Assembly (NCBI GenBank): GCA_021801795.1
Contig: JAJYXR010000006.1
Coordinates: 62,001-126,000, forward strand
Length of the DNA: 64,000 bases
DNA from: Actinomycetes bacterium
GTDB lineage: Bacteria; Actinomycetota; Acidimicrobiia; Acidimicrobiales; JAJYXR01
Direction of reading: 5' to 3'
Part shown: positions 1 to 64,000 of the stretch, piece after piece
Layout: every line of letters starts with the position of its first letter
Numbering within the stretch: the first letter of the stretch is position 1
Position numbers and translations under genes: made by a program
Notes under the pieces: generated by a model
Told to the model about the DNA's origin: nothing
Database searches by the model: none
The model's input: only the letters and a program-made list of their open reading frames with translations

Positions 1-29
1 GGTCGGCCTCTACGACAAGGAGATAAGAG

Positions 30-398
30 ATGCCCGAGTTCAAGGACGTCACCGACGAGATCACTAAGACAGCCCGGGACGCGGCCTACGTAGCGGTAGG
101 CCTCGGTGTGCTGGGATTCCAGCGCGCCCAGGTGCGGCGTCAGGAGCTGCTGAAGCGCCTGTCGGAGCCTCGTGGACGCATCGAGGACCGGATCACCGAG
201 GTGCGCGCCGAGGTGGCGAAGCGAGCGAAGACCGTAGACGGGAAGGTCGAGACCGCCATTGACCGCCTGGAGGCCACCCTGGAGCCCATCGAGGAGCGCC
301 TTCCCGCCCAGGCTCGTGAGCTGGTGAAGCAGGCCCACGTCCAGGCTCGTGAGGTACGCCAGCAGATCTGGAACCTCCTCGCCAGCGACGCCGCCTGA
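30..398 (+). CDS. Coiled-coil hypothetical protein
   Basis: A 122-residue protein with no recognised enzymatic domain. Residues about 15-30 (DAAYVAVGLGVLGF) are mildly hydrophobic. The rest is a charged helix rich in Arg, Glu, Ala and Val, with heptad-like spacing typical of a coiled coil. A strong ribosome binding site, AAGGAGAT, ends about 6 bases before the ATG and supports this start. It resembles small actinobacterial helical proteins loosely compared with phasins or heparin-binding haemagglutinin, but I cannot assign a function. It converges with the epimerase at 548-1453, and a strong hairpin lies between them. The open frame and RBS are seen; the coiled coil is inferred from composition. 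Confidence 0.8.
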   Translation: MPEFKDVTDEITKTARDAAYVAVGLGVLGFQRAQVRRQELLKRLSEPRGRIEDRITEVRAEVAKRAKTVDGKVETAIDRLEATLEPIEERLPAQARELVKQAHVQAREVRQQIWNLLASDAA

Positions 399-493
399 TC
401 AAAGCCGCCGGCTGTCGGTCCCCCTACCGGTAGCCGTGCCGGACCGTCCAAGCCCCCGCAGGGCGGTCCCGGACCGGTCCCCCCTGGCCGGTC

Positions 494-547
494 CACCCCA
501 CCGGACAACCTGCCGCGCACCGGCAGGTTGTCCGGCTCTATGGGGTG
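494..547. terminator. Long two-tier inverted repeat between convergent genes
   Basis: An inner perfect 15-bp stem (501-515 pairing with 521-535) encloses a five-base loop CGCAC. An outer 7-bp stem, CACCCCA at 494-500 with TGGGGTG at 541-547, encloses it with a short bulge. It sits between two convergent genes and ends where the minus-strand epimerase stops, so a bidirectional terminator is the simplest reading. There is no clear T tract, which is common in GC-rich bacteria. Confidence 0.6.
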
Positions 548-1453
548 TCATAGGGCTGCATCAGACTTCTCACGCCAGTAGCCGAGGACGTCGGCGAGCG
601 TCTCGTCGAGCGTCTTTCGTGGCTCCCACCCTGTAGTGGAGACGAGCAGGCTGGGATCTCCGCGCAGGACCGGGAGATCCACGGGCCTGACGAGCGCAGG
701 ATCCACCTCGAGGGACAAACCGCCTCCGGCCAGATCGACCAGGCGTTCGGCTATCTTCGAGATGGCCACGTCCCGGCCGGAGCAGACGTTATAGACGGCC
801 CCGGGTGATCCCTGCAGGACCAGCAGCCGGTATGCGCGAACGACGTCGCGAACGTCGGTCAGGTCGCGCCTCGCGGAGAGATTACCCACGGGGATGGTCC
901 GCTGTCCCGAGCGCTGGGCAGCGACCACCCTCGAGGCAAGTGCGCTGACGGCGAAGTCGGCTGACTGACCGGGACCCACATGGTTGAAGGGGCGCACCCG
1001 GATCACCTTCAGACCGCTGCCGAGATAGGCCTGAACACCCAGGTACTCGGCTGCGACCTTGCTGGCGGCATAGGGGGTTGCCGGCCGGAGCTGCGCCTCC
1101 TCCCCGAGGGGAAGCTCCTCCTCGCTGACGGGGCCATAGACCTCAGCGGAGCTGGTGAGCAGGACAATGGGTGGCCTCTCGCAGGATATGGCCGCCTGGA
1201 GAAGGTTCAGGGTGCCCACCGCGTTCACCTCGAAGACCCTGGCGGGATCGTCCCACGATCTGCCCACATGGCTGAAGGCCGCCATGTGGTAGACCACGTC
1301 GGGTGCTTTCGCCACGAGCACTCGACGTAGGCTCTCACCGTCTCGGACATCGGTCTCCCGATCTATCAGGATTACCTCGTCACCCGCCTCGGTCAGGTAA
1401 GCGGCCAGCCAGGTGCCCACGAAGCCGTTGCCGCCGGTTATCAGCGCTCGCAC
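548..1453 (-). CDS. NAD-dependent sugar-nucleotide epimerase/dehydratase (GDP-mannose dehydratase/Rmd-like)
   Basis: A 301-residue extended short-chain dehydrogenase. The N-terminal Rossmann motif GGNGFVG (residues 7-13) binds NAD(P). A Ser-Ser pair (LTSSAEVYG) and the catalytic YAASK tetrad element follow in the expected order. RPFNHVGPGQ and a late VYNVCSG stretch are typical of the GDP-mannose 4,6-dehydratase and GDP-4-keto-6-deoxymannose reductase branch. It probably acts in the cytoplasm on a nucleotide-linked 6-deoxyhexose. It lies 54 bases downstream of three GT4 glycosyltransferases on the same strand and is probably the last gene of that unit. The exact substrate cannot be fixed from sequence; a UDP-sugar epimerase is the alternative. 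Confidence 0.8.
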   Translation of the reverse strand: MRALITGGNGFVGTWLAAYLTEAGDEVILIDRETDVRDGESLRRVLVAKAPDVVYHMAAFSHVGRSWDDPARVFEVNAVGTLNLLQAAISCERPPIVLLTSSAEVYGPVSEEELPLGEEAQLRPATPYAASKVAAEYLGVQAYLGSGLKVIRVRPFNHVGPGQSADFAVSALASRVVAAQRSGQRTIPVGNLSARRDLTDVRDVVRAYRLLVLQGSPGAVYNVCSGRDVAISKIAERLVDLAGGGLSLEVDPALVRPVDLPVLRGDPSLLVSTTGWEPRKTLDETLADVLGYWREKSDAAL

Positions 1454-1507
1454 GGCTCGACCTTAGTGTGTTCAGGCGCTGACCCACCCTGTGTGCAGGT
1501 GGCTTCC

Positions 1508-2713
1508 TCAACCGACACTGCCACCCCTGGCGCTGGGGCGATCCCCGGCGGCGGCAAGCGCCGCCCGGTAAGCCGATATGTGGCCAGCCGCGCTCGCCTC
1601 CCAGGTGTAGGACGCCGCTGTATCGAGCCCCAACTCGCGCTTCGCACTGGCTTCGCTCCCACCTGCGAGGGCGCCTTCGATGGCTTCGGCCAGCGAGGTC
1701 GCGGAGCCAGCTTCTGCCAGCCATGCGGCACCACCGGCTAACTCTGCCATAGCAGTTGCACGGGTGGTCACCAGCTGCGTGCCGCAGGCAAGTGCCTCGA
1801 GCGCGGGAAGCCCGAAGCCCTCCTCCATTGCCGGATAGACCACCGCAGATGCACCTCGTAGGAGCGCTGGTACATCGTCTCGTGGAACGTAACCCAGGCG
1901 TATCACCCGCTCAGCATGACGGGCAGCCCTGATGGCCGCGTCGACCTCCTGGGATCCCCAGCCCGGCGCTCCAGCGAGCACGAGTACCAGCTCCGGCCTG
2001 GCCCCAGCCAGGAGGTCGAAGGCACCGATGAGCACAGGGACAGCCTTGCGTGGCTCGATGGTGCCGACGAACAGCAGGTAGGGGCCGCCAATGCCGTATC
2101 GCTCCCCCACCGTGTCATCACCTGCGCAGGCACCCGGGTGGAAACGGTGGTGGTCGACCCCGTGGGGGACCACGAACACCGGGCCTGCCGGCCTGAAGCG
2201 CTCACGCAGCAGATCAGCCGTATGGGAGCTCACGCATATGATCGCCTGGGCCCTCTCCGATGCGACCCTTATGGCCCGGCGAAAGAAGCCCACCTTCCAA
2301 CGCTCGTGCCACTCGGGGTGATCGAAGAAGGTGAGATCGTGGACCGTGACCACCTTCGCCAGCCGCGACAGCTCCGGCATCGTGTAATGGGGTCCATGGT
2401 GCACCTCCGCCCCCGACCGGGCAACTAGGCCCGGTAGCAGAACCTGCTCCCAGCCGAGCCGCAGCGGCCGCGCTCGAGGTGCTGCTGGTCTCAGGGCATG
2501 CTCACGGTCCGGAGCGGATCGCCCTCCGGCCAGGATGGCGGCGAACCTCTCGCCGTCCGAGCGCCTGGTCCACACCGTGATGTCCAGCTCTGGTCGGACA
2601 GACAGGGCATCTAGCAGGTCCAGCACGTACCTACCTGCCCCGGCAGGCTTAGCCGGCACGGAGGTGGCATCGAAAGACACGCGGATCGCGTCGCTCACCC
2701 GAGCGACCTCCAC
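1508..2713 (-). CDS. Glycosyltransferase family 4
   Basis: A 401-residue GT-B glycosyltransferase. The N-terminal half starts RVSFDATSVPAKPAGAGRY, giving the acceptor-side glycine loop. HGPHYTMP and VVTVHDLTFF are typical of mannosyl- or rhamnosyltransferases of this family. The C-terminal donor domain has GTIEPRKAVP and the E-x7-E motif EEGFGLPALEA that contacts the nucleotide-sugar. It is cytoplasmic or membrane-peripheral and would add one sugar to a lipid-linked or surface glycan. Its start overlaps the end of the upstream GT4 gene by 19 bases, indicating translational coupling. It is one of three tandem paralogues; donor and acceptor are unknown. Confidence 0.88.
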   Translation of the reverse strand: MEVARVSDAIRVSFDATSVPAKPAGAGRYVLDLLDALSVRPELDITVWTRRSDGERFAAILAGGRSAPDREHALRPAAPRARPLRLGWEQVLLPGLVARSGAEVHHGPHYTMPELSRLAKVVTVHDLTFFDHPEWHERWKVGFFRRAIRVASERAQAIICVSSHTADLLRERFRPAGPVFVVPHGVDHHRFHPGACAGDDTVGERYGIGGPYLLFVGTIEPRKAVPVLIGAFDLLAGARPELVLVLAGAPGWGSQEVDAAIRAARHAERVIRLGYVPRDDVPALLRGASAVVYPAMEEGFGLPALEALACGTQLVTTRATAMAELAGGAAWLAEAGSATSLAEAIEGALAGGSEASAKRELGLDTAASYTWEASAAGHISAYRAALAAAGDRPSARGGSVG

Positions 2714-3804
2714 AGCTCCGCATGGTGCCTAGCTGCGGCGGCCCATGTCAGGCAGGCCGCGCGTTCATGACCTAGTTCCACCAGCTCACGGCGTAGAGCC
2801 TCATCAGAGACTAGCTGGACTATCCCCCCGGCGATAGATCCCACATCGGTGGGATCCACGACCAGAGCGAAACCGTCTGCGCTAGGCATCGGGCTGGCCA
2901 GCACAGGCGTCCCCGATGCCATGGCCTCCAGCGGGGGCAGGCCGAATCCCTCGTAGAGGGGGACGTACGCGACCGCTCCGGCAGCCCGGTAGAGAGCCGC
3001 CAGCACCGGCTCGTCGACGCGTCCGGCCAGGACCGCACCTGGGGGTGGAGAGAGACGTGGTCCCCATCCCTTGGGACCGACGACCACGAGCGGCCAGGGC
3101 TCCCTCACCTGGCGCCGGTAGAGCTCATATGCGGAGAACAACCGCCCCAGGTTCTTACGTGGCTCAAGGGTGCCCACGCTCAGCAGGTACGGAACGTCTC
3201 CGAGGATCCCGAGCGACCGGAGCAGGAGCCCGGCTCGGTCTAGGTCGGGAGCCACGAGGTGATCAGAACCCTCTGCTATGACCGACACTCGATCTTCGCC
3301 CAGTCCAGCCTCCACTAGATCATCTGCCACCGGGGACGACGGCACCACGACGTGGTCAGCGTGGCGGATCAGGCGAACCAGCGCGCGCTCATGAAAGGCA
3401 GTCCCGCGTGCGTTATAGGCATGGGGGAAGCGTCGCCAGGCCAGATCGTGCACCGTTAGGACAGATACCGGACGATGAGGGCCTCGCGACGGCGGAATCG
3501 CCATGGATGTGGAGTGGAGGAGGTCGAAACCCCGGGGACCGGTTATCAGGCCGTGTTCCCAGGCTCTTATGAGCAGCCGGTCGGGTAGGCGAGAGAGCCT
3601 CTTCGGAAATCCAAGCGCGTCGACCGGGTCGGGGCGCTCAGCGGTCATGGCGGCCAGTAGCTCAACCTCTGGCGTTTCTTCTCCCCCCTCTGCCATCTCC
3701 AGAAGGCCCCTGCAGAGGCCTCGGGCATAGGTGGCGATCCCACCTGGAACTCGTCGGCGGAGCTGCTCCACCACCAGCAGGACCCTCATCGGCTGAGAGC
3801 TCAA
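2695..3804 (-). CDS. Glycosyltransferase family 4
   Basis: A 369-residue GT4 enzyme, the middle gene of a three-gene glycosyltransferase array. The N-terminus (RVLLVVEQLRRRVPGGIATY) carries the acceptor-domain glycine loop. VLTVHDLAWRRFP follows, then GTLEPRKNLGRL and YEGFGLPPLEAMASG, with the conserved E-x7-E pair of the donor domain. It overlaps the upstream gene by four bases (ATGA) and the downstream GT4 by 19 bases, so the three are almost certainly co-translated. Divergence between the paralogues suggests different linkages rather than recent duplication. It probably builds a surface polysaccharide from sugars made by the rml/ugd/uxs genes nearby; that link is inferred from context only. 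Confidence 0.88.
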   Translation of the reverse strand: MSSQPMRVLLVVEQLRRRVPGGIATYARGLCRGLLEMAEGGEETPEVELLAAMTAERPDPVDALGFPKRLSRLPDRLLIRAWEHGLITGPRGFDLLHSTSMAIPPSRGPHRPVSVLTVHDLAWRRFPHAYNARGTAFHERALVRLIRHADHVVVPSSPVADDLVEAGLGEDRVSVIAEGSDHLVAPDLDRAGLLLRSLGILGDVPYLLSVGTLEPRKNLGRLFSAYELYRRQVREPWPLVVVGPKGWGPRLSPPPGAVLAGRVDEPVLAALYRAAGAVAYVPLYEGFGLPPLEAMASGTPVLASPMPSADGFALVVDPTDVGSIAGGIVQLVSDEALRRELVELGHERAACLTWAAAARHHAELWRSLG

Positions 3805-5018
3805 CTCCCACTCTCCCTGGCATCACGGTAGAGCTTCACCAGGCTCTCGGCAGTCCTATCCCAGCTGTAGAGCTCGACCCTCGTCCTTCCCCTGGTCACC
3901 ATGTCCTCTCGCAGCACCTCGTCGTCGAGCAGTAGCTCGATGCCAGCCGCCAGCTCCCGGAAGTCACCGGGAGCGACCAGCAGTGCTGCATCTCCGAGCA
4001 CCTCCGGTAGTGCCCCAGCCGTGGTCGCGACCACCGGAGTACCAGCCGCCATGGCCTCCAGGGGTGGGAAACCGAAGCCCTCGTAGAGCGAAGGAAATGC
4101 AAAGACTGCCGCTCGCTCCAGCAAGGCTGCCCTGGTCGCCCCGTCCACATGACCCAGCCGGGCAATCCTGGCTCTGTGGGGACAGGCCCGCAGTGCCTCC
4201 TCGAAAGCCTCCGCACCCCATCCATCAGGTCCTGCCACCACCAGGGTCAGATCTGGGTGGGTGGGTGCCAGGAGACCGAAGGCTCTCACCAGGTTCTCCA
4301 GTCCCTTCCTCGGCTCAACACGCCCCAGCGCCAGGACGAAGGGACCACGTGGAAGGGCTGCTGGGGGGGTCTGGCGAAGGGCATTGGCTGGGCCAGCGTC
4401 AACGCCACCGGGTCCGAAAGCCGCCGACGGGGGCAGTGTGGGCAGTGTGGGCAGTGTAGGAACGCCGTAGGGTACGACCACCACTCTGGACGGCTCTGGC
4501 CCGAGCAGCTCCATCACCTCCTCTGCCACTGCCTGGCTGGGGGTAGCCACCCACGCGCCCTGCCTCACCGCGCTGCTGAGCAGCCCTCTGACGGCAAGTG
4601 TCGCCTTCGTGCATACCTCGGGCTTCACGAACATCGCCATGTCGTGGATCGACACCACCCGCTGAGCGCTACGCACGGGTGGGACCACGTAATTCGTTCC
4701 GTGAACCACGTCTAGTGGACCAGTCCACCTCTCCACCACCGGATGACCGAACCACGCCCACGAACGGTGGAGCGCCCGTGCCGGCAGGAGGCTGCCGGCA
4801 GCTTCCGTGCCGCCATGAACCTGTGCGCGCAGCTTCGCCCGTCCACCAAGGCTGACTGCATAAGGCCGTATGGTGATATCTCCCGACATCTTCTCCATGG
4901 CACCCAGCGCCCCCGCGACGAACTCACCTACGCCGGTCCGCACACCGAGCAGGGGGGTGGCATCGAAGGCCACCAGCAGACCAGGACTCGGATCTCCCAC
5001 GCACCGAGCCTTGCACAC
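3801..5018 (-). CDS. Glycosyltransferase family 4 with short TLP repeat
   Basis: A GT4 glycosyltransferase of up to 405 residues, first gene of the array. LVAFDATPLLGVRTGVGEF is the acceptor-domain start; VSIHDMAMFV, GRVEPRKGLENL and YEGFGFPPLEAMAAG are family signatures. Residues about 187-196 contain the three-fold TLP repeat, encoded by three 9-base units at 4432-4458, in the linker before the donor domain. The GTG at 5018 gives a Cys-rich lead (MCKARC) not typical of the family, so the in-frame GTG at 5000, just before GDPSPGLLVAF, may be the true start. The promoter must lie in the 31 bases shared with divergent cofD. Confidence 0.86.
   Translation of the reverse strand: MCKARCVGDPSPGLLVAFDATPLLGVRTGVGEFVAGALGAMEKMSGDITIRPYAVSLGGRAKLRAQVHGGTEAAGSLLPARALHRSWAWFGHPVVERWTGPLDVVHGTNYVVPPVRSAQRVVSIHDMAMFVKPEVCTKATLAVRGLLSSAVRQGAWVATPSQAVAEEVMELLGPEPSRVVVVPYGVPTLPTLPTLPPSAAFGPGGVDAGPANALRQTPPAALPRGPFVLALGRVEPRKGLENLVRAFGLLAPTHPDLTLVVAGPDGWGAEAFEEALRACPHRARIARLGHVDGATRAALLERAAVFAFPSLYEGFGFPPLEAMAAGTPVVATTAGALPEVLGDAALLVAPGDFRELAAGIELLLDDEVLREDMVTRGRTRVELYSWDRTAESLVKLYRDARESGS
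4432..4458. repeat. 9-base tandem repeat, three copies, in GT4 gene
   Basis: Three units of GGCAGTGTG (the last ending in A) encode Thr-Leu-Pro three times on the minus strand, inside the glycosyltransferase at 3801-5018. The unit length keeps the reading frame. Confidence 0.85.
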
Positions 5019-5049
5019 GGTAGTAACGGCCAGGGGCAGCTAGCCTCGC

Positions 5050-6009
5050 GTGTCGATGATCGTGGCACTGGCAGGAGGAGTGGGAGCAGCGCGCATGCTG
5101 AGGGGACTGGCTCAGGTCCTGCCAGCGGAGGACATCGTCACGATAGTCAACACCGGCGACGACGAGATGATCCACGGCCTTCACGTCAGCCCCGACCTGG
5201 ACACCGTCATGTACACCCTCGCAGGCCTCGCAGACGACCAGCGGGGCTGGGGACTGGCAGGCGAGACCTGGAACGTCATGGAGTACCTGGAGGAGCTGGG
5301 AGGTGAGACATGGTTCCGCCTCGGTGACAAGGATCTCGCCACCCACCTGTACAGGACCGGACGCCTCTCACAGGGGGCACCACTGTCCCAGGTGACCGCC
5401 GAGCTGGCAGCCAGGCTGGGAGTGCCCGCTCGCCTCCTGCCTATGACCGACGACGAGGTTCGCACACGCGTAAGGCTGTCATCCGGAGAGGAGGTCAGCT
5501 TCCAGCACTACTTCGTACGCCTCTCCCACGACGTGGCCATATCGGCCGTTCGCTTCCATGGCATCGATGAAGCCAGACCGGCCCCTGGGGTCATGGAGGC
5601 TCTGGCCCATGCCGGTGCCGTCATCATCTGCCCCTCGAACCCGGTGGTATCGATCGGCCCCATCCTGGCCATCGAAGGCGTCAGGGCCTTCCTTGCGGAC
5701 CATCGCGGGCGTGTCGTGGCTGTCTCTCCTCTCATCGCAGGAAAAGCCCTGAAGGGACCCGCCGACAGGATGCTCGTGGAGCTCGGAGGGGAGGCATCGG
5801 TCGTGGAGGTGGCCCGCACCTATGCCGACGTCGCCGGAACCCTGGTGATCGACGAAACAGATCGCGAACAGGCTGACCTCGTGGAGGGAGCCGGATGTCG
5901 CGCTGTGGTAGCGAGGGCAGTGATGCACGACCTCCGTAGTGCCGAGCTGCTGGCCCGAGCTGTTCTGGACGCCGCTGGTTATGCCTACAGCACTCCCGGA
6001 CCCCGATGA
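5050..6009 (+). CDS. cofD: 2-phospho-L-lactate transferase (F420 biosynthesis)
   Basis: A 319-residue CofD/FbiA enzyme. It transfers a phospholactyl-type group from its guanylyl-activated form to the 7,8-didemethyl-8-hydroxy-5-deazariboflavin Fo, giving F420-0 (dehydro-F420-0 when the donor is the phosphoenolpyruvate form). The N-terminal GGVGAAR loop, NTGDDE, SPDLDTVMYTLAG and ICPSNPVVSIGPIL are hallmark motifs, and the length is normal. The GTG at 5050 or the ATG at 5056 both place GGVGAAR near the N-terminus. It overlaps cofE by four bases (ATGA). Divergent glycosyltransferases lie 31 bases away. It implies the organism makes F420; the Fo synthase (FbiC/CofG-H) and the GTP-dependent guanylyltransferase are not in this window. 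Confidence 0.95.
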   Translation: MSMIVALAGGVGAARMLRGLAQVLPAEDIVTIVNTGDDEMIHGLHVSPDLDTVMYTLAGLADDQRGWGLAGETWNVMEYLEELGGETWFRLGDKDLATHLYRTGRLSQGAPLSQVTAELAARLGVPARLLPMTDDEVRTRVRLSSGEEVSFQHYFVRLSHDVAISAVRFHGIDEARPAPGVMEALAHAGAVIICPSNPVVSIGPILAIEGVRAFLADHRGRVVAVSPLIAGKALKGPADRMLVELGGEASVVEVARTYADVAGTLVIDETDREQADLVEGAGCRAVVARAVMHDLRSAELLARAVLDAAGYAYSTPGPR

Positions 6010-6749
6010 CCGCTGGCAGCGGAGCATGCATACCGGGCGGCTCCGGGATCGCCGTCATCCCGGTGGCTGGCATCGGTGAGGTCTCCCCGGGAGAGGATCT
6101 CGGGCTACTGATCGCACGTAACGCAGATGTCCGTGCTGGCGACGTAGTGGTGGTCACCCAGAAGATCGTCTCGAAGGCCGAAGGGCGTCTCGTCGAGATC
6201 GATCCAGACGAACCAGGGGCGAAGGCCCGGCTGGTGGAGGGCGAGGCCGAGCGAGTCCTGCGGAAGAGGGGCGACCTGATGATCACCGAGACTAGACAGG
6301 GGTTCGTATGCGCTAACGCAGGCATAGACCTGTCGAACGTGCCTCTAGGTCTGGCCGCCCTGCTCCCCCTGGACCCCGACCTGTCTGCCAGGCGTATTCT
6401 CGACAGGCTCAGGGACATTCTCGACCTCGGACCCGACAGGCCTCTGGGTGTGATCGTCTCCGACACCTTCGGCAGGACCTGGCGGCGTGGAGTCACCGAC
6501 GTGGCCATTGGATGCGCCGGGATCGCAGGGGTCGTGGACCTGAGGGGATCGCCCGACGCCCTCGGACGAGAGCTGGTCGCCACCGAGGTCTGCGTCGCAG
6601 ACGAGATCGCCGGTGCCGCTGAGCTCGTCATGGGCAAGGACCTCTCCGTGCCCGTTGCTCTCGTGCGAGGGATCGACGCCAGATGGTTCAGGAGGTCGTC
6701 GGTTCGAGATGAGGTGATACGAGATCCTCGAGAGGACCTATTCCGTTGA
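6006..6749 (+). CDS. cofE: Coenzyme F420:L-glutamate ligase, single domain
   Basis: A 247-residue CofE that adds gamma-linked glutamates to F420-0 using GTP. Motifs include VVVTQKIVSKAEGR, DLMITETRQGFVCANAGID and VIVSDTFGRTWRRG, matching the ligase domain from end to end. Mycobacterial FbiB carries an extra C-terminal nitroreductase-like FMN domain of about 200 residues that reduces dehydro-F420-0. That domain is absent here, and the gene ends just after the ligase domain. A separate nitroreductase-family gene lies at 25317-25949, but there is no evidence the two act together. The start overlaps the cofD stop (ATGA). The 3' end overlaps the convergent epimerase by 12 bases. Confidence 0.93.
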   Translation: MTAGSGACIPGGSGIAVIPVAGIGEVSPGEDLGLLIARNADVRAGDVVVVTQKIVSKAEGRLVEIDPDEPGAKARLVEGEAERVLRKRGDLMITETRQGFVCANAGIDLSNVPLGLAALLPLDPDLSARRILDRLRDILDLGPDRPLGVIVSDTFGRTWRRGVTDVAIGCAGIAGVVDLRGSPDALGRELVATEVCVADEIAGAAELVMGKDLSVPVALVRGIDARWFRRSSVRDEVIRDPREDLFR

Positions 6750-7700
6750 GCTCCTGAGCGCTCTGCGAACGTAGTCGATGACAGCCCCGGTCCCCTCCTC
6801 CAGCTCGGTCCAGGGACTCCATCCCAGGTGGATACCCGCCCTGGCGGGATCCAGGGAGTTCCGCCTCAGCTCGCCAGGGCGTGGCGGCTCGTGATGCGGC
6901 ACCGTGGCGCAGCCTGCCTGCCTGGCCATCACCGCAGCCAGCTCGTTCACGGAGACCTCCTGACCGGTCCCCACGTTCATGAGCAGGCCGCCGCCCCGCG
7001 AGGCAGCCCTGACAAAGGCATCGACCACGTCGTCCACGAAAACGAAGTCCCGTGTCTGCTCCCCGTCACCGAAGATGGTGACCGGCTTGCCCGTGACCAA
7101 CCGGTCCGCGAATATCGCCACCACTCCTGCCTCACCGTGCGGATCCTGCCTCGGCCCGTAGACATTGCCAAGGGCCAGGGCGACGAACTCGACCGAATGG
7201 AGTTCCCGGTAAGCGACCAGGTAGTCGACGGCCGACTTCTTCGACACCCCGTAGGGTGAGAGCGGGCGATGTGGATGGGCCTCGCCCACCGGCAGCTCCG
7301 ACGGGTCTGGCTCGCCATAGAGCGTGCCGCCGCTGGCCGCGAAGACCACCCGTGTGCCATCCACCGCCCTGGCACCCTCCAGCACCCGGAGGGTGCCCAG
7401 GATGTTCACCTCGGCATCGAAGGTGGGGTTCGCGACCGACACCCGGACATCGGCCTGGGCAGCGAGATGAAATATCACCTGGGGGTGGCGCCTGGCCACC
7501 AGGTCGACCAGCTCCGGCGAGCGTATGTCGAGCTGGTGAAACCTGAGGCGCCCTCCCCCCACGGTCCTCGCATCGGCGAGGTTCGAGAGGCTGCCGGTGG
7601 AAAGGTCGTCCACCACGTCCACCGAATGGTCCTCGGCCAGCAGGCGGTCCACCAGGGTGGAGCCGATGAACCCGGCACCTCCGGTAACCATCATCTGCAT
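6738..7700 (-). CDS. NAD-dependent epimerase (UDP-glucose 4-epimerase-like)
   Basis: An extended SDR of 320 residues. The ATG at 7700 is chosen because it lies two bases after the upstream stop and places the NAD motif GGAGFIGS at residues 7-14. The open frame continues upstream only as a shadow of the nucleotidyltransferase gene. Further motifs are DDLSTGSLSNL, AAQADVRVSV and the catalytic YGVSK, then NVYGPRQDPHGEAGVV and GDGEQTRDFVFVDDV, all typical of UDP-glucose or UDP-GlcNAc 4-epimerases. It is the last gene of the long minus-strand sugar-nucleotide operon and converges with cofE. The substrate is probably UDP-glucose/galactose but is not proved. Confidence 0.87.
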   Translation of the reverse strand: MQMMVTGGAGFIGSTLVDRLLAEDHSVDVVDDLSTGSLSNLADARTVGGGRLRFHQLDIRSPELVDLVARRHPQVIFHLAAQADVRVSVANPTFDAEVNILGTLRVLEGARAVDGTRVVFAASGGTLYGEPDPSELPVGEAHPHRPLSPYGVSKKSAVDYLVAYRELHSVEFVALALGNVYGPRQDPHGEAGVVAIFADRLVTGKPVTIFGDGEQTRDFVFVDDVVDAFVRAASRGGGLLMNVGTGQEVSVNELAAVMARQAGCATVPHHEPPRPGELRRNSLDPARAGIHLGWSPWTELEEGTGAVIDYVRRALRSSTE

Positions 7701-7702
7701 GC

Positions 7703-8788
7703 CTAGCCATCCTCCCTGGCCAGCCGCGCGCCTTCCACGACGGAGCCCGCAGCCACCCTCACACCCGGTCCCACGATGCTCGTCGAGCTGATCCGGGCAC
7801 CTTCGAGGACCACCGCGCCAGGACCGACGATCGAGTCCGTGACCGACGCATCCCTGCACAGGACCGATCCGGCAAGCATCACCGAGCGCCGCAGGACCGC
7901 GCCCTTCTCGACCCGGCATCCCTCCCCTACCACAGCGCCGGCCACGGAAGCTCCGGCCTCGACGACCCCTCCCTGGCACACCAGGGACGGACGTCCTACT
8001 TCCCCCTGGATGCTCACATCACCTCTGACCCACACACCTGCGGAGACCTCCCGCGCATCTGGCAGAGGCGGAAGACCGCGAAGACCACCGAGGATGTCGA
8101 AGCTGGCCTGCAGGTAGGCCTCCGGGGTCCCCGTGTCCAGCCAGTACGCGGCGCTCGCCATGGCGAAAAGCCTGCCCGATGCAACCAGGGCCGGAAAGGT
8201 CTCCCGCTCGACAGACACCCTCCTCCCCGCCGGAATCCGATCCAGGACCTCGGGCTCCAACACGTAGGTGCCCGCGTTTATGTGGTTAGCAGGGGCCTCG
8301 CCTGGTGGTGGCTTCTCCACGAACCGCTCCACCTGCCCTCGCGAGTCCGTCACCACCACCCCATAGCGCGACGGATCATCGACCGTGCTCAGCGCTATGG
8401 TGGCTAGAGCGCCTGAATGCCTATGGAACTCCACCATCGCGCCCAGCGCGAGATCGGTCAACACATCTCCGTTCACCACCACGAAGGTCTCCTCGATGCC
8501 AGCCGCGGTAGCGGCGAACCGTATGGCACCCGCCGTATCTAGGGGCTCTGGCTCGACCGCGTAGCTGAGACGCACGCCACCGGCTAGTGCATCTGGGTAT
8601 CCAGCCATGAACGCGTCCGGCCGGTATCCGAGTGACAGGACAGCTTCACCCACTCCGTGCCTCGCGAGATGTGCGAGCACCCGCTCCAGCATCGGCTGCC
8701 CCGCCACCGGGAGCAGCTGCTTCGGCACGGCGTAGGTGAGCGGCCGGAGCCGGGTGCCCTCCCCGCCGACGAGGACGACTGCCCTCAC
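7703..8788 (-). CDS. manB: Sugar-1-phosphate nucleotidyltransferase with left-handed beta-helix tail
   Basis: A 361-residue nucleotidyltransferase. Its N-terminal Rossmann-like domain has VLVGGEGTRLRPLT with the catalytic GxGxRLxPLT signature and PKQLLPVAGQPM. VNGDVLTD (metal-binding Asp) and FVEKPP (sugar-phosphate Lys) follow. Residues about 245-355 are hexapeptide repeats (VVEAGASVAGAVVGEG) forming a left-handed beta helix, as in mannose-1-phosphate guanylyltransferases. In mycobacteria the equivalent gene lies beside fbiA/fbiB and is called manB, and this context matches. It would make GDP-mannose or a related NDP-sugar in the cytoplasm. The start overlaps the preceding gene by four bases. 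Glucose-1-phosphate thymidylyltransferase activity is the alternative. Confidence 0.85.
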   Translation of the reverse strand: MRAVVLVGGEGTRLRPLTYAVPKQLLPVAGQPMLERVLAHLARHGVGEAVLSLGYRPDAFMAGYPDALAGGVRLSYAVEPEPLDTAGAIRFAATAAGIEETFVVVNGDVLTDLALGAMVEFHRHSGALATIALSTVDDPSRYGVVVTDSRGQVERFVEKPPPGEAPANHINAGTYVLEPEVLDRIPAGRRVSVERETFPALVASGRLFAMASAAYWLDTGTPEAYLQASFDILGGLRGLPPLPDAREVSAGVWVRGDVSIQGEVGRPSLVCQGGVVEAGASVAGAVVGEGCRVEKGAVLRRSVMLAGSVLCRDASVTDSIVGPGAVVLEGARISSTSIVGPGVRVAAGSVVEGARLAREDG

Positions 8789-9645
8789 TTGTGCGATGCG
8801 GGCGTGGGGGTAGAGGCCTTCGAGCCCGAGATGCCCGACACCGTCGGTCCCGACGAGCCGGCCGGCAGCGGGGTGGCCGGGGTCGAGGTCGGGGTGGCTG
8901 GGGTCGAGGTCGGGGTGGCTGGGGTCGAGGTCGGGGTGGCCGGGGTCGAGGTCGGGGTGCTCGATGAAGCCCCGGAGAGGGTCGTTAGGAGGCTGGACCT
9001 GACGGCAGCCGGGGGCCTCGGAACCGGTGCACCCTTGGGCAGGAAGGCGGCTGTAATCAGCTGTCCATCCTGAAAATGGAGGTCCGCCGGGTTACCACTG
9101 ACGGCAGAGGAGCTGCTGGCAGTAGGAGATGACCAGACTCTGAGCGCGACGATCCCGGCCTTACCTGCCTCAGGGGTTCCCTTAGGACATCTGTCACCGT
9201 TAGAGTAGGCTGGCTTGCCCGGATATCTGAGGCTGGTGGCGGTGATGCTAAGGCCTGGGTAGGAGGAGACGAACTTGCCGAGGGTCGCATTCGCCCCTGC
9301 GAAGGCCGAGGTGGTCGGCGACACATCGATGAGTCCGTCACCGGTAGTGGATATCTGGGGGCTGGGACCCGAGGTATGGGGGTTGGCGGGCAGGTTCGGC
9401 TCCATGTTCCCACAGATGTCGAAACCCAGAGCCTCGTACCAGTGGCTGCCCACTGCCGGTGCTGCTGCTGGCGTCGTGCTCGGGTGGTGGAGCTCGTAAC
9501 GGCTGTAGGCGATCGACAAGATGCCCAGGATGCAGATCACCACCAGGCTGATATACCAGTTCACCGGGGTTTGGCCGCGGTAGGTCCTCCCGCCTCCGGT
9601 GGCCGCCGCACGCGCCACCCACTTTCCTGTCGACTGCCTAGCCAT
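8785..9645 (-). CDS. Single-pass membrane protein with TSTPATP repeat tail
   Basis: A 286-residue protein: basic N-terminus, one transmembrane helix at about residues 30-47 (WYISLVVICILGILSIAYS), then an extracytoplasmic domain (residues about 68-210) with HWYEALGFDICG and TGDGLIDVSP. The Thr/Ser/Pro-rich tail includes four 7-residue repeats TSTPATP. It resembles a conserved actinobacterial family found beside the fbiAB/manB cluster, in which, as I recall, the matching motifs are His-rich; here most of those histidines are absent. The start overlaps the 3' end of the wbbL-like gene by 85 bases, and it overlaps manB by four bases. Function unknown; location next to glycan genes suggests an envelope role. 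Confidence 0.75.
   Translation of the reverse strand: MARQSTGKWVARAAATGGGRTYRGQTPVNWYISLVVICILGILSIAYSRYELHHPSTTPAAAPAVGSHWYEALGFDICGNMEPNLPANPHTSGPSPQISTTGDGLIDVSPTTSAFAGANATLGKFVSSYPGLSITATSLRYPGKPAYSNGDRCPKGTPEAGKAGIVALRVWSSPTASSSSAVSGNPADLHFQDGQLITAAFLPKGAPVPRPPAAVRSSLLTTLSGASSSTPTSTPATPTSTPATPTSTPATPTSTPATPLPAGSSGPTVSGISGSKASTPTPASHK
8870..8953. repeat. 21-base tandem repeat, four copies
   Basis: Four consecutive 21-base units (GGGGTGGC, then C or T, then GGGGTCGAGGTC) with one polymorphic C/T position, followed by a partial fifth. They encode the seven-residue TSTPATP repeat of the membrane protein on the minus strand. The unit is a multiple of three, so copy-number change would alter tail length without breaking the frame. 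Confidence 0.92.
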
Positions 9646-10634
9646 GATCGAACCGATACCCTAGCCTGCCCTCGGCGCCTAGGTGGCACGGGGGCACGGA
9701 GAGTGCTCGCGAAGCCCGTGTGATCCAGGCTGGCAGTGGACCTGGAGCGCAGGCGCGTCATGGCGAGATGGCTAGCCGCTATGACCATGCGGGCAGCGAT
9801 CCCTGCTGCCACCAGGGGAAGCAGGGCCCTCCTGGTCCCCTCCACGGTCCTGTTCGCGAATCGCATCAGAGACCTGTGGTGCTCCAGGAGCATCCGGTAT
9901 GGGTGCCTCGCGGTAGAGACACCTTGCTCGTGGGTGACCACGGCGACCGGGACATATGCGACGGCCCACCCGGCGCGCCAGGCACGCCAGCAGAGGTCGA
10001 CGTCCTCGGCGTACATGAAGTAGGACTCGTCGAATCCGCCTAGCTCGTCCAGCAGGGCCCTCCTGGCCACGAAGCAGGATCCCGAGACCCAGTCGACCTG
10101 CACACTCCGAGATGGCCCCTGCTCGGGGGCATCCAGGACCTGAGAGCCACCATGCTCCAGGTGGTAGCGACTGGTGAAGCGGTTCCCCGGTAGGAGAAGG
10201 CCGAGCAGGGCGTGACCAGCCGCGTCGGTCAAGGACGGGAAGCTGCGGGCCGAAGGATAGCGGTGGCCTTCTCCGTCTAGGACCTGGGGGCCTGCTATGC
10301 CGAGGTGCGGATCGGCAGCCAGAGCGGCCACGAGCGCCTCGGCTGCTCCGGGATGGAGAACGATGTCGGGATTGCATACCATCACCAGGCTTGCCGAGGT
10401 GGCAGCGATGCCCCGGTTGGCCCCACTGCCGAACCCGATGTTCATGGAGCACCTGATCACGTCTGGGGGGTTATCCAGGCTCGCCAGCAGCTCGAGCGAG
10501 CAGTCCGTGGAGCCGTTGTCCACGACGACCACCTCGTCGACCCCCTCCCGACGCAGGGAGGTCACGCACTCGGCAAGGAGGGACCCTGCATCATGGTTGA
10601 CCACCACGGCGCAGAGGGAATCGAGAGATTTCAC
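9561..10634 (-). CDS. wbbL: Family 2 glycosyltransferase, WbbL-like rhamnosyltransferase
   Basis: A 357-residue GT2 enzyme. VVVNHDAGSLLAECVTSL opens the GT-A fold, VVVDNGSTDCS is the nucleotide-binding loop, NIGFGSGANRGI and VMVCNPDIVLHPGA contain the metal-binding region, and GFDESYFMYAEDVDLCWRAWRAG is the acceptor/catalytic motif of the WbbL rhamnosyltransferase group. In mycobacteria WbbL adds rhamnose to GlcNAc-PP-decaprenol to start the arabinogalactan linker, and its gene neighbours manB and rmlD as here. The C-terminal about 60 residues after VIAASHLAMTRL are basic and overlap the next gene by 85 bases. The exact linkage made here is inferred from synteny. Confidence 0.82.
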   Translation of the reverse strand: MKSLDSLCAVVVNHDAGSLLAECVTSLRREGVDEVVVVDNGSTDCSLELLASLDNPPDVIRCSMNIGFGSGANRGIAATSASLVMVCNPDIVLHPGAAEALVAALAADPHLGIAGPQVLDGEGHRYPSARSFPSLTDAAGHALLGLLLPGNRFTSRYHLEHGGSQVLDAPEQGPSRSVQVDWVSGSCFVARRALLDELGGFDESYFMYAEDVDLCWRAWRAGWAVAYVPVAVVTHEQGVSTARHPYRMLLEHHRSLMRFANRTVEGTRRALLPLVAAGIAARMVIAASHLAMTRLRSRSTASLDHTGFASTLRAPVPPRRRGQARVSVRSWLGSRQESGWRVRRPPEAGGPTAAKPR

Positions 10635-10639
10635 GGTTC

Positions 10640-11371
10640 CTAGCTGCCGAAACGGTAACGTACGAGGGTGGCGAGCGCCACGAAGCCGTCCCGCCAGGTG
10701 ATCTTCTTGCCTTCCACCACCTCCCGCCCGGCGTAGGAGATGGGCACCTCGTAGATCCTCTCCCCTCGCCGGAGGACCTTGGCTGTGATCTCCGGCTCGA
10801 AGGAAAAGCCGTCGGAACGAAGCTCGAGCCCGTCGAGCACACTGCGATCGAAAAGCTTGTAACAGGTCTCCATGTCCGAGAGGGTGGTCTGGTAGAGGAG
10901 GTTGGTGACCAGCGAGAGCACCCTGTTGCCGACCCAGTGGGAGATCAGCATGTTCTTGCGCTCACCGGTGAAGCGGCTGCCGTATACCACCCGCGCCTTG
11001 CCCTTGAGCATGGGGTCGAGAAGCCTCGGCCAGTCGTCGGGGTCGTACTCGAGATCTGCATCCTGTATGAGCACCAAGTCGCCGCGGACCATGGAGAGCC
11101 CGGTACGCACAGCCGCTCCCTTGCCTCGGTTCGTGGGATGGGTGATCACCCGTACGGTGGAATCTGCGAGCGCTGCCAGAACCTTGTCTGACCCGTCGTC
11201 GGACCCGTCGTCGACCACCACGACCTCTACCTCGAGTGGGAGCTCCACCGACCTGATCCGGCGTATCACCTCGGCCACGGTGCGCCGCTCGTTGTAGACC
11301 GGCACGATAACCGAGAGCCTCCTGTAGCTGGGAGGATTTACGGCAGCATCTAACTCCGTGGGCTGGCTCAC
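10640..11371 (-). CDS. Family 2 glycosyltransferase, polyprenyl-phosphate sugar synthase type
   Basis: A GT2 enzyme of 243 residues. The GTG at 11371 is chosen because it forms a GTGA overlap with the upstream uxs stop and places the fold start [14 protein letters not shown] near residue 19. The open frame upstream is a shadow of uxs. [45 protein letters not shown] (DxD) and VYGSRFTGE match dolichol/polyprenyl-phosphate mannose or glucose synthases. No C-terminal transmembrane pair is evident. It probably charges a polyprenyl phosphate carrier at the inner membrane face with a sugar used outside the membrane. It lies five bases upstream of the wbbL-like gene. Confidence 0.85.
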
Positions 11372-12342
11372 AGGCCGGTCCCACCGTTGCTGGCAGCCTC
11401 TTCTACACCGAGCTCGCTGGCGAAGTAGGCAATTGTGCGGGACAGGCCCTCGTCGATGCTCACCTGGGGATCGAAGCCGAGCTGGCTCCTGGCCGAGCTG
11501 ATGTCCGGGCAGCGGCGCGTGGGGTCGTCCTCCGGCAGCGGCTCGAACCGGATGTCTGCCACAGCACCGGTAGCCGCCTGGACGCGCCGGGCCAGCTCGA
11601 TGACGGTGACCTCCTCTGGGTTGCCGAGGTTGAACGGCCCCAGGAGGCTCGCATCGAGAAGCATCAACAACCCCCTGACCATGTCGTCGACATAGCAAAG
11701 GCTCCTCGTCTGGCTGCCGTCGCCGTAGACGCTGAGAGGCTCACCGGAGAGTGCCTGGACCACGAAGTTGGACACCACCCTGCCGTCCCCCTTCCTCATG
11801 CGCGGACCATAGGTGTTGAAGATGCGGGCAATCCCTACATCGAGATGATGGGTGCGATGCCATGCCATGGACAACGCCTCCGCGAAGCGCTTCGACTCGT
11901 CGTAGACAGACCTCGGACCTATCGGGTTCACGTTTCCCCAGTAGCTCTCCGGCTGGGGGTGGACGATGGGATCCCCGTAGACCTCGCTGGTGGATGCCAA
12001 GACGAATCGAGCGCCATGACGGTGCGCCAGGGCGGCGGCATTCAAGGTGCCGCTGCTGCCCACCGCCAGGGTCTCCAGCGGCATGCGAAGGTAGTCCGGG
12101 GGCGAGGCCGGACTGGCCATATGGATGACCCCGTCCAGAGCTCCCTGGACCGGTATCTCCTGCGAGACGTCGGTCACCAGCAGCTCGAACCCCCGAGCAC
12201 CCAGCAGGTGCTCTACGTTCACACGCCGGCCGGTAGAGAGGTTGTCCGCGCAGACCACACGGTCTCCCCTGGCGATCAGTGCCTCGCAGAGATGCGAGCC
12301 GAGGAACCCAGCTCCACCGGTCACCAGCACTCGTGAACTCAT
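11368..12342 (-). CDS. uxs: UDP-glucuronate decarboxylase (UDP-xylose synthase)
   Basis: A 324-residue extended [18 protein letters not shown] is the NAD site. [15 protein letters not shown] is characteristic of UDP-glucuronate decarboxylases, and [21 protein letters not shown] contains the catalytic Tyr and Lys together with the family-specific [10 protein letters not shown] stretch. [11 protein letters not shown] and [19 protein letters not shown] complete the family pattern. It converts UDP-glucuronate to UDP-xylose plus CO2 in the cytoplasm. The gene directly upstream makes UDP-glucuronate, so ugd and uxs form a two-step pathway; they overlap by four bases (ATGA). Length is normal for the single-domain enzyme. 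Confidence 0.92.
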
Positions 12343-13658
12343 AGCCTGCCTACCCCGCTGTAGGCGAAACCCATGCGCCGTAGGGCGACGGGATCGAGCA
12401 GGTTACGAGCGTCGACAATGCTCGGCCGTTCCATGAGAGCGAGAACCTTGGAGAAGTCGATCCAGCGGAACTCCTCCCATTCGGTGAGCACGGCCAGCAC
12501 GCTCACCTGCTCGCACGCGGAGTAGGGGTCCTCGCATATCTCCACCCCTCCAGCTAGCTCCGGAAGCATCTGTGTAACCGTAGGGTCGAACGCTCTTGCG
12601 TGGGCGCCCTCGGCCACCAGCCGGGAGAGTATGTCTATGGAGGGAGACTCACGGCGGTCATCGGTACCCGCCTTGAACGAAAGACCCCAGATGCCCACTC
12701 GCTGGCCCTCGAGGGATCCTCCAGCTGCCGCGCGAATCTTCCCCACCACCCAGCCGAGCTGCCGGTCGTTGGCCTCTATGGCAGCGCGCAGGAGAGAGAA
12801 ATCGTAACCAACCTGGTCTGCCATGTAGACGAGAGCCCTGGTGTCCTTCGGCAGGCAGGAACCACCCCAGCCGGGCCCCGGACGGAGGTACTCGAATCCG
12901 ATCCGCCGGTCATAGGCCATCCCGAGCAGCACGTCGCGCACATCCGCACCCAGGCCCTCGCATAGGACGGCGACCGCGTTCACGAAGCTCAGCTTCGTGG
13001 CGAGGAAGGCGTTGGAGGCGTACTTTATGGTCTCGGCCGTAGCCGCGTCGGTGACGATGAGCGGCGCAGCGGTGCCCGCGAACAGCTCGCCCACCCGAGC
13101 AGCTGCCGCCTGGTCGTCAGCCCCCACGACTATGCGGTCCGGATGAAGGCAGTCGTGGATCGCGGAACCTTCGCGGAGGAACTCCGGGTTCGATACCACC
13201 TTCACGTCCGAGCGCGCCAACAGGCGCTCGACATGCGTCGTGGACCCCACTGGGACGGTGGACTTGTTCACCACGATCGCGCCCCGCTCCAGGTGCGGAG
13301 AGATCTCGGTGGCTGCGGCCTCCAGGGCGGAGGTGTCCGCAGAACCGTCTGGCTGCCTCGGGGTCGGAACACACAGGAACACCACCTCTGCACCGGCCAC
13401 GCAGGAAGCGGACCCCACGAGGAACTCGAGACGGCCGTTGGCAAGCCCCTCGCCCAGGATTTCCTCGAGACCCTCCTCCACGATCGTCGGCTCGCCACGG
13501 GAGAGCTTCTCTACCTTCGCGGGGTCGATGTCGCCGCAGCGCACCTGGTGGCCCAGGTGGGCGAGCGTGGTGGCCGTGGCCAGACCGACATACCCTGCTC
13601 CGACCACTCCGATCCGGGCGCGACGCGTGCTGGCGTTGGAGATCGCGCCATCCTTCAT
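12339..13658 (-). CDS. ugd: UDP-glucose 6-dehydrogenase
   Basis: A 439-residue UDP-glucose/GDP-mannose dehydrogenase. The N-terminal [10 protein letters not shown] is the NAD site, VFLCVPTP follows, and [12 protein letters not shown] is the conserved STV segment. [20 protein letters not shown] and [12 protein letters not shown] carry the catalytic cysteine, and [20 protein letters not shown] is the C-terminal domain signature. It oxidises UDP-glucose twice to UDP-glucuronate, the substrate of the neighbouring uxs product. It overlaps rmlD and uxs by four bases each (ATGA), showing tight coupling in the sugar-nucleotide operon. Confidence 0.95.
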
Positions 13659-14581
13659 GCCAGCCCCTCCCCTGCCCCCAGGGCGGCAACCATCCGCTCG
13701 AGGGCCTCGCGCCAGTCGGGAAGCAGCGGAAGACCTGACAGACGCAGAGCTGCGTTGTCCAGAACGGAGTTGGCAGGTCGGGGCGCCGGCCGAGGCGGAT
13801 CCAGGTCGGAGGTGGCTATCGGCTCTACCCTGCCTGGATCACCGCCCGAGACACCTAGGACCTGCCTGGCGAACTCGAACCAGGTGGTGGGACCCTGGTT
13901 GGTGACGTGATACACCCCGCTCAGGCGTTCCGTCCCGATCGTAAGGAGGGCTCCAGCCAGATCGGCGGTGAAGGTCGGGCAGCCGCGCTGATCGTCCACG
14001 AACCGCAGCGGTCCCTCACCGCCTGCGAGCCGGAGGATCGTCTTCACCATGTTGGAACCGTGGACACCGCACACCCAGGAGGTCCGCACCACCGCGGCCT
14101 CGTGTGACACCTCTGTCTCGCCGGCGAGCTTCGATCGACCGTAGACCGAGAGCGGGTTCGGCCTGTCCCACTCCAGGTAGGGCCGGTCAGAGGTGCCGTC
14201 GAAGACGTAGTCAGTGGATACGTAGACGACATGGCCTCCGAAGCGCCTGGCTGCCTCCGCGACGTTCCGGCTGCCCAGGCCGTTCACCCTGAAGGCCCGG
14301 TCCGGATCCGCCTCGCATGCGTCCACCGCTGTCCAGGCACCGGCATGGAAGACGACATCGGGTCTGAAGCCCTCGAAGACGCCCAGCACCGCCGAACGGC
14401 TGGATACATCGAGTCGGTCGTGACCGAGACCGAGGACCTCGCATGGGAGTCGTTCCCCGAGGCGGGCAGTTCGCGGATCCGCCCGCAGGCCACCTGCGGG
14501 CACCCGTCCTTCCAGGGCATCCACCAGGTCCCTTCCCATCTGGCCGCTGGCCCCGGTGACCAGCACCCTGAGAGCGCCCAC
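13655..14581 (-). CDS. rmlD: dTDP-4-dehydrorhamnose reductase
   Basis: A 308-residue RmlD with the start moved to the GTG at 14581, seven bases after the rmlB stop, because the upstream open frame overlaps rmlB. RVLVTGASGQMGRDL is the NADPH site, AWTAVDACEADPDRAFRVN is the RmlD signature, and STDYVFDG, then YGRSKLAGE, supply the catalytic Tyr-x3-Lys. RTSWVCGVHGSNMVKTIL follows. It reduces dTDP-4-dehydrorhamnose to dTDP-L-rhamnose, the donor for the wbbL-like transferase downstream. rmlA and rmlC are not in this window, unless the nucleotidyltransferase at 7703-8788 supplies the RmlA activity. Confidence 0.92.
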   Translation of the reverse strand: MGALRVLVTGASGQMGRDLVDALEGRVPAGGLRADPRTARLGERLPCEVLGLGHDRLDVSSRSAVLGVFEGFRPDVVFHAGAWTAVDACEADPDRAFRVNGLGSRNVAEAARRFGGHVVYVSTDYVFDGTSDRPYLEWDRPNPLSVYGRSKLAGETEVSHEAAVVRTSWVCGVHGSNMVKTILRLAGGEGPLRFVDDQRGCPTFTADLAGALLTIGTERLSGVYHVTNQGPTTWFEFARQVLGVSGGDPGRVEPIATSDLDPPRPAPRPANSVLDNAALRLSGLPLLPDWREALERMVAALGAGEGLA

Positions 14582-14588
14582 CGCGTAC

Positions 14589-15611
14589 TCAGGTGCTACG
14601 CGGCGAGGTGGCTCCCACCCATGCCGACTCGACGACCGGCGCACGCCCCCGCAATGGCTCCCACCAGGCCCGATTGGCGGCATACCAGGCCACCGTGTCC
14701 TTCAGACCATCGTCGAAGGCCACCGTTGGCTTCCAGCCGAGCTCCGCTTCGATCTTCGAGCAGTCGAGCAGGTAGCGCCTGTCGTGACCAGGCCTGTCGG
14801 GCACGATCTTCTTCAGGGTGGACGGCTTGCCGAGGGCGTCCAGCACCGCGTCGGCTATCTCCTCGATGCTGGCCTCCACACCGGTTCCGACATGGTAGGT
14901 CTCACCTACCCTGCCCTTTTCCAGGACCATGTCCACAGCCCGGCAGTGATCGATGACATGGATCCACTCCCGCCTGTTCTGGGTTGACGCGTACATCGGC
15001 AACGGCTGGTCATCGAGGGCGTTGGCCGTGAAGAGGGGGATCACCTTCTCGGGGAACTGGTACGGACCGTAGTTGTTGGCGCAGTTGGTGATGGTAACCG
15101 GCAGGCCAAAGGTCTCGCCGTAGGCACGAACCGCGTGATCGGCTCCTGCCTTGGAGGCGTTATAGGGAGTGCGCGGCCTGTAAGGACTCTGCTCGTCGAA
15201 ACTCTCCTCGGTGTCGAGGGGGAGATCCCCGTAGACCTCGCAGGTGGAGATGTGGTGGAACCGAGCGATGCCTGCCGTCCGGGCAGCCTCCAGCAGTGTC
15301 TGGGTGCCCAGCACGTTGGAGCGGAAGAAGCGACCCGGGTCCAGGATCGCCAGCGAGTTATGGGACTCGGCGGCGAAGTTCACCACCGTCTCTATCCCGT
15401 GGACCCTCAGCGCCTCGAGCGCAGCCTCGTAGTCGCAGATGTCAGCATGGATGAACTCGAAACGGCCTTCCAGGTCGGCCAGGCTCTCGCGGTTGCCTGC
15501 ATAGGTAAGGGCATCATAGACCACAACCCCGTCACCAGGATGGTTCTCGATCCAGTAGCGAACGAAATTCGAGCCGATGAACCCGGCACCGCCTGTGACC
15601 ATGATCTGCAC
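14589..15611 (-). CDS. rmlB: dTDP-glucose 4,6-dehydratase
   Basis: A 340-residue extended SDR. GGAGFIGSNFVRYWIE gives the NAD site, DALTYAGNRESLADL is the RmlB signature, AAESHNS follows, and STCEVYGDLPLDTEE carries the catalytic Asp/Glu region. YNASKAGADHAVRAYGETF supplies Tyr-x3-Lys, then NCANNYGPYQFPEKVIPLF and DHCRAVDMVLEKG. It forms dTDP-4-keto-6-deoxyglucose for rhamnose synthesis. It is followed seven bases later by rmlD and preceded by birA 46 bases upstream on the same strand, so the operon may begin at either birA or rmlB. Confidence 0.94.
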   Translation of the reverse strand: MQIMVTGGAGFIGSNFVRYWIENHPGDGVVVYDALTYAGNRESLADLEGRFEFIHADICDYEAALEALRVHGIETVVNFAAESHNSLAILDPGRFFRSNVLGTQTLLEAARTAGIARFHHISTCEVYGDLPLDTEESFDEQSPYRPRTPYNASKAGADHAVRAYGETFGLPVTITNCANNYGPYQFPEKVIPLFTANALDDQPLPMYASTQNRREWIHVIDHCRAVDMVLEKGRVGETYHVGTGVEASIEEIADAVLDALGKPSTLKKIVPDRPGHDRRYLLDCSKIEAELGWKPTVAFDDGLKDTVAWYAANRAWWEPLRGRAPVVESAWVGATSPRST

Positions 15612-15657
15612 GGAGCGACATCATAGACCCTGCCCGGACCTGCCATCTGCCTCCCTG

Positions 15658-16548
15658 CTAGGAGAGGTGATACACGTCGCCAGCCGACACCGTGCTCATG
15701 CACACCTCGCCCTGCACCACCAGATGACCCTCGGCCGTTATGTCCACCGCCTCCCCCTCGATGGGGCTTCCGCCGAGCCCCGACCCCGTATCCACCCGGA
15801 CCCTCCTGCCGAGGGTGACACAGACCGAGCGGTACTCTCCTGCCTGGCGCCTTCGTCCTGCGGAGCTATCCAGATCCCCCACGCGCCAGTCGAGATCCCC
15901 CAGGAACACCTCGAGGAAACTGGCTGCATCGACATGCACACCCGACTCCACCAGGAGCGAGGTGATAGGACGCCTGGCTCCACCCTCCAGCCCCCGGCCC
16001 AGCTCCACCTCGACTGCCAGAGCCTCCTCTCGGGTCCTTGGCCAGTTCAGGTTCATGCCTATCCCGACTACTACAGCCCTGGCGGGTTCGGCCGCAGCGC
16101 TGGCGGGTTCGATGCCTGGTGGGGACTCTGACGCCACGATGATGCTCTCGGCCAGGATCCCGGCCAGCTTCCTGTCCTCTACGACCAGGTCGTTTGGCCA
16201 CTTCAGCCCAGGTTCGACCCCGGTTGCCATCTTCGTTGCGTAGCGCGCTGCCAGGGCGACCGCCACGGTGCACAGGTGCAACTCGTCGACTGACAGCCTG
16301 GGGCGCAGGAGCACCGAGACAAGCAGGTTCTCCCCTGGTGGCGAAGCCCAGGCTCTCCCAAGCCTTCCCCTGCCGGCGGATTGCTCGGCGGCCAACGCCA
16401 CCAGCCCTTCAGGCGCCCCCTTACAGGCCTCCTCGACCAGGTAGGTGTTGGTCGAGTCGAGTACCTCGAAGTCCCTTATGGTATGAAACCGTGTGCCGAT
16501 GGGTCCGGGCCTGCTGGCGAAGCAACCCTCGGATGGAGGCTGGGGCAT
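15658..16548 (-). CDS. birA: Biotin-[acetyl-CoA-carboxylase] ligase, monofunctional
   Basis: A 296-residue biotin protein ligase from the ATG at 16548; the open frame runs further upstream but would overlap the divergent carboxylase gene. STNTYLVEEA starts the catalytic domain, AAEQSAGRGRLGRAWASPPGEN is the biotinyl-5'-AMP loop (GRGRxGRxW), and LKWPNDLVVEDRKLAGILAE contains the catalytic lysine region. VVVGIGMNLNWP follows, with a C-terminal SH3-like domain. There is no N-terminal helix-turn-helix, so it is an enzyme only, not a repressor. It would biotinylate the BCCP domain of the divergently encoded carboxylase 64 bases away, a functionally sensible pair. Confidence 0.93.
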   Translation of the reverse strand: MPQPPSEGCFASRPGPIGTRFHTIRDFEVLDSTNTYLVEEACKGAPEGLVALAAEQSAGRGRLGRAWASPPGENLLVSVLLRPRLSVDELHLCTVAVALAARYATKMATGVEPGLKWPNDLVVEDRKLAGILAESIIVASESPPGIEPASAAAEPARAVVVGIGMNLNWPRTREEALAVEVELGRGLEGGARRPITSLLVESGVHVDAASFLEVFLGDLDWRVGDLDSSAGRRRQAGEYRSVCVTLGRRVRVDTGSGLGGSPIEGEAVDITAEGHLVVQGEVCMSTVSAGDVYHLS

Positions 16549-16612
16549 GGCACCAACCCTAAGGCTCGTGAGAGTCTTGTGAACACCATTGCCGAACCGG
16601 AAGGGTCGAGAG

Positions 16613-18412
16613 TTGATCGAAAAGGTACTGATAGCGAATCGGGGGGAGATCGCAGTTCGAGTAGCCCGTACGTGTCGCGAGATGGGCATAGGCACAGTGG
16701 CTGTCTACTCCGACCTCGACCGGGAGGCACTGCACGTGCGTCTGGCAGACGAGGCATACGCGCTGGGTGGCCAGACGGCAGCGGAGAGCTACCTGAACAC
16801 TGAGGCGATACTCGCTGCGATAGAGCGGAGCGGAGCCGACGCCGTGCACCCCGGCTACGGGTTCTTCTCCGAGAACACCGACTTCGCCAGGGCGATCACA
16901 TCCCAGGGGGTGACCTTCATCGGACCCCCGCCTGGGGCAATCGAGGTAATGGGTGACAAGATCAGCTCCCGGCTCGCCGCGGAGCGCGCCGGCGTGTCTG
17001 GCGTTCCGGGACGCTCGGAGCCGGTACAGGACCCCTCGGAGGTGGTCGCGTTCGGAGAGTCTGCTGGATGGCCTGTAGCCATAAAGGCAGCCTACGGCGG
17101 CGGCGGGCGGGGGATGAAGGTGGTTCGGGGAGCTCCAGAGGCCGCAGAGGCCATGGAATCGGCTCAGCGGGAGGCCCAGGCGTACTTCGGTCGCCCGGAG
17201 ATCTACCTGGAAAAGTACCTTGACTGGCCGAGGCACATCGAGATGCAGGTGATGGCCGACTCCCACGGGAACGTACTGTGGCTGGGCGAACGCGACTGCT
17301 CCAGCCAGCGCCGCCACCAGAAGCTGATAGAGGAGAGCCCGGCGCCGGACTTCCCTGACGAGATTCGCCAGGCCATGGGTGAGGCTGCGGTGAAGGTAGC
17401 CCGGGCCTGCGGATACCAGAATGCCGGCACGGTGGAGTTCCTCTACCAGGACGGGGGCTTCTACTTCCTGGAGATGAACACGCGCCTACAGGTAGAGCAC
17501 CCCGTCACCGAGCTGGTCACAGGTCTCGACCTGGTCGAGTGGCAGATCAGGGTGGCCTCGGGTGAAAGGCTCGGATTCACCCAGGAGGATGTGAGAAGGG
17601 ATGGGCACTCCATAGAGGTGAGGCTGAATGCCGAGGACCCCGCGGGCGGAAGGTTCCTCCCATCGCCGGGGACCATCACCACCTTCAGGCCTCCGGGCGG
17701 ACCCGGGGTGAGGCTGGACGCCGGGTACGAGGCAGGCGATACCGTAAGCCAGTTCTACGACAACCTGATCGCCAAGCTGGTCGTATGGGGGCCAGACCGA
17801 GAGGCGGCACGCAGGCGTATGCTGCGGGCCCTGGGCGAGATGGAGATAACCGGCGTTGCCACCACCGTTCCTGCCGACATCGCCATCCTGTCCCACGAGG
17901 ACTTCGTCGCCGCCCGCCACTCGACACGCTGGGTAGAGGACTCTCTGGATCCCTCCACCTTCGATGCCCCCCAGGCGGGTAGCGCTCCTTGCGAAAGTCC
18001 ACGAGGCCAGGGGCAACCCGACGACATCGGTCCGGTCGAGCGAGTGATGACCGAGGTAACGGCAGAGGTGAACGGGAAGCGTTTCGGCGTGAAGCTCTGG
18101 ATGCCCCAGTCCGAGGCCCTCCAGGCACCATCCACCAGATCTCGGGTGGCCTCACGATCGAAGTCTTCTGGATCGACACCCATGGCGGCGGGCAGCGGGT
18201 CTGGCACGGTGACGGTTCCGATGCAGGGGACGATAGTAAAGGTGCTCGTGAACGTAGGCGACAGGGTCGAGACAGGGGACACCGTGTGCATACTCGAGGC
18301 AATGAAGATGGAGAATGCCCTCTGCGCAGAGAAGTCGGGGAGCGTGAAGGAGATAAAGGTGTCCCCGGGAGCGGCGGTCGGGCCAGGCGATGTCGTAGCC
18401 GTGATCGAGTAG
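16613..18412 (+). CDS. Acyl-CoA carboxylase alpha chain (biotin carboxylase plus BCCP)
   Basis: A 599-residue biotin-dependent carboxylase subunit. Start: TTG at 16613, preceded by GGAAGGG with a seven-base gap, so the protein begins MIEKVLIANRGEIAVR; a TTG at 16589 is possible. The biotin carboxylase domain spans about 1-450 (IKAAYGGGGRGMKVV ATP-grasp loop, ERDCSSQRRHQKLIEESP, EMNTRLQVEHPVTE). The C-terminal biotinyl domain has EAMKMEN with the biotinylated Lys at about residue 565. It carboxylates acetyl- or propionyl-CoA together with a carboxyltransferase beta chain, which is not present here. birA is divergent and a methylmalonyl-CoA mutase lies nearby, favouring propionyl-CoA. Confidence 0.92.
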   Translation: MIEKVLIANRGEIAVRVARTCREMGIGTVAVYSDLDREALHVRLADEAYALGGQTAAESYLNTEAILAAIERSGADAVHPGYGFFSENTDFARAITSQGVTFIGPPPGAIEVMGDKISSRLAAERAGVSGVPGRSEPVQDPSEVVAFGESAGWPVAIKAAYGGGGRGMKVVRGAPEAAEAMESAQREAQAYFGRPEIYLEKYLDWPRHIEMQVMADSHGNVLWLGERDCSSQRRHQKLIEESPAPDFPDEIRQAMGEAAVKVARACGYQNAGTVEFLYQDGGFYFLEMNTRLQVEHPVTELVTGLDLVEWQIRVASGERLGFTQEDVRRDGHSIEVRLNAEDPAGGRFLPSPGTITTFRPPGGPGVRLDAGYEAGDTVSQFYDNLIAKLVVWGPDREAARRRMLRALGEMEITGVATTVPADIAILSHEDFVAARHSTRWVEDSLDPSTFDAPQAGSAPCESPRGQGQPDDIGPVERVMTEVTAEVNGKRFGVKLWMPQSEALQAPSTRSRVASRSKSSGSTPMAAGSGSGTVTVPMQGTIVKVLVNVGDRVETGDTVCILEAMKMENALCAEKSGSVKEIKVSPGAAVGPGDVVAVIE

Positions 18413-18434
18413 GCGTAGGCAGGAGCGGTCAGGG

Positions 18435-19643
18435 GTGGCCAATGCGCACCGCGAAGCTGTGATGGACCCCCGGTCTGGAAAGCCAGCTGCACTCGCCGGC
18501 GTCGAGGCGGCAATGGAGGGCCTGACTGAGCTGAGCGAGGCGATCCATTCGAGACCGGAGCTGGCATTCGAAGAGACCCATGCGGCAGGCCTGCTCACCA
18601 GCTATCTGGGGGCCGCGGGGTTCCAGGTCGAGGAAGGGATATGCGGGCTGCCTACAGCCTTTCGAGCCAGCGTCGGGAACGGAGGCCTCCATATCGCCCT
18701 GTGTGCGGAATATGACGCACTTCCTGGGATCGGACATGCCTGTGGACACAACATCATCGCGGCATGCGCGCTGGGAGCCGCTAAAGCACTTGCTCCCCTA
18801 GTAGAGCAGCTCGACGCGACCCTGAGCGTGTTCGGGACTCCGGCCGAAGAGGGTGGGGGTGGGAAGATCCTCATGCTCGAGCGCGGCGGCTTCGATGGTG
18901 TGGCCGCTGCCATGATGGTCCACCCATGGCCAGAAGACCGCCTGGCAGCAGAGTGTCTCGCCGTGGACCACCTCGAAGTCCGCTTCACCGGGCGTAGCGC
19001 CCACGCATCTGCAGCGCCATGGGAAGGCCTGAACGCTGCTGATGCCATGGTCGTCTCCCAGGTGGCCATAGGCCTTGCCCGCCAGCACATGCACCCAGGA
19101 GATCAGGTGCACGGGATCGTCAGCCGGGGTGGCGACGCCCCTAACGTGATACCGGCCTCCACTACCGGTGAGTTCATGGTCCGCTCCCACGACCTCGCAT
19201 CACTGGCGGTGCTGCGGGGCAAGATCACCAGGTGTTTCGAGGCCGGAGCCCTGGCGACCGGCACGTCGGTGGACATCCATGACCTATGCCCCACGTACTC
19301 CCAGATGCGGGTGGATCCGATGCTGATCGCAGCCTGGCGCAGGAACGCAGAGAGCCTGGGTCGCCGGTACGAAGCTGATGACGCTCGGCTGCCTCTTCCC
19401 ACCCTCTCCACCGACATGGCAAATGTGTCGCTCCGGATACCTGCGATCCATCCTCTGGTGGGGTTGTCCACCTCGGGAGCTGTGAACCATCAGCCGGAGT
19501 TCGCTGCCTGCTGCATAGGTGGATCTGCCAACAGGGCTATCCACGACGGTGCGGCCTCCATGGCTCTGACGGCCATCGACGCCTGCACCGACGCTGGCCT
19601 CAGGACCTATCTCGAGAACTCACTAGAGGTCCGGCGGCTCTGA
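18435..19643 (+). CDS. M20-family amidohydrolase (AbgB/PM20D2-like)
   Basis: A 402-residue metal-dependent amidohydrolase starting at GTG 18435, 23 bases after the carboxylase stop. Motifs: HSRPELAFEE, ALCAEYDALPGIGHACGHN (metal-binding Asp and the HACGHN signature), GTPAEEGGGGK (catalytic Glu), MMVHPWPEDR, the dimerisation-domain motif GRSAHASAAPWEG and NVIPASTTGEFMVRS. The pattern matches the aminobenzoyl-glutamate or dipeptide hydrolase branch of M20. It probably hydrolyses an N-acyl amino acid or a beta-alanyl/lysyl-type dipeptide in the cytoplasm. It is probably co-transcribed with the carboxylase. The substrate is not deducible. Confidence 0.88.
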   Translation: MANAHREAVMDPRSGKPAALAGVEAAMEGLTELSEAIHSRPELAFEETHAAGLLTSYLGAAGFQVEEGICGLPTAFRASVGNGGLHIALCAEYDALPGIGHACGHNIIAACALGAAKALAPLVEQLDATLSVFGTPAEEGGGGKILMLERGGFDGVAAAMMVHPWPEDRLAAECLAVDHLEVRFTGRSAHASAAPWEGLNAADAMVVSQVAIGLARQHMHPGDQVHGIVSRGGDAPNVIPASTTGEFMVRSHDLASLAVLRGKITRCFEAGALATGTSVDIHDLCPTYSQMRVDPMLIAAWRRNAESLGRRYEADDARLPLPTLSTDMANVSLRIPAIHPLVGLSTSGAVNHQPEFAACCIGGSANRAIHDGAASMALTAIDACTDAGLRTYLENSLEVRRL

Positions 19644-19646
19644 GGA

Positions 19647-21245
19647 TCAGCGACTGGGTTGGTATACGCCAAAGGCATCCCTGAGCACGTCTGAGACTTC
19701 TCCCAGGGTCGCCATACGCTTCAGGGCCTCCCGCATGGGAACCAGGAGGTTCTGGCTGCCGCGGGCTGCGGCCGCTACGTCACGGAGGGCAGCATCGACG
19801 CTCGACTGGTCGCGCTCGGCACGAACCCTTCTGATCCGCTCCACCTGGGATCGCTGCAGCTCGGGGTCTATGGGAAAGACCTCCGTGGAGTCCGACTCCT
19901 CCTCCGCGAATCGGTTCACGCCGACGACGACCTTCTCTCCCTGGTCGACGGCTTTGGCATATGCATAGGCTGCCTGCTCGATCTCGCCCTGCATGAAACC
20001 GGCCTCGATCGCCGCCACCGCTCCACCCATGGAGTCGATCCGATCGATGTAAACCCGTGCCTCCCTCTCGACCTGGTCGGTGAGGGACTCGACGAACCAG
20101 GACCCTCCGAGGGGATCGGCAGTGTCCACCACGCCTGACTCGAAGCCGACTATCTGCTGGGTACGCAGGGCAGTTTTCGCAGCCTTCGCCGTTGGCAAGC
20201 CAAGTGCCTCGTCGAAGCCGTTCGTATGGAGGCTCTGGGTGCCTCCGAGCACGGCAGCCAGGGCCTGCAGGGTGACCCGGACGATGTTGTTCTCTGGCTG
20301 CTGGGCCGTGAGGGTGGAGCCTCCGGTCTGGGTATGGAACCTGAGCAGCTTCGATCGTTCGTCCTTGGCGTCGAATCTCTCCTCCATGATGTGCGCCCAG
20401 ATACGGCGTGCAGCTCTGAACTTCGCCACCTCTTCGAAGAGGTTGTTATGGGCGTTCCAGAAGAAGGAGAGCCGGGGAGCGAACGTATCGACGTCCAGTC
20501 CGGCATCGAGAGCGGCCTGGACGTAGGCAATCGCGTTGGCGATGGTGAAGGCGATCTCCTGGACTGCGGTGGATCCAGCCTCACGAATGTGATAGCCGGA
20601 GATGGAGATGGTGTTCCAGCTGGGCAGGCGCTCGGCACAGTAGGCGAAGGTATCCGTGACCAGGCGCATGGAGGGGCGTGGGGGATACACGTAGGTACCA
20701 CGTGCGACGTATTCTTTCAGGATGTCGTTCTGGATGGTTCCCCCGAGGGCCTTGGGATCCACTCCCTGCTCTTCGGCGACCAGTTCGTAGAGTAGGAGCA
20801 GGATGGCGGCGGTGGCATTTATGGTCATCGAGGTGGTGACCCTGTCGAGCGGAATGCCGGCCAGCAGCAGCCTCATGTCTGCCAGCGAATCGATGGCGAC
20901 GCCGACCTTTCCCACCTCGCCCTCCGAGCGCGGGTGGTCCGAGTCGTAGCCCATCTGGGTCGGCAGGTCGAAAGCGCATGACAACCCGGTCTGGCCGGCA
21001 TCGAGGAGGTACTTGAACCGTTCGTTCGTGGCCTCGGCAGTTCCGAAGCCGGCATACTGGCGCATGGTCCAGAGCCGACCCCGGTACATCGAGGGGTAGA
21101 TGCCCCTGGTGTACGGAAAGGATCCCGGGGATCCGAGCTTCTCCGCTGGGTCCCAGCCCTCTAGATCATCTGGCGCGTAGACGGGACGCACCTCTATTCC
21201 CGAGTCCGTGAGGCGGGGCGCGTCTGTAGTCTTCGGATCGGTCAC
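19647..21245 (-). CDS. Methylmalonyl-CoA mutase family, catalytic (large) subunit without B12 domain
   Basis: A 532-residue catalytic chain of a B12-dependent acyl-CoA mutase. [21 protein letters not shown] holds the active-site Tyr, [20 protein letters not shown] the substrate channel, [20 protein letters not shown] then SMRL the Arg, and [12 protein letters not shown] and [11 protein letters not shown] follow. The Tyr and Arg match those of methylmalonyl-CoA mutase; isobutyryl-CoA mutase has Phe and Gln there. The C-terminal cobalamin-binding domain is absent, so a separate B12-binding subunit must be encoded elsewhere. The start is GTG at 21245. It converges with the amidohydrolase, three bases apart. 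Succinyl-CoA formation from propionate is the inferred pathway. Confidence 0.9.
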
Positions 21246-21311
21246 GCCTCCAGGTTAGAGAACATCACCACCTCTATGCCCGTCTGGGTGGCCACCTCAT
21301 CCTCGGAGGGG

Positions 21312-22667
21312 TCAGCCCGTGTCCTGCCAGGTGGCTCCCAAGTCTCCTGACCCGGAGTGGTCTTGCGAGACCCGTGACATGGGCGAGCGTGCCGCCCTCT
21401 CCGTCGAGGCGGACGGCCGGGGAGTAGGAAAGGTGCTGAAGGACTTTCCCGAAGGGCTGGTGAACCTCAGCTCCCCGGCAGGGTCGCCGGACAGGCGCCA
21501 GTGCTCTTCGTGGAGGAAGCGGTGATGTCGATTGCACAAGAGGACCAGGTTTCCTGGGGCAGTGGCACCACCATCGGCCCAGTGCACGATGTGGTGGGCA
21601 TGGAGGAGTCGCGTGTGGTCGCAACCCGGGAACCTGCAGGATCCGTCCCTGTGGTAGAGCTGCCTACGCAGCCATGCCGGTGCGCTGCGCCGCTGTCGCC
21701 CCACACCTAGAGGCTGTCCACTCCGATCGGTGGCGACGAGCTGCCACTCTGTGTCGCATGCGAGCCGCCGGGCAGTCTCGGCACATAGAGTCGATCCGCT
21801 CTGCGCCTCGGCGAGTCCCTGACCGTGACCGTGGCCCTGGCCCAGTTCCTCGCCGGGAAGCTGGCAGCCAGGACTGGCACCAGAAGAGCGGTCGGAGCCT
21901 GCCAACACCCCCGCGTCCACGTGCACCACCACCGTCGCCCTACCTGGGTCGACAGCGCCGCTACCCGCCGCGACGAGGTCGACCAATGCGTCGGCCAGGC
22001 GCTGGGCATAGGGTTCGAACTTGCCCGACTCGGGATCAGGGCTCGCCTGTTCCGCACGATCACAGATCGCCTGCTCGAGCGTGGAGCCGGCATCTGGCGT
22101 GAAGAGCCCCGATACCTTCAGACAGCCATCGCGCCTCCGTCTCAGCGACAGGTGTCGATGGTCGTGCTGCTCGTTCGTCTCTTCGATGCTCGGCAGGCGC
22201 GTCCTTCGGGCATAGGCCCGGCACTGAGAAACGCTCCAGGCACCTGCGGCGATGGCGACCTCACCGGCATCGCCTGCGGGCGTACAAGGGGCCAGGGCCT
22301 CTACCTGGTCGAGCGATAACTTGCCCCGGTATAGCGCCTCGAAGAGCGGGCGGGCGTACCCCGCGTAGGCAGCCGTGCGTGACCAGCTGTAGGCAGTCGT
22401 GCGGGCGACGTGCAGTTCGGCTACGAGCCAGTCGGGCATCGAGCGCGCGCCGTCAGCCGTGTAGGCCTCGCGGGCCTGGAATCGAGCCACGAGATCCAGG
22501 AGACGAGCCTGTGCATGACCAACGAGTGCATGGGCACGCCTGATTGCCCTGGCCAGCTCCTCGGAGCCAGACGGCTCGGCTGGGAGCGAGCCACTGGCCG
22601 GGCCCGTGCTGATTCCCATGGGAAGGTCCTCCGCCACGAGATCCAACATAGGGCGTGGCTGTATCAC
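21312..22667 (-). CDS. DUF222/13E12-type HNH endonuclease
   Basis: Up to 451 residues. The helical N-terminal DUF222 region (about 30-260, with ELARAIRRAHALVGHAQARL and LYRGKLSLDQVEALAP) is followed by a C-terminal HNH nuclease: CRFPGCDHTRLLHAHHIVHWADGG, then APGNLVLLCNRHHRFLHE. The zinc Cys pair, the HHI catalytic histidine and the N/H pair are all present. Starts are ambiguous: GTG 22667, ATG 22649 or ATG 22619, the last preceded by GGAGG with an eight-base gap. These multi-copy actinobacterial genes are often scattered and sometimes linked to mobile DNA, but no insertion-sequence ends or att sites are visible. The biological role of the family is unknown. Confidence 0.88.
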   Translation of the reverse strand: MIQPRPMLDLVAEDLPMGISTGPASGSLPAEPSGSEELARAIRRAHALVGHAQARLLDLVARFQAREAYTADGARSMPDWLVAELHVARTTAYSWSRTAAYAGYARPLFEALYRGKLSLDQVEALAPCTPAGDAGEVAIAAGAWSVSQCRAYARRTRLPSIEETNEQHDHRHLSLRRRRDGCLKVSGLFTPDAGSTLEQAICDRAEQASPDPESGKFEPYAQRLADALVDLVAAGSGAVDPGRATVVVHVDAGVLAGSDRSSGASPGCQLPGEELGQGHGHGQGLAEAQSGSTLCAETARRLACDTEWQLVATDRSGQPLGVGRQRRSAPAWLRRQLYHRDGSCRFPGCDHTRLLHAHHIVHWADGGATAPGNLVLLCNRHHRFLHEEHWRLSGDPAGELRFTSPSGKSFSTFPTPRPSASTERAARSPMSRVSQDHSGSGDLGATWQDTG

Positions 22668-22703
22668 TGGCAGCGCCGCGTGGCTGCCGGTGGGGAACCG
22701 AGC

Positions 22704-23978
22704 ATGGGGACGGAGCGTCTAACTGGCATGCGGACCGGACCAAGTAGACCAGTAACCAGATCAGCGGCCTTCGCTCTCACCGCTGCCATGACAGCCCTAT
22801 GCCTGGTGGCGGCCTCCTGCTCTTCGACCAGACCCGTGGCCAGTCGCACTCCTCCAGGAACTAACGGCATTGCCGAGGCACCCAGGACGAGCACGTCCGA
22901 GCCAGATAGCGCACCACCAGATGGCAGCCTGCACACGATGCAGCGCTCCGAGTTCGTGGCCCTGTGGAACGAGCTGGCACAGCCAGGGGGGCCTGTCGTA
23001 GAGGACATGTCCATGTCGACAGGAAAACCGCTCCAGACCGTCTACACCCCACCTAGCGGATGGGCTGTCGGGGTTCCCTTCACCGGCACCCACGGCGACC
23101 TCTGGATCACCCTCACCCGCGGGCCATTGCTGCGCTCTGCGGGGACTGCGGGAGGCGACCCGGAGCCGGGCACCTGCTCCGGCGAGGTGATCCGCCTGAA
23201 CCCGGCCAATGGCAGGGCGAGCGTGGTGATGACCTCCCCTGACAACGTGGCGATCGCTGATGCGGTGCCGAGCCCAGGTGGCCACCGCATCGCCTACCTG
23301 GCTGGAGGATGCGCTAACTCCTACTTTGACATGCACCTGGTGGTGAGGAGCCTTGTAACGGGCAGCCAGCAGGCCCACCTGGCGAGCCTCACCCCATGCC
23401 ACGGCCTGTCTCCCCCCTCCTGGAGCGCCCACGGTCGGAGAATCCTGCTGACGGTCTCTCCCTCTACCCTGCCAGCTGGATCACCAGCGGTCGCGAGTGA
23501 GACCTGTCAGGCACCCGCAGCAGGCGAGCTGGATGTGCTGACCAGCAGTGGGCCTGGCACACAGACCAGGCCGCCGAGCACGTTGACGAGCAGGGGGCCT
23601 GGCACTATGACCGAGGCGCCAGGTGGCTGCTCGTACGCCGGTGCAGTCTTCGACGCAGGAGGCATCGCAGCGGTGAGGGTATGCGGCTTACAGGCCGACG
23701 ACTACATGGGTGCTGGATACCTGGTTCAGCTCAGCCGGTCCACGTCTGAGCTCTCAGTAGATGCTCTGGAGCCCTTCGACGGCGCGTCCCTGATGACCAA
23801 CGAGTCTGGCCAGGTCCTGGTGGACGAGTACGAACCCCCCACATACTCCGGAACGCTCGGCCATCAGGTTCAGACCGGCCCCTTCGACTGGGTGTGGACC
23901 TTCGACGGCAAGACGCTGCACCTGGTGGCGCGCTACGTGGCCCATGCCACTGCCATCACCGGAGCCACCTGGTGGTGA
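22704..23978 (+). CDS. Secreted lipoprotein with TolB/WD40-like repeats
   Basis: A 424-residue lipoprotein. The ATG at 22704 is chosen because GGGGA lies eight bases upstream and it gives a classical lipoprotein signal: basic start, hydrophobic AAFALTAAMTALCLVA, and lipobox AASC. The mature part has repeating beta-blade-like segments such as GEVIRLNPANGRASVVM, AVPSPGGHRIAYLAGG and PPSWSAHGRRILLTV, resembling PD40/TolB propellers. An insert near residues 275-310 repeats a Gly-Pro-Gly-Thr motif. It is divergent from the HNH gene and ends one base before the convergent moeB-like gene. Function unknown; anchored outside the membrane. Confidence 0.78.
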   Translation: MGTERLTGMRTGPSRPVTRSAAFALTAAMTALCLVAASCSSTRPVASRTPPGTNGIAEAPRTSTSEPDSAPPDGSLHTMQRSEFVALWNELAQPGGPVVEDMSMSTGKPLQTVYTPPSGWAVGVPFTGTHGDLWITLTRGPLLRSAGTAGGDPEPGTCSGEVIRLNPANGRASVVMTSPDNVAIADAVPSPGGHRIAYLAGGCANSYFDMHLVVRSLVTGSQQAHLASLTPCHGLSPPSWSAHGRRILLTVSPSTLPAGSPAVASETCQAPAAGELDVLTSSGPGTQTRPPSTLTSRGPGTMTEAPGGCSYAGAVFDAGGIAAVRVCGLQADDYMGAGYLVQLSRSTSELSVDALEPFDGASLMTNESGQVLVDEYEPPTYSGTLGHQVQTGPFDWVWTFDGKTLHLVARYVAHATAITGATWW

Positions 23979-25148
23979 CTAGGAGGCAGGCGCCAGAGCG
24001 TGGGGCAGGCAGAGCTGGTCGTACTCCGCGATGACGATTTCACCCGCGTCGTCGCCGCAGGCGGGGCAGGCGGGGTCGCGGCGGACCTTGAAGGTGCGGA
24101 AGGTCTCCTCTAGGGCGTCGTATGCTAGAAGGCGCCCGGCAAGGCTGTCCCCGATGCCGAGGAGCATCTTCACGGTCTCCACGGCCTGGAGGGATCCGAC
24201 CACGCCGCAGAGCACTCCGAGCACGCCGGCCTCGGAGCACGACGGCGCTAGCTCGGCGGGAGGGGGCTCGGGGATCATGCATCGGTAGCAGGGACCGTTA
24301 TAGGGATCGAAGACCGTCACCTGGCCCTCGAAGCGGAAGATCGACCCGTGCACCACCGGGATCCGCTTCACCAGTGAGGCGTCGTTCACCAGGTAGCGGG
24401 TGGGGAAGTTGTCGGTGCCGTCCACGATGACGTCGTATCCGTCGATGATGTCGAGGACGTTGTCCGCGCCGAGGCGGACGTCATAGGTGACGAGGTCGAT
24501 GTCGGGGTTCATCGCGGTGAGGGTTTTCTTCGCGGAGTCGACCTTGCGCTCGCCTACACGGTCGAGGTTGTGCAGCACCTGGCGCTGGAGGTTCGAGGCG
24601 TCCACCACGTCCATGTCCACGATCCCGATGGTGCCGACTCCTGCCGCCGCCAGGTAAAGTGCGGCTGGAGACCCGAGGCCGCCTGCCCCCAGGAGGAGCA
24701 CCTTCGACCCCAGCAGCTTCAGCTGCCCGCCCTCTCCCACCTCGGGCAGGAGGAGGTGCCTCTGGTAGCGGTTTCGCTGATCTGGGCTGAGGGTCTGGGG
24801 GGTAGACCACTGGCGGCCCTCGTCCTTCCAGCGGTTGAAACCACCGGCGATGGAAACCACGTTCGTGTAGCCGAGATCCTGCATGGTCTTAGCTGCCAGC
24901 ACCGACCGTGCGCCTACCGCGCAGTAGACGGCTACGGCCGAGGCCTTGTCCGGGATGCGTCCCTCCACCTGGAACTCCAGAAATCCGCGAGGCAGGTGGA
25001 CGGCACCTGGAAGAGCGCCCTGCTCGTACTCATCTGGCTCGCGGACATCCAGCAGCACGAGATCGCCCAGCCGCTGCTCGGCATCTGCCGGCTCGATCTC
25101 GCGTACTGCCGATCTTGCCTGATTCAGAAGTTCCCTGGTGCTTGCCAC
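23979..25148 (-). CDS. moeB: Rhodanese-ThiF/MoeB fusion (sulfur-carrier protein adenylyltransferase)
   Basis: A 389-residue two-domain enzyme. Residues about 15-115 are a rhodanese domain (LLDVREPDEYEQGALPGAVHLP, YCAVGARS with the active-site Cys, IAGGFNRWK). Residues about 120-385 are an E1-like ThiF/MoeB domain (GAGGLGSPAALYLAAAGVG nucleotide loop, SNLQRQVLH, DGTDNFPTRYLVND, and two CxxC zinc pairs CYRC and CPAC). It adenylates and may thiolate the C-terminal glycine of ubiquitin-like sulfur carriers (MoaD, ThiS, CysO). The start is GTG 25148 with GGAGG nine bases upstream. In the MoeZ/Uba4 type the rhodanese is C-terminal; here it is N-terminal. The next gene converges one base away. Confidence 0.92.
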   Translation of the reverse strand: MASTRELLNQARSAVREIEPADAEQRLGDLVLLDVREPDEYEQGALPGAVHLPRGFLEFQVEGRIPDKASAVAVYCAVGARSVLAAKTMQDLGYTNVVSIAGGFNRWKDEGRQWSTPQTLSPDQRNRYQRHLLLPEVGEGGQLKLLGSKVLLLGAGGLGSPAALYLAAAGVGTIGIVDMDVVDASNLQRQVLHNLDRVGERKVDSAKKTLTAMNPDIDLVTYDVRLGADNVLDIIDGYDVIVDGTDNFPTRYLVNDASLVKRIPVVHGSIFRFEGQVTVFDPYNGPCYRCMIPEPPPAELAPSCSEAGVLGVLCGVVGSLQAVETVKMLLGIGDSLAGRLLAYDALEETFRTFKVRRDPACPACGDDAGEIVIAEYDQLCLPHALAPAS

Positions 25149-25176
25149 GAACCCGTACCTCCGTCAGTGTGGTGAA

Positions 25177-25239
25177 CCGGCTGGTAGACCGAGCGGGTCT
25201 CCCCGTAATGGGGTGGCCCAGGCCGGTCCAACCACCGGC
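25177..25239. ncRNA. Candidate structured RNA: junction with two hairpins and an alternative stem
   Basis: An outer stem (25177-25184 with 25218-25226, one bulge) encloses two adjacent perfect hairpins: 25186-25190 with 25196-25200 (AGACC/GGTCT) and 25201-25204 with 25210-25213 (CCCC/GGGG). The 3' arm of the outer stem can instead form a 6-bp hairpin (GCCGGT 25222-25227 with ACCGGC 25234-25239). The two folds exclude each other, as in an attenuator or riboswitch. It lies between the divergent moeB-like gene (minus) and the nitroreductase (plus), so the strand is undecided. I do not recognise a known riboswitch class. Confidence 0.35.
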
Positions 25240-25316
25240 AGTCATTAGCTGATGGAAATCTTACCAGGAGAGTCGAGATTCCGTGCAGCCACGCGGATGA
25301 AGGTACCGTCGAGCTG

Positions 25317-25949
25317 ATGGAGCTGAACGAGGTGTTGCACAAGAGGCACATGGTCAGGAGCTTCTCCGGCAGGGTTCCAGATGAGTGGACCGTTCGACGA
25401 GTTCTGACAGCGAGCAGGCATGCGCCGAGCGCAGGCAACACCAGGGGATGGCGCGCGGTGTGCATGGTGGGACCCGAGCAGACGGCGCGGTTCTGGGCTG
25501 CGACCACCACGGCCGGCTGGCGCGAGAGCTCCAGGCGCTGGCCTGGGCTCTCCCGGGCACCGGTGGTGGTGGCTCTGTTCTGCAGCCCGGCTGCCTACCT
25601 GGAGAGATACAGCGAAGCCGACAAGGCTGGCTCGGGCCTGGGACTAGAAGGAGGATTGGAGGCCTGGCCGGTCCCCTATTGGTTCCTGGACGCGGGCTTC
25701 GCCGCCTTGACCATGCTCCTGGCGGCCGCGGATGCGGGCCTGGGCGCCTGCTTCCTCGGCAACTTCCGTGGCGAGGATGAGCTGAAGCGGACCCTGGAGG
25801 TTCCCCAGGACGGATGGCGCTACGTCGGTGCAGTGCTCTTCGGCGAAGCCGGCGGCTCAGACCCACCCTCTACATCGCTGCGTCGCACCACGGACGTGAT
25901 GACTCACAATATCTACTGGAATAGATGGAAAACTAATAGCTGTAGTTGA
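25317..25949 (+). CDS. Nitroreductase-family FMN oxidoreductase
   Basis: A 210-residue nitroreductase-fold protein. The N-terminal LHKRHMVRSFSGRVP contains the Arg pair that binds FMN phosphate, followed by SRHAPSAGNTRGWRAV. Then come FLDAGFAALTMLLAAADAGLGACFLGNF, the helix and Gly-rich loop of the family, and VGAVLFGEAGG. It reduces an unknown electron acceptor with flavin and NAD(P)H. Because cofE here lacks the FbiB-type nitroreductase domain, reduction of an F420 precursor is a possible job, but nothing in the sequence proves it. The C-terminal 12 codons become AT-rich and overlap the promoter of the next gene: the stop TGA lies within its TTGACA box. Confidence 0.85.
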   Translation: MELNEVLHKRHMVRSFSGRVPDEWTVRRVLTASRHAPSAGNTRGWRAVCMVGPEQTARFWAATTTAGWRESSRRWPGLSRAPVVVALFCSPAAYLERYSEADKAGSGLGLEGGLEAWPVPYWFLDAGFAALTMLLAAADAGLGACFLGNFRGEDELKRTLEVPQDGWRYVGAVLFGEAGGSDPPSTSLRRTTDVMTHNIYWNRWKTNSCS

Positions 25950-25975
25950 CAATCTATAGAACTCCATATTAGTAT
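25946..25975 (+). promoter_or_regulatory. Sigma-70-type promoter for a leaderless mRNA
   Basis: TTGACA (25946-25951), an 18-base spacer, then TAGTAT (25970-25975). The ATG at 25982 follows six bases later, so the predicted transcription start falls on or next to the initiation codon. No Shine-Dalgarno sequence precedes it. This is the clearest leaderless promoter in the window. Confidence 0.7.
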
Positions 25976-25981
25976 GCTCTC

Positions 25982-26488
25982 ATGGGCGGGATCGCGGAGC
26001 CGACATCCAAGGAAGCCATCGGTCGTGTGGGGATCATCCGCTGGTCGGCGGCGACGGCTGGCGAGAGCTACGACGTCCGGTCGCTCTACGTCGAGAGGTG
26101 CTGGCTGGGGATACTTGGCCCATCCACCCTGTTGTTGCTGCGCTACGTGGCCGACCGTCTGGAGCTGAGCCCAGAGGGGTTCGTCATGGACATGGAACCG
26201 ACCGCGAGGATGCTCGGCGTGGGGATGCGAACCGGAAAGAACTCACCACTGAGGCGCTCCCTTGGCCGCGCGGTGGCCTTCGGAGCGGCGCGCTGGGTGG
26301 CGCCTGCCGCCAGGGACGGGGAGGCAGATGCAGCTGATGCGGAAGATGATCTTTCGGTGCTCTCATGTTCTCCAGGCCCCACCGATGCCGTCATCGCCTT
26401 TAAATCCAGACTTCCGCCGGTGTCCTCGCGTCAGATGCAGCGAATAGGGAGGGCCGCCCGGGAGATGTGTCACGAAGAGTTCCCTTGA
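25982..26488 (+). CDS. Conserved actinobacterial hypothetical protein
   Basis: A 168-residue protein. The core SLYVERCWLGILGPSTLLLLRYVADRL is followed by FVMDMEPTARMLGVGMRTGKNSPLRRSLGRAVAFGAAR, which looks like the helices of a small winged-helix or replication-initiator-type domain. The C-terminus (SRLPPVSSRQMQRIGRAAREM) is basic. I recall similar proteins of this length as unannotated in actinobacteria, with conserved LGPS and SPLxRxLxR segments. A DNA- or RNA-binding role is inference only. It has its own promoter and appears to be translated from a leaderless transcript, so it is likely expressed independently of the nitroreductase upstream. Confidence 0.7.
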   Translation: MGGIAEPTSKEAIGRVGIIRWSAATAGESYDVRSLYVERCWLGILGPSTLLLLRYVADRLELSPEGFVMDMEPTARMLGVGMRTGKNSPLRRSLGRAVAFGAARWVAPAARDGEADAADAEDDLSVLSCSPGPTDAVIAFKSRLPPVSSRQMQRIGRAAREMCHEEFP

Positions 26489-26516
26489 GCGCAACATGGC
26501 GTTAACCATGGGCACC

Positions 26517-26522
26517 TAGGGT
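26517..26522 (+). promoter_or_regulatory. Possible -10 element giving a leaderless mRNA for the ACT gene
   Basis: TAGGGT ends seven bases before the ATG at 26530, and no ribosome binding site is visible. A convincing -35 box is not seen at the usual distance, so this is weaker than the promoters at 25946 and 39020. Confidence 0.35.
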
Positions 26523-26529
26523 CACTTCC

Positions 26530-27303
26530 ATGGGCACGTACTTACTGAGGCTGCTTCTTCCAGACCGGCCGGGAGCTCTGGGCGCCGTCGCGAGTCGCGT
26601 CGGCGCGCTACGCGGTGACGTGGTCGACATCGAGGTTCTGGACCGCTCGAACGGCATAGCAAGGGACCAGCTGATGATCGAGTTGCCGTCCGACGACCTC
26701 CTCGGCCTGCTCGCCAGGGAGCTGGGCGAGATCGACGGGGTGGCCGTCGAGCAGGTGGTCCTCCTAGACGCCTCCCGGGACCACCGACTCGACGCGTACG
26801 AGACTGCCGCCGCTCTGCTCGAGGCTGGTGATCACCAGGCGGTGCTGGAGGCGCTGGCCGAGCGCACCAAGTGGGAGCTCGACGCGGGATGGTGCGTGCT
26901 GCTGGACCTCCATGACCGTTCATTCCTCGCGCTCCGGGGTGACCCTCCACTAGCGAACTGGATCTGCGCGTACGTGGAGGGCACCCGGGGCCGCGGGTGC
27001 CGACTCGAGGCATCGGACACCGAGAGCTCAGTTGGGCGCCCTTCAGGACTGAAGGACGGCGCTGCCACGGGAGATCGCGGCACGACCGCAGCCGGTCCCC
27101 ATGCGGGTGCCTCGAACCATGGTTCCGGGGACATCGCCTGGGTGGAGCTGGTGGAATGGGACCTGGTATTGGTGGCAGGCAGACCGGGGTGGTCATTCCA
27201 TCCCCTAGAGGTAAGACGGCTGGACGCCATAGGCAGGTTGGCGAACGCGAGATGGGCAGACATGCGCCTCAGGGCGGCGCTCGCTCACCCGGTCAGTATG
27301 TAG
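26530..27303 (+). CDS. ACT-domain protein
   Basis: A 257-residue protein with an N-terminal ACT domain: YLLRLLLPDRPGALGAVASRVGALRGDVVDIEVLDR (residues 4-40) then ARDQLMIELPSDDLLGLLARELGEIDGVAVEQV. ACT domains bind small ligands, often amino acids. The middle (about 90-155) resembles a degenerate GAF-like or roadblock-like segment (CVLLDLHDRSFLALRGD). A low-complexity linker at about 165-205 precedes a short C-terminal helix region. Similar proteins occur widely in actinobacteria with unknown ligands. The 3' end overlaps the convergent pilin-like gene by 19 bases. Regulation of an enzyme or sensing of an amino acid is inferred from the domain alone. Confidence 0.82.
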   Translation: MGTYLLRLLLPDRPGALGAVASRVGALRGDVVDIEVLDRSNGIARDQLMIELPSDDLLGLLARELGEIDGVAVEQVVLLDASRDHRLDAYETAAALLEAGDHQAVLEALAERTKWELDAGWCVLLDLHDRSFLALRGDPPLANWICAYVEGTRGRGCRLEASDTESSVGRPSGLKDGAATGDRGTTAAGPHAGASNHGSGDIAWVELVEWDLVLVAGRPGWSFHPLEVRRLDAIGRLANARWADMRLRAALAHPVSM

Positions 27304-28844
27304 CGGCTCACCACCGTTACCCCATAGCTGCCCGAAGGGCTGCCGGGATTCGTCAGCAGCAGTCCCGGGACTGGTCCCACCGGTGCGTAGTCGAGGGAGA
27401 AGCTGTTGGCGAGGTCGATGCTCCCGGCTATCACCTGGCCTGTTATGGAGGTGTTATTGGCCATGCTCACGGTGCAGGGTGTGTAGAGAAGGCTGACTAT
27501 CGGTGATGGGAGGGCGGTGTGGTTCGAAAGGTCGATGCCGGCCGAGCAGCCCGAGCTCCCGGAGCTGGTCGAGGAGGGCACGATCAGGTCCACCGTGTGG
27601 CTGGCGCCGTCCGCCGAGGTGATCTGGCTGTTGTTCGAGAAGCTGAAGCCTCCAGAGGAGAAGATGGCGACGCTGTGGGCAACCCCCACCACCTGGTTGC
27701 CGTAGAGGTCTATGGAGCAGGTCGTCTGGAGCACCTCACGGGTGGTGGCACTCGCCAGCGCGTCCAGCTCCGCATATATACCGTACGGGTCGCTCGATGC
27801 CGGATTGCAGTCGTCGTCAGGAGGCTCCACCACGTAGCCGACCGCCTGCCATCCCGCCGAGTCGAGCTGGAGGCCGGGCAGGGGGATCGAGGGCGGCTCG
27901 GGCACGTTCCCGGAGTCCTCGGACTCAGTTCCCGATATCGTGGCAGGAGCCGATACCTGGACTGGCCCGGCGGCCAGGGCATCTCCTTCGATGGAGGAGT
28001 CGTTGGTCATGGTGATGCCGTCACCCGCCCCCGCTACCACCGCGTTGCCGTCGATCTGTGCTGTGTTGGCCATGGTCAGCTGGCCCGATGACCAGACGCC
28101 ACCAGACACGGTACAGGCGTTGCTCATCGACACCGACCCGGTCGTCACGATGTTTGCCATGAGGTCCACCGAGTTCGGGCAACTGGTATCGCCACCGGCG
28201 TATACGGTGGCGGATTCGTTACCGGGTGCGCTGACCGAGACGCCGTTCGAGAAGGAGAGCCCCGAGGCAGAGAAGATCGCATATCCGCTCGCCTCCTCCA
28301 CCACCGACACCAGCGACACCGCTGACTGGGTAGTGGATCTCCCGCCGAGCATGCCTTCGCCCCTTACCGTGATCTCGGCCTCGATCGGCACTACCGAACC
28401 GCTCTGGACGGCGGCGCAGGAAATCCCCGAGTCTCCTGGTGGCGGGTTCCCCCCAGCCGAGAAGTAGTCGACCACGGCGCTATAGCCACCCGCGGCCCCA
28501 CCTGGTCCACCGGACAGGCTTCCGCTCAGGCTGCAGGGAAGAGAGGCAGCGTCTGGGGCACTCGCTATGGCGTGGTATGCGGAGCTCATGCCAGCCTCCG
28601 CGCTCGCCGCCGCCTGCACCTCCTGGACAGTCTGCGAAGCCCCATCGATGTTGAAGCCGGTAACGGCGAAGGCTGTCATCGCCAGTGTCATCAGGACCAC
28701 CGAGAGCAGGACCACCATCACCAGGACGAAGCCACCTTCGTCCCCAGCGCCAATCCTTGGCCTCCTGGCGGCGTGCCTCGCGCCCCGCATCAGGAACCTG
28801 GCGCGAGCCCACAGCCCAGCGGGAGCTACGGCTCGACCCGTCAC
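27285..28844 (-). CDS. PilX-like pilus assembly protein with beta-helix repeats
   Basis: A 519-residue protein. A basic N-terminus leads into GGFVLVMVVLLSVVLMTLAMTAFAVTGF, a hydrophobic helix like those of PilX/PulK minor pilins. Residues about 170-500 contain recurring short repeats of the form S/A-N-x-x-x-I-x-G (SMSNACTVSG, TMANTAQIDGNAV, TMTNDSSIEGDAL, FSNNSQITS, MANNTSITGQVI). This suggests a right-handed beta helix like that of bactofilins or adhesins. It is the third gene of a pilin-like operon; its GTG overlaps the upstream stop (GTGA). It is probably membrane-inserted and assembled or exposed at the cell surface. A tip-adhesin-like role is inference. Confidence 0.78.
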   Translation of the reverse strand: MTGRAVAPAGLWARARFLMRGARHAARRPRIGAGDEGGFVLVMVVLLSVVLMTLAMTAFAVTGFNIDGASQTVQEVQAAASAEAGMSSAYHAIASAPDAASLPCSLSGSLSGGPGGAAGGYSAVVDYFSAGGNPPPGDSGISCAAVQSGSVVPIEAEITVRGEGMLGGRSTTQSAVSLVSVVEEASGYAIFSASGLSFSNGVSVSAPGNESATVYAGGDTSCPNSVDLMANIVTTGSVSMSNACTVSGGVWSSGQLTMANTAQIDGNAVVAGAGDGITMTNDSSIEGDALAAGPVQVSAPATISGTESEDSGNVPEPPSIPLPGLQLDSAGWQAVGYVVEPPDDDCNPASSDPYGIYAELDALASATTREVLQTTCSIDLYGNQVVGVAHSVAIFSSGGFSFSNNSQITSADGASHTVDLIVPSSTSSGSSGCSAGIDLSNHTALPSPIVSLLYTPCTVSMANNTSITGQVIAGSIDLANSFSLDYAPVGPVPGLLLTNPGSPSGSYGVTVVSRYILTG

Positions 28845-29503
28845 GACACGACCCCCGCTGGCGGCACCACGCTGCAGGATGCCGGATCCCCAGGCGAGTT
28901 ACCCGTGGACACGGATGTCGACAAGTCGAGAAGCGGCGAGGCAGACGAATGGGAGCTCCCCCCATAGCCATTACCTACCTCGAGGTGGATGTCGAGCATG
29001 TCGGCGTCATAGGTAGTGGACGCCGACAGGGTGAAGGGGGGATCGCTGGCAGGGTTGACGATGGTCGTCGCCTCGATGTCCCAGGCTGGCACCGCGTCGC
29101 CCGACTGCCAACCAGGTGGCCAGCTTCGCTCCTCCAGGACGCCGCCCGCGTCCCCGGCGTCCACCACGCGCCACTGCACGCAGGCGAGCCGCCCGTAGGC
29201 CTGGGTGAGCATGCGAACGGAGAAGCCGGCGGGGACCGAGGCACCGGCGTTCGTGCCTTCGGTCGCGGGGTCGTAGAGCACACTCGCGGAACCGACCTCG
29301 GCGACCATCTGGAGAAGAACCGGACGGACCTGGTCGTCGGCGACGTTCACCGACTGCGTGAGCTGCTCGCTCCCCTCGATAGCCGAGTAGACCGGCCCCA
29401 CCATCGCGAGAACTACCCCCATGATCAGCATGGCCACCAGCATCTCGAGGAGGCCGAATCCAGCCTCCGCAGAGCTTCCCCCGTGGCTTGCACGCGCCAT
29501 CAC
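28841..29503 (-). CDS. Type IV prepilin-like protein (PilW-like)
   Basis: A 220-residue prepilin. EAGFGLLEMLVAMLIMGVVLAMVGPVYSA contains the prepilin peptidase cleavage site after Gly with Phe at +1 and Glu at +5, followed by the hydrophobic helix. The N-terminal leader is about 15 residues. The C-terminal domain is predicted globular beta, with LACVQWRVVD and a Cys near the end. It is co-translated with both neighbours: the start region GTGATG overlaps the upstream stop and the downstream GTG overlaps its own stop. It is probably a minor pilin. The peptidase, ATPase and platform genes are not in this window. Confidence 0.85.
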   Translation of the reverse strand: MMARASHGGSSAEAGFGLLEMLVAMLIMGVVLAMVGPVYSAIEGSEQLTQSVNVADDQVRPVLLQMVAEVGSASVLYDPATEGTNAGASVPAGFSVRMLTQAYGRLACVQWRVVDAGDAGGVLEERSWPPGWQSGDAVPAWDIEATTIVNPASDPPFTLSASTTYDADMLDIHLEVGNGYGGSSHSSASPLLDLSTSVSTGNSPGDPASCSVVPPAGVVS

Positions 29504-30702
29504 GAACCGCCCGACTGGGATGAGACAGTCCAGGTGTAGGAGTCGTAGTCGCCGTCACCGTCATGGGCCCTTATGGTGACCGTGCTCCCCGCAGCGAGGC
29601 CGGAGGGGATGGTGAAGACCAGCTCCTCCTCGTATCCCTGCCTGCCACCACCGCCTGGCCCACCGGACCCAGACCCGGATGCGGACCCAGACCCGGATGC
29701 GGACCCAGACCCGGATGCGGACCCAGACCCGGATGCGGACCCCGACCCGGATGCGGACCCCGAGGGCTGGTAGCCCTCTGGCTGGTCGGGATTGGGCGGC
29801 GAGCCGCCGCAGGTGTCTACAGCGGTCAGCTCCACGCTCCCGGGGGACACTGCGCTGGCAGATACCGCTGTCGACGGATCCTCCACCGAGTTCACCAGCA
29901 CCTCTGCGGTGGTGAAGGCTGTGTCGTCGAGGTAGTAGATGCTCACCTGCCCCCCGGGGAGCGCCTCGGTCGATGGACTGGCGAGGAGGGACTCCTGGTG
30001 CTGTGGACAGTCGTTCTCCACACCGCCGGGTCCGGGTGGAGGCGGTCCGGGAGATCCACCAGGTGCCGGAGCCGGCGAGGAACCCGAGGGGGCGCTGGTG
30101 CCTGCGCTGGCCACCTGGCCTGGAGAGTAGACCGTGGTGGAGGCAGTCACATCCTGAGACGATCCCGAGGTGCCCTTCCAGGACACCCACACAGCGAGCG
30201 AGGTCATCTGCTGGACACCACCTGACCCGGCCCCATCCAGCGTCGGGTAGGCGGCCACCGTGAAGGCGGTACCATCCTCGCTCACGGTGCTCCTATAAGG
30301 CACCAGGGGCGGCTCGTAGGTGGACCCCGAGTCGGCGACCAGGGGGGCACCGGTTGGCAGGTAGACCCACCCGCCAGTACCGCTCGCAGCGATCAGAGGA
30401 TCACCACCTGACTCGATGTCTACCGGGTTCAGACCCTTGGCTACATCCGCGTAGGGAAGGGCCTCCGCCTGCTGTATCGCCTCGCTCAGCAGCTGGGCTG
30501 CCAGGATGCGCTGCTGGGAGGCAGCCACCGACTCCATGGAGTTCCCCATCAGGGAAGCGACCGGCACGCTGGAGACGAGCAGCACCGCGAGGCCTACCAG
30601 CACCTCTACGAGGCCTACCCCCTCGTCTCCCCGCGAGCGCTGTGACCGGGCCTCATGGCAGCCAAACCAGCGGCGGAACGTCTGAACTCCGCTAGCCTTC
30701 AT
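29500..30702 (-). CDS. Type IV prepilin-like protein (PilV-like) with SGSASG repeats
   Basis: A 400-residue prepilin. The ATG at 30702 is used because AGGAGG ends five bases upstream; a GTG at 30708 is less well placed. GDEGVGLVEVLVGLAVLLVSSVPVASLMG is the prepilin site (Gly, then Val at +1 and Glu at +5) and membrane helix. A Pro/Gly/Ser-rich linker (residues about 195-225) precedes an Ig-like domain. A Ser-Gly-Ser-Ala repeat (about 316-345), encoded by 18-base repeats, leads to a C-terminal beta domain with DGDGDYDSYTW. It is the first gene of the pilin operon, with a palindrome-rich promoter region upstream. Confidence 0.83.
   Translation of the reverse strand: MKASGVQTFRRWFGCHEARSQRSRGDEGVGLVEVLVGLAVLLVSSVPVASLMGNSMESVAASQQRILAAQLLSEAIQQAEALPYADVAKGLNPVDIESGGDPLIAASGTGGWVYLPTGAPLVADSGSTYEPPLVPYRSTVSEDGTAFTVAAYPTLDGAGSGGVQQMTSLAVWVSWKGTSGSSQDVTASTTVYSPGQVASAGTSAPSGSSPAPAPGGSPGPPPPGPGGVENDCPQHQESLLASPSTEALPGGQVSIYYLDDTAFTTAEVLVNSVEDPSTAVSASAVSPGSVELTAVDTCGGSPPNPDQPEGYQPSGSASGSGSASGSGSASGSGSASGSGSASGSGSGGPGGGGRQGYEEELVFTIPSGLAAGSTVTIRAHDGDGDYDSYTWTVSSQSGGS
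29665..29754. repeat. 18-base tandem repeat, five copies
   Basis: Five units of GGACCCAGACCCGGATGC (the last with one change), then a partial unit. On the minus strand they encode a Ser/Gly/Ala six-residue repeat inside the PilV-like protein. Frame is kept for any copy number. Confidence 0.92.
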
Positions 30703-30765
30703 CCCCACCTCCTGCGACCCCTACTACATCTATACACACTTAGAGTGGTAACACGGGCCTCATCT

Positions 30766-30804
30766 ACTACGCATCGTAGTCATATTGACCACTGAAAGTC
30801 AATA
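30766..30804 (-). promoter_or_regulatory. Pilin operon promoter overlapped by two inverted repeats
   Basis: On the minus strand, TTGACT (30802-30797), an 18-base spacer and TACGAT (30778-30773) form a promoter, with a leader of about 65 bases before the pilV-like ATG. A 15-base palindrome (ACTACG, CAT, CGTAGT; 30766-30780) covers the -10, and TATTGAC/GTCAATA arms (30783-30789 and 30798-30804) cover the -35. The overlap suggests an operator, with repressor or activator unknown. Confidence 0.5.
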
Positions 30805-30824
30805 ATGACCGCGTTAGGTGGTGA

Positions 30825-32171
30825 TTATGGGATTGTGAGGAAATCCCGAGCCAGGTGCTCGAACATGGAAGCGGAGAGCCCCAGGGACTCCAGGTCGACC
30901 CTCTCGTCCGCCCCGTGGAACATGGAGGAGAACTGCTCGAAACCCAGCCGGTTGGAGAACATGCCGAAGCCGTAGGCGACTCCGCCGAGGCGCCGGGCGA
31001 AGCGCCCGTCGGTGGCACCCGGGGTGACGAAGGGCACGAGCTCGGAGCCCGGGTGGAACCTCCGGCCTATCTCGCCGAGCGCGTGCCAAAGAGGCGTGTC
31101 CAGGGGAGACTCACTGCCCGGATCGTCCACCACCCGGACGATCTCCACGCGCTCGGCCAGATCGCCTAGCGCCTCTTCGATCATGCGGTCCACCTCGTCA
31201 CCGTCTTGACCGACTAGACCCCTGACGTCGACCTCGATCTCCACGAGGTCGGGGATCACGTTCACCTTGGTGCCTGCCCTGGCCATGGTCGGGGCGAAGG
31301 TTGTGTGGGTAGAAGCGTGAGCCTGGCGGGCGAGGCCCACCGAGGGCATCTCCTGGCAGACCTCGTCCAACCTCAGGGGGTCGGTGAGCAGGGACGCGAT
31401 TTCCTTAGGCAGTCCCATCCCCGTGACGAAGCGCCTCCAAGACTCCCCCACGCGCGCCTCGCCCGTGAAGGACGAGAGCCTCTCTATCACTCGAGCAGCG
31501 TTCACCAGCGCGTTGTCGGTGCGGAAGGGCTGGGAGGCATGGCCGGCAGTGCCGTGCACCCTGAGCCTCCTCCAGAAGACCCCCTTCTCGCCCACTACGA
31601 CCGGAAGGCGCACCCCGGCCTGGGTGTGGATCGGTATGCCACCGGACTCGGTGATCACGTAGTCCGCCCCGAAGGCTTCGCGGGCGTTGTCCGCCAGCCA
31701 TGCAGCGCCGTGCACGCTCAGTGCCTCCTCGTCGGCCACCGCCGCGTAGATGAGGGTGCCCCTGGGCCTGGACCCCGAGGCATGCAGCCGCTTGAAGGCC
31801 ACGGCCATGGTCCCCGTCAGGTTCAGCATGTCGATGGCGCCCCTGCCCCAGAGCTCCCCGTCAACGAGCTCGCCGCCGAACGGGTCCCGGCGCCACTCGT
31901 CCTCGTTCGCCGGGACGACGTCGGTGTGAGCCAGGTACATGAGGGTCGGTGCGCTCGGATCGCTGCCCTCGATGCGTGCGACGAGCGAAGCACGACCCGG
32001 CGAAGGTTCGAAGCGGGCCGCCTCGCTAGCTGCCGGACCGAGATAGCACTCCAGGAGGTCTACGTTCCTCGACTCGCCTCCAGACCCCGGGGAGCCGTCG
32101 TTCACGCAGGCGTTGGTGATCAGCTGGCGGACCAGGTCCGTCGCCTCCGGGTCGGGACCGAGGTCAGCCAC
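30825..32171 (-). CDS. M20-family metallopeptidase
   Basis: A 448-residue M20/M25/M40 peptidase. TLMYLAHTDVVPANEDEW gives the first metal His and Asp, GRGAIDMLNL the second Asp, and VADEEALSVHGA the catalytic and metal Glu pair. GTAGHASQPFRTDNA starts the dimerisation domain, and MFHGADERVDLES has the final metal His. The active-site set appears complete. It probably hydrolyses peptides or N-acyl amino acids in the cytoplasm. It is the last gene of an operon with cobO-type, pepA and dienelactone hydrolase genes, overlapping the last by eight bases. The substrate is unknown; carboxypeptidase G2- or ArgE/DapE-like activity is possible. Confidence 0.87.
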   Translation of the reverse strand: MADLGPDPEATDLVRQLITNACVNDGSPGSGGESRNVDLLECYLGPAASEAARFEPSPGRASLVARIEGSDPSAPTLMYLAHTDVVPANEDEWRRDPFGGELVDGELWGRGAIDMLNLTGTMAVAFKRLHASGSRPRGTLIYAAVADEEALSVHGAAWLADNAREAFGADYVITESGGIPIHTQAGVRLPVVVGEKGVFWRRLRVHGTAGHASQPFRTDNALVNAARVIERLSSFTGEARVGESWRRFVTGMGLPKEIASLLTDPLRLDEVCQEMPSVGLARQAHASTHTTFAPTMARAGTKVNVIPDLVEIEVDVRGLVGQDGDEVDRMIEEALGDLAERVEIVRVVDDPGSESPLDTPLWHALGEIGRRFHPGSELVPFVTPGATDGRFARRLGGVAYGFGMFSNRLGFEQFSSMFHGADERVDLESLGLSASMFEHLARDFLTIP

Positions 32172-32904
32172 CGGTGCCGCCAGGCGGTGGAGGCTCTGCC
32201 TTCAGGTACGCGTCGAAGAACTCGACGATCCGTCGCCTCGCGTCCGTGGCAGACGCCTCGTGGTACCCGACGCCGAAGAGCACGCCGGCAACCCGCATGA
32301 GGACGCTGTTGTGACCGTTCATGAACCCGTGCCCGGCATCTGGGTACTCCTTCACGTCGTGGGGCACCCCAGCGCGCTCTAGCGCTCCCTCGAGTCGGCG
32401 GGCTGCTCCTCTAAGGGCACGGTCCCTGCCACCAAAGCTGCCGACGACCGGGCAGGCCTGGGCAAGGAAGTCGTCCGCGTCGGGGGGCACCTGCCCGTAG
32501 TTCACGCTCGCGGCCTTGAAGTCATGGCCCGGAGCGAGCAGCAGCGCGAAGCCGCCTCCCATGCAGAACCCGATCACCCCGACCCGCCCGTTCGAGGACT
32601 GGTGCTCTGCCAGCCAGGTCCTGGCAGCCTCGGCCTCGGCGAAGCTCCTCCCACCTCGCTCCTTCAGGTCCCGGAAGACCGATCGGATGCAGGCAGGCTT
32701 GGAGCCGAAGTGGAAGAAGTCGGGCGCCAGGGCCAGGTAGCCCTCGGAGGCGAGCCAATCAGCCTGGCGTCTCAGGTCATCGCTCATCCCGAAGACGTCG
32801 TGGATCACGAGCACCCCCGGCGTACGCTCCCCGGCCACCACCTCGGGATCGGCCAGGTAAGCCGGCATCGGGCCCCGCGGGCCTGGGACGCGCACGTCGG
32901 CCAT
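32164..32904 (-). CDS. Dienelactone hydrolase-family protein
   Basis: A 246-residue alpha/beta hydrolase. GVLVIHDVFGMSDDLRRQADWLASEGY is the family N-terminus, GVIGFCMGGGFA holds the nucleophile Cys in place of Ser, FGGRD carries the Asp, and EYPDAGHGFM carries the His. The Cys-Asp-His triad is that of dienelactone hydrolases, which open cyclic lactones, but many homologues hydrolyse other esters. It lies four bases downstream of pepA and overlaps the peptidase by eight bases. No aromatic-degradation genes are nearby, so the natural substrate is uncertain. Confidence 0.88.
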   Translation of the reverse strand: MADVRVPGPRGPMPAYLADPEVVAGERTPGVLVIHDVFGMSDDLRRQADWLASEGYLALAPDFFHFGSKPACIRSVFRDLKERGGRSFAEAEAARTWLAEHQSSNGRVGVIGFCMGGGFALLLAPGHDFKAASVNYGQVPPDADDFLAQACPVVGSFGGRDRALRGAARRLEGALERAGVPHDVKEYPDAGHGFMNGHNSVLMRVAGVLFGVGYHEASATDARRRIVEFFDAYLKAEPPPPGGTGG

Positions 32905-32907
32905 GGC

Positions 32908-34515
32908 TCAGCCCCTCCCCTGCTCCGGCCAGGTCGTGAGCATCTCGGCAAGCAGCCTGACGCCGAATCCTGTCCCGCCCTTGGCCAGATAGCCACTCGA
33001 CTCGGAGGAGCGGGCGGGCCCGGCGATGTCGAGGTGCGCCCAGGGGATGCCTTCCACGAAGCGTTCGAGGAGCATCGCTCCCGCAATCGCGCCCGCCTCA
33101 CCGGCCTTTCCGACGTTCTTCATGTCGGCCACGTCGGAGTCGATGTGATCCCGGTAGTCCTCCGGGAGGGGAAGCCGCCAGACATGCTCGCCGGACGCCT
33201 CGGCCGCCGAGGAGAGGCGGTCCCCGAGATCCTCGTCGTTGGAGAAGAGCCCCGCTATCTTCCTGCCGAGCGCGACCACGCAGGCCCCGGTAAGGGTCGC
33301 GAGATCCACGATCGCGTCCGGTGACTCCTCCGCAGCCAGGGTCAGCGCGTCGGAGAGCACCAGCCGCCCCTCCGCGTCGGTGTTCAGGACCTCTATGGTC
33401 CTGCCCGACCGTGTGACCAGCACGTCGCCTGGCTTCGTGGCGCGCCCTCCTGGCATGTTCTCGCTGAGCGCTCCTATCGCAGTCACCCTCACCCGCACAC
33501 CTAGCTCGCCACAGGCCGAGAGCACGGAGAGCACGGCCGCGGCGCCGCTCATGTCGGTCTTCATGGTCTCCATGCCGCCAGCGGTCTTCAGGGAGAGGCC
33601 ACCGGAGTCGAAGGTGATCCCCTTGCCCACCAGCATCACGTGCGGGACACGGCCACCGACCTCGACCGGATCGGATGGCTCGTAGCGCGCTCGCACCAGC
33701 CGTGGCTCCTCCGCGGAGCCCCGCGCTACCCCGAGCAATCCCCCGAGGCGCTCGGCCCTTATCCGCTCCAGGTCCCAGGCTTCGATGCTCACGCCTGGCC
33801 TTCCCGCCAGTGCCTCGGCAGCCAGCTCGGCGAACCTCGAGGGCGTGAGCAGGCTCGGGGGCTCGTTCACCCAGTCGCGTGCCAACCAGACCGCGTCCGC
33901 GAGATGCCGCGCACGCTCGGCTGCGCCGCGACAAGCGAGCACGTCATCTCCGTCGACGAGTATCACCAACCGGGCGAGGCGCCCCGGCGGTGCGGGCTCC
34001 TCGCCATCGGAGCTCGTCGACTTGTGCGCATCGAAGCGGTAAGCGGCCAGCAAGGCACCCTCCGCCAGGGCCCCTGCGAGCCGGCCGACTCCTGACCCCG
34101 CTCCACCCGCCCCACCTACGGTTCCGCCGCCAACCAGGGCAGCGAGCCCGCCTTGTTCGCAGAGCGCGCGAGGAAGCAGGACCGCTGCTTCGCTCTCGTC
34201 GCCTGCCGAGCGCACCAGGGCCGCCCCGGCGCGCCTCATCACGTCGAGGTCCAGCCTGTCGCTCGGCCCAAGACCGAGGAAGACCACCACCGGGGCACCG
34301 CCCGTCCCCCCGGTAACGAGCGAGCTGCCGGCCTTGGCCTTGAATCCCCTCGCCCGGAGCTCACCAGGGTCGGGCGCATACGCGTCGGGCGTGCCTGGCA
34401 GTGTGGTCGGCCCGCCATCGCCGCCTAGGAGGGGCACCCCGATCACCCGAATCCCCGGCGAAACACCCCCTTCGAGTGCGGCTACCTCCACGACCGGAGT
34501 GCGTGAGCCAGTCAT
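32908..34515 (-). CDS. pepA: Leucyl aminopeptidase (M17)
   Basis: A 535-residue cytosolic aminopeptidase. The less conserved N-terminal domain (about 1-190) has a Gly-rich patch. The C-terminal catalytic domain contains VGKGITFDSGGLSLK with metal Lys and Asp, MKTDMSGAAAVLS, and NTDAEGRLVLSDAL, the M17 signature. It removes N-terminal residues from peptides and is normally hexameric with two metal ions. It shares the TGATG junction with the adenosyltransferase upstream and is four bases from the hydrolase downstream, so the three are co-translated. Length is slightly above the family norm because of Gly/Ala inserts in the N-domain. Confidence 0.93.
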   Translation of the reverse strand: MTGSRTPVVEVAALEGGVSPGIRVIGVPLLGGDGGPTTLPGTPDAYAPDPGELRARGFKAKAGSSLVTGGTGGAPVVVFLGLGPSDRLDLDVMRRAGAALVRSAGDESEAAVLLPRALCEQGGLAALVGGGTVGGAGGAGSGVGRLAGALAEGALLAAYRFDAHKSTSSDGEEPAPPGRLARLVILVDGDDVLACRGAAERARHLADAVWLARDWVNEPPSLLTPSRFAELAAEALAGRPGVSIEAWDLERIRAERLGGLLGVARGSAEEPRLVRARYEPSDPVEVGGRVPHVMLVGKGITFDSGGLSLKTAGGMETMKTDMSGAAAVLSVLSACGELGVRVRVTAIGALSENMPGGRATKPGDVLVTRSGRTIEVLNTDAEGRLVLSDALTLAAEESPDAIVDLATLTGACVVALGRKIAGLFSNDEDLGDRLSSAAEASGEHVWRLPLPEDYRDHIDSDVADMKNVGKAGEAGAIAGAMLLERFVEGIPWAHLDIAGPARSSESSGYLAKGGTGFGVRLLAEMLTTWPEQGRG

Positions 34516-35087
34516 CAGGCGCCTCCCCCGCCCCCTCTGGCCACGCGCCCTTGCTTAGCTAGCAGATGCTCGCCCTCCTGCCAGCGCGCAAGCGTCCAGA
34601 GCAGATCCGAGAGCCGGTTCAGGTATCGTCCGACATAGGACTCGGGATCCATGCCCGCGCTAACGACCAGGCGCTCGGCCCGCCTCACCACCGTCCGAGC
34701 CTGGTCGAGAAGAGCGGGCAGGCGGGCCTGACCAGGCACCACGAACTCCTTGGGCATCTCGAAGCGCGAGGACACCGAGTCGATGAGCCCCTCCAGCTCC
34801 TCCACCATGCCAGCGGTGACGAGCGAGGTCCCCGCCGACAGCTTGTGGCGATTTCCCGGGGAGGTCGCCACCTCGGCCATGAGCACCCAGAGGTCACGCT
34901 CCAGCTTCACCAGCATCTCGTCGAGCTCTGAGCCGCGCTCGGCCTCCGCCCGGGCAACTCCGATAACGGCTTGTGCCTCGTCTACCGCACCGTTCGCCTC
35001 GATCTGGGCCGAGTCCTTGGGAACCCGCCCTCCGTAGAGGAGGCCCGTGGTGCCGTCGTCCCCGGTACGCGTGTAGACCTTGACCAC
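34515..35087 (-). CDS. Cob(I)alamin adenosyltransferase, PduO type
   Basis: A 190-residue PduO-type ATP:corrinoid adenosyltransferase. VYTRTGDDGTTGLLYGGRVPKDS is the ATP-binding N-terminal signature. GAVDEAQAVIGVARA and FVVPGQARLPALLDQARTVVRRAERLVV (with the conserved RxxxRRAER helix), then YLNRLSDLLWTLAR, complete the five-helix domain. It makes adenosylcobalamin, the cofactor needed by the methylmalonyl-CoA mutase encoded at 19647-21245. It is first in an operon with pepA and divergent from metH, which uses methylcobalamin, so B12 chemistry is grouped here. A Gly-rich tail ends the protein. Confidence 0.94.
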   Translation of the reverse strand: MVKVYTRTGDDGTTGLLYGGRVPKDSAQIEANGAVDEAQAVIGVARAEAERGSELDEMLVKLERDLWVLMAEVATSPGNRHKLSAGTSLVTAGMVEELEGLIDSVSSRFEMPKEFVVPGQARLPALLDQARTVVRRAERLVVSAGMDPESYVGRYLNRLSDLLWTLARWQEGEHLLAKQGRVARGGGGGA

Positions 35088-35134
35088 CGGAGCGATGCTA
35101 CTGCGCAGAAGCGGGGACCTCGGCTGCAGCAGCG

Positions 35135-35231
35135 GGCGACGCTGCGGGAGCAGCGGGCAGGGCTCGCCGCGGTAGCGGCTGGCCGGAGCTTCGGAACCGG
35201 TAGCAAGGCCGGGGGCCGGGGTGCGGCCCCC
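35135..35231 (+). promoter_or_regulatory. Structured leader upstream of metH
   Basis: GGCGA (35135-35139) pairs with TCGCC (35164-35168) around a hairpin CGCTGC/GCAGCG (35140-35145 with 35150-35155); a downstream GTAGCG can replace the second arm. A further 8-bp GC hairpin at 35211-35231 ends about 20 bases before the metH ATG. A metH leader could hold a SAH or cobalamin riboswitch. The CGCTGC and GGCTCG stretches recall SAH riboswitches, but the full consensus is not met. Confidence 0.3.
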
Positions 35232-35251
35232 CTGGAAGTAGCCTGGGTGGG

Positions 35252-38200
35252 ATGGCAGAAGCCCCTACCAGCCCCCAGGCAAGCCCGGTGCTACTCCATG
35301 ACGCCATGGAGATGGACCCCGGGGGCCAGTCCTACCTCGACGCGGTCCGCTCACGGGTGGTGGTATTCGACGGAGCGATGGGGACCAACCTCCAGCTGCT
35401 CGGCCTCGGTGCCGAGGACTTCGGCGGGGCCGCGCTGGAGGGCTGCAACGAGGCCCTGGTGCTGTCCAGCCCCGAGGTGGTGGCCGGGATACACCGGTCC
35501 TTCCTGGAGGTCGGCTGCGACGTGGTGGAGACCGACGCGTTTGGCGCCACCAGGATCGTCCTCGCGGAGTACGACCTCGCGGACCGGGTCGGGGAGGTAA
35601 ACCTGGCCGCAGCCCGCATAGCCCGCGCCGAGGCCGACCGCGCCAGCACTCCCGATCGCCCCCGGTTCGTCGCCGGCAACATGGGTCCGACCACCAAGTT
35701 CCCCACCCTCGGCCAGATCCCCTACGCCGAGATGCGGGACGCCTACGAGGAACAGGCGGCCGCGCTCCTGGAGGGCGGGGTGGACCTCATCCTCATAGAG
35801 ACCGTCTTCGACCTCCTCCAGGCCAAGGCCGCCCTGAACGGCGCCAAGCGCGCCATGGTCGGGGCCGGCCGGCGGGTGCCCCTGCAGGTGCAGGTGACCA
35901 TCGAGACCACCGGCAGGATGCTGCCGGGCACCGAGATCGGTGCAGCCCTGACGGCCCTGGAGGCCATGCGCCCCGACGTCATCGGCATGAACTGCGCGAC
36001 CGGGCCGGCCGAGATGGGCGAGGCGGTCCGCCACCTCTCCCGCCACTCCCGGCTACCGATCGCGATCCAGCCCAACGCGGGCCTGCCGAGCGTGGTGGAC
36101 GGCCAGATGCACTACGACCTCACCCCAGCAGAGCTCGCGGCCCACCAGGAGCGGTTCGTGTCGGAGCTCGGGGTGAGCATCGTGGGGGGATGCTGCGGCA
36201 CCACCCCTGAGCACCTCGCTGCAGTCGTCGAGCGCTGCGGGTCGCTCACCCCCGCTCCCCGGTCACCCCTCCAGGAGCCAGGAGCGGCCTCCATATACAG
36301 CCAGGTCCCCTTCCGCCAGGAGACCTCCTTCCTGGTGGTGGGCGAGCGGACCAACGCCAACGGATCCAAGGCCTTCCGGGAGGCCATGCTGGGGGCAGAC
36401 TGGGACACCACCGTCGCCTTGGCGAGGGAGCAGGTGAAGGAAGGGGCCCACCTCATCGACCTCTGCGTGGACTACACCGGTGCCGACGGGGTCGCGGACA
36501 TGGAGGAGGTGGCCAGCCGCTTCGCGACCCAGTCCAGCGCGCCCCTCATGGTGGACTCCACCGAGGCCCCGGTGGCCGAGACCGCCCTCAGGTGGCTAGG
36601 CGGCAGGCCGGTGCTGAACTCGGTGAACCTGGAGGAGGGCGACGCACCGGGCACCCGGCTGGACAGCTTCCTCACCCTGGCCCGGGAGTACGGCGCTGCG
36701 GTGGTCTGCACCTGCATCGACACCGATGGCCAGGCCCGCACCGCGGACTGGAAGCTCCGCGCGGCACGGGCCATCCACGACCTCGCGGTCGACCGCTACG
36801 GCCTGGAGCCCTCCGACCTGCTCTTCGACCCACTTGCCCTGCCCCTCTCCACCGGCATGGAGGAGAGCCGGCGCGACGGCATCGAGACCATCGGGGGGAT
36901 CCGGCGGATAAAGCAGGAGCTTCCTGGGGTATTCACCATCATCGGGCTCTCCAACGTCTCCTTCGGGCTCACCCCCGCGGCCCGCCACGTGCTGAACTCG
37001 GTCTTCCTCCACGAGTGCGTCGAGGCCGGTCTGGACGCCGCCATAGTCCATCCAGGCCGCATCATGCCGCTGGCCAGGATCGACGAGCGGGTCCGTCAGA
37101 TCTGCCTGGACCTCGTCTACGACCGCCGCCGCCCCGGCTATGACCCGCTCGCGGAGCTGCTCCAGGCCTTCGAAGGGGTGTCCGCCTCGGCCAGGCAGGC
37201 CGAGGACCACTCCTCCTGGCCCATCGACCGCCGGCTGGCAGCCAGGATCGTGGACGGCGACAGGAACGGCCTGGAGGCCGACCTGGAGGAGGCCCTGGCA
37301 GCGGGCCACAGCCCACTCGGCATCGTGAACGACATGCTCCTGGAGGGGATGAAGACCGTCGGAGAGCTCTTCGCGTCCGGCGACATGCAGCTTCCCTTCG
37401 TGCTCCAGTCGGCCGAGACCATGAAGGCCGCGGTCGCCTACCTGGAGCCCAGGATGGAGCGGGCCGACCAGGGTGGTAAGGGGAAGGTGGTCCTGGCCAC
37501 CGTGAAGGGAGACGTTCACGACATCGGCAAGAACCTGGTCGACATCATCCTCTCCAACAACGGCTACGAGGTGGTCAACCTGGGCATAAAGGTCGGCATC
37601 TCAGAGATGCTGGCCGCGGCCGAGGAGCACCGGGCCGACGCGCTCGGCATGAGCGGGCTGCTGGTGAAGTCCACCCTGGTGATGCGCGAGAACCTCCAGG
37701 AGATGAACCAGAGGGGTCTTTCCCATCTGCCCGTCCTCCTCGGTGGGGCCGCCCTCACCCGTACCTACGTCGAGCGGGACCTCCGCCAGGTCTACCAGGG
37801 CCGCCTCTTCTACGGGAAGGACGCCTTCGAGGGCCTCCGGGTCATGGAGCGGCTCATGGAGCTGAAGTCCACCGGCGCCGACGACCCCGACTTCGGCCGC
37901 CGGCTCTCCGAGCGCAGGCTCCCCCCCCGCCGCTCCGAGGCCGCCGCGGCCGAGCGCGAGGCAGCATCGGAGCGCACCAGGGAGCCGGCGGCAGGGAGCG
38001 ATGCAGCAGATGGCATGGCGGGGGCGGCCGAGCCCGGCCCTGCTGGCACGGTCTCTGCCGCGCCGGGCGAGCCCGCCGGCGAGCCTGCGGTCTCCCCCGG
38101 GGGAAGGCCGAGGCGCGCGCCCGGGGTCGCCGCGGACAACCCCGTCTTCGTGCCCCCCTTCGTGGGGACCCGGGTCGCCAAGGGCATCCCCCTGGACGAG

Positions 38201-38929
38201 ATCGCGGAGTACCTGAACCTGACCGCGCTCTTCAGGAACCAGTGGGGCTACAGGCCGGCCAAGGGCGAGGGCGACCCGGAGTTCAAGGAGCGGATCAGCG
38301 CCGAGCTCCGGGCCTGGCTGGACCGGGTGAAGGCGGAGGACCTGCTGGTGCCCCAGGTGGCCTGGGGCTACTTCGCCGTCGGCGCGGAGGGCGACGACCT
38401 GGTGGTCTTCAGAGACGACTCCCGGACCGAGGAGCGCACCCGCTTCACCTTCCCCCGCCAGTCCAGGGATCCCTGGCTCTGCATTGCGGACTTCTTCCGC
38501 CCGGTCGACTCGGGAGAGGGCGACTACGCGGCGATCACCCTGGTCACCATGGGACCCCGGGTGTCCGAGGAGACCGCCCGGCTGTTCGGCCAGAACCGCT
38601 ACACCGACTACCTCCACCTCCACGGCCTCGGGGTGGAGATGACCGAGGCCCTGGCGGAGTACTGGCACCGGAGGGTCCGGGAGGAGTGGGGCTTCGCGGA
38701 CCAGGACGGTCCCACCCTCACCGGGCTGTTCCGCCAGCAGTACCGGGGGGGCCGCTACTCCTGGGGTTACCCCGCCTGCCCCGACCTGGAGGACAACGCG
38801 AAGGCCGTCGAGCTGGTCGCCGGTGGCAGGATCGGTGTCACCGTCAGCGAGGGCTTCCAGCTCCATCCCGAGCAGACCACCGTGGCCCTGGTCTGCCACC
38901 ACCCCCAGGCCAAGTACTTCGTCGCCTAA
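35252..38929 (+). CDS. metH: Cobalamin-dependent methionine synthase
   Basis: A 1225-residue, four-module MetH. The homocysteine domain (about 27-330) has FDGAMGTNLQ and the zinc cysteines in MNCATGP and GGCCGTTPEH. The methyltetrahydrofolate-binding domain (about 350-625) starts VGERTNANGSKAF. The B12 cap and binding domain (about 650-885) has DVHDIGKNLVDIIL with the lower-ligand His at about 755. The AdoMet reactivation domain (about 975-1225) has RYSWGYPACPDLEDN. A low-complexity Ala/Glu/Pro linker of about 80 residues separates the last two. It methylates homocysteine to methionine. It is divergent from the adenosyltransferase operon; a structured leader precedes it. Confidence 0.96.
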   Translation: MAEAPTSPQASPVLLHDAMEMDPGGQSYLDAVRSRVVVFDGAMGTNLQLLGLGAEDFGGAALEGCNEALVLSSPEVVAGIHRSFLEVGCDVVETDAFGATRIVLAEYDLADRVGEVNLAAARIARAEADRASTPDRPRFVAGNMGPTTKFPTLGQIPYAEMRDAYEEQAAALLEGGVDLILIETVFDLLQAKAALNGAKRAMVGAGRRVPLQVQVTIETTGRMLPGTEIGAALTALEAMRPDVIGMNCATGPAEMGEAVRHLSRHSRLPIAIQPNAGLPSVVDGQMHYDLTPAELAAHQERFVSELGVSIVGGCCGTTPEHLAAVVERCGSLTPAPRSPLQEPGAASIYSQVPFRQETSFLVVGERTNANGSKAFREAMLGADWDTTVALAREQVKEGAHLIDLCVDYTGADGVADMEEVASRFATQSSAPLMVDSTEAPVAETALRWLGGRPVLNSVNLEEGDAPGTRLDSFLTLAREYGAAVVCTCIDTDGQARTADWKLRAARAIHDLAVDRYGLEPSDLLFDPLALPLSTGMEESRRDGIETIGGIRRIKQELPGVFTIIGLSNVSFGLTPAARHVLNSVFLHECVEAGLDAAIVHPGRIMPLARIDERVRQICLDLVYDRRRPGYDPLAELLQAFEGVSASARQAEDHSSWPIDRRLAARIVDGDRNGLEADLEEALAAGHSPLGIVNDMLLEGMKTVGELFASGDMQLPFVLQSAETMKAAVAYLEPRMERADQGGKGKVVLATVKGDVHDIGKNLVDIILSNNGYEVVNLGIKVGISEMLAAAEEHRADALGMSGLLVKSTLVMRENLQEMNQRGLSHLPVLLGGAALTRTYVERDLRQVYQGRLFYGKDAFEGLRVMERLMELKSTGADDPDFGRRLSERRLPPRRSEAAAAEREAASERTREPAAGSDAADGMAGAAEPGPAGTVSAAPGEPAGEPAVSPGGRPRRAPGVAADNPVFVPPFVGTRVAKGIPLDEIAEYLNLTALFRNQWGYRPAKGEGDPEFKERISAELRAWLDRVKAEDLLVPQVAWGYFAVGAEGDDLVVFRDDSRTEERTRFTFPRQSRDPWLCIADFFRPVDSGEGDYAAITLVTMGPRVSEETARLFGQNRYTDYLHLHGLGVEMTEALAEYWHRRVREEWGFADQDGPTLTGLFRQQYRGGRYSWGYPACPDLEDNAKAVELVAGGRIGVTVSEGFQLHPEQTTVALVCHHPQAKYFVA

Positions 38930-39019
38930 GGCTGGCCGGCCTGGCCGACGTCCGCCAATATCACCGCACACTGGAGCCCGGGCCGCATGGCCTGAGCCCG
39001 CGCCGGTTCCAGCAGGCCA

Positions 39020-39048
39020 TTTACATGATGTTACGCAAATGTTACGAT
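39020..39048 (+). promoter_or_regulatory. Promoter of the polytopic membrane protein gene, leaderless, with direct repeats
   Basis: TTTACA (39020-39025), a 17-base spacer and TACGAT (39043-39048) are followed by the ATG seven bases later at 39056, predicting a leaderless transcript. Two copies of ATGTTACG (39028-39035 and 39039-39046) are 11 bases apart, one overlapping the -10. They are on the same helix face and could bind a regulator. Confidence 0.6.
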
Positions 39049-39055
39049 CTATGAG

Positions 39056-41815
39056 ATGGCGGACGGGGGAGACCGCTCGACGGAAGGCCTGCAGGCGGCT
39101 GTGGACCAGCACCGCCTGGAGGCCCGGTCGAGATGGATCTCCTGGGCGGGAGCGACCCTGAATGCAGATCGGGCAGCCTCCGAGGCCGCCGCCGACCGGG
39201 CCCTCGATGCCATCGAAGACGGGGCGACGGCCGAGATGGCAGCCGGTATTGCCATAGGACCCACCGGCCGGCTGCCCGAGCACCTGGTGGACATGATCCG
39301 ATCCCAGCGTGCCAGAGCCCAGATGGCGATCGAGGAGATCCTGTCGGTGGGCGGTACCGACCCCCTGGACTCCGGCTCGGTATCCTCGCTGCTGGCCACC
39401 CTGGAACGCCGGGTGGCGATGGGGAGCATGCTGCTCTCCCAGGCAGCCTCCGGGAGAGCACAGGATCTTCCCCGGCCCTACTACCACCAGGGGACCGCGC
39501 CGACGGCCCCCTCTGTTGGATCCAACCCCAGGAGGTTGGCGGCCGGCAGCGGTATACAGATAGTCGCCTATACCGGCGCGTTCCTGCTCGTCGTGGCCAC
39601 GGTGCTCTTCGAGGCATACGGGCCCGCCCGCTACCAGGCGGTGACCAGGCTCCTGGCTCTTGGCGCCGGTGAGGTGATCTTCGTCGCCGGGTCCCTGGCA
39701 TGCCGCCGGTCACGGCGGCTGGCACCGGTCTCCGGGCTCTACCTCGCGATCGCCATGCTGCTCCTGCCCACCCTGATGGTGGCGGGGGGAATGGCGGCCC
39801 ATGTCGGCACCACCGGCATCTCCGTTCGCGTGGCGCTGACGCTCGGAGCAGGGTGCTGCGCGCTGGTCTACGGGGCGCTGGGCCTGCTGCTCGGCTCACG
39901 GGCCTACACGGCCACTGCACTCCTAGCCTTCACCGTGGCCTGGGCCGGCGGTTGGTCGATGCTCCACGCGCCTGAGTGGGCGGGGATGATGGCGGCGCCT
40001 CTGGTGCTCCTCTACGGCGCGATGAGCGGACCGCGGCAGCCCGCTGATGCACTGGCCGTCGTCCCAGGTGGCCGACTCAGCGTGCTCAGACCATTCGCGG
40101 AGCCGCTTGCATACCTGAGCGCTGGCGCGGCGGCACTCCTGTCCGTGGATCACACCCCGGAGCGTGCCTGGGCACTCGGGACCGTCACCTTGGAGCTGGG
40201 AGCCATCTGCTGGTACTACCGCCGGGATTACCTGGCCTGGCCGGTGCTCACAGGCGTCGCCATCTCCGTGCTGGCTGCCGGGCAGGCGCTCCATCTCGGG
40301 GTGCGCGCCACTGCGGCTGGGCTCGCAGCCGTGGCAGTCGCCTACGCGTGGCTCACCTGGTCGCCCAGGGTTCGGTCGATCCAGGTCTTCAGGGAGCCCA
40401 CCATGGAGAGCCTGCTCGGCTACGCGCGCTGGCTGTCGGTGGCCCTGGCGCTGGCGTCGGCACTTGCCATGGCCCCCCATCCCTGGTGGTGGGAGCTGGC
40501 GGTACTCGGGGTGGCAGCGGCGGCCACCTGCTGGGTCTCGGTGGCCGCCGACGAGCCGACCTGGCTGGTCGCCACCAGCATGCTGGTGACCGTCATGTGG
40601 TTCTTCGCTGTCCGAGGCCTGGAGCACCTCGGGATCGACCTGCACGTCCGGACCCTCCGGCAGACCCCGGCCTACCCAGTAGGTGGCCTGTCGGTGGACA
40701 TCGCGCACTCGGTGATCCGGTCCTACGCACCGCTCGGGGTGGTGGCCTTCGCGGTGGGCATGGCGGTCTCCAGGCTCAGGGGTGCGCGCTGGGCGGTGCC
40801 CATATACGGCTTCGCGGCCGCCATCAGCTCGGTCACGGTGCTGCTCGCCCTCGACGGCAGGCTCTACTGGCTGGCAGGAGGGCTCCTGGCTGGCGCGCTG
40901 GTAGCGGTGGAGATACTAGGGGCCGCCGAGGACTGGCCGGCCGCGGCGGGCCTGGCCCTCGCCCTCGGGGGCGCCTCGGCAGCTTCCTTCCTCGCGGCCT
41001 CCAGGACGCCCATAGAGACCTACGCGCTGGCCATGTCCGCGACCTGCTGGATCGCATTCGCGGCAGGCCTCGCGATCCGTGCGCCACAGCACGCGCTCTG
41101 GCACCGGGTCAGCGGGATGGCCGGCCTGGCCATAGTCTGCGCCGTCGACCTCCTGAACCGGGCCACCTGGCGTGAGCAGCCCAGAGGGCTGCTGGTGGCC
41201 TCCGTCGTCTCCCTGGCCCTCATGGCGCTCGCCATGCTGGTCGAGCCTGGAGCCGACATCAGGAGATGGTCCCGCTGGGCAGCCCTCCTGGTGGCCTCCC
41301 TGATCGGCCTGCCGGTTGCGCGCCTGGCCGGAGCAGGCGATCCCCAGTGGTACGTGCTCGGCCCAGGTCTCTGCCTGCTGGTACTGGGCGCGCTCCTTCC
41401 ACTCAGCTCCATGGGTGACCCCCGTAGCGTCCGGAGGGTGTCCCGGAGCCTGGTGGCAGGCGGCCTACTGCTGCTGGCGGGCACCTCTGCTGTCCAGATG
41501 GCCCTCGGACGGCACCTAGGACCCCAGGCGCTGCCCCATGAGCTGTCGGTACCGCTGGTGGTGGGTGAGGGAATCGGGTCCATACTGCTCGGCATCGGCC
41601 TCAGGCGACGGGTCTTCGTGGCCGGAGGCGCCATCTCGGTTGCCGCGGGCGCGATCTGGGCACTCGGGCAGGTGGCCGCCGGTGTGCCCCTCTACGAGTT
41701 CTTCGCGCTGGCCGGCGCGGTCTTGATCGCGGGAGCCACGTGGCTGGCGGTCGGCAGGGACCGCTTCGCGCGAACCAGGCGCGCCATGGCCTCCACCTGG
41801 CACGACTGGGCCTAG
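39056..41815 (+). CDS. Large polytopic membrane protein of unknown function
   Basis: A 919-residue protein. Residues 1-155 are soluble and helical (Ala, Arg and Glu rich). From about residue 160 (IQIVAYTGAFLLVVATVLFEAYG) onward there are roughly 20 or more hydrophobic helices with very short loops, ending with a basic tail (GRDRFARTRRAMASTWHDWA). No transporter, kinase or transferase motif is recognised. Similar very large actinobacterial membrane proteins of unknown role exist, for example of the SCO7322 type, but I cannot confirm homology. It is monocistronic, with its own leaderless promoter. A scaffold, channel or lipid-handling role is pure speculation. Confidence 0.82.
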   Translation: MADGGDRSTEGLQAAVDQHRLEARSRWISWAGATLNADRAASEAAADRALDAIEDGATAEMAAGIAIGPTGRLPEHLVDMIRSQRARAQMAIEEILSVGGTDPLDSGSVSSLLATLERRVAMGSMLLSQAASGRAQDLPRPYYHQGTAPTAPSVGSNPRRLAAGSGIQIVAYTGAFLLVVATVLFEAYGPARYQAVTRLLALGAGEVIFVAGSLACRRSRRLAPVSGLYLAIAMLLLPTLMVAGGMAAHVGTTGISVRVALTLGAGCCALVYGALGLLLGSRAYTATALLAFTVAWAGGWSMLHAPEWAGMMAAPLVLLYGAMSGPRQPADALAVVPGGRLSVLRPFAEPLAYLSAGAAALLSVDHTPERAWALGTVTLELGAICWYYRRDYLAWPVLTGVAISVLAAGQALHLGVRATAAGLAAVAVAYAWLTWSPRVRSIQVFREPTMESLLGYARWLSVALALASALAMAPHPWWWELAVLGVAAAATCWVSVAADEPTWLVATSMLVTVMWFFAVRGLEHLGIDLHVRTLRQTPAYPVGGLSVDIAHSVIRSYAPLGVVAFAVGMAVSRLRGARWAVPIYGFAAAISSVTVLLALDGRLYWLAGGLLAGALVAVEILGAAEDWPAAAGLALALGGASAASFLAASRTPIETYALAMSATCWIAFAAGLAIRAPQHALWHRVSGMAGLAIVCAVDLLNRATWREQPRGLLVASVVSLALMALAMLVEPGADIRRWSRWAALLVASLIGLPVARLAGAGDPQWYVLGPGLCLLVLGALLPLSSMGDPRSVRRVSRSLVAGGLLLLAGTSAVQMALGRHLGPQALPHELSVPLVVGEGIGSILLGIGLRRRVFVAGGAISVAAGAIWALGQVAAGVPLYEFFALAGAVLIAGATWLAVGRDRFARTRRAMASTWHDWA

Positions 41816-41880
41816 TCCGGGCGGGCCTAGTCCGGGCGGTCGGACGGTCGGCACTGCCAGATGATGTAGGCGTTCTCTAT

Positions 41881-41896
41881 GTGATGTATCATTCAC
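41881..41896 (+). promoter_or_regulatory. Near-palindrome at the vapB start, candidate autoregulatory operator
   Basis: GTGATG, TAT, CATTCAC forms a near-palindrome directly over the vapB start region, and TATCAT within it lies six bases before the ATG at 41899. VapB ribbon-helix-helix antitoxins usually repress their own promoter by binding such inverted repeats. Confidence 0.45.
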
Positions 41897-42108
41897 AGAT
41901 GCGTCGCCTGCAGATCAGCATCGACGAGGAGCTCGACGAGGCTCTGGCCGTCGAGGCGAGCCGTCGGCACATTTCACGGGCCGGTCTCATACGCGAGCTG
42001 GTAAGGCAGCAGCTTCGGCCCTCCGGGGAACTGGACCCGTTCTCCTCGCTCGTGGGGGACATCGACGACGATGCCGGTGACATCGACGAGGTCGTCTACC
42101 GCCGGTGA
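41884..42108 (+). CDS. vapB: VapB-type ribbon-helix-helix antitoxin
   Basis: A 74-residue protein from ATG 41884 (69 residues from the ATG at 41899, which would suit a leaderless mRNA). RRLQISIDEELDEALAVEASRRHISRAGLIRELVRQQL is a ribbon-helix-helix DNA-binding domain. The acidic C-terminus (FSSLVGDIDDDAGDIDEVVY) is typical of the toxin-neutralising tail. The open frame extends upstream to 41740, but that part is a shadow of the preceding gene. The stop overlaps the toxin GTG start (GTGA), the usual arrangement that keeps antitoxin ahead of toxin. Autoregulation is inferred from the palindrome at its start. Confidence 0.88.
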   Translation: MYHSQMRRLQISIDEELDEALAVEASRRHISRAGLIRELVRQQLRPSGELDPFSSLVGDIDDDAGDIDEVVYRR

Positions 42109-42500
42109 AGTTCGTCGACACTTCCTTCTGGGTCGCCCTGCGGTTTCGCCGCGATGCCAGGTACGAGTCTGCCAGGGAGATATGGGGGGCGGGGACTGGT
42201 CCCCTGCTCACCACCAACCTGGTGGTCGGTGAAGCATGGACCTTCTTCGCACGGCGCGCCGGCCACGAGCGCGCCGTGCAGTTCCTCGACGCGATCGACA
42301 GGCTCTCCCGCCTTACCGTCCGGCACGTGGACGAGGACGTCGAGCGTGAGGCATGGCGGTGGCTCCGTCGGCACGACGAACGCGAGTATTCCTTCGTCGA
42401 CGCATCCAGCTTCGCCATAATGAGGCGGCTTCGCATCCGCGACGCCCTCGCCTTCGACGGCGACTTCAGCGCCGCCGGGTTCAGGGAAGTCCGTCCCTGA
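42105..42500 (+). CDS. vapC: VapC-type PIN-domain ribonuclease toxin
   Basis: A 131-residue PIN domain. Acidic active-site residues are visible in order: Asp in KFVDTSFW, Glu in LVVGEAW, Asp in YSFVDASSF and Asp in ALAFDGDF. PIN toxins cleave tRNA or rRNA at specific sites using Mg ions; the target here is unknown. It starts with GTG at 42105, overlapping the vapB stop by four bases. Length and motif order are standard for VapC. The pair may stabilise this region or act in stress response; the sequence gives no sign of recent transfer beyond the pair itself. Confidence 0.92.
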   Translation: MKFVDTSFWVALRFRRDARYESAREIWGAGTGPLLTTNLVVGEAWTFFARRAGHERAVQFLDAIDRLSRLTVRHVDEDVEREAWRWLRRHDEREYSFVDASSFAIMRRLRIRDALAFDGDFSAAGFREVRP

Positions 42501-42528
42501 GCAGTCCCAGAGGTAGGGATCAGGCCCG

Positions 42529-43608
42529 GTGAGAAGATGGCTGCTGCCGGCAGCAGGCCTGATGCGAGCAAAGGGCCTGCGGCGAGCAAAGGGCCTGCGG
42601 CTAGCCAAGGGCCTGCGGCGAGCAAAGGACGTGCTGCCAGCCCTTGCCGCCCTCGCTCTCGCTCTCGGTGCCGCCCTCGCTCTCGCTCTCGGTGCCGCCC
42701 TCGCTCTCGGTTCCGCCCTCGGTGCCGGGGTGCTGTCCACGCCTGCCTGGGCGGACCAGCCCTCTGCCTCCAGGCCCATCCCGGTCCCGGGGAGTGCCGA
42801 GCAGATGGTGCTCCCGAGCGCGCTGCCCGGCATGATCCTCGCGGCTGGCGCCGGGGGGAACGGGCCGGTGGATCCCTCCACCTTCGCCAGCTTCTCCCCC
42901 GACCCCCGGGCAGTCCTGAGGAGCTTCGGCGAGCTGGAGAAGGAGCCTGGGTTCAGCTCCTGGGAGCGCGTGTGGCACAGCCCGGGCTCGAACAGCGACG
43001 TGCTCGACATCGTCCTGCGGCTCGGCTCCACGGGCCAGGCAGCCGGCTTCGTGAAGAGCTTCGAGGCCTCCCTCGCGGGTGGCGGCTCCACCGCAGAGCC
43101 ATTCGCGCTAGCCGGCATACCCTCTGGCGAGGGTTTCACCATCTCGCTGGCAGCCCTAGGCGCCGGTGGTTCTCCGGGGAGGCTCCAGGTGGTCAGCTTC
43201 TACGAGGGCCATGTGGCCGTCGAGATCGCAACCGGCACCTCGCTGGCCCCGAGCGACGCCCACCCCATACCTGGCGGTGCCGTCGATCAGCTGGCCCTTC
43301 GCCAGTACCGGCTGATCGGGCTGCGCGAGGCAGCTGACGCACCCCGACCTGCCGGCGGCGGCCTCGGAGCCGGTGCCACCGTCATCGTCTTCGCGGCCGC
43401 AGCCCTCGTCGCGCTCGCCATCGTCGCCGCCCTGGGGCTTCACTTCAGGCGCCTGCGGCCGGCTCCTCGGGGCGCGCAGCCACCAGCTGTGCCGGGCTGG
43501 TACCCCGATCCCTCGGACCCCACCGGGGCACGGCTCCGCTACCACGACGGATCTGCCTGGACACGCCACCTAGCGGAGCCGCTGGAAGGCGGGCACGGCT
43601 CGGCCTGA
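42529..43608 (+). CDS. Secreted or membrane protein with DUF2510 C-terminus
   Basis: A 359-residue protein starting at GTG 42529. The N-terminus is unusual: a KGLRRA-type basic repeat (residues about 13-36) precedes a long hydrophobic ALALAL-rich signal sequence ending PAWAD, both made of tandem DNA repeats. The extracytoplasmic part (about 70-275) holds a soluble domain. A transmembrane helix at about 283-305 (ATVIVFAAAALVALAIVAALGLHF) precedes a cytoplasmic or surface DUF2510 motif (PGWYPDPSDPTGARLRYHDGSAWT). DUF2510 is a short actinobacterial domain of unknown function. The gene follows vapC by 28 bases and may be read through from it. Confidence 0.78.
   Translation: MRRWLLPAAGLMRAKGLRRAKGLRLAKGLRRAKDVLPALAALALALGAALALALGAALALGSALGAGVLSTPAWADQPSASRPIPVPGSAEQMVLPSALPGMILAAGAGGNGPVDPSTFASFSPDPRAVLRSFGELEKEPGFSSWERVWHSPGSNSDVLDIVLRLGSTGQAAGFVKSFEASLAGGGSTAEPFALAGIPSGEGFTISLAALGAGGSPGRLQVVSFYEGHVAVEIATGTSLAPSDAHPIPGGAVDQLALRQYRLIGLREAADAPRPAGGGLGAGATVIVFAAAALVALAIVAALGLHFRRLRPAPRGAQPPAVPGWYPDPSDPTGARLRYHDGSAWTRHLAEPLEGGHGSA
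42564..42635. repeat. 18-base tandem repeat, four copies, in signal region
   Basis: Two perfect units of GCGAGCAAAGGGCCTGCG, then two diverged ones. They encode the basic K-G-L-R-R-A stretch at the N-terminus of the DUF2510 protein. Confidence 0.9.
42649..42726. repeat. 24-base tandem repeat, two copies plus shortened units, in signal region
   Basis: Two perfect 24-base units (GCCCTCGCTCTCGCTCTC, then GGTGCC) are followed by 18- and 12-base shortened versions. They encode the hydrophobic Ala-Leu core of the same signal sequence, so its length could vary by slippage. Confidence 0.9.
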
Positions 43609-43744
43609 ACAGTGGCTCAGGCGGGTACCGGTGAAGCAGGTACCGGCGAACCTTCACCCAGATGCATCTCCGGAGACCCAGGCGTCGCTGACACCTAACG
43701 CCGTCATAATAGGTTTTTAACATTCCTCACCTAGCCTGTCCTGC
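43609..43744. other. Intergenic stretch with hairpins and an AT-rich promoter-like segment
   Basis: GGTGAAG/CTTCACC arms and GGCGT/ACGCC arms form two hairpins; the latter is followed by a T run at 43714-43718 and may be the terminator for the DUF2510 gene. CATAAT (43705-43710) or TAACAT (43718-43723) could be a -10 for the lipoprotein gene. No convincing -35 is seen. Confidence 0.35.
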
Positions 43745-45493
43745 ATGGCTGGTTCGACCACTCGGAAGATGGGCATGGTCGCCTTGACGGCAGCCGTCCT
43801 GGTGGCCCTCTCGGCCTGTGGGATGTCCTCGGACTCCAGCAGCACGATCCCCGCAAGCCCTACCTCGGACGCCAGCGCAACAGTCGGCGCAGCCGCGAGC
43901 CCTCGCCAGATCGCAGCGGTGGATGCGAGCCACACCGAGTGGCTCCTCTCGGCCGGGGCGCTGGAGCGCCTGGCGTCCGCTGGGATGCCGAAGCCGCTGC
44001 TGGAGGCCTTCTTCGACCACCCGAGCACCCTGCTGATCGGGGAGCACGCGACGACCGACCCTCTAGTTCCCTCCGCCACCCCCGTGATGGACTTCACGAG
44101 CGCCACGGCGCTGGCCAGTGCTCTGGAGTCCGGTCAGGTCCCGGCCCGCGTGAGCTACCTGCTGCTCGACCTCGAGGCATGGCCCCTCACACCTGAGCCC
44201 GAGCAGACCGCTCCCCTAGCGGCTGCCCGCGAGGCGCTTGCCGTGGCCCACCGGTACTCGAAGAAGATCATCTTCACCCCGGCGCTCGACCTGCTGAAAA
44301 CCCTCACCCCGGGCCAGGCAAGCGGGCAGGCCGCCTGGGAGCACTACGACCGTCTGCTCGCAGGGCCGGGGGCAGAGGCAAGCGACGTGTTCGAAATCCA
44401 GGCCCAGTCCACCGAGGGCTCACCGTATGCCACCAGTGCCACCGATGACGCGCTCGGTGCAGCGAAGGCTGCCCACCCGGGCGAACCGGTGCTGGTGGGC
44501 CTCAGCACGAACCCTGACGGCAGGAAGGTGAGCCCCGCTGATCTGCTCGCGCTCTACCATGCGACGCTGAGCTCTGCCGCGGGCTACTGGCTGAACATCC
44601 CACAAGCAGGCACGGCATGCCCGCGCTGTGGCGCCGCCCAGCCACAGGTAGCAGTTGCGTTCCTGGAGGACGTCGCACAGGAGCTGGCCGGCGGGTCGCC
44701 GCCCGGATCTGGATCGCCCGATCGAGCATCGGCGGCGCCAGGCGTGATTGGGACCAGGCGATTCTGGCTGCTGGCAGCGTCCCAGTTCTCCCCGGTGGTG
44801 GGCGACCCCGCCGCACGCGCACTCCTGTCAGGCTCGACGGTGCTAGAACCGATCGGCCCCCACGAGGTGCCGAGCAACCTCCTGCCGGTGGTGCCGACCC
44901 TGGTGGTCCACAGCGAAGCACTGCTCGCCCAAGATGTGGCAGACGGGCAGGTCCCCGACAGCATACGTGCTGTCCTCTACGACAACGAGCGCTTCGCCGA
45001 CACCCCCGCGGACGAGCAGGCGGACCCAATGCGCTACGACGAGCTGGTGGCACAGATGGCCGAGGAGCACGGCTGGGTCTCCATATGCGACTTCGTGCAG
45101 CCGGATCGGCTCCCGAAGTCCGCTCGCGTACCGGAGGACGAGGTCCCGCCCTGCGACATAGTGGGCCTGAACACGGTCCAGCAGTCCGAGCGCGACCCGG
45201 GGGCTTACGCGACCCTGGTGGAGCAGATGGTCGGGGCAGTGAGGACCATGGCACCCACCACCCCGGTGATAGCGGGCCTGTCGTCGAACCCCTCCGGGTC
45301 CCCGGTTACCTCTGCCGAGATCGCCAACGACATCGAGGCCACCTGGAGAACGGTGGACGGCTACTGGCTGAACGTGCCATCGCCAGGGGTTGGCTGCCCG
45401 CATTGCCATGAGCCTGACCCCACGCTGATGGCTGATGCCCTGGCTGGCGTGGATACCTGGCTCATCACAGGGCATCCTGCTACCCAGCCATAG
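43745..45493 (+). CDS. Lipoprotein with internally duplicated CPxC domain
   Basis: A 582-residue lipoprotein: basic start, hydrophobic MVALTAAVLVALSA, lipobox LSAC. The mature protein has two similar halves, about residues 55-325 and 335-575. Each has a hydrophobic strand with acidic residues (LLLDLEAWPLTPEPEQ and VLYDNERFADTPADEQ), then PVLVGLSTNPDG or PVIAGLSSNPSG. Each ends GYWLNIPQAGTACPRCG or GYWLNVPSPGVGCPHCHE, followed by P, then Q or D-P-T. The beta-alpha pattern recalls a TIM barrel, possibly glycosidase-like. The paired CPxC could bind a metal or form a disulphide. I do not recognise a named family. It is anchored on the outer face of the membrane. Confidence 0.8.
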   Translation: MAGSTTRKMGMVALTAAVLVALSACGMSSDSSSTIPASPTSDASATVGAAASPRQIAAVDASHTEWLLSAGALERLASAGMPKPLLEAFFDHPSTLLIGEHATTDPLVPSATPVMDFTSATALASALESGQVPARVSYLLLDLEAWPLTPEPEQTAPLAAAREALAVAHRYSKKIIFTPALDLLKTLTPGQASGQAAWEHYDRLLAGPGAEASDVFEIQAQSTEGSPYATSATDDALGAAKAAHPGEPVLVGLSTNPDGRKVSPADLLALYHATLSSAAGYWLNIPQAGTACPRCGAAQPQVAVAFLEDVAQELAGGSPPGSGSPDRASAAPGVIGTRRFWLLAASQFSPVVGDPAARALLSGSTVLEPIGPHEVPSNLLPVVPTLVVHSEALLAQDVADGQVPDSIRAVLYDNERFADTPADEQADPMRYDELVAQMAEEHGWVSICDFVQPDRLPKSARVPEDEVPPCDIVGLNTVQQSERDPGAYATLVEQMVGAVRTMAPTTPVIAGLSSNPSGSPVTSAEIANDIEATWRTVDGYWLNVPSPGVGCPHCHEPDPTLMADALAGVDTWLITGHPATQP

Positions 45494-45583
45494 CGCCTCG
45501 TAGACCGGTGAACGCGCAGCCGCCAGAAACCAGGAGACTCCAGCGCAGCGCAGATGGCCAGCGACCGACGTAAATACCGGCGA

Positions 45584-45618
45584 CACTGGAGTCTGCGCCA
45601 GTGGAGTCCGCGCCAGTG
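45584..45618. terminator. Small repeat/hairpin between convergent lipoprotein and SDR genes
   Basis: CACTGG (45584-45589) can pair with either of two CCAGTG copies (45598-45603 and 45613-45618), which are part of a 15-base direct repeat. It lies between convergent genes and may end transcription; evidence is weak. Confidence 0.3.
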
Positions 45619-45657
45619 GCCGAGGTTCCCGGACAGCTCATATGCGGCCCTGGGCTC

Positions 45658-46392
45658 TCAAAGGGCGAGGGTCGCGCCCCCGTCCACCACGAGAGCAGCG
45701 CCGTTTACGAAGGCTGCTGGCTCCGAGCAGAGGAAGGCCACCACCTTCCCGAAGTCCGCAGGGTCCCCCATCGGGCCAGAGCCACCGGCACCGCCGAGTT
45801 CACGCATGCGCTCGGTGGCGTGCGGGCCCGGGCAGACCAGGTTCAGCGTTATCCCGCTTTCCTCCGCAGCCAGGTCCGCTGCTGCTGTCTTCGCCCAGGC
45901 CCACAGTGCCGTGCGAGCCGCGTTCGAGAGGGCGAGGCCAGGAAGCGGCTGGACGATCGAGTAGGAGGTTATGCAGCAGATCCGGCCGTAGCCCCTCTCG
46001 CGCATCGCCGGGATGGCCTCCCGGGCGAGGCGAGCGGAGGCGAGGAAGTTCTGCTCGATGGCGGCCCTGAGAGCATCGTCTCCCACCTCGAGGGCTCGCC
46101 CAGGTGGTGGACCGCCGGCGTTGGCCACCACCACGTCGATCCTCCCGAAGCGTTCCAGTGCCCGAGCCACGAGGCGCGCTGCGGTGGCAGGGTCCGCCAT
46201 GTCGGCAGGCTCGGCCTCCACCTCCGCGCCAGCCGCCGCGATCTCGTTCGCCGCCTTCGATACGGCCTCGGCCGAGCGGGACGAGATGAGGAGCCTCGCA
46301 CCCTCAGCCGCGAGCGCCTCCGCAGAGGCCCGCCCTAGTCCTCTCGAGGCACCGGTCACTATCGCTACCCGACCGGCGAGCCCAAGCTCCAT
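45658..46392 (-). CDS. Short-chain dehydrogenase/reductase of the BKR-like atypical group
   Basis: A 244-residue SDR. TGASRGLGRASAEAL is the NAD(P) site, NAGGPPPG replaces the usual NAG motif, and ITSYSIVQPLPGLALSNAARTALWAWAKT covers the catalytic region. The classical Tyr-x3-Lys is not at the normal place; LSNAART occupies it, as in the FabG-like subgroup that lacks a perfect catalytic tetrad. VDGGATLAL ends it as in FabG. It may reduce a 3-oxoacyl substrate, but the missing Tyr makes this uncertain. It is the last gene of the lpd-E2-lipBA operon, 49 bases after lipBA. Confidence 0.85.
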   Translation of the reverse strand: MELGLAGRVAIVTGASRGLGRASAEALAAEGARLLISSRSAEAVSKAANEIAAAGAEVEAEPADMADPATAARLVARALERFGRIDVVVANAGGPPPGRALEVGDDALRAAIEQNFLASARLAREAIPAMRERGYGRICCITSYSIVQPLPGLALSNAARTALWAWAKTAAADLAAEESGITLNLVCPGPHATERMRELGGAGGSGPMGDPADFGKVVAFLCSEPAAFVNGAALVVDGGATLAL

Positions 46393-46441
46393 CTCGATCC
46401 TCCAGCTGCTCTAGCGGCGCTCACGTCGCTCACCCACGCCC

Positions 46442-48097
46442 TCATTTGGCGCCAGAGGTGACCTTACCGGCAGACGCCATTGCCGTCTTCGCGTGGTAAC
46501 TGGAACGGGTGAGGGGGGATGCCTCCACGTGGGCGAACCCGAGCCCCATGGCGAGGTCGCGCAGCTCCTCGAACTCCTCGGGCGTCCACCAGCGCGCGAC
46601 CGGCAGGTGGGAGTCGCTCGGGCGAAGGTACTGGCCGATGGTGAGGATGTCCACGCCCACGGCTCTTAGGTCTGCGAGCACCCCCATCACCTCGTCACGC
46701 TCCTCGCCAAGTCCCACCATGATGCCCGACTTCGTGACCAGGCCGGCCTGCTTCGCTCTGGCGAGCAGGCCGAGGCTGCGAGCGTAGGAAGCTGAGGGGC
46801 GCACCCCTCGCTGAAGACGCGGGACGGTCTCCAGGTTGTGGTTCAGCACGTCGGGGCGGGCCGCGAATATCGAGTCGAGCGCGGCAGCGTTCCCCTTGCA
46901 GTCGGGGATGAGGACCTCCACCCTGCATTCGGGCAGCCTTGCCCTCACTGCGTCTATGGTCGCCGCTATAGCAGCGGCGCCCCCATCTTCGAGGTCGTCG
47001 CGTGCCACCGCGGTCACCACCACGTAGTCCAGGCCCATCCGCCAGGCAGCTTCCGCCACGCGCGCTGGCTCCCCTGGATCGAGGGCGAGAGGCCGCCTCG
47101 TGTCCACCTTGCAGAACCCGCAGGCCCTGGTGCAGCGGTCCCCGTTCACCATGAAGGTGGCAGTGCCCTCTGCCCAGCACTCGAAGATGTTCGGGCAGCC
47201 CGCCTCCTCGCACACGGTCACGAGGTCCAGGTCGCGAATGGTGGTGCCGGTCGCGAGGAAATCATCCCCCATGCGGGCAGGCACCCTGAGCCACGGAGGC
47301 TTACGGGCATGCACGGGCAGGCCACCTGAGCGGGTGCTCAGAGCACGCGACCAGGCCACGTCCTGACGCTCGACCACCCCATGGCCCCAGATGCGCGCTC
47401 CGTTCTCCACGACCCTGTCCAGGACCACTCGCATCGAGACATCCAGGCCCTCTGCCTTCAGTGAGGTGACGGCCTTGTCCGGTATGCCGCATGGGACGAT
47501 GCGCTCGAACCACTCGAGGTCGGTAGAGACGTTCAGAGCGAGCCCGTGCATCGAGCGCCCTGAGAGTAGCCGGGTGCCTATTGCGCAGACCTTCCTCGGC
47601 CAGGGTCCCTCGGGATCCACCCATACACCCGGATAGCCTTCGAGCCTGCCCACGGAGCCAAGACCTAGGTCATGGAGCGAGTCGATCACCACCTGCTCCA
47701 GGGAGTGCACGTAACCAGGCAACGCGCCCGGTGCCAGGGGGACGCTCAGGATCGGGTAGACCACCAGCTGGCCGGGCCCGTGGTAGGTGACGTCACCTCC
47801 ACGGTCGGTCCTCACCAGGCCCGCCCCGACCGAGGCCGGATCCACGAGCACGTGCGAGGGATCCCCGTGACGCCCGAGGGTGAACACGTGGGGGTGCTCT
47901 AGCGCGAGGAGGTGGTCCTCCGCGAGCGGGCTTTGCACCAGGGCACGCTGGAGCACGTAGGCCTCGTCGAATGGGACCCGCCCGAGCCAGCGCACGCGAA
48001 GCACGCCTCGGCGCCCGCCTGGGCGCCCGAGGGAGGATCCGCCCGAAGGGAACCCCGGCGCGGCACTCGTGGCAGCCTCCCGCTCAGCGGACGTCAC
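46442..48097 (-). CDS. lipB-lipA: Single-chain octanoyltransferase-lipoyl synthase (LipB-LipA fusion)
   Basis: A 551-residue protein in one uninterrupted frame (GTG 48097). Residues about 33-245 are LipB: LEHPHVFTLGRHGDPSHV, DRGGDVTYHGPGQLVVYPI, RKVCAIG with catalytic Lys at about 167, and IVPCGI with catalytic Cys at about 202. Residues about 275-545 are LipA, a radical SAM enzyme: auxiliary-cluster cysteines CEEAGCPNIFEC, SAM-cluster CTRACGFC, and C-terminal RSSYHA. LipB moves octanoate from ACP to the E2 lipoyl lysine; LipA inserts two sulfurs. The E2 gene ends seven bases upstream, so enzyme and substrate are co-expressed. A basic Arg/Pro linker joins the domains. Confidence 0.94.
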   Translation of the reverse strand: MTSAEREAATSAAPGFPSGGSSLGRPGGRRGVLRVRWLGRVPFDEAYVLQRALVQSPLAEDHLLALEHPHVFTLGRHGDPSHVLVDPASVGAGLVRTDRGGDVTYHGPGQLVVYPILSVPLAPGALPGYVHSLEQVVIDSLHDLGLGSVGRLEGYPGVWVDPEGPWPRKVCAIGTRLLSGRSMHGLALNVSTDLEWFERIVPCGIPDKAVTSLKAEGLDVSMRVVLDRVVENGARIWGHGVVERQDVAWSRALSTRSGGLPVHARKPPWLRVPARMGDDFLATGTTIRDLDLVTVCEEAGCPNIFECWAEGTATFMVNGDRCTRACGFCKVDTRRPLALDPGEPARVAEAAWRMGLDYVVVTAVARDDLEDGGAAAIAATIDAVRARLPECRVEVLIPDCKGNAAALDSIFAARPDVLNHNLETVPRLQRGVRPSASYARSLGLLARAKQAGLVTKSGIMVGLGEERDEVMGVLADLRAVGVDILTIGQYLRPSDSHLPVARWWTPEEFEELRDLAMGLGFAHVEASPLTRSSYHAKTAMASAGKVTSGAK

Positions 48098-48103
48098 CGG
48101 CCG

Positions 48104-49546
48104 CTAGAGCTCTGCGGCCCAGTCATGGGTGGCAAGGATCTCGGCGACCCTGGCCACGAAGGCCGCAGCATAGGCACCGTCCACCGCACGATGGTCCCAG
48201 GACAGGCAGAGCATACCCATCGAATGGATGGCGATGGCCTCGGTGCCATCCGGCCCGGTGACCACCACGGGCCGGCGCTTCACGCCGTCGGAGGAGAGGA
48301 TTCCCACCTGCGGCTGGTTGATTATCGGAGCGGTTATGACGGTGCCATAGGAACCGACGTTCGTAATGGAGAAGGTACCCCCGGAGATGTCGTCGGCAGA
48401 GAGCTTCCTGCTCCGCGCTCTCTGACCAAGGTCGTTTATCCGCCGGGCCATGCCCCGAAGCGTCAGCTCCTCCGCACGGTGCACCACCGGGACTATGAGC
48501 CCCGCATGGTCGAGGTCGACCGCTATGCCGAGGTTCACGCCGTGGTGGACGATGAGCGAGTCCTCGCCCACCGACGCGTTCAGGTGCGGCCACTCACCGA
48601 GAGCCTCCACGGTCGCCCGGGCCACGAAGGGCAGGTAGGTGAGCGAGAAGCCCTCCTCTGCCCGGAAGCGCTCCCTCGCCTCCAGGCGCACCCGCTCGAC
48701 CGCCTCGTAGTCTGCTTCCAGGACCACGAGGGCATGGGCAGAGGTGGCCCTGGAGCGCACCATGTGCTCTGCGGTGCGCCGCCTGATGTTGTCGAAGGGG
48801 ACCACCTCGTCGGCACCTGCCAGCGCACCGGGCGACGCACCTCCCGACGCACCTCCCGCCGCGCCACCCGCTGCAGGCAGAGGCGCTGGCGTGGCAGCTA
48901 CGGCTGCGGGCACCGCTGCGGTAGCTGCCGCTGGGACTGACGCTGGGACTGACGCTGGCCTCCCGGGTGCGCCACCGCTACGGCGCCCGTCTATGGCGGC
49001 CAGCACGTCTGCGCGGGTTATCCGGCCACCGGGACCGCTCCCACTCAGCTCCGAAGCCTCGATGGCGTTCTCTGCCATGAGGCGGCGCACCACCGGGGAC
49101 AGGGGGCCGGACGGTTCAGCTCCCCGAGCGGCAGGCGGCGGAGCCGGAACGGGCGCGCCTAGGGGGGGTGCCGGTCCCCGAGTCGGGGGTGGAGTCGGCA
49201 CTGCAGGAGCTGGAGCCGGGGGTGACGCCGGTGCAGGCGGTGGAGGTGGCACCGGAGGCGGGGCGGCTGTGGGAGGTGCCGCAGGGGGGGCCTCGGCCGA
49301 GGATCCGGAGGCACCGTCCGCGATGACGGCCAGCACGGTGCCGACGTCGACGGTCTCGCCCTCGGGGACGCGGATCTCCAGGAGGCTTCCGGCAGCGGGC
49401 GAGGGCACCTCGGAGTCGACCTTGTCGGTGGAGACCTCGAAGAGAGGCTCGTCGCGCTCCACCTGGTCGCCCACGGATTTCAGCCAGCGGGTGATGGTCC
49501 CCTCGGTTACCGTCTCACCCAGTTGGGGCATGAGGACGTCAGCCAA
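48104..49546 (-). CDS. Dihydrolipoamide acyltransferase (E2) of a 2-oxoacid dehydrogenase
   Basis: A 480-residue E2 starting at TTG 49546, overlapping the lpd stop by eight bases. The lipoyl domain (1-75) has EVSTDKVDSEVPSPAAG with the lipoylated Lys at about 42. An Ala/Pro/Gly linker follows, then a peripheral-subunit-binding domain (about 145-185: VRRLMAENAI and GRITRADVLAAI). A second Ala-rich linker precedes the catalytic domain (about 245-480), which ends near SWDHRAVDGAYAAAF with His and Asp of the active site. It transfers acyl groups to CoA. Which E1 it serves is unclear: AceE at 58762-61467 is the nearest, but 2-oxoglutarate or branched-chain use is possible. Confidence 0.93.
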   Translation of the reverse strand: MADVLMPQLGETVTEGTITRWLKSVGDQVERDEPLFEVSTDKVDSEVPSPAAGSLLEIRVPEGETVDVGTVLAVIADGASGSSAEAPPAAPPTAAPPPVPPPPPAPASPPAPAPAVPTPPPTRGPAPPLGAPVPAPPPAARGAEPSGPLSPVVRRLMAENAIEASELSGSGPGGRITRADVLAAIDGRRSGGAPGRPASVPASVPAAATAAVPAAVAATPAPLPAAGGAAGGASGGASPGALAGADEVVPFDNIRRRTAEHMVRSRATSAHALVVLEADYEAVERVRLEARERFRAEEGFSLTYLPFVARATVEALGEWPHLNASVGEDSLIVHHGVNLGIAVDLDHAGLIVPVVHRAEELTLRGMARRINDLGQRARSRKLSADDISGGTFSITNVGSYGTVITAPIINQPQVGILSSDGVKRRPVVVTGPDGTEAIAIHSMGMLCLSWDHRAVDGAYAAAFVARVAEILATHDWAAEL

Positions 49547-50945
49547 CGTGCAACCCCCTTCCTGTAAGGGCCATCACGGTCTCACCGAAGGCCTCCGAGA
49601 GCGTCGGGTGGGGCTGGACGAACTGGGCGACCTCGTCTGGCGTGGCTTCCCAGTTCACCGCCAGGTAGCCCTGTCCGAGCTGCTCTGTGACCCACGGGCC
49701 GACCATGTGGACACCGAGGATCCGGCCGGCGCGACCGTCTGGAAGCCGCTCCGCGACGACCTTCACCAGGCCGTCGGTCTCGTCGAGTATCCGGGCACGG
49801 CTGTTGCCGCCGAAGGGGTCGCGCTGGACCACGACGTCGAGTCCCTGCTCTCGCGCTGCATCCTCGGTGATGCCGACGAAGGCGACCTCGGGGTGTGAGT
49901 AGATGCACCATGGCACCCGGGAGTAGTCCACCGGGACCACCGGCTCTCCGAGCATGCCCTTCACGGCCAGGATCCCCTCTGCGAAGCCGACATGGGCGAG
50001 CTGGGGCGTGGCGACGAGGTCACCGACTGCCCATACGCCCTCGGCCCCGGTGCGCATCCAGGGATCGACGTCGACGAAGCCGGCCTGGTCGATCTTCACG
50101 CCTGTCTCGCCATCGACGAGTCCCTCGGTGGCAGGGCGCCTGCCCACGGACACCACCACCGCATCCACGTCCACTGATTCATCTTCGCCGAACTCCAGCC
50201 GCGTCCCCGACGATCCCGGCTGGTGGCCCCGTACCGATGTGCCGGTGTGGACAGCGATCCCACGCTTCCTGAAGGATCTGGCCACCACCGATACTACGTC
50301 CGCATCGCACGCAGCGAGCAGCGTGGGCAGGGCTTCGAGGACAGTCACCTTAGATCCGAGGTCGCTGAACATGGACGCGAACTCGCAGCCGATGGCGCCA
50401 CCGCCTATGACGGCGACGGAAGCCGGAAGATGGTCGAGGCTCAGGACCTCGTCCGAGGTGAGCACCACGCGACCGTCGACATCGAAGCCTGGAATGGTCC
50501 TCGGCAGGGAACCAGCTGCCAGCACGACATGGCGACCAGCTATCTCCTGGGACGAGCCGCTGGCGCTCACACGCACCCGGCGACCGGCGAGCAGGGTCCC
50601 GGTCCCACTGAAGGTCGTCACTCCCCTGCCCTTCAGCAGCCCCTCCAGGCCCCGGTGGAGCTGGTCGACCACCTTCTGCTTACGGGTCTGGCTCGTCGCG
50701 AAGTCGACCGAGAGGCTCGATGCGCTCACGCCGAAGACCTCCGCGCGCGAGACGGTCCTCATCACGCTGGCCGTCTCCAGGAACTCCTTGGCGGGCACGC
50801 AGCCACGATGCAGGCAGGTGCCGCCGACCTTGTCACGCTCGACCAGGGCCACGGACAGCCCTGCCGCAGCACCGTAGAGCGCGGTGGCATATCCACCTGG
50901 GCCGCCGCCTATTACTACGACGTCGAACTGCTCTTGTGCAGACGT
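49539..50945 (-). CDS. lpd: Dihydrolipoamide dehydrogenase (E3) with apparent ACG start
   Basis: A 468-residue E3. The FAD motif VVVIGGGPGGYATA lies upstream of the first GTG (50852), so that GTG cannot be the true start. Reading back in frame to the stop at 50972-50970, no ATG, GTG or TTG occurs. The ACG at 50945 gives TSAQEQFDVVVIGGG, exactly where MSAQEQF would be expected, with GGGAGAGAG a few bases upstream. Other motifs: GGTCLHRGC redox Cys pair, GGGAIGCEFA for NAD, and HPTLSEAFGE with the catalytic His-Glu. It reoxidises the E2 dihydrolipoyl arm. It is the first gene of the lpd-E2-lipBA-SDR operon. Confidence 0.9.
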   Translation of the reverse strand, partial: TSAQEQFDVVVIGGGPGGYATALYGAAAGLSVALVERDKVGGTCLHRGCVPAKEFLETASVMRTVSRAEVFGVSASSLSVDFATSQTRKQKVVDQLHRGLEGLLKGRGVTTFSGTGTLLAGRRVRVSASGSSQEIAGRHVVLAAGSLPRTIPGFDVDGRVVLTSDEVLSLDHLPASVAVIGGGAIGCEFASMFSDLGSKVTVLEALPTLLAACDADVVSVVARSFRKRGIAVHTGTSVRGHQPGSSGTRLEFGEDESVDVDAVVVSVGRRPATEGLVDGETGVKIDQAGFVDVDPWMRTGAEGVWAVGDLVATPQLAHVGFAEGILAVKGMLGEPVVPVDYSRVPWCIYSHPEVAFVGITEDAAREQGLDVVVQRDPFGGNSRARILDETDGLVKVVAERLPDGRAGRILGVHMVGPWVTEQLGQGYLAVNWEATPDEVAQFVQPHPTLSEAFGETVMALTGRGLHVG

Positions 50946-51036
50946 AGCTCTCTCTCCCGGCTCGAAATATCAGGCTTCTCCCCTACCCTAACGCCACCAC
51001 GGAGGAGGGCGAGCATCGAGCCAGGCGCCGGTCGAT

Positions 51037-52050
51037 TCAGCTGGCGCGCGGAGGCTTTTGGCCGAAGGCGCCGAAGCGGCCGAGGAGGTCCTCCCCGATG
51101 GCCCTGGCCCGCATGGCCATTCCTGTAGGACCACCCACCGGGTCATAGGAGCTCGAGGCGGCCGACAGCTCGGATACCTCGGCCTCCGACAGCTCGAGGT
51201 CAGCCGCCGCTGCATTCGATTCGACCTGGGACACCGAGCTCGCCCCGGGGATCGCGACCACGTTCGGGTGGGAGATCAGCCAGGCCAGCGCCACCTGGGC
51301 AGGGGTGGCGTCGTGGTTCCGCGCCACCTCCCTCAGCACCTGGAGCATCGCGTCGGCGCGCCTGAGATTGTCGGGCAGGAACTCCTTGGTGGTCGCCCTC
51401 AGCCCGCCAGGCCGGTGGTCGGCATCGTAGCGGGCCGACAGTAGACCCTGGCCCAGTGGGCTGTAGGCGATGATCAGCCGGTCGTTCGCCTGGGCCCAGC
51501 CGAGGAGGTCCTTCTCGGGCCGGCGATCTGCCAGGCTGTAGCGCACCTGGTTCGACACCACCGGCGAGCCAAGGGCCTTCTCCGCAGCCTGCCAGCCGGC
51601 CAACGAGAAGTTCGAAACCCCGACGTAGCGCACGAGCCCCTCGTCGCGCAGCTTGGCCAGCTCGGCCATGGTGGCCGAGATCGGGACAACCGGGTTCGGC
51701 CAGTGCACCTGGTAGAGGTCTATCGCCTCCACCCCCAGCCTCCTCGCGCTGGCCCTGGCGCGATTGGACACCACGGGTCCCGCGGGCATGACCGGGAAGA
51801 TCTTCGTGGCTATCACCGCCTCGCCACGTCGCTCGGCGAGCGCGCGTCCGAGGATCCTCTCGGATCTCCCGAAACCGTAGACCTCAGCGGTGTCGACCAG
51901 GGTGATCCCGAGATCGAGCGCCTTCTCGACGATGAGAAGCGCCTCCCGTCCCGAGTAGTCCTTTCCATACCCCCATTCCCAGGAGCCGAACTGCCAGGTC
52001 CCTAGACCTATGGAGGACACCCTCAGGCCAGCGGCCTCTGCGAAGCGCAT
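51037..52050 (-). CDS. Aldo/keto reductase
   Basis: A 337-residue AKR. SSIGLGTWQFGS starts the barrel, LVDTAEVYGFGRSERILGRAL contains the catalytic Asp and Tyr, VIATKIFP the Lys, and YQVHWPNPV the His. VGVSNFSLAGWQAA and AIPGASSVSQVESNAAAADLEL are the cofactor-binding end motifs. All four catalytic residues (Asp, Tyr, Lys, His) are present. It reduces aldehydes or ketones with NADPH; the substrate is unknown. It lies between the lpd operon and an SDR, four bases after the SDR stop, and shares its direction, so SDR and AKR are probably co-transcribed. Confidence 0.9.
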   Translation of the reverse strand: MRFAEAAGLRVSSIGLGTWQFGSWEWGYGKDYSGREALLIVEKALDLGITLVDTAEVYGFGRSERILGRALAERRGEAVIATKIFPVMPAGPVVSNRARASARRLGVEAIDLYQVHWPNPVVPISATMAELAKLRDEGLVRYVGVSNFSLAGWQAAEKALGSPVVSNQVRYSLADRRPEKDLLGWAQANDRLIIAYSPLGQGLLSARYDADHRPGGLRATTKEFLPDNLRRADAMLQVLREVARNHDATPAQVALAWLISHPNVVAIPGASSVSQVESNAAAADLELSEAEVSELSAASSSYDPVGGPTGMAMRARAIGEDLLGRFGAFGQKPPRAS

Positions 52051-52054
52051 CAGG

Positions 52055-52831
52055 TCACTTCGGCGGCATCCGGATGCCGCCGTCGAGGCGGAACACCTCT
52101 GCGTTCAGGTAGCTGTTCTCGGCGATGTGGGCCACCAGCGCCCCGTACTCCGCGGGGTCGCCAAGGCGCTTCGGGAATAGCACGGACTCCCCGAGGGCCT
52201 GACGCTGGGGCTCTGGGAGCAGGCCGAGCAGCGGGGTATCGAAGAGGCCCGGGGCAATGGTGCAGACCCGGATCCCCACCACCGCGAGGTCCCGCGCTGC
52301 GGGCAGGGTCATGCCCACCACGGCACCCTTCGAGGCTGAGTAGGCAAGCTGCCCGATCTGGCCGTCGAATGCAGCTACCGACGCGGTGTTCACGATCACA
52401 CCCCGCTCGCCGTGGGCCAGAGCCTCGGTCTTCGCGATCGCGGAGGCAGCCTTCGTCATCACGTTAAAGGTGCCGAAGAGGTTTATCTTCTGGATCAGCT
52501 CGAAGGCACCGAAGTCATGTGGCGAGCCATCCCGGTTTATGACGCGACCCACCCATCCGACCCCGGCGCAGTTAACCGCTATCCGGAGGGTCCCGGACTC
52601 TGCAGCCTGGTCTACTGCCCTCTGGCAGTCCTCGGGGTTGGTCACGTCGCCTGCTGCGTAGTTGGCGCCCCCACCCAGCTCGTCGGCCAGGGACTTGGCT
52701 GCGGCCTCGTTCCTGTCGAAGATGGTGCAGCGGGCTCCGAGTGAGGCCAGCTTTCGCACGGTGGCCTCACCGAGTCCCGAGGCGCCTCCGGTGACTATCG
52801 CAGAACTTCCTTTTATCTCCATGCCGGGCAT
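52055..52831 (-). CDS. SDR, 3-hydroxyacyl-CoA dehydrogenase type 2-like
   Basis: A 258-residue SDR starting at ATG 52831 (ATG 52822 is also possible); the longer open frame reaches into rnhA and is not needed. TGGASGLGEATVRKLASLGARCTIFDRNE is the NAD site with acidic selectivity for NAD. VNCAGVGWVGRV follows, and NTASVAAFDGQIGQLAYSASKGAVVGMTLPAARDLA supplies the catalytic Ser, Tyr and Lys. IAPGLFDTPLL and LDGGIRM are the end motifs. It matches the HSD17B10/3-hydroxyacyl-CoA dehydrogenase subgroup used in fatty-acid or branched-chain amino-acid breakdown. It is cytoplasmic and probably co-transcribed with the aldo/keto reductase. Confidence 0.9.
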   Translation of the reverse strand: MPGMEIKGSSAIVTGGASGLGEATVRKLASLGARCTIFDRNEAAAKSLADELGGGANYAAGDVTNPEDCQRAVDQAAESGTLRIAVNCAGVGWVGRVINRDGSPHDFGAFELIQKINLFGTFNVMTKAASAIAKTEALAHGERGVIVNTASVAAFDGQIGQLAYSASKGAVVGMTLPAARDLAVVGIRVCTIAPGLFDTPLLGLLPEPQRQALGESVLFPKRLGDPAEYGALVAHIAENSYLNAEVFRLDGGIRMPPK

Positions 52832-52943
52832 GTTAGGAGATATGGCTCCCCGGGTGAAAACCCGACCGGCAGGCCGGACCTGGCCGGTGGTCAGCTGCTG
52901 GTCGGCCGCGCCCTGGTGGCTGCGAGCTAGGGCTCGCCGCTGA

Positions 52944-53390
52944 TCACCCCTGGCCACCGGTCACGCCCTGCTGGGCGGCCGCCGCCTGGGTGGCGAGCTG
53001 GTCCACGAACTCGTTCATCGGCTCGCCGGAGTGACCCTTTACCTTCCGGAAGCTCACCTGCCTGGCGGGATCGAGTGCCAGAGCGATCAGCGACTCCCAC
53101 AGGTCCCGGTTCGCTACCGGCTTGCCCGCAGAGTTACGCCATCCACGTCTCTGCCATCCGATCCACCAGCGCTGCTCGAAGCAGCTCACCACGTAGGCGG
53201 AGTCGCTCACCACCTCGAGAGGCCCCGCGATCGACTGGAGTGCCTGCAGGACGGCAGTTACCTCCATCCGCTGGTTCGTGGTGTGGGGCTCGGCCCCGCT
53301 CGCGTAGGGGCCGCCTGATACGGCCCAGGCCCACCCACCAGGTCCAGGGTTGCCTAGGCAGGAACCGTCCGTGTAGACGACCGTGGGCAT
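52944..53390 (-). CDS. rnhA: Ribonuclease HI
   Basis: A 148-residue RNase HI from ATG 53390; the longer open frame adds an unlikely basic lead. Active-site residues appear in order: Asp in VVYTDGSCLGNPGPGGW, Glu in NQRMEVTAVLQAL, Asp in VVSDSAYVV, and the His loop and final Asp in KGHSGEPMNEFVDQLA. It degrades the RNA strand of RNA-DNA hybrids, removing R-loops and primers. The basic handle region (WWIGWQRRGWRNSAGKPV) for hybrid binding is present. No HBD domain is fused. It sits between the SDR and the GGDEF-EAL gene on the same strand. Confidence 0.94.
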   Translation of the reverse strand: MPTVVYTDGSCLGNPGPGGWAWAVSGGPYASGAEPHTTNQRMEVTAVLQALQSIAGPLEVVSDSAYVVSCFEQRWWIGWQRRGWRNSAGKPVANRDLWESLIALALDPARQVSFRKVKGHSGEPMNEFVDQLATQAAAAQQGVTGGQG

Positions 53391-53513
53391 GCTGGACACC
53401 GGCGGATTATACCGGTGTGACTGGCCGCCGCCGGGGCTGACTCGCCAGCCGATCGACCTCCAGGCACGAGCGGGCATCGCCTGGATCACCGCCTGCTCAC
53501 CTGGGATCGGCGG

Positions 53514-55844
53514 CTAGCCGAGAACGCCGCCAGCCGATAGCAGGCTCCCTATCGCCGCCTGGTCGACGGGGCGCGAGAAGTAGTAGCCCTGCGCGAGGTG
53601 ACAGCCGAGAGACAGGAGTGGCTCCACCTGGAACGCCTGCTCGACTCCCTCCGCGACCATCTCCAGGTCCATCGCCCGCGCCAGGGCGGCCACGGCGTCG
53701 AGGACGGGCACCGCGCCCTGACCCAGCCAGTCTACGAATGACTTGTCGATCTTCAGGACGTCGAAGGGCACGCTGGCCAGGAACGAGAGCGAGGAGTAGC
53801 CAGTTCCGAAATCGTCGAGCCCGAGCTTCACGCCCATGGACTTCAGCTCCGCGAGCCTGGATAGAGCCCCCGCGATCTCAGCCACGAACACGCTCTCGGT
53901 GACCTCGATCACCAGCGCACAGGCCGGCAGGCCCGATGTCTCCAGTGCCCTGGCTACGTCTTCGAGCACCTCGGCATGCTCCAGCTGGCGCCCCGAGAGG
54001 TTCACGTGAACCGTCATGTCGGCAGCCTCTGGCTGCTCGTCACGCCACCTGGCCACGTCGCTGCAGGCCTGGGCAAGCATGAAGCGCCCCAGGGGTATCA
54101 CCAGGCCGCTCTCCTCCGCCGCCTCGAGGAACGCCGCTGGAGCCAGCAGCCCTCTCGTGGGATGCTCCCAGCGGACCAGGGCCTCCACCCCTACCATCCT
54201 CCCCTCCGGAAGGGTGACCAGCGGCTGGTACAGGGCACGTAGCTCGCTCCTCTCCAGTGCCCTGTGCAGGCCTGCCACAGTCTCCAGCCGCTCGGAGGCT
54301 GCGACGGCCATCGCCTGGTCGAACATCTCGCTGCGGCCCCGCCCCGCAGCCTTCGCCCGGTACATTGCCGCGTCCGCGTACTGCAGCACCATGCCGGCAT
54401 CGTCCCTGGAGGCGCCAAGCACTACCCCGACGCTCGCGGACAGGTACACCTCGTCCCCGCCCACCACGAAGGGGCGATCGAATGCCTCCACGATGCTCCC
54501 GGAGAACGACCTCGCCGCATCGAGACCTCCGAGTCCTTCTGCCAGCAGAGCGAACTCGTCGCCAGAGAAGCGGGCCAGCACCGGCGGATCTGCCAAGGCG
54601 CCGCTCGAAGACCCCGCCGTGTGGGCCGTCTGGGCCGTCTGGGCCGTCTGGGCCGTCTGGGCCGTCTGGGCCGTGTGAGCCGCGGTGAGTGCGCTGAGAC
54701 GTCGGGCCACCTCGACAAGGAGCAGATCACCAGTGGCGTGACCTCGGCTGTCGTTCACGAGCCTGAAGTGGTCGATGTCGACGAAGCAGACGGTGACCGG
54801 TGGAAGACCGGCACCGGCTCGAACGAGGGCGCTCTCCAGGTGCTCGACGAATGCCGTGCGGTTCAGCAGCCCCGTCAGGCGATCATGGTTGGCCCGGAAG
54901 GCCAGCTCCTCAGCGGCACGCCTACGTTCAGTGGTGTCACGTGTGGCAGCCACGACGTAGGTCTCTCCACATGCCTCGACGGCTGAGAGGCTGATCTCGG
55001 CCGGGAACTCCGTGCCGTCCGCGCGAAGCCCGGTCACCTCCAGGGGCGCCCGGCAGCGCCGCTCGGCGTGGGCTTCTACGAACCTGCGAACGTGGGCCGA
55101 ATGCCTCACGCGCAGGTGGCTGGGTACCAGGACGCCTACGGAGCTGCCGATCAGCTCCTCGGGGCGATATCCGAACACCGAAGCACAGGGCGCGCTCGCC
55201 TCGACTATCACTCCGGCGTGGTCGACGACCACCAGCGCGTCCGGCGTAGCCAGGAGCAGGGCCTCAAGGCGCGCACGGCCCAGCCGCTCGCGCCGTAGCA
55301 GGGTGGCGCTCTCGAGCACCCTGCTCCCGTGGGCAGCCAAGGTCTCGACAGCCGCTACCTCGCGGTCGCTGAATGGACGTCGGTCGAGGAAACCGACTGC
55401 CAGGACCGCTGCGATGCTGCCCTCGACCCACAGCGGAGCTGCCATGGCAGCCTTCACCCCCAGGGAGACCAGACCCGGAGTGGCATCGGGCATGAGGTCG
55501 TAGTCGGGCACCACCACGCTTCTGCGAGCGGCCAGCACACGGCCGGGCATGCCTACGGATATGGGGTGCTCCGTGGTCGACAGCTCTCCGGATAGGCCGT
55601 GGGAGATCTCGTATCGATAGGTCGATGTGCCGGGGTCGATCTTGCACACGGTGACGATCGAGAAACCGAAGGAGGCTGCCGTCTCGACCACGGCCACAAG
55701 CACCTCGTCGGGGTCCGCAGTTCCGATGTGGCGTCCGAGCCCGGCGATCTGCTCCCAGGCCATGTCCGCCACTGGTAACGACATCTCCTGCAGTGAGCCA
55801 CCATCTGCGCGAGGCGGTGGCTCGCGTCCTGGCTCGTGGCCCAT
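53514..55844 (-). CDS. GAF-PAS-GGDEF-EAL cyclic-di-GMP signalling protein
   Basis: A 776-residue protein from ATG 55844, which has a strong GGGAGGGGAG site directly upstream; the frame extends 16 codons further without one. Domains: GAF (about 30-185), PAS (190-305: DALVVVDHAGVIVEAS), GGDEF (310-510) and EAL (515-765). The GGDEF signature is FSGDEF, Gly to Ser at position one, and no RxxD inhibitory site precedes it. EALVRWEHP, DDFGTGYSSL and the other EAL metal residues look intact, so phosphodiesterase activity is more likely than synthesis. A QTA/HTA repeat of about 21 residues sits inside the GGDEF domain. No membrane segment; cytoplasmic sensor. Confidence 0.92.
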   Translation of the reverse strand: MGHEPGREPPPRADGGSLQEMSLPVADMAWEQIAGLGRHIGTADPDEVLVAVVETAASFGFSIVTVCKIDPGTSTYRYEISHGLSGELSTTEHPISVGMPGRVLAARRSVVVPDYDLMPDATPGLVSLGVKAAMAAPLWVEGSIAAVLAVGFLDRRPFSDREVAAVETLAAHGSRVLESATLLRRERLGRARLEALLLATPDALVVVDHAGVIVEASAPCASVFGYRPEELIGSSVGVLVPSHLRVRHSAHVRRFVEAHAERRCRAPLEVTGLRADGTEFPAEISLSAVEACGETYVVAATRDTTERRRAAEELAFRANHDRLTGLLNRTAFVEHLESALVRAGAGLPPVTVCFVDIDHFRLVNDSRGHATGDLLLVEVARRLSALTAAHTAQTAQTAQTAQTAQTAHTAGSSSGALADPPVLARFSGDEFALLAEGLGGLDAARSFSGSIVEAFDRPFVVGGDEVYLSASVGVVLGASRDDAGMVLQYADAAMYRAKAAGRGRSEMFDQAMAVAASERLETVAGLHRALERSELRALYQPLVTLPEGRMVGVEALVRWEHPTRGLLAPAAFLEAAEESGLVIPLGRFMLAQACSDVARWRDEQPEAADMTVHVNLSGRQLEHAEVLEDVARALETSGLPACALVIEVTESVFVAEIAGALSRLAELKSMGVKLGLDDFGTGYSSLSFLASVPFDVLKIDKSFVDWLGQGAVPVLDAVAALARAMDLEMVAEGVEQAFQVEPLLSLGCHLAQGYYFSRPVDQAAIGSLLSAGGVLG
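54619..54681. repeat. 9-base tandem repeat, seven copies, inside GGDEF domain
   Basis: Five perfect GTCTGGGCC units flanked by two one- or two-base variants. They encode a Thr-Ala-Gln/His three-residue repeat of the GGDEF-EAL protein on the minus strand, just before the SGDEF signature. Copy changes stay in frame. Confidence 0.92.
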
Positions 55845-56114
55845 GCTCCCCTCCCTGGCCGGCTGTCTCCTATGACATGGGCACCCCTCCACCCAGACGG
55901 TGACGGATTGGATCAGGTGTCAGAGTTCAGCGTAACGAGATGCATTGAAGATACAAGCGACCACCCCACATATCATTATCAACGATTGATCTACCAACAC
56001 CGCGGCGCAGTGCCCCCACCTTCAGGCCGGAAGTGAATCACCTAACCGGGCGGACGGCACTGCCCACGACTTCTGGCGCGCGAGGCAGACGGTGCGCAGG
56101 GACCGGGGCAGGTA
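55845..56114. other. Intergenic region between GH92 and GGDEF-EAL genes
   Basis: About 270 bases, the longest gap in the window. The middle (55930-56000) is AT-rich for this genome and could hold a minus-strand promoter for the GGDEF-EAL gene (TGATAATGATAT-like sequence), but no clean -35/-10 pair stands out. No gene, tRNA or strong terminator is seen. Confidence 0.4.
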
Positions 56115-58616
56115 TTAGGAGCTGAAGGAGGGGGGAGCGTCGCCAGGTGCCGTACCCCATCGGACGGCGCTGTTCCTGGTGAGGTCGAAGGCGACGGTCG
56201 CGTGCGGGGGCAAGGTGGCGAAGTCGAGCCAGGGCGCGTCGTGGGGAGCACCGTCGAGCTTCATGGAGCTCACGTATATCGAGCTCGGATGATGGCGTGG
56301 GGCCACCAATGTGAGCGTGCGGCCACCGGCCAGGCTGACGCGTGCCCAGGGGAAGGTGGGTGAGCCGGTGACGAGGACCGGTACGCCGGGGGTCTCGGGG
56401 TAGAGGCCCAGCATCGCCCAGATGGCCCAGGAGCTGATCGCACCCAGATCGTCGTTCCCTGGCTCCCCCGCCGGGGTATCGGAGTAGTGACGGGCGAGGA
56501 TCTCGTGGACGACTCTCTCGGTGAGGCCGGGTGCGCCGGCGTAGTCGCCCTCCCAGGGAGCCTCCAGGTCCGGTTCGTTCCCCGACCAGTCATAGGGAGC
56601 CAGCGGACCGGCATTGGTGTGGGTGAAGTATGCGCCGAGACGCCGCTGCACCGCGGCATCTCCTCCCATTGCCCCGAAGAGCCCTCCTAGATCCTGGGGC
56701 ACCAGCCAGGTGTACTGCTTGGAGTCGCCCTCCTGGAAGCCCTCTTGCCCGACGCCCTGGTCGCCGACTATGGCAAGGGCGCGCCCGAGCACGCGGGTGC
56801 CTGCCGGCCACCCCGGCAGGAAGGACCCGGAGGTGGTGCGCGGCACGTCTTCGTCGAAGGCTGGGTCGAAGACGTTGCGCCAGTTCCCGGAGCGACCGAG
56901 GAACGCCGACTCGAGCGCCTGACAGCTCCGGTCCACGGTGCCACAGCGGTCCGCAGCGCTTCCCGGGCCCCCTGCCAGCATCCCTGCCACCCGTGACACT
57001 GCGAAGTCGTCCTCGGCGTACTCGAGGGTGAGCGATGCGCCGTCGAGGGAGGCCGAGGAGGTCTCGATCGCGACCCGACTCGAATCGGGGACGTAGCCGA
57101 GCCTTATGTAGCTGGCGAGACCAGGGCGCTCGACGTAGCCTCCGGGCCCGCTGCCGGGAATGCTGGCTCCCTTCACCATCGCGCCGAAGGCCTGGGAGGT
57201 GTCGAAGCCCCTCACGCCGAATGCCATGGCGTTCGCGATGATGGGATCTGCCGAGTCACCCCCCATGGTGTTCGTCTCCCCGTTCGCCACAGGCCAGCGC
57301 GGGAGCCAGCCCGACTGGTCGTAGTCGCGCACCAGGGACTGCATCATCCCCGCCAGCTCCCTAGGCGCCACAAGCGCCAGCAGTGGCACCTCGGACCTGT
57401 ATATGTCCCACTCCGAGTAGTTCGCGTACTGGGGATAGCTCCGGGCAGTGTGGATCTTGCCGTCGAAACCTATGTAGTCGCCGTTCGCGTCGCTGAAGAC
57501 CGAGGGGAAGAGGAGGGAATGGTAGAGCAGGCTGTAGAAGAGCCTCTGCTGGGACAGGGTGCCCCCCGCGATGCTCACCCGGGTGAGCATCGAGTTCCAG
57601 CGCGCCCTCACACGACGGGACACCGAAGACAGGTCGAAGCCGAGATCGGCAGCCCGGAGGTTCTCCTCGGCACCCGCCGTGCCGGTGTAGGAGATCGCCA
57701 CCTGCATGCGGATCGCCTGCCTGCAGGTACACCTGGGGAATGTCACGTAGATGCCCCCGTGAGTCCCCGAGGCACCCTTCGCGCCTGGGGCGAGGGCGCT
57801 GCCCCGCCATGCACCCGAGGAGGAGAAGGGCCGGTCGAAGCGGGCGACGAAGTAGACGCTGTAGCGGTCGTCGGCTCCACAGAAATCACCGCTGGTGGCA
57901 TAGCCGGCTACCTCGTCCACCCCCAGGATCCTCGCATCCGAGGCGAAGACCCCGTTCTCGCTGCCGGAGATGTCGAACATCATGGTCGGTGAATGGCCTG
58001 GCGGGAAGCTGAAGGTCCCCAGGCCTGCCCGGGTGGAGACGGCCAGCGACACGTCCACCCCGTCGGCCAGGCGGACCGAGTATGACCCCGGCGAAGCACT
58101 CTCGCCCGAGGGGGAGAACCCCACCTCGTAGTCCCCTGGCGACGCCACCGGGGAGACATGGGGAACGCCTGGGTGGGGCATGATCGGGACGTCTCCGTAG
58201 ATGGGGCACCCGGCTCCCGAGAGGTGGGTCAGGCTAAACCCCTTGATCCTGGTGGCCCCCTGCTCGTAACCCGCCACCAGGGGCTGGCGGGGATCCGGGT
58301 TGTTCGTGACCGGTCCCCACTGGATCATGCCGAACGGCGCGTCCGCGTCCGGGAACGTGTTTATCTCGCCCACCAGTGGACCGCCGGATCCAGTGCCGAG
58401 AAAGGGGTTCACGTACGCGGCGGGATCCTTCACCCTGGCGCTCATGCCCGCATCCAGGGCGGCCTGGGAGCCAGGCGCCCGCGAGGCCCCGCATGCAGGT
58501 ATGGCTGCGAGCAGGACTGCCAGCACCCCGCCTGCCACCGCCGATCCCCTGCCACCAGGCGTCCGCCACGGTCTCCCGGTAGGTCTCCACATGGGGTGCG
58601 AGCTTACCGGCGCCAA
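56115..58616 (-). CDS. Secreted GH92 family glycosidase (alpha-mannosidase type)
   Basis: An 833-residue exported enzyme. The N-terminal basic region and VLAVLLAAIPAC look like a lipoprotein signal. The beta-sandwich domain begins VNPFLGTGSGGPLVGEINTFPDADAPFGMIQWGP, the GH92 signature. The catalytic domain contains FYSLLYHSLLFPSVFSDANGDYIGFDG, YSEWDIYRSEVPLL, PYDWSGNEPDLEAPW and GEPGNDDLGAISSWAIWAMLGLYPETPG, which hold the acid/base and calcium ligands of the family. GH92 enzymes are calcium-dependent exo-alpha-mannosidases. It would trim mannose from extracellular or own-surface glycans. It is monocistronic, divergent from aceE. Confidence 0.92.
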   Translation of the reverse strand: MAPVSSHPMWRPTGRPWRTPGGRGSAVAGGVLAVLLAAIPACGASRAPGSQAALDAGMSARVKDPAAYVNPFLGTGSGGPLVGEINTFPDADAPFGMIQWGPVTNNPDPRQPLVAGYEQGATRIKGFSLTHLSGAGCPIYGDVPIMPHPGVPHVSPVASPGDYEVGFSPSGESASPGSYSVRLADGVDVSLAVSTRAGLGTFSFPPGHSPTMMFDISGSENGVFASDARILGVDEVAGYATSGDFCGADDRYSVYFVARFDRPFSSSGAWRGSALAPGAKGASGTHGGIYVTFPRCTCRQAIRMQVAISYTGTAGAEENLRAADLGFDLSSVSRRVRARWNSMLTRVSIAGGTLSQQRLFYSLLYHSLLFPSVFSDANGDYIGFDGKIHTARSYPQYANYSEWDIYRSEVPLLALVAPRELAGMMQSLVRDYDQSGWLPRWPVANGETNTMGGDSADPIIANAMAFGVRGFDTSQAFGAMVKGASIPGSGPGGYVERPGLASYIRLGYVPDSSRVAIETSSASLDGASLTLEYAEDDFAVSRVAGMLAGGPGSAADRCGTVDRSCQALESAFLGRSGNWRNVFDPAFDEDVPRTTSGSFLPGWPAGTRVLGRALAIVGDQGVGQEGFQEGDSKQYTWLVPQDLGGLFGAMGGDAAVQRRLGAYFTHTNAGPLAPYDWSGNEPDLEAPWEGDYAGAPGLTERVVHEILARHYSDTPAGEPGNDDLGAISSWAIWAMLGLYPETPGVPVLVTGSPTFPWARVSLAGGRTLTLVAPRHHPSSIYVSSMKLDGAPHDAPWLDFATLPPHATVAFDLTRNSAVRWGTAPGDAPPSFSS

Positions 58617-58658
58617 GGGTGGCCACCGCGGCGGCCCGCCCCACTGCTAAAGCTGCCG

Positions 58659-58702
58659 GACCCGTGGGCGACCCGTGGGCGACCCGTGGGCGACCCGTGC
58701 GC
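58659..58702. repeat. 11-base tandem repeat, four copies, upstream of aceE
   Basis: Three perfect GACCCGTGGGC units and one with a single change, in the intergenic space between the divergent GH92 and aceE genes. It is the one repeat in this set whose unit is not a multiple of three, and it is non-coding. Changes in copy number would alter promoter spacing. Confidence 0.88.
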
Positions 58703-58761
58703 TGACGAGGCGCGCACGGCCAGACCTTCCATTGACTCCGGATGGGTGGGAACATGGAGGC

Positions 58762-61467
58762 ATGCTCTTCGACGGCATCTCCCACCAACTGCCCGACATA
58801 GACCCCGAGGAGACTGCCGAGTGGCTGGACTCCTTCGACGAGGTGGTGGACATCCACGGTCGTTCGCGCGCCAGGTTCCTGCTCATGAAGCTGATCGACC
58901 GGGCCCGCTCCCAGCAGGTGGGGTTCCCTGCCACCGTGTCGACTCCCTATGTGAACACGATCCCACGTGACGAGGAGCCGTGGTTCCCCGGCGACGAGTA
59001 CATCGAACGGCGTATACGTGCCTACATACGCTGGAACGCGGCTGTCATGGTCACCAGGGCGAACATGCGCAGCGACGGCATAGGCGGTCACCTCTCCACC
59101 TACGCGAGCTCGGCGTCCCTCTACGAGGTGGGCTTCAACCACTTCTTCCGTGGAAAGTCCGACGGGGGCTTCGGGGACCAGGTCTTCTTCCAGGGTCATG
59201 CCTCACCGGGCATCTACGCCCGCGCCTACGTGGAGGGGCGTCTCGATGAGTCAGACCTGGACAACTTCCGCCACGAGGTCGCCGGGGGGGGCCTGCCGAG
59301 CTACCCCCACCCTCGCCTGATGCCCGACTTCTGGGAGTTCCCGACCGTCTCGATGGGTCTCGGCCCGATCACCGCCATCTACCAGGCACATGTGAACCGC
59401 TACCTGCTCCAGCGGGAGCTGGTGGACACCTCGAAGGCCCGCGTGTGGGCATTCGTGGGCGACGGGGAGTTCGACGAGCCCGAGACCATAGGTGGCCTCG
59501 GCGTCGCAGGGCGCGAGCACCTGGACAACCTGGTGTTCGTCGTGAACTGTAACCTCCAGCGTCTCGACGGCCCGGTGAGGGGAAACGGGAAGATCATCCA
59601 GGAGCTCGAGGCCCTCTTCAGGGGAGCCGGCTGGAACGTCATCAAGGTGATATGGGGATCCCGCTGGGATGACCTGCTGGCACGCGATGTAGACGGGGTG
59701 CTGCTGGACAAGATGAACACCACCGTCGACGGGGAGTTCCAGAAGTACGCCACGGAGTCCGGCGCCTACATCCGGGAGCACTTCTTCGGGCCGGACCCCC
59801 GCCTCCGGCGCCTGGTGGAGCACCTGTCGGACGAGGAGCTCCAGGCTCTCCCACGCGGCGGGCACGACTACCGGAAGCTCTACGCGGCCTACCGGCTGGC
59901 CACCGAGTCCTCTGGTGCCCCCACCGCCATCCTGGCAAAGACCATAAAGGGGTGGACCCTCGGACCTGAGATCGAGGCCAGGAACGCCACCCACCAGATA
60001 AAGAAGATGACCAAGCCCCAGCTCCTAGCCCTGCGCGACCGGCTCTACCTCCAGGACGACATCCCCGAGAGCGCCCTGGAGGCCGAGCTGCCACCCTACT
60101 GCCGTCCCGCAGAGGGCTCCGAGGCCCACGAGTACCTGGTGGCCAGGCGCACCAGCATGGCTGGGCCCCTCCCGGCCAGGGTGGTGCGACCGAAGAGGGT
60201 CCAGCTGCCCGCTGGCGATGCCTTCGCCGACCTGACGGCCGGATCGGGCGCCCAGTCCGTCTCCACGACCATGGCCTTCGCCCGGCTCCTGCGGAACCTC
60301 GTACGCGACCCGGGGATCGGTCGGCTGGTGGTGCCCATCGTGCCCGACGAGGCACGCACCTTCGGTCTGGAGGCACTTATCGCAGAGACGAAGATCTACG
60401 CGCCTGGCGGCCAGCGCTACACGCCGGTGGACGCGGGCCTGCCGCTCAACTACGCGGAGGCCGAGAACGGGCAGATACTCGAGGAGGGGATCACCGAGGC
60501 CGGCGCCATGGCCTCCTTCACCACCCTTGCCACGGCCTACGCCACCTGGGGACAGCCGATGCTCCCGGTGTTCCTCTTCTACTCCATGTTCGGCTTCCAG
60601 AGGGTCGGGGACCTCACCTGGCTGCTCGGAGACATACGCGGACGCGGGATCATGGCAGGATGCACCGCCGGGAGGACCACCCTCCAGGGGGAAGGTCTCC
60701 AGCACACCGACGGCCACTCCCCGCTGCTCGCGTCGGTGAACCCGGCCTGCGCTGTCTACGATCCCGCCTTCGCCTGCGAGCTCGCCGTCATAGTGCAGGA
60801 CGCAGTCGGGCGCATTATCGGTGACGAGCCCGAGGACCGCTTCTGGTACCTCACCCTCTACAACGAGAACTACCCCATGCCGGCCCTGCCCACCGGCGCC
60901 GACGGCGAACGCGCCAGGGTCGACATCGTGAGGGGGCTCTGGCGATTCGCCCCCGGGAGCAGCCCCGCCAAGCCGGACGCGACCATCCTGTTCTCCGGCC
61001 CCGCGTGGATGGCCGCCATGGAGGCCAGGGATATGCTCCACTCGGACTGGGGCCTGTCTGCCGATGCCTGGTCGGTCACCTCCTACCAGCAGCTGAGGGC
61101 CGACGCGCTCTCTGTGGAGCGTTGGAACCGGCTGCACCCAGGCGAGCCGCCGAGGGAGGCCTTTGTGAGCGCGGCGCTCGGCTCCTGCGACGCCCCTGTC
61201 GTCGCCGTGAGCGACTACGTGCGAGCCGTACCCGACCAGGTCGCGCGCTTCGTCGCCAGGCCATTCACCTCGCTCGGCACCGACGGGTTCGGCCGCTCCG
61301 ACACCCGGGCGGCGCTACGCCGCTTCTTCGAGGTCGATGCCCCTCACGTCGTGGTGGCGGTCCTGGCGGCGCTGGCCAGGGAGGGAAGGATCGGGCCAGA
61401 CCAGGTGGAGAAGGCCATCGGCATGTACGGCCTGGATGCCGAGTCGGGCGACCCCTGGGAGATCTGA
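58762..61467 (+). CDS. aceE: Pyruvate dehydrogenase E1, homodimeric type
   Basis: A 901-residue AceE from ATG 58762 (GGAGG precedes it very closely); the GTG at 58675 lies inside a tandem repeat and is rejected. The thiamine-diphosphate domain has GDGEFDEPETIG (about 232-243), with Mg and pyrophosphate ligands, and NLVFVVNCNLQRLDGPVRGNGKIIQELE. RRIRAYIRWNAAVMVTRAN and YYEVGFNHFFRG-like segments are AceE-specific. The middle pyrimidine domain and C-terminal TK-like domain follow. It decarboxylates pyruvate and acetylates the E2 lipoyl group. It is far from the E2/E3/lipBA operon (about 8 kb) but is its likely partner; no alpha/beta-type E1 is in the window. Confidence 0.95.
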   Translation: MLFDGISHQLPDIDPEETAEWLDSFDEVVDIHGRSRARFLLMKLIDRARSQQVGFPATVSTPYVNTIPRDEEPWFPGDEYIERRIRAYIRWNAAVMVTRANMRSDGIGGHLSTYASSASLYEVGFNHFFRGKSDGGFGDQVFFQGHASPGIYARAYVEGRLDESDLDNFRHEVAGGGLPSYPHPRLMPDFWEFPTVSMGLGPITAIYQAHVNRYLLQRELVDTSKARVWAFVGDGEFDEPETIGGLGVAGREHLDNLVFVVNCNLQRLDGPVRGNGKIIQELEALFRGAGWNVIKVIWGSRWDDLLARDVDGVLLDKMNTTVDGEFQKYATESGAYIREHFFGPDPRLRRLVEHLSDEELQALPRGGHDYRKLYAAYRLATESSGAPTAILAKTIKGWTLGPEIEARNATHQIKKMTKPQLLALRDRLYLQDDIPESALEAELPPYCRPAEGSEAHEYLVARRTSMAGPLPARVVRPKRVQLPAGDAFADLTAGSGAQSVSTTMAFARLLRNLVRDPGIGRLVVPIVPDEARTFGLEALIAETKIYAPGGQRYTPVDAGLPLNYAEAENGQILEEGITEAGAMASFTTLATAYATWGQPMLPVFLFYSMFGFQRVGDLTWLLGDIRGRGIMAGCTAGRTTLQGEGLQHTDGHSPLLASVNPACAVYDPAFACELAVIVQDAVGRIIGDEPEDRFWYLTLYNENYPMPALPTGADGERARVDIVRGLWRFAPGSSPAKPDATILFSGPAWMAAMEARDMLHSDWGLSADAWSVTSYQQLRADALSVERWNRLHPGEPPREAFVSAALGSCDAPVVAVSDYVRAVPDQVARFVARPFTSLGTDGFGRSDTRAALRRFFEVDAPHVVVAVLAALAREGRIGPDQVEKAIGMYGLDAESGDPWEI

Positions 61468-61493
61468 GCCGTTCCTACACCACTCCGGCGGAC

Positions 61494-62183
61494 TCAACTC
61501 CTGGGGTGTGCGTCGAGGCTGTAGCCGATGCCCGGAGACGTCCTTATGGAGATGCCGCCCCCGTCGCCTATCTTCCGGCGGAGGCGGTGCACGTAGGTGT
61601 GGAGGTACTGGGCCTCCCGACCGTAGGAGGTGCCCCAGACCGCCTCGAGGATCATCTGCCGGGTGCAGGTCTTCCCGGCATGACGAACCAGGTATGCGAG
61701 AACCTCGAACTCCCTGGCGGTCAGCTCCAGCGGCATCCCCTCGACGCGTGCCTCGTGGTGGAGGAGGTCGATCTCGAGTCCGCCTACAGAGAGGACCCGG
61801 CTCTCCGGCTCCGGTGCGCCAGGCAGCCGGTGGCGCAGCGCTGCCCGGAGCCGAGCCTGCAGCTCGCCCATCCCGAATGGCTTGGTGACGTAGTCGTCGG
61901 CCCCGCCGTCGAGTGCAGCTACCTTCCGGTCCTCCTCTCCGGCAGCCGACAGGACCACTACCGGCACATCGCTCCATTGGCGAATCCGCCGGCAGACCCC
62001 GAGTCCGTCGATGTCAGGCAAGCCGAGATCGAGGACCACCACGTCGGGAGCGACTAGTGCAGCCTGGCTCAACCCCTGCTCCCCGCTGGCCGCGGTGTAG
62101 ACCTCGTGCCCGCCTGCCCTCAGCCCCACCCGCAGAGCCCTCAGCAGCGAGGGGTCGTCGTCTATGACCAGGATGCGCGCCAC
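61494..62183 (-). CDS. kdpE: KdpE-type response regulator
   Basis: A 229-residue OmpR-class regulator from GTG 62183, with GAGGAGG nine bases upstream. The receiver domain (1-120) has DDDP acidic pair, VVVLDLGLPDIDGL with the phosphorylated Asp at about 51, the Ser of VVVLSA and the Lys of YVTKPFG. The winged-helix domain (about 130-225) has LELTAREFEVLAYLVRHAGK and YLHTYVHRLRRKIGD. It would activate the kdp potassium-uptake genes that begin at the right edge. It overlaps none of kdpD but starts two bases after its stop, so the two are co-translated. Confidence 0.93.
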   Translation of the reverse strand: MARILVIDDDPSLLRALRVGLRAGGHEVYTAASGEQGLSQAALVAPDVVVLDLGLPDIDGLGVCRRIRQWSDVPVVVLSAAGEEDRKVAALDGGADDYVTKPFGMGELQARLRAALRHRLPGAPEPESRVLSVGGLEIDLLHHEARVEGMPLELTAREFEVLAYLVRHAGKTCTRQMILEAVWGTSYGREAQYLHTYVHRLRRKIGDGGGISIRTSPGIGYSLDAHPRS

Positions 62184-62185
62184 GC

Positions 62186-63685
62186 TCAGACCTCCTCGAG
62201 GGCTGTGCCGACATTCTCTGCCGGGGTCGCCCGGCACCCTGGATCAGAGGGCAGGGTGAAGACGAACCGCGCTCCCCCGCCTGGTGGTTCCTCCACCCAG
62301 ACCCGCTCGCCATGGGCTTCGACGAATGTCTTTACCAGGTAGAGACCGAGACCTGCCCTGCCACCCGAATCGAACCTGACGAAGCCGTCGAAGAGAGCGT
62401 CGCGATCGAACGGCGGCACGCCCGGCCCGTGGTCGGTCACCGACACGGTGATCTGCCTGCCATGGCTCTCGGCTCCGACGGTGATCGGGCTCGACGGCGG
62501 AGCATGGCGGTGCGCGTTCTCGATGAGGTTCGCCAGCACCTGCACCACCAGCTCGCGATCTGCCAGGGCTACCGGCACGTCCACCGGTACCGAGATGCGG
62601 AGCGCACGATCAGCCATGGCAGAACCCAAGGCAGATAGCGCCTCGTCCACGAGAGCAGCCACCGGCCAGGGCGCTGCGTGCACCTTCAGGACGCCCGCTT
62701 CGAGCCTCGTAACGTCCAGAAGGCTCCCCACCAGGCGCGTCAGCCTGCTGGCCTGCTCGTCTATGAGGCTGTAGAGCTCGTGGGCATCTGGCTCAGACAG
62801 CGAGCTGGATGGGTCCAGCAATGTCGAGGATGCGACCGTGATCGTCGCGAGAGGCGTCCGGAGGTCATGGGAAACCGCACCCACCAGCGCGCGCCGTAGC
62901 CGGTCCACCTCCTCCAGCAGCTCGTTGCGCATAGCGCTCTCCCGCAGCTGAGCCCGTTCGAGGGCCAGCGCTACATGGTTCGCGATGGTCGGAAGCAGCT
63001 CCCTGAACGCCCTGCCTTCTGGCATGTCGCGCAGCACCAGCAGGCCTACAGGGCGACCAGCGGCCGCCAGCGCGAGGGTCTGCAGCTCCCTGCCGGGAAG
63101 GCCCGTGCTGAGGGCGACGGGTTCGTGCAGATCTGGAACCAGCCTGGCTATCGCTGCCCGGTCAAGACCCGCCCCCGACGACGCGAGCACCTCCAGGTGT
63201 CCGTCGACCATGGCCAGGAGCGCAGCCTCCCCTACCCCGAACAGCCTGCAGACACCATTCACGACCGACTGGGCCAGATCACCCACTGGCCGGTCGCCGA
63301 GCAGCACGTCGGAGAGCTCTGCCAGGCGTCGTGCTGCCGTCATGCGCTCATGGGAGGCCGCCCGCGCATTGTCGAGGTGTGACACCACCCGGGCCACCAG
63401 AACCATCACCACTACGTAGACCACCGCTGCGACCCAGTTCTGGAGCCGGCCCACGCTCAGCGTCTGGTAGGGAGGTATGAACAGGTAGTCGTAGACCAGG
63501 AATCCCGCCACCACGCTCACCAGTCCCGCCACGAAGCCGCCGGTGACCACCCCCGCCACGACGGGCACCACCAGCACGAGAGCTGTGGTGGCGATGCTCA
63601 TGTGGGCACGGAAGGGAAGCATGATGCCGGCCACCGCGACGACCGACAGGACACCGACCAGAACACCCAGGAGCCTGCCTCGCAT
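62186..63685 (-). CDS. kdpD: KdpD-like sensor histidine kinase lacking the N-terminal KdpD/Usp domain
   Basis: A 499-residue kinase from ATG 63685. It starts directly with the four-helix membrane domain (GRLLGVLVGVLSVVAVAGIML, then ALVLVVPVVAGVVTGGFVAGLVSVVAGFLVYDYLFIPPYQTL). This is followed by a GAF domain (about 130-255), HisKA (VGAVSHDLRTPLATI, phospho-His) and HATPase (NLIENAHRHAPP, DHGPGVP, GLGLYLVKTFVEAHGE). Classical KdpD is about 900 residues with a cytoplasmic N-terminal KdpD-Usp sensor of about 390 residues; that part is absent, so osmotic/potassium sensing must differ or be supplied separately. It is upstream of kdpE and divergent from kdpF. Confidence 0.92.
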   Translation of the reverse strand: MRGRLLGVLVGVLSVVAVAGIMLPFRAHMSIATTALVLVVPVVAGVVTGGFVAGLVSVVAGFLVYDYLFIPPYQTLSVGRLQNWVAAVVYVVVMVLVARVVSHLDNARAASHERMTAARRLAELSDVLLGDRPVGDLAQSVVNGVCRLFGVGEAALLAMVDGHLEVLASSGAGLDRAAIARLVPDLHEPVALSTGLPGRELQTLALAAAGRPVGLLVLRDMPEGRAFRELLPTIANHVALALERAQLRESAMRNELLEEVDRLRRALVGAVSHDLRTPLATITVASSTLLDPSSSLSEPDAHELYSLIDEQASRLTRLVGSLLDVTRLEAGVLKVHAAPWPVAALVDEALSALGSAMADRALRISVPVDVPVALADRELVVQVLANLIENAHRHAPPSSPITVGAESHGRQITVSVTDHGPGVPPFDRDALFDGFVRFDSGGRAGLGLYLVKTFVEAHGERVWVEEPPGGGARFVFTLPSDPGCRATPAENVGTALEEV

Positions 63686-63708
63686 ATGAGGATTCTCGCA
63701 CGATGTCC

Positions 63709-63754
63709 GGCACTGCGGGCCCGTCTGCATGACCGGGCACTGCGGGCCCGTCTG
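63709..63754. repeat. 19-base direct repeat in the divergent kdp promoter region
   Basis: GGCACTGCGGGCCCGTCTG occurs perfectly at 63709-63727 and 63736-63754, a period of 27 bases. It lies between kdpD (minus) and the small kdp ORFs (plus). It could be a pair of regulator sites. A separate TGGAT/ATCCA inverted repeat is at 63815-63829. Confidence 0.8.
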
Positions 63755-63864
63755 GGGCAGACCAGCGAGCAGCCGGGCTGGAGGCCGGGCTGCGTTCAGA
63801 ATCTTTTCAGCTATTGGATGGCCTATCCAGATCCCGTTCAGACCTGCCGGATGAGACTGTACCC

Positions 63865-63948
63865 ATGGGAGACTTTCTGGCAGTCATCGGCACGGTCGGC
63901 TTCGTAGCAGCGATGCTCGGCCTCGTGTGGGGCCTGGACCGGGTATGA
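63865..63948 (+). CDS. Tiny membrane peptide preceding kdpF
   Basis: A 27-residue ORF, almost entirely one transmembrane helix (FLAVIGTVGFVAAMLGLVWGL). Its stop overlaps the next ATG (ATGA). Very small hydrophobic ORFs upstream of kdpF occur in some actinobacterial kdp operons, as I recall. Its role is unknown, and a KdpF-like stabilising peptide is the obvious guess. No strong RBS is visible. Confidence 0.6.
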   Translation: MGDFLAVIGTVGFVAAMLGLVWGLDRV

Positions 63949-64000
63949 CCCTCGTGCAGGGCATACTCCTCGGCATAGCAGCGCTGCTGTTCATCTACCT
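63945..64000 (+). CDS. kdpF: KdpF, small subunit of the potassium-transporting ATPase (partial)
   Basis: An ORF starting ATG 63945 (alternatively GTG 63954) and running off the window: MTLVQGILLGIAALLFIYL. The Gly-x-Leu-Leu-Gly start and hydrophobic helix fit KdpF, about 30 residues, which stabilises the KdpABC complex. Gene order (kdpD and kdpE divergent, next to it) supports this. KdpA, B and C should follow beyond the window. Confidence 0.75.
   Translation, partial: MTLVQGILLGIAALLFIY

Follow-up and report, generated by a model that had tools for sequence, protein, structure and literature searches.

Background

The octanoyltransferase LipB and the lipoyl synthase LipA carry out reactions whose chemistry is established for both families. 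In other Actinomycetota the two genes usually form an adjacent pair with the same order and pathway as the locus studied here, but a stop keeps them separate, and the lipBA operon of Shewanella likewise has this gene order and pathway in two genes separated by a stop (PMC4398509). In the bifunctional lipoate-protein ligase/lipoyl synthase described by the NCBIfam model NF053790 (LplA_LipA_fuse), an acyl-attaching enzyme also stands ahead of LipA; however, the enzyme at its N-terminus is not LipB but an ATP-dependent ligase of the LplA type.

We analyzed a stretch of 64,000 nucleotides (the window) from an actinobacterium of the class Acidimicrobiia, in which an earlier note had pointed to one gene, lipBA, for a single LipB-LipA chain. 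The protein has in common with LipB (M. tuberculosis 1W66 and the E. coli enzyme) the fold, the Lys/Cys dyad and the RGG and HGPGQ motifs, but bears a LipA domain at the C-terminus of the same chain. With LipA (M. tuberculosis 5EXI-5EXK and human LIAS) it shares the six cluster cysteines and RSSYxA; in contrast, no separate start is evident for its LipA part, the N-terminal segment of which is absorbed into the linker. As a candidate member of NF053790 the protein was rejected, since its score of 348 bits is below the cut-off of 800 and covers only model positions 328-605, that is, the LipA part. A search of the open literature, with most subscription journals outside its scope, returned no description of a LipB-LipA fusion. 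Automatic annotation of such fusions in databases is likely (compare the UniProt 'multifunctional fusion protein' entries). What is new is the arrangement, a class-wide domain fusion of apparently single origin; both enzymes are known and canonical.

Structure of the lipBA locus

The lipBA gene is a single open reading frame of 551 codons that encodes a complete LipB followed by a complete LipA (Table 1). In its product, Pfam recognizes LplA-B_cat at residues 49-231 and LIAS_N plus Radical_SAM at residues 263-475. The protein passes the NCBIfam equivalog models of both enzymes, with 136.8 bits for LipB (TIGR00214, cut-off 83.55) and 350 bits for LipA (TIGR00510, cut-off 310.25), and the cut-off of a further LipB equivalog (NF010925) is likewise exceeded. 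In M. tuberculosis LipB the catalytic dyad is Lys142/Cys176 (PMC9307952), and alignment with 1W66 places the corresponding residues at K169 and C203. The LipA part contains the CX4CX5C motif of the auxiliary cluster (C296/C301/C307), the CX3CX2C motif of the radical SAM cluster (C322/C326/C329) and a C-terminal RSSY motif (RSSYHA, 531-536). The eight residues formed by the dyad and the cysteines, and also S532 and S533, show no variation among 44 aligned fused proteins, and the six-cysteine pattern is present in 99 of 99. The claim of the earlier note that one chain holds both enzymes with intact motifs is thus confirmed by the frame, the two sets of profiles and the aligned residues.

Table 1. 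Positions of the lipBA gene, its domains and the adjoining genes in the window
Feature	Position	Strand	Remarks
lipBA fusion gene	46442..48097	(-)	GTG start at 48097; alternative GTG possible at 48004; conserved class-wide
LipB octanoyltransferase domain, about residues 32-237, dyad K169 and C203	47387..48004	(-)	Profiles; 1W66 alignment and fold match
Interdomain linker, about residues 238-262, with putative remnant of the LipA N-terminal segment	47312..47386	(-)	Short in the family of the window
LipA lipoyl synthase domain, residues 263-545	46463..47311	(-)	Profiles; six cysteines; RSSYHA; fold match
E2 acyltransferase gene (one lipoyl domain, one E3-binding domain, catalytic domain)	48104..49546	(-)	Likely substrate
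lpd, dihydrolipoyl dehydrogenase (E3)	49539..50945	(-)	Full frame needs an ACG start at 50945

Since most relatives begin near the position aligned with residue 32 (consensus MLRxRWLGRV), and residues 1-30 are of low confidence in the AlphaFold model, the true start may be V32, which would give a protein of about 520 amino acids. The choice of start codon has no effect on the fusion.

The placement of lipBA inside an lpd-E2 operon, with the E3 gene one gene further away, holds: the genes run lpd, E2, lipBA, with an overlap between E2 and the end of lpd. The gap between E2 and lipBA, given before as seven bases, is of six bases from the E2 stop to the GTG start. Among fused loci with enough flanking sequence, lpd was upstream in all 36, and E2 was directly upstream in 74 of 80, the remaining six having no adjacent E2 match; E2 adjacency was rare in the split loci with flank. 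As for lpd itself, its listed frame starts at a GTG (50852) that lies inside the protein, and the upstream part occupies 50852-50945 (-). No ATG, GTG or TTG is found in this frame ahead of the GxGxxG motif, and the likeliest start is the ACG at 50945, preceded by GGGAGAGAG; either this ACG is used as the start or the sequence contains a base error.

Distribution of the fusion

The earlier note had suggested looking in genomes for other LipB-LipA single chains, and these were found in nearly every member of the class sampled. Within the order we surveyed 58 relatives, nearly all from different families, counting genomes with enough contig and taking as fused either one match or two matches with equal open-frame length; both domains were in one frame in every assessable genome. 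For the class, 148 genomes were drawn, and the LipA and LipB parts were used as separate queries. Both domains were present in 137, and all 137 were consistent with the fusion. One open frame was common to the two domains in 129 of these, and in the other eight the open-frame lengths differed between domains. Four of the eight were read directly and are fused (loci L115, L116, L117 and L122), and the other four (genomes G100, G111, G132 and G185), which are congeneric with one of the genomes read, have a LipB frame of 551 codons, long enough for both domains.

Outside the class, about 100-136 Actinomycetota genomes were drawn and none showed a frame shared by LipB and LipA. All 20 loci read there were split, 19 of them with lipB directly before lipA. 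The taxa are given by the named records: the fused loci come from Acidimicrobiia, Acidimicrobiales, Acidimicrobiaceae or loosely labeled actinobacteria, and the sources of the split loci include Mycobacterium, Nocardia, Streptomyces and Cellulomonas; one fused record labeled Acidobacteria sits among Acidimicrobiaceae in the tree. These named loci are biased to same-frame neighbors, the two genes of nearly every split locus being in frame, and for this reason prevalence was taken from the genome draws only. A plasmid search for further fusions found none among the best 20 matches.

These results show that the LipB-LipA fusion is a real inherited arrangement of the class. That an assembly or sequencing error, or a missed stop, had joined two genes was the condition under which the earlier note would have been refuted, and beyond the origin of the finding in a single window nothing speaks for it. 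Such an error is excluded, and we give it a negligible probability, because the same open fusion recurs in more than 130 independent genomes, including the single-contig genomes G007, G033 and G060.

Two class genomes presented additional features. G106 carries, besides the fusion, a second and split lipB-lipA pair with a short overlap (contig C83, L118), located downstream of an E2 of its own; L118 falls outside the fused clade, so it would represent transfer or contamination. In G142 (contig C15, L121) there is a lone LipB with no LipA after it, and no LipA match was obtained in that genome.

Origin and predicted structure

In a tree built on concatenated LipB and LipA, 44 fused and 33 split sequences were parted by one branch (bootstrap 98, SH-aLRT 97). 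The linker between the PCG motif of LipB and the RKPxW motif of LipA varied more than two-fold in length among the fused proteins, from 55 to 131 residues, and its conservation was low (0.49, versus 0.66 and 0.75 in the two domains). Among the relatives, the linker consensus includes RPLLRRLRxAGV...RKPEW, which by eye matches the N-terminus of split actinobacterial LipA, and because of this correspondence the linker probably consists of the old intergenic stretch plus the N-terminus of LipA. In the window and its nearest kin the linker is shortened and lacks most of that motif. Both the tree and the linker are consistent with a single fusion event in the class ancestor, and the most likely course would be that the lipB stop was lost once in an ancestral lipB-lipA pair, in the common ancestor of Acidimicrobiia.

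The AlphaFold model of the two-domain chain of the window reached a pTM of 0.90 with the domains packed confidently, and that of a relative with 53% identity, whose linker is disordered, a pTM of 0.89. In the model of the window, linker residues 251-260 had a pLDDT of 67. The LipB part matches the fold of M. tuberculosis LipB (1W66), and the LipA part that of M. tuberculosis LipA (5EXK), to which it is 53% identical. A pTM that high is difficult to attain without a confident prediction of how the domains are placed relative to each other, which makes a docked arrangement with a LipB-LipA contact plausible. The more than two-fold variation in linker length argues against a rigid geometry or a tunnel set by the linker.

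Other lipoylation genes of the genome

The genome, which is 92% complete, yielded one LipA and three LplA/LipB-like catalytic domains, namely that of the fusion and those of two LplA-like proteins with weak matches to ligase models and none to any LipB model. No second LipA or LipB was found, in a genome whose incompleteness means that a copy could be missing. GcvH, which is also a lipoyl substrate, is encoded on a different contig. The earlier note had placed the enzyme beside its own substrate. This stands in that E2 adjoins lipBA; however, with no other LipA or LipB found and GcvH encoded elsewhere, the fusion is unlikely to be private to the neighboring E2 and should serve GcvH as well, unless GcvH uses a ligase. 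On contig C3 of the same genome, an LplA-like protein (L004, 1168-2112 (-)) has a DHP(R/Q)TP repeat array in its C-terminal part.

Function of the fused protein

We believe that lipBA very probably encodes a bifunctional enzyme of lipoyl-cofactor assembly, a reading that draws on its sequence and on the families it belongs to. The LipB domain would transfer octanoate from octanoyl-ACP through C203 to the lysine in the lipoyl domain of E2 or GcvH, and the LipA domain would afterwards insert two sulphurs by radical SAM chemistry. The chemistry of the fused enzyme is probably the ordinary one, and the main effects of the fusion would most likely be a fixed one-to-one production of the two activities and the nearness of both active sites, with the octanoylated lipoyl domain that leaves LipB being already next to LipA. 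We infer activity of both domains, an uncleaved chain and a role for nearness.

A substantial possibility, although one we put somewhat below an even chance, is that the fusion is neutral, so that adjacent co-translated genes lost a stop and the product is two independent enzymes on a string that gain nothing from nearness. That lipB and lipA were already neighbors in sister classes fits this, as does a linker so variable in length and so much less conserved than the domains it joins. On the other hand, both AlphaFold models set the domains confidently against each other, and none of the 137 class genomes with both domains was seen to have reverted to separate genes, though stops are easily gained; descent alone could explain this retention. 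In the channeling idea put forward in the earlier note, the fusion would be a dedicated device for the neighboring E2, octanoyl-E2 being passed from LipB to LipA without release. The common position of E2 directly upstream and the packed models are in line with such a device, but we consider it quite improbable, given that GcvH also needs lipoylation in a genome where no other LipA or LipB was found, and that six of the fused loci have no adjacent E2 match.

The two working enzymes would be separate if the chain were cut after synthesis or if LipA were also made alone from an internal start. The linker of the window does contain a weak AGGTGG, resembling a ribosome site, followed after 7 nt by an in-frame GTG, at about residue 262, and in a relative the linker is predicted to be disordered. 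This GTG is a weak candidate for the production of some free LipA. However, a search for a conserved internal lipA start gave a signal in 5% of linkers versus 7% of control windows, compared with 8 of 26 true split lipA starts, and with internal signals no commoner in linkers than in controls we regard separate enzymes as very improbable. As to a stronger form of the bifunctional reading, in which LipB and LipA would dock in a fixed arrangement and hand over the octanoylated lipoyl domain unreleased, by a contact also used by the separate enzymes elsewhere, the models are suggestive and we hold it to be unlikely. Co-production and nearness are what we favor for the bifunctional enzyme, and a true hand-over is a possibility.

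To our knowledge, the physical closeness of separate LipB and LipA enzymes has not been established. A fusion retained throughout a class is evidence of the 'Rosetta stone' type that the two work physically close, and it provides one purifiable protein for measuring how octanoyl transfer hands over to sulphur insertion. In addition, its gene structure can serve to mark Acidimicrobiia, and for other actinobacteria, with their adjacent genes, it offers a structural lead to a LipB-LipA contact that may exist there.

Repeats elsewhere in the window

Two repeat regions lie in other genes of the window. At 54616-54682, the gene of a predicted GGDEF-EAL protein contains 7.4 copies of a 9-base tandem repeat encoding AQT repeats, and at 42556-42709, tandem repeats of 18 and 24 bases at the start of the frame 42529-43608 encode AKGLR and ALALGA units.
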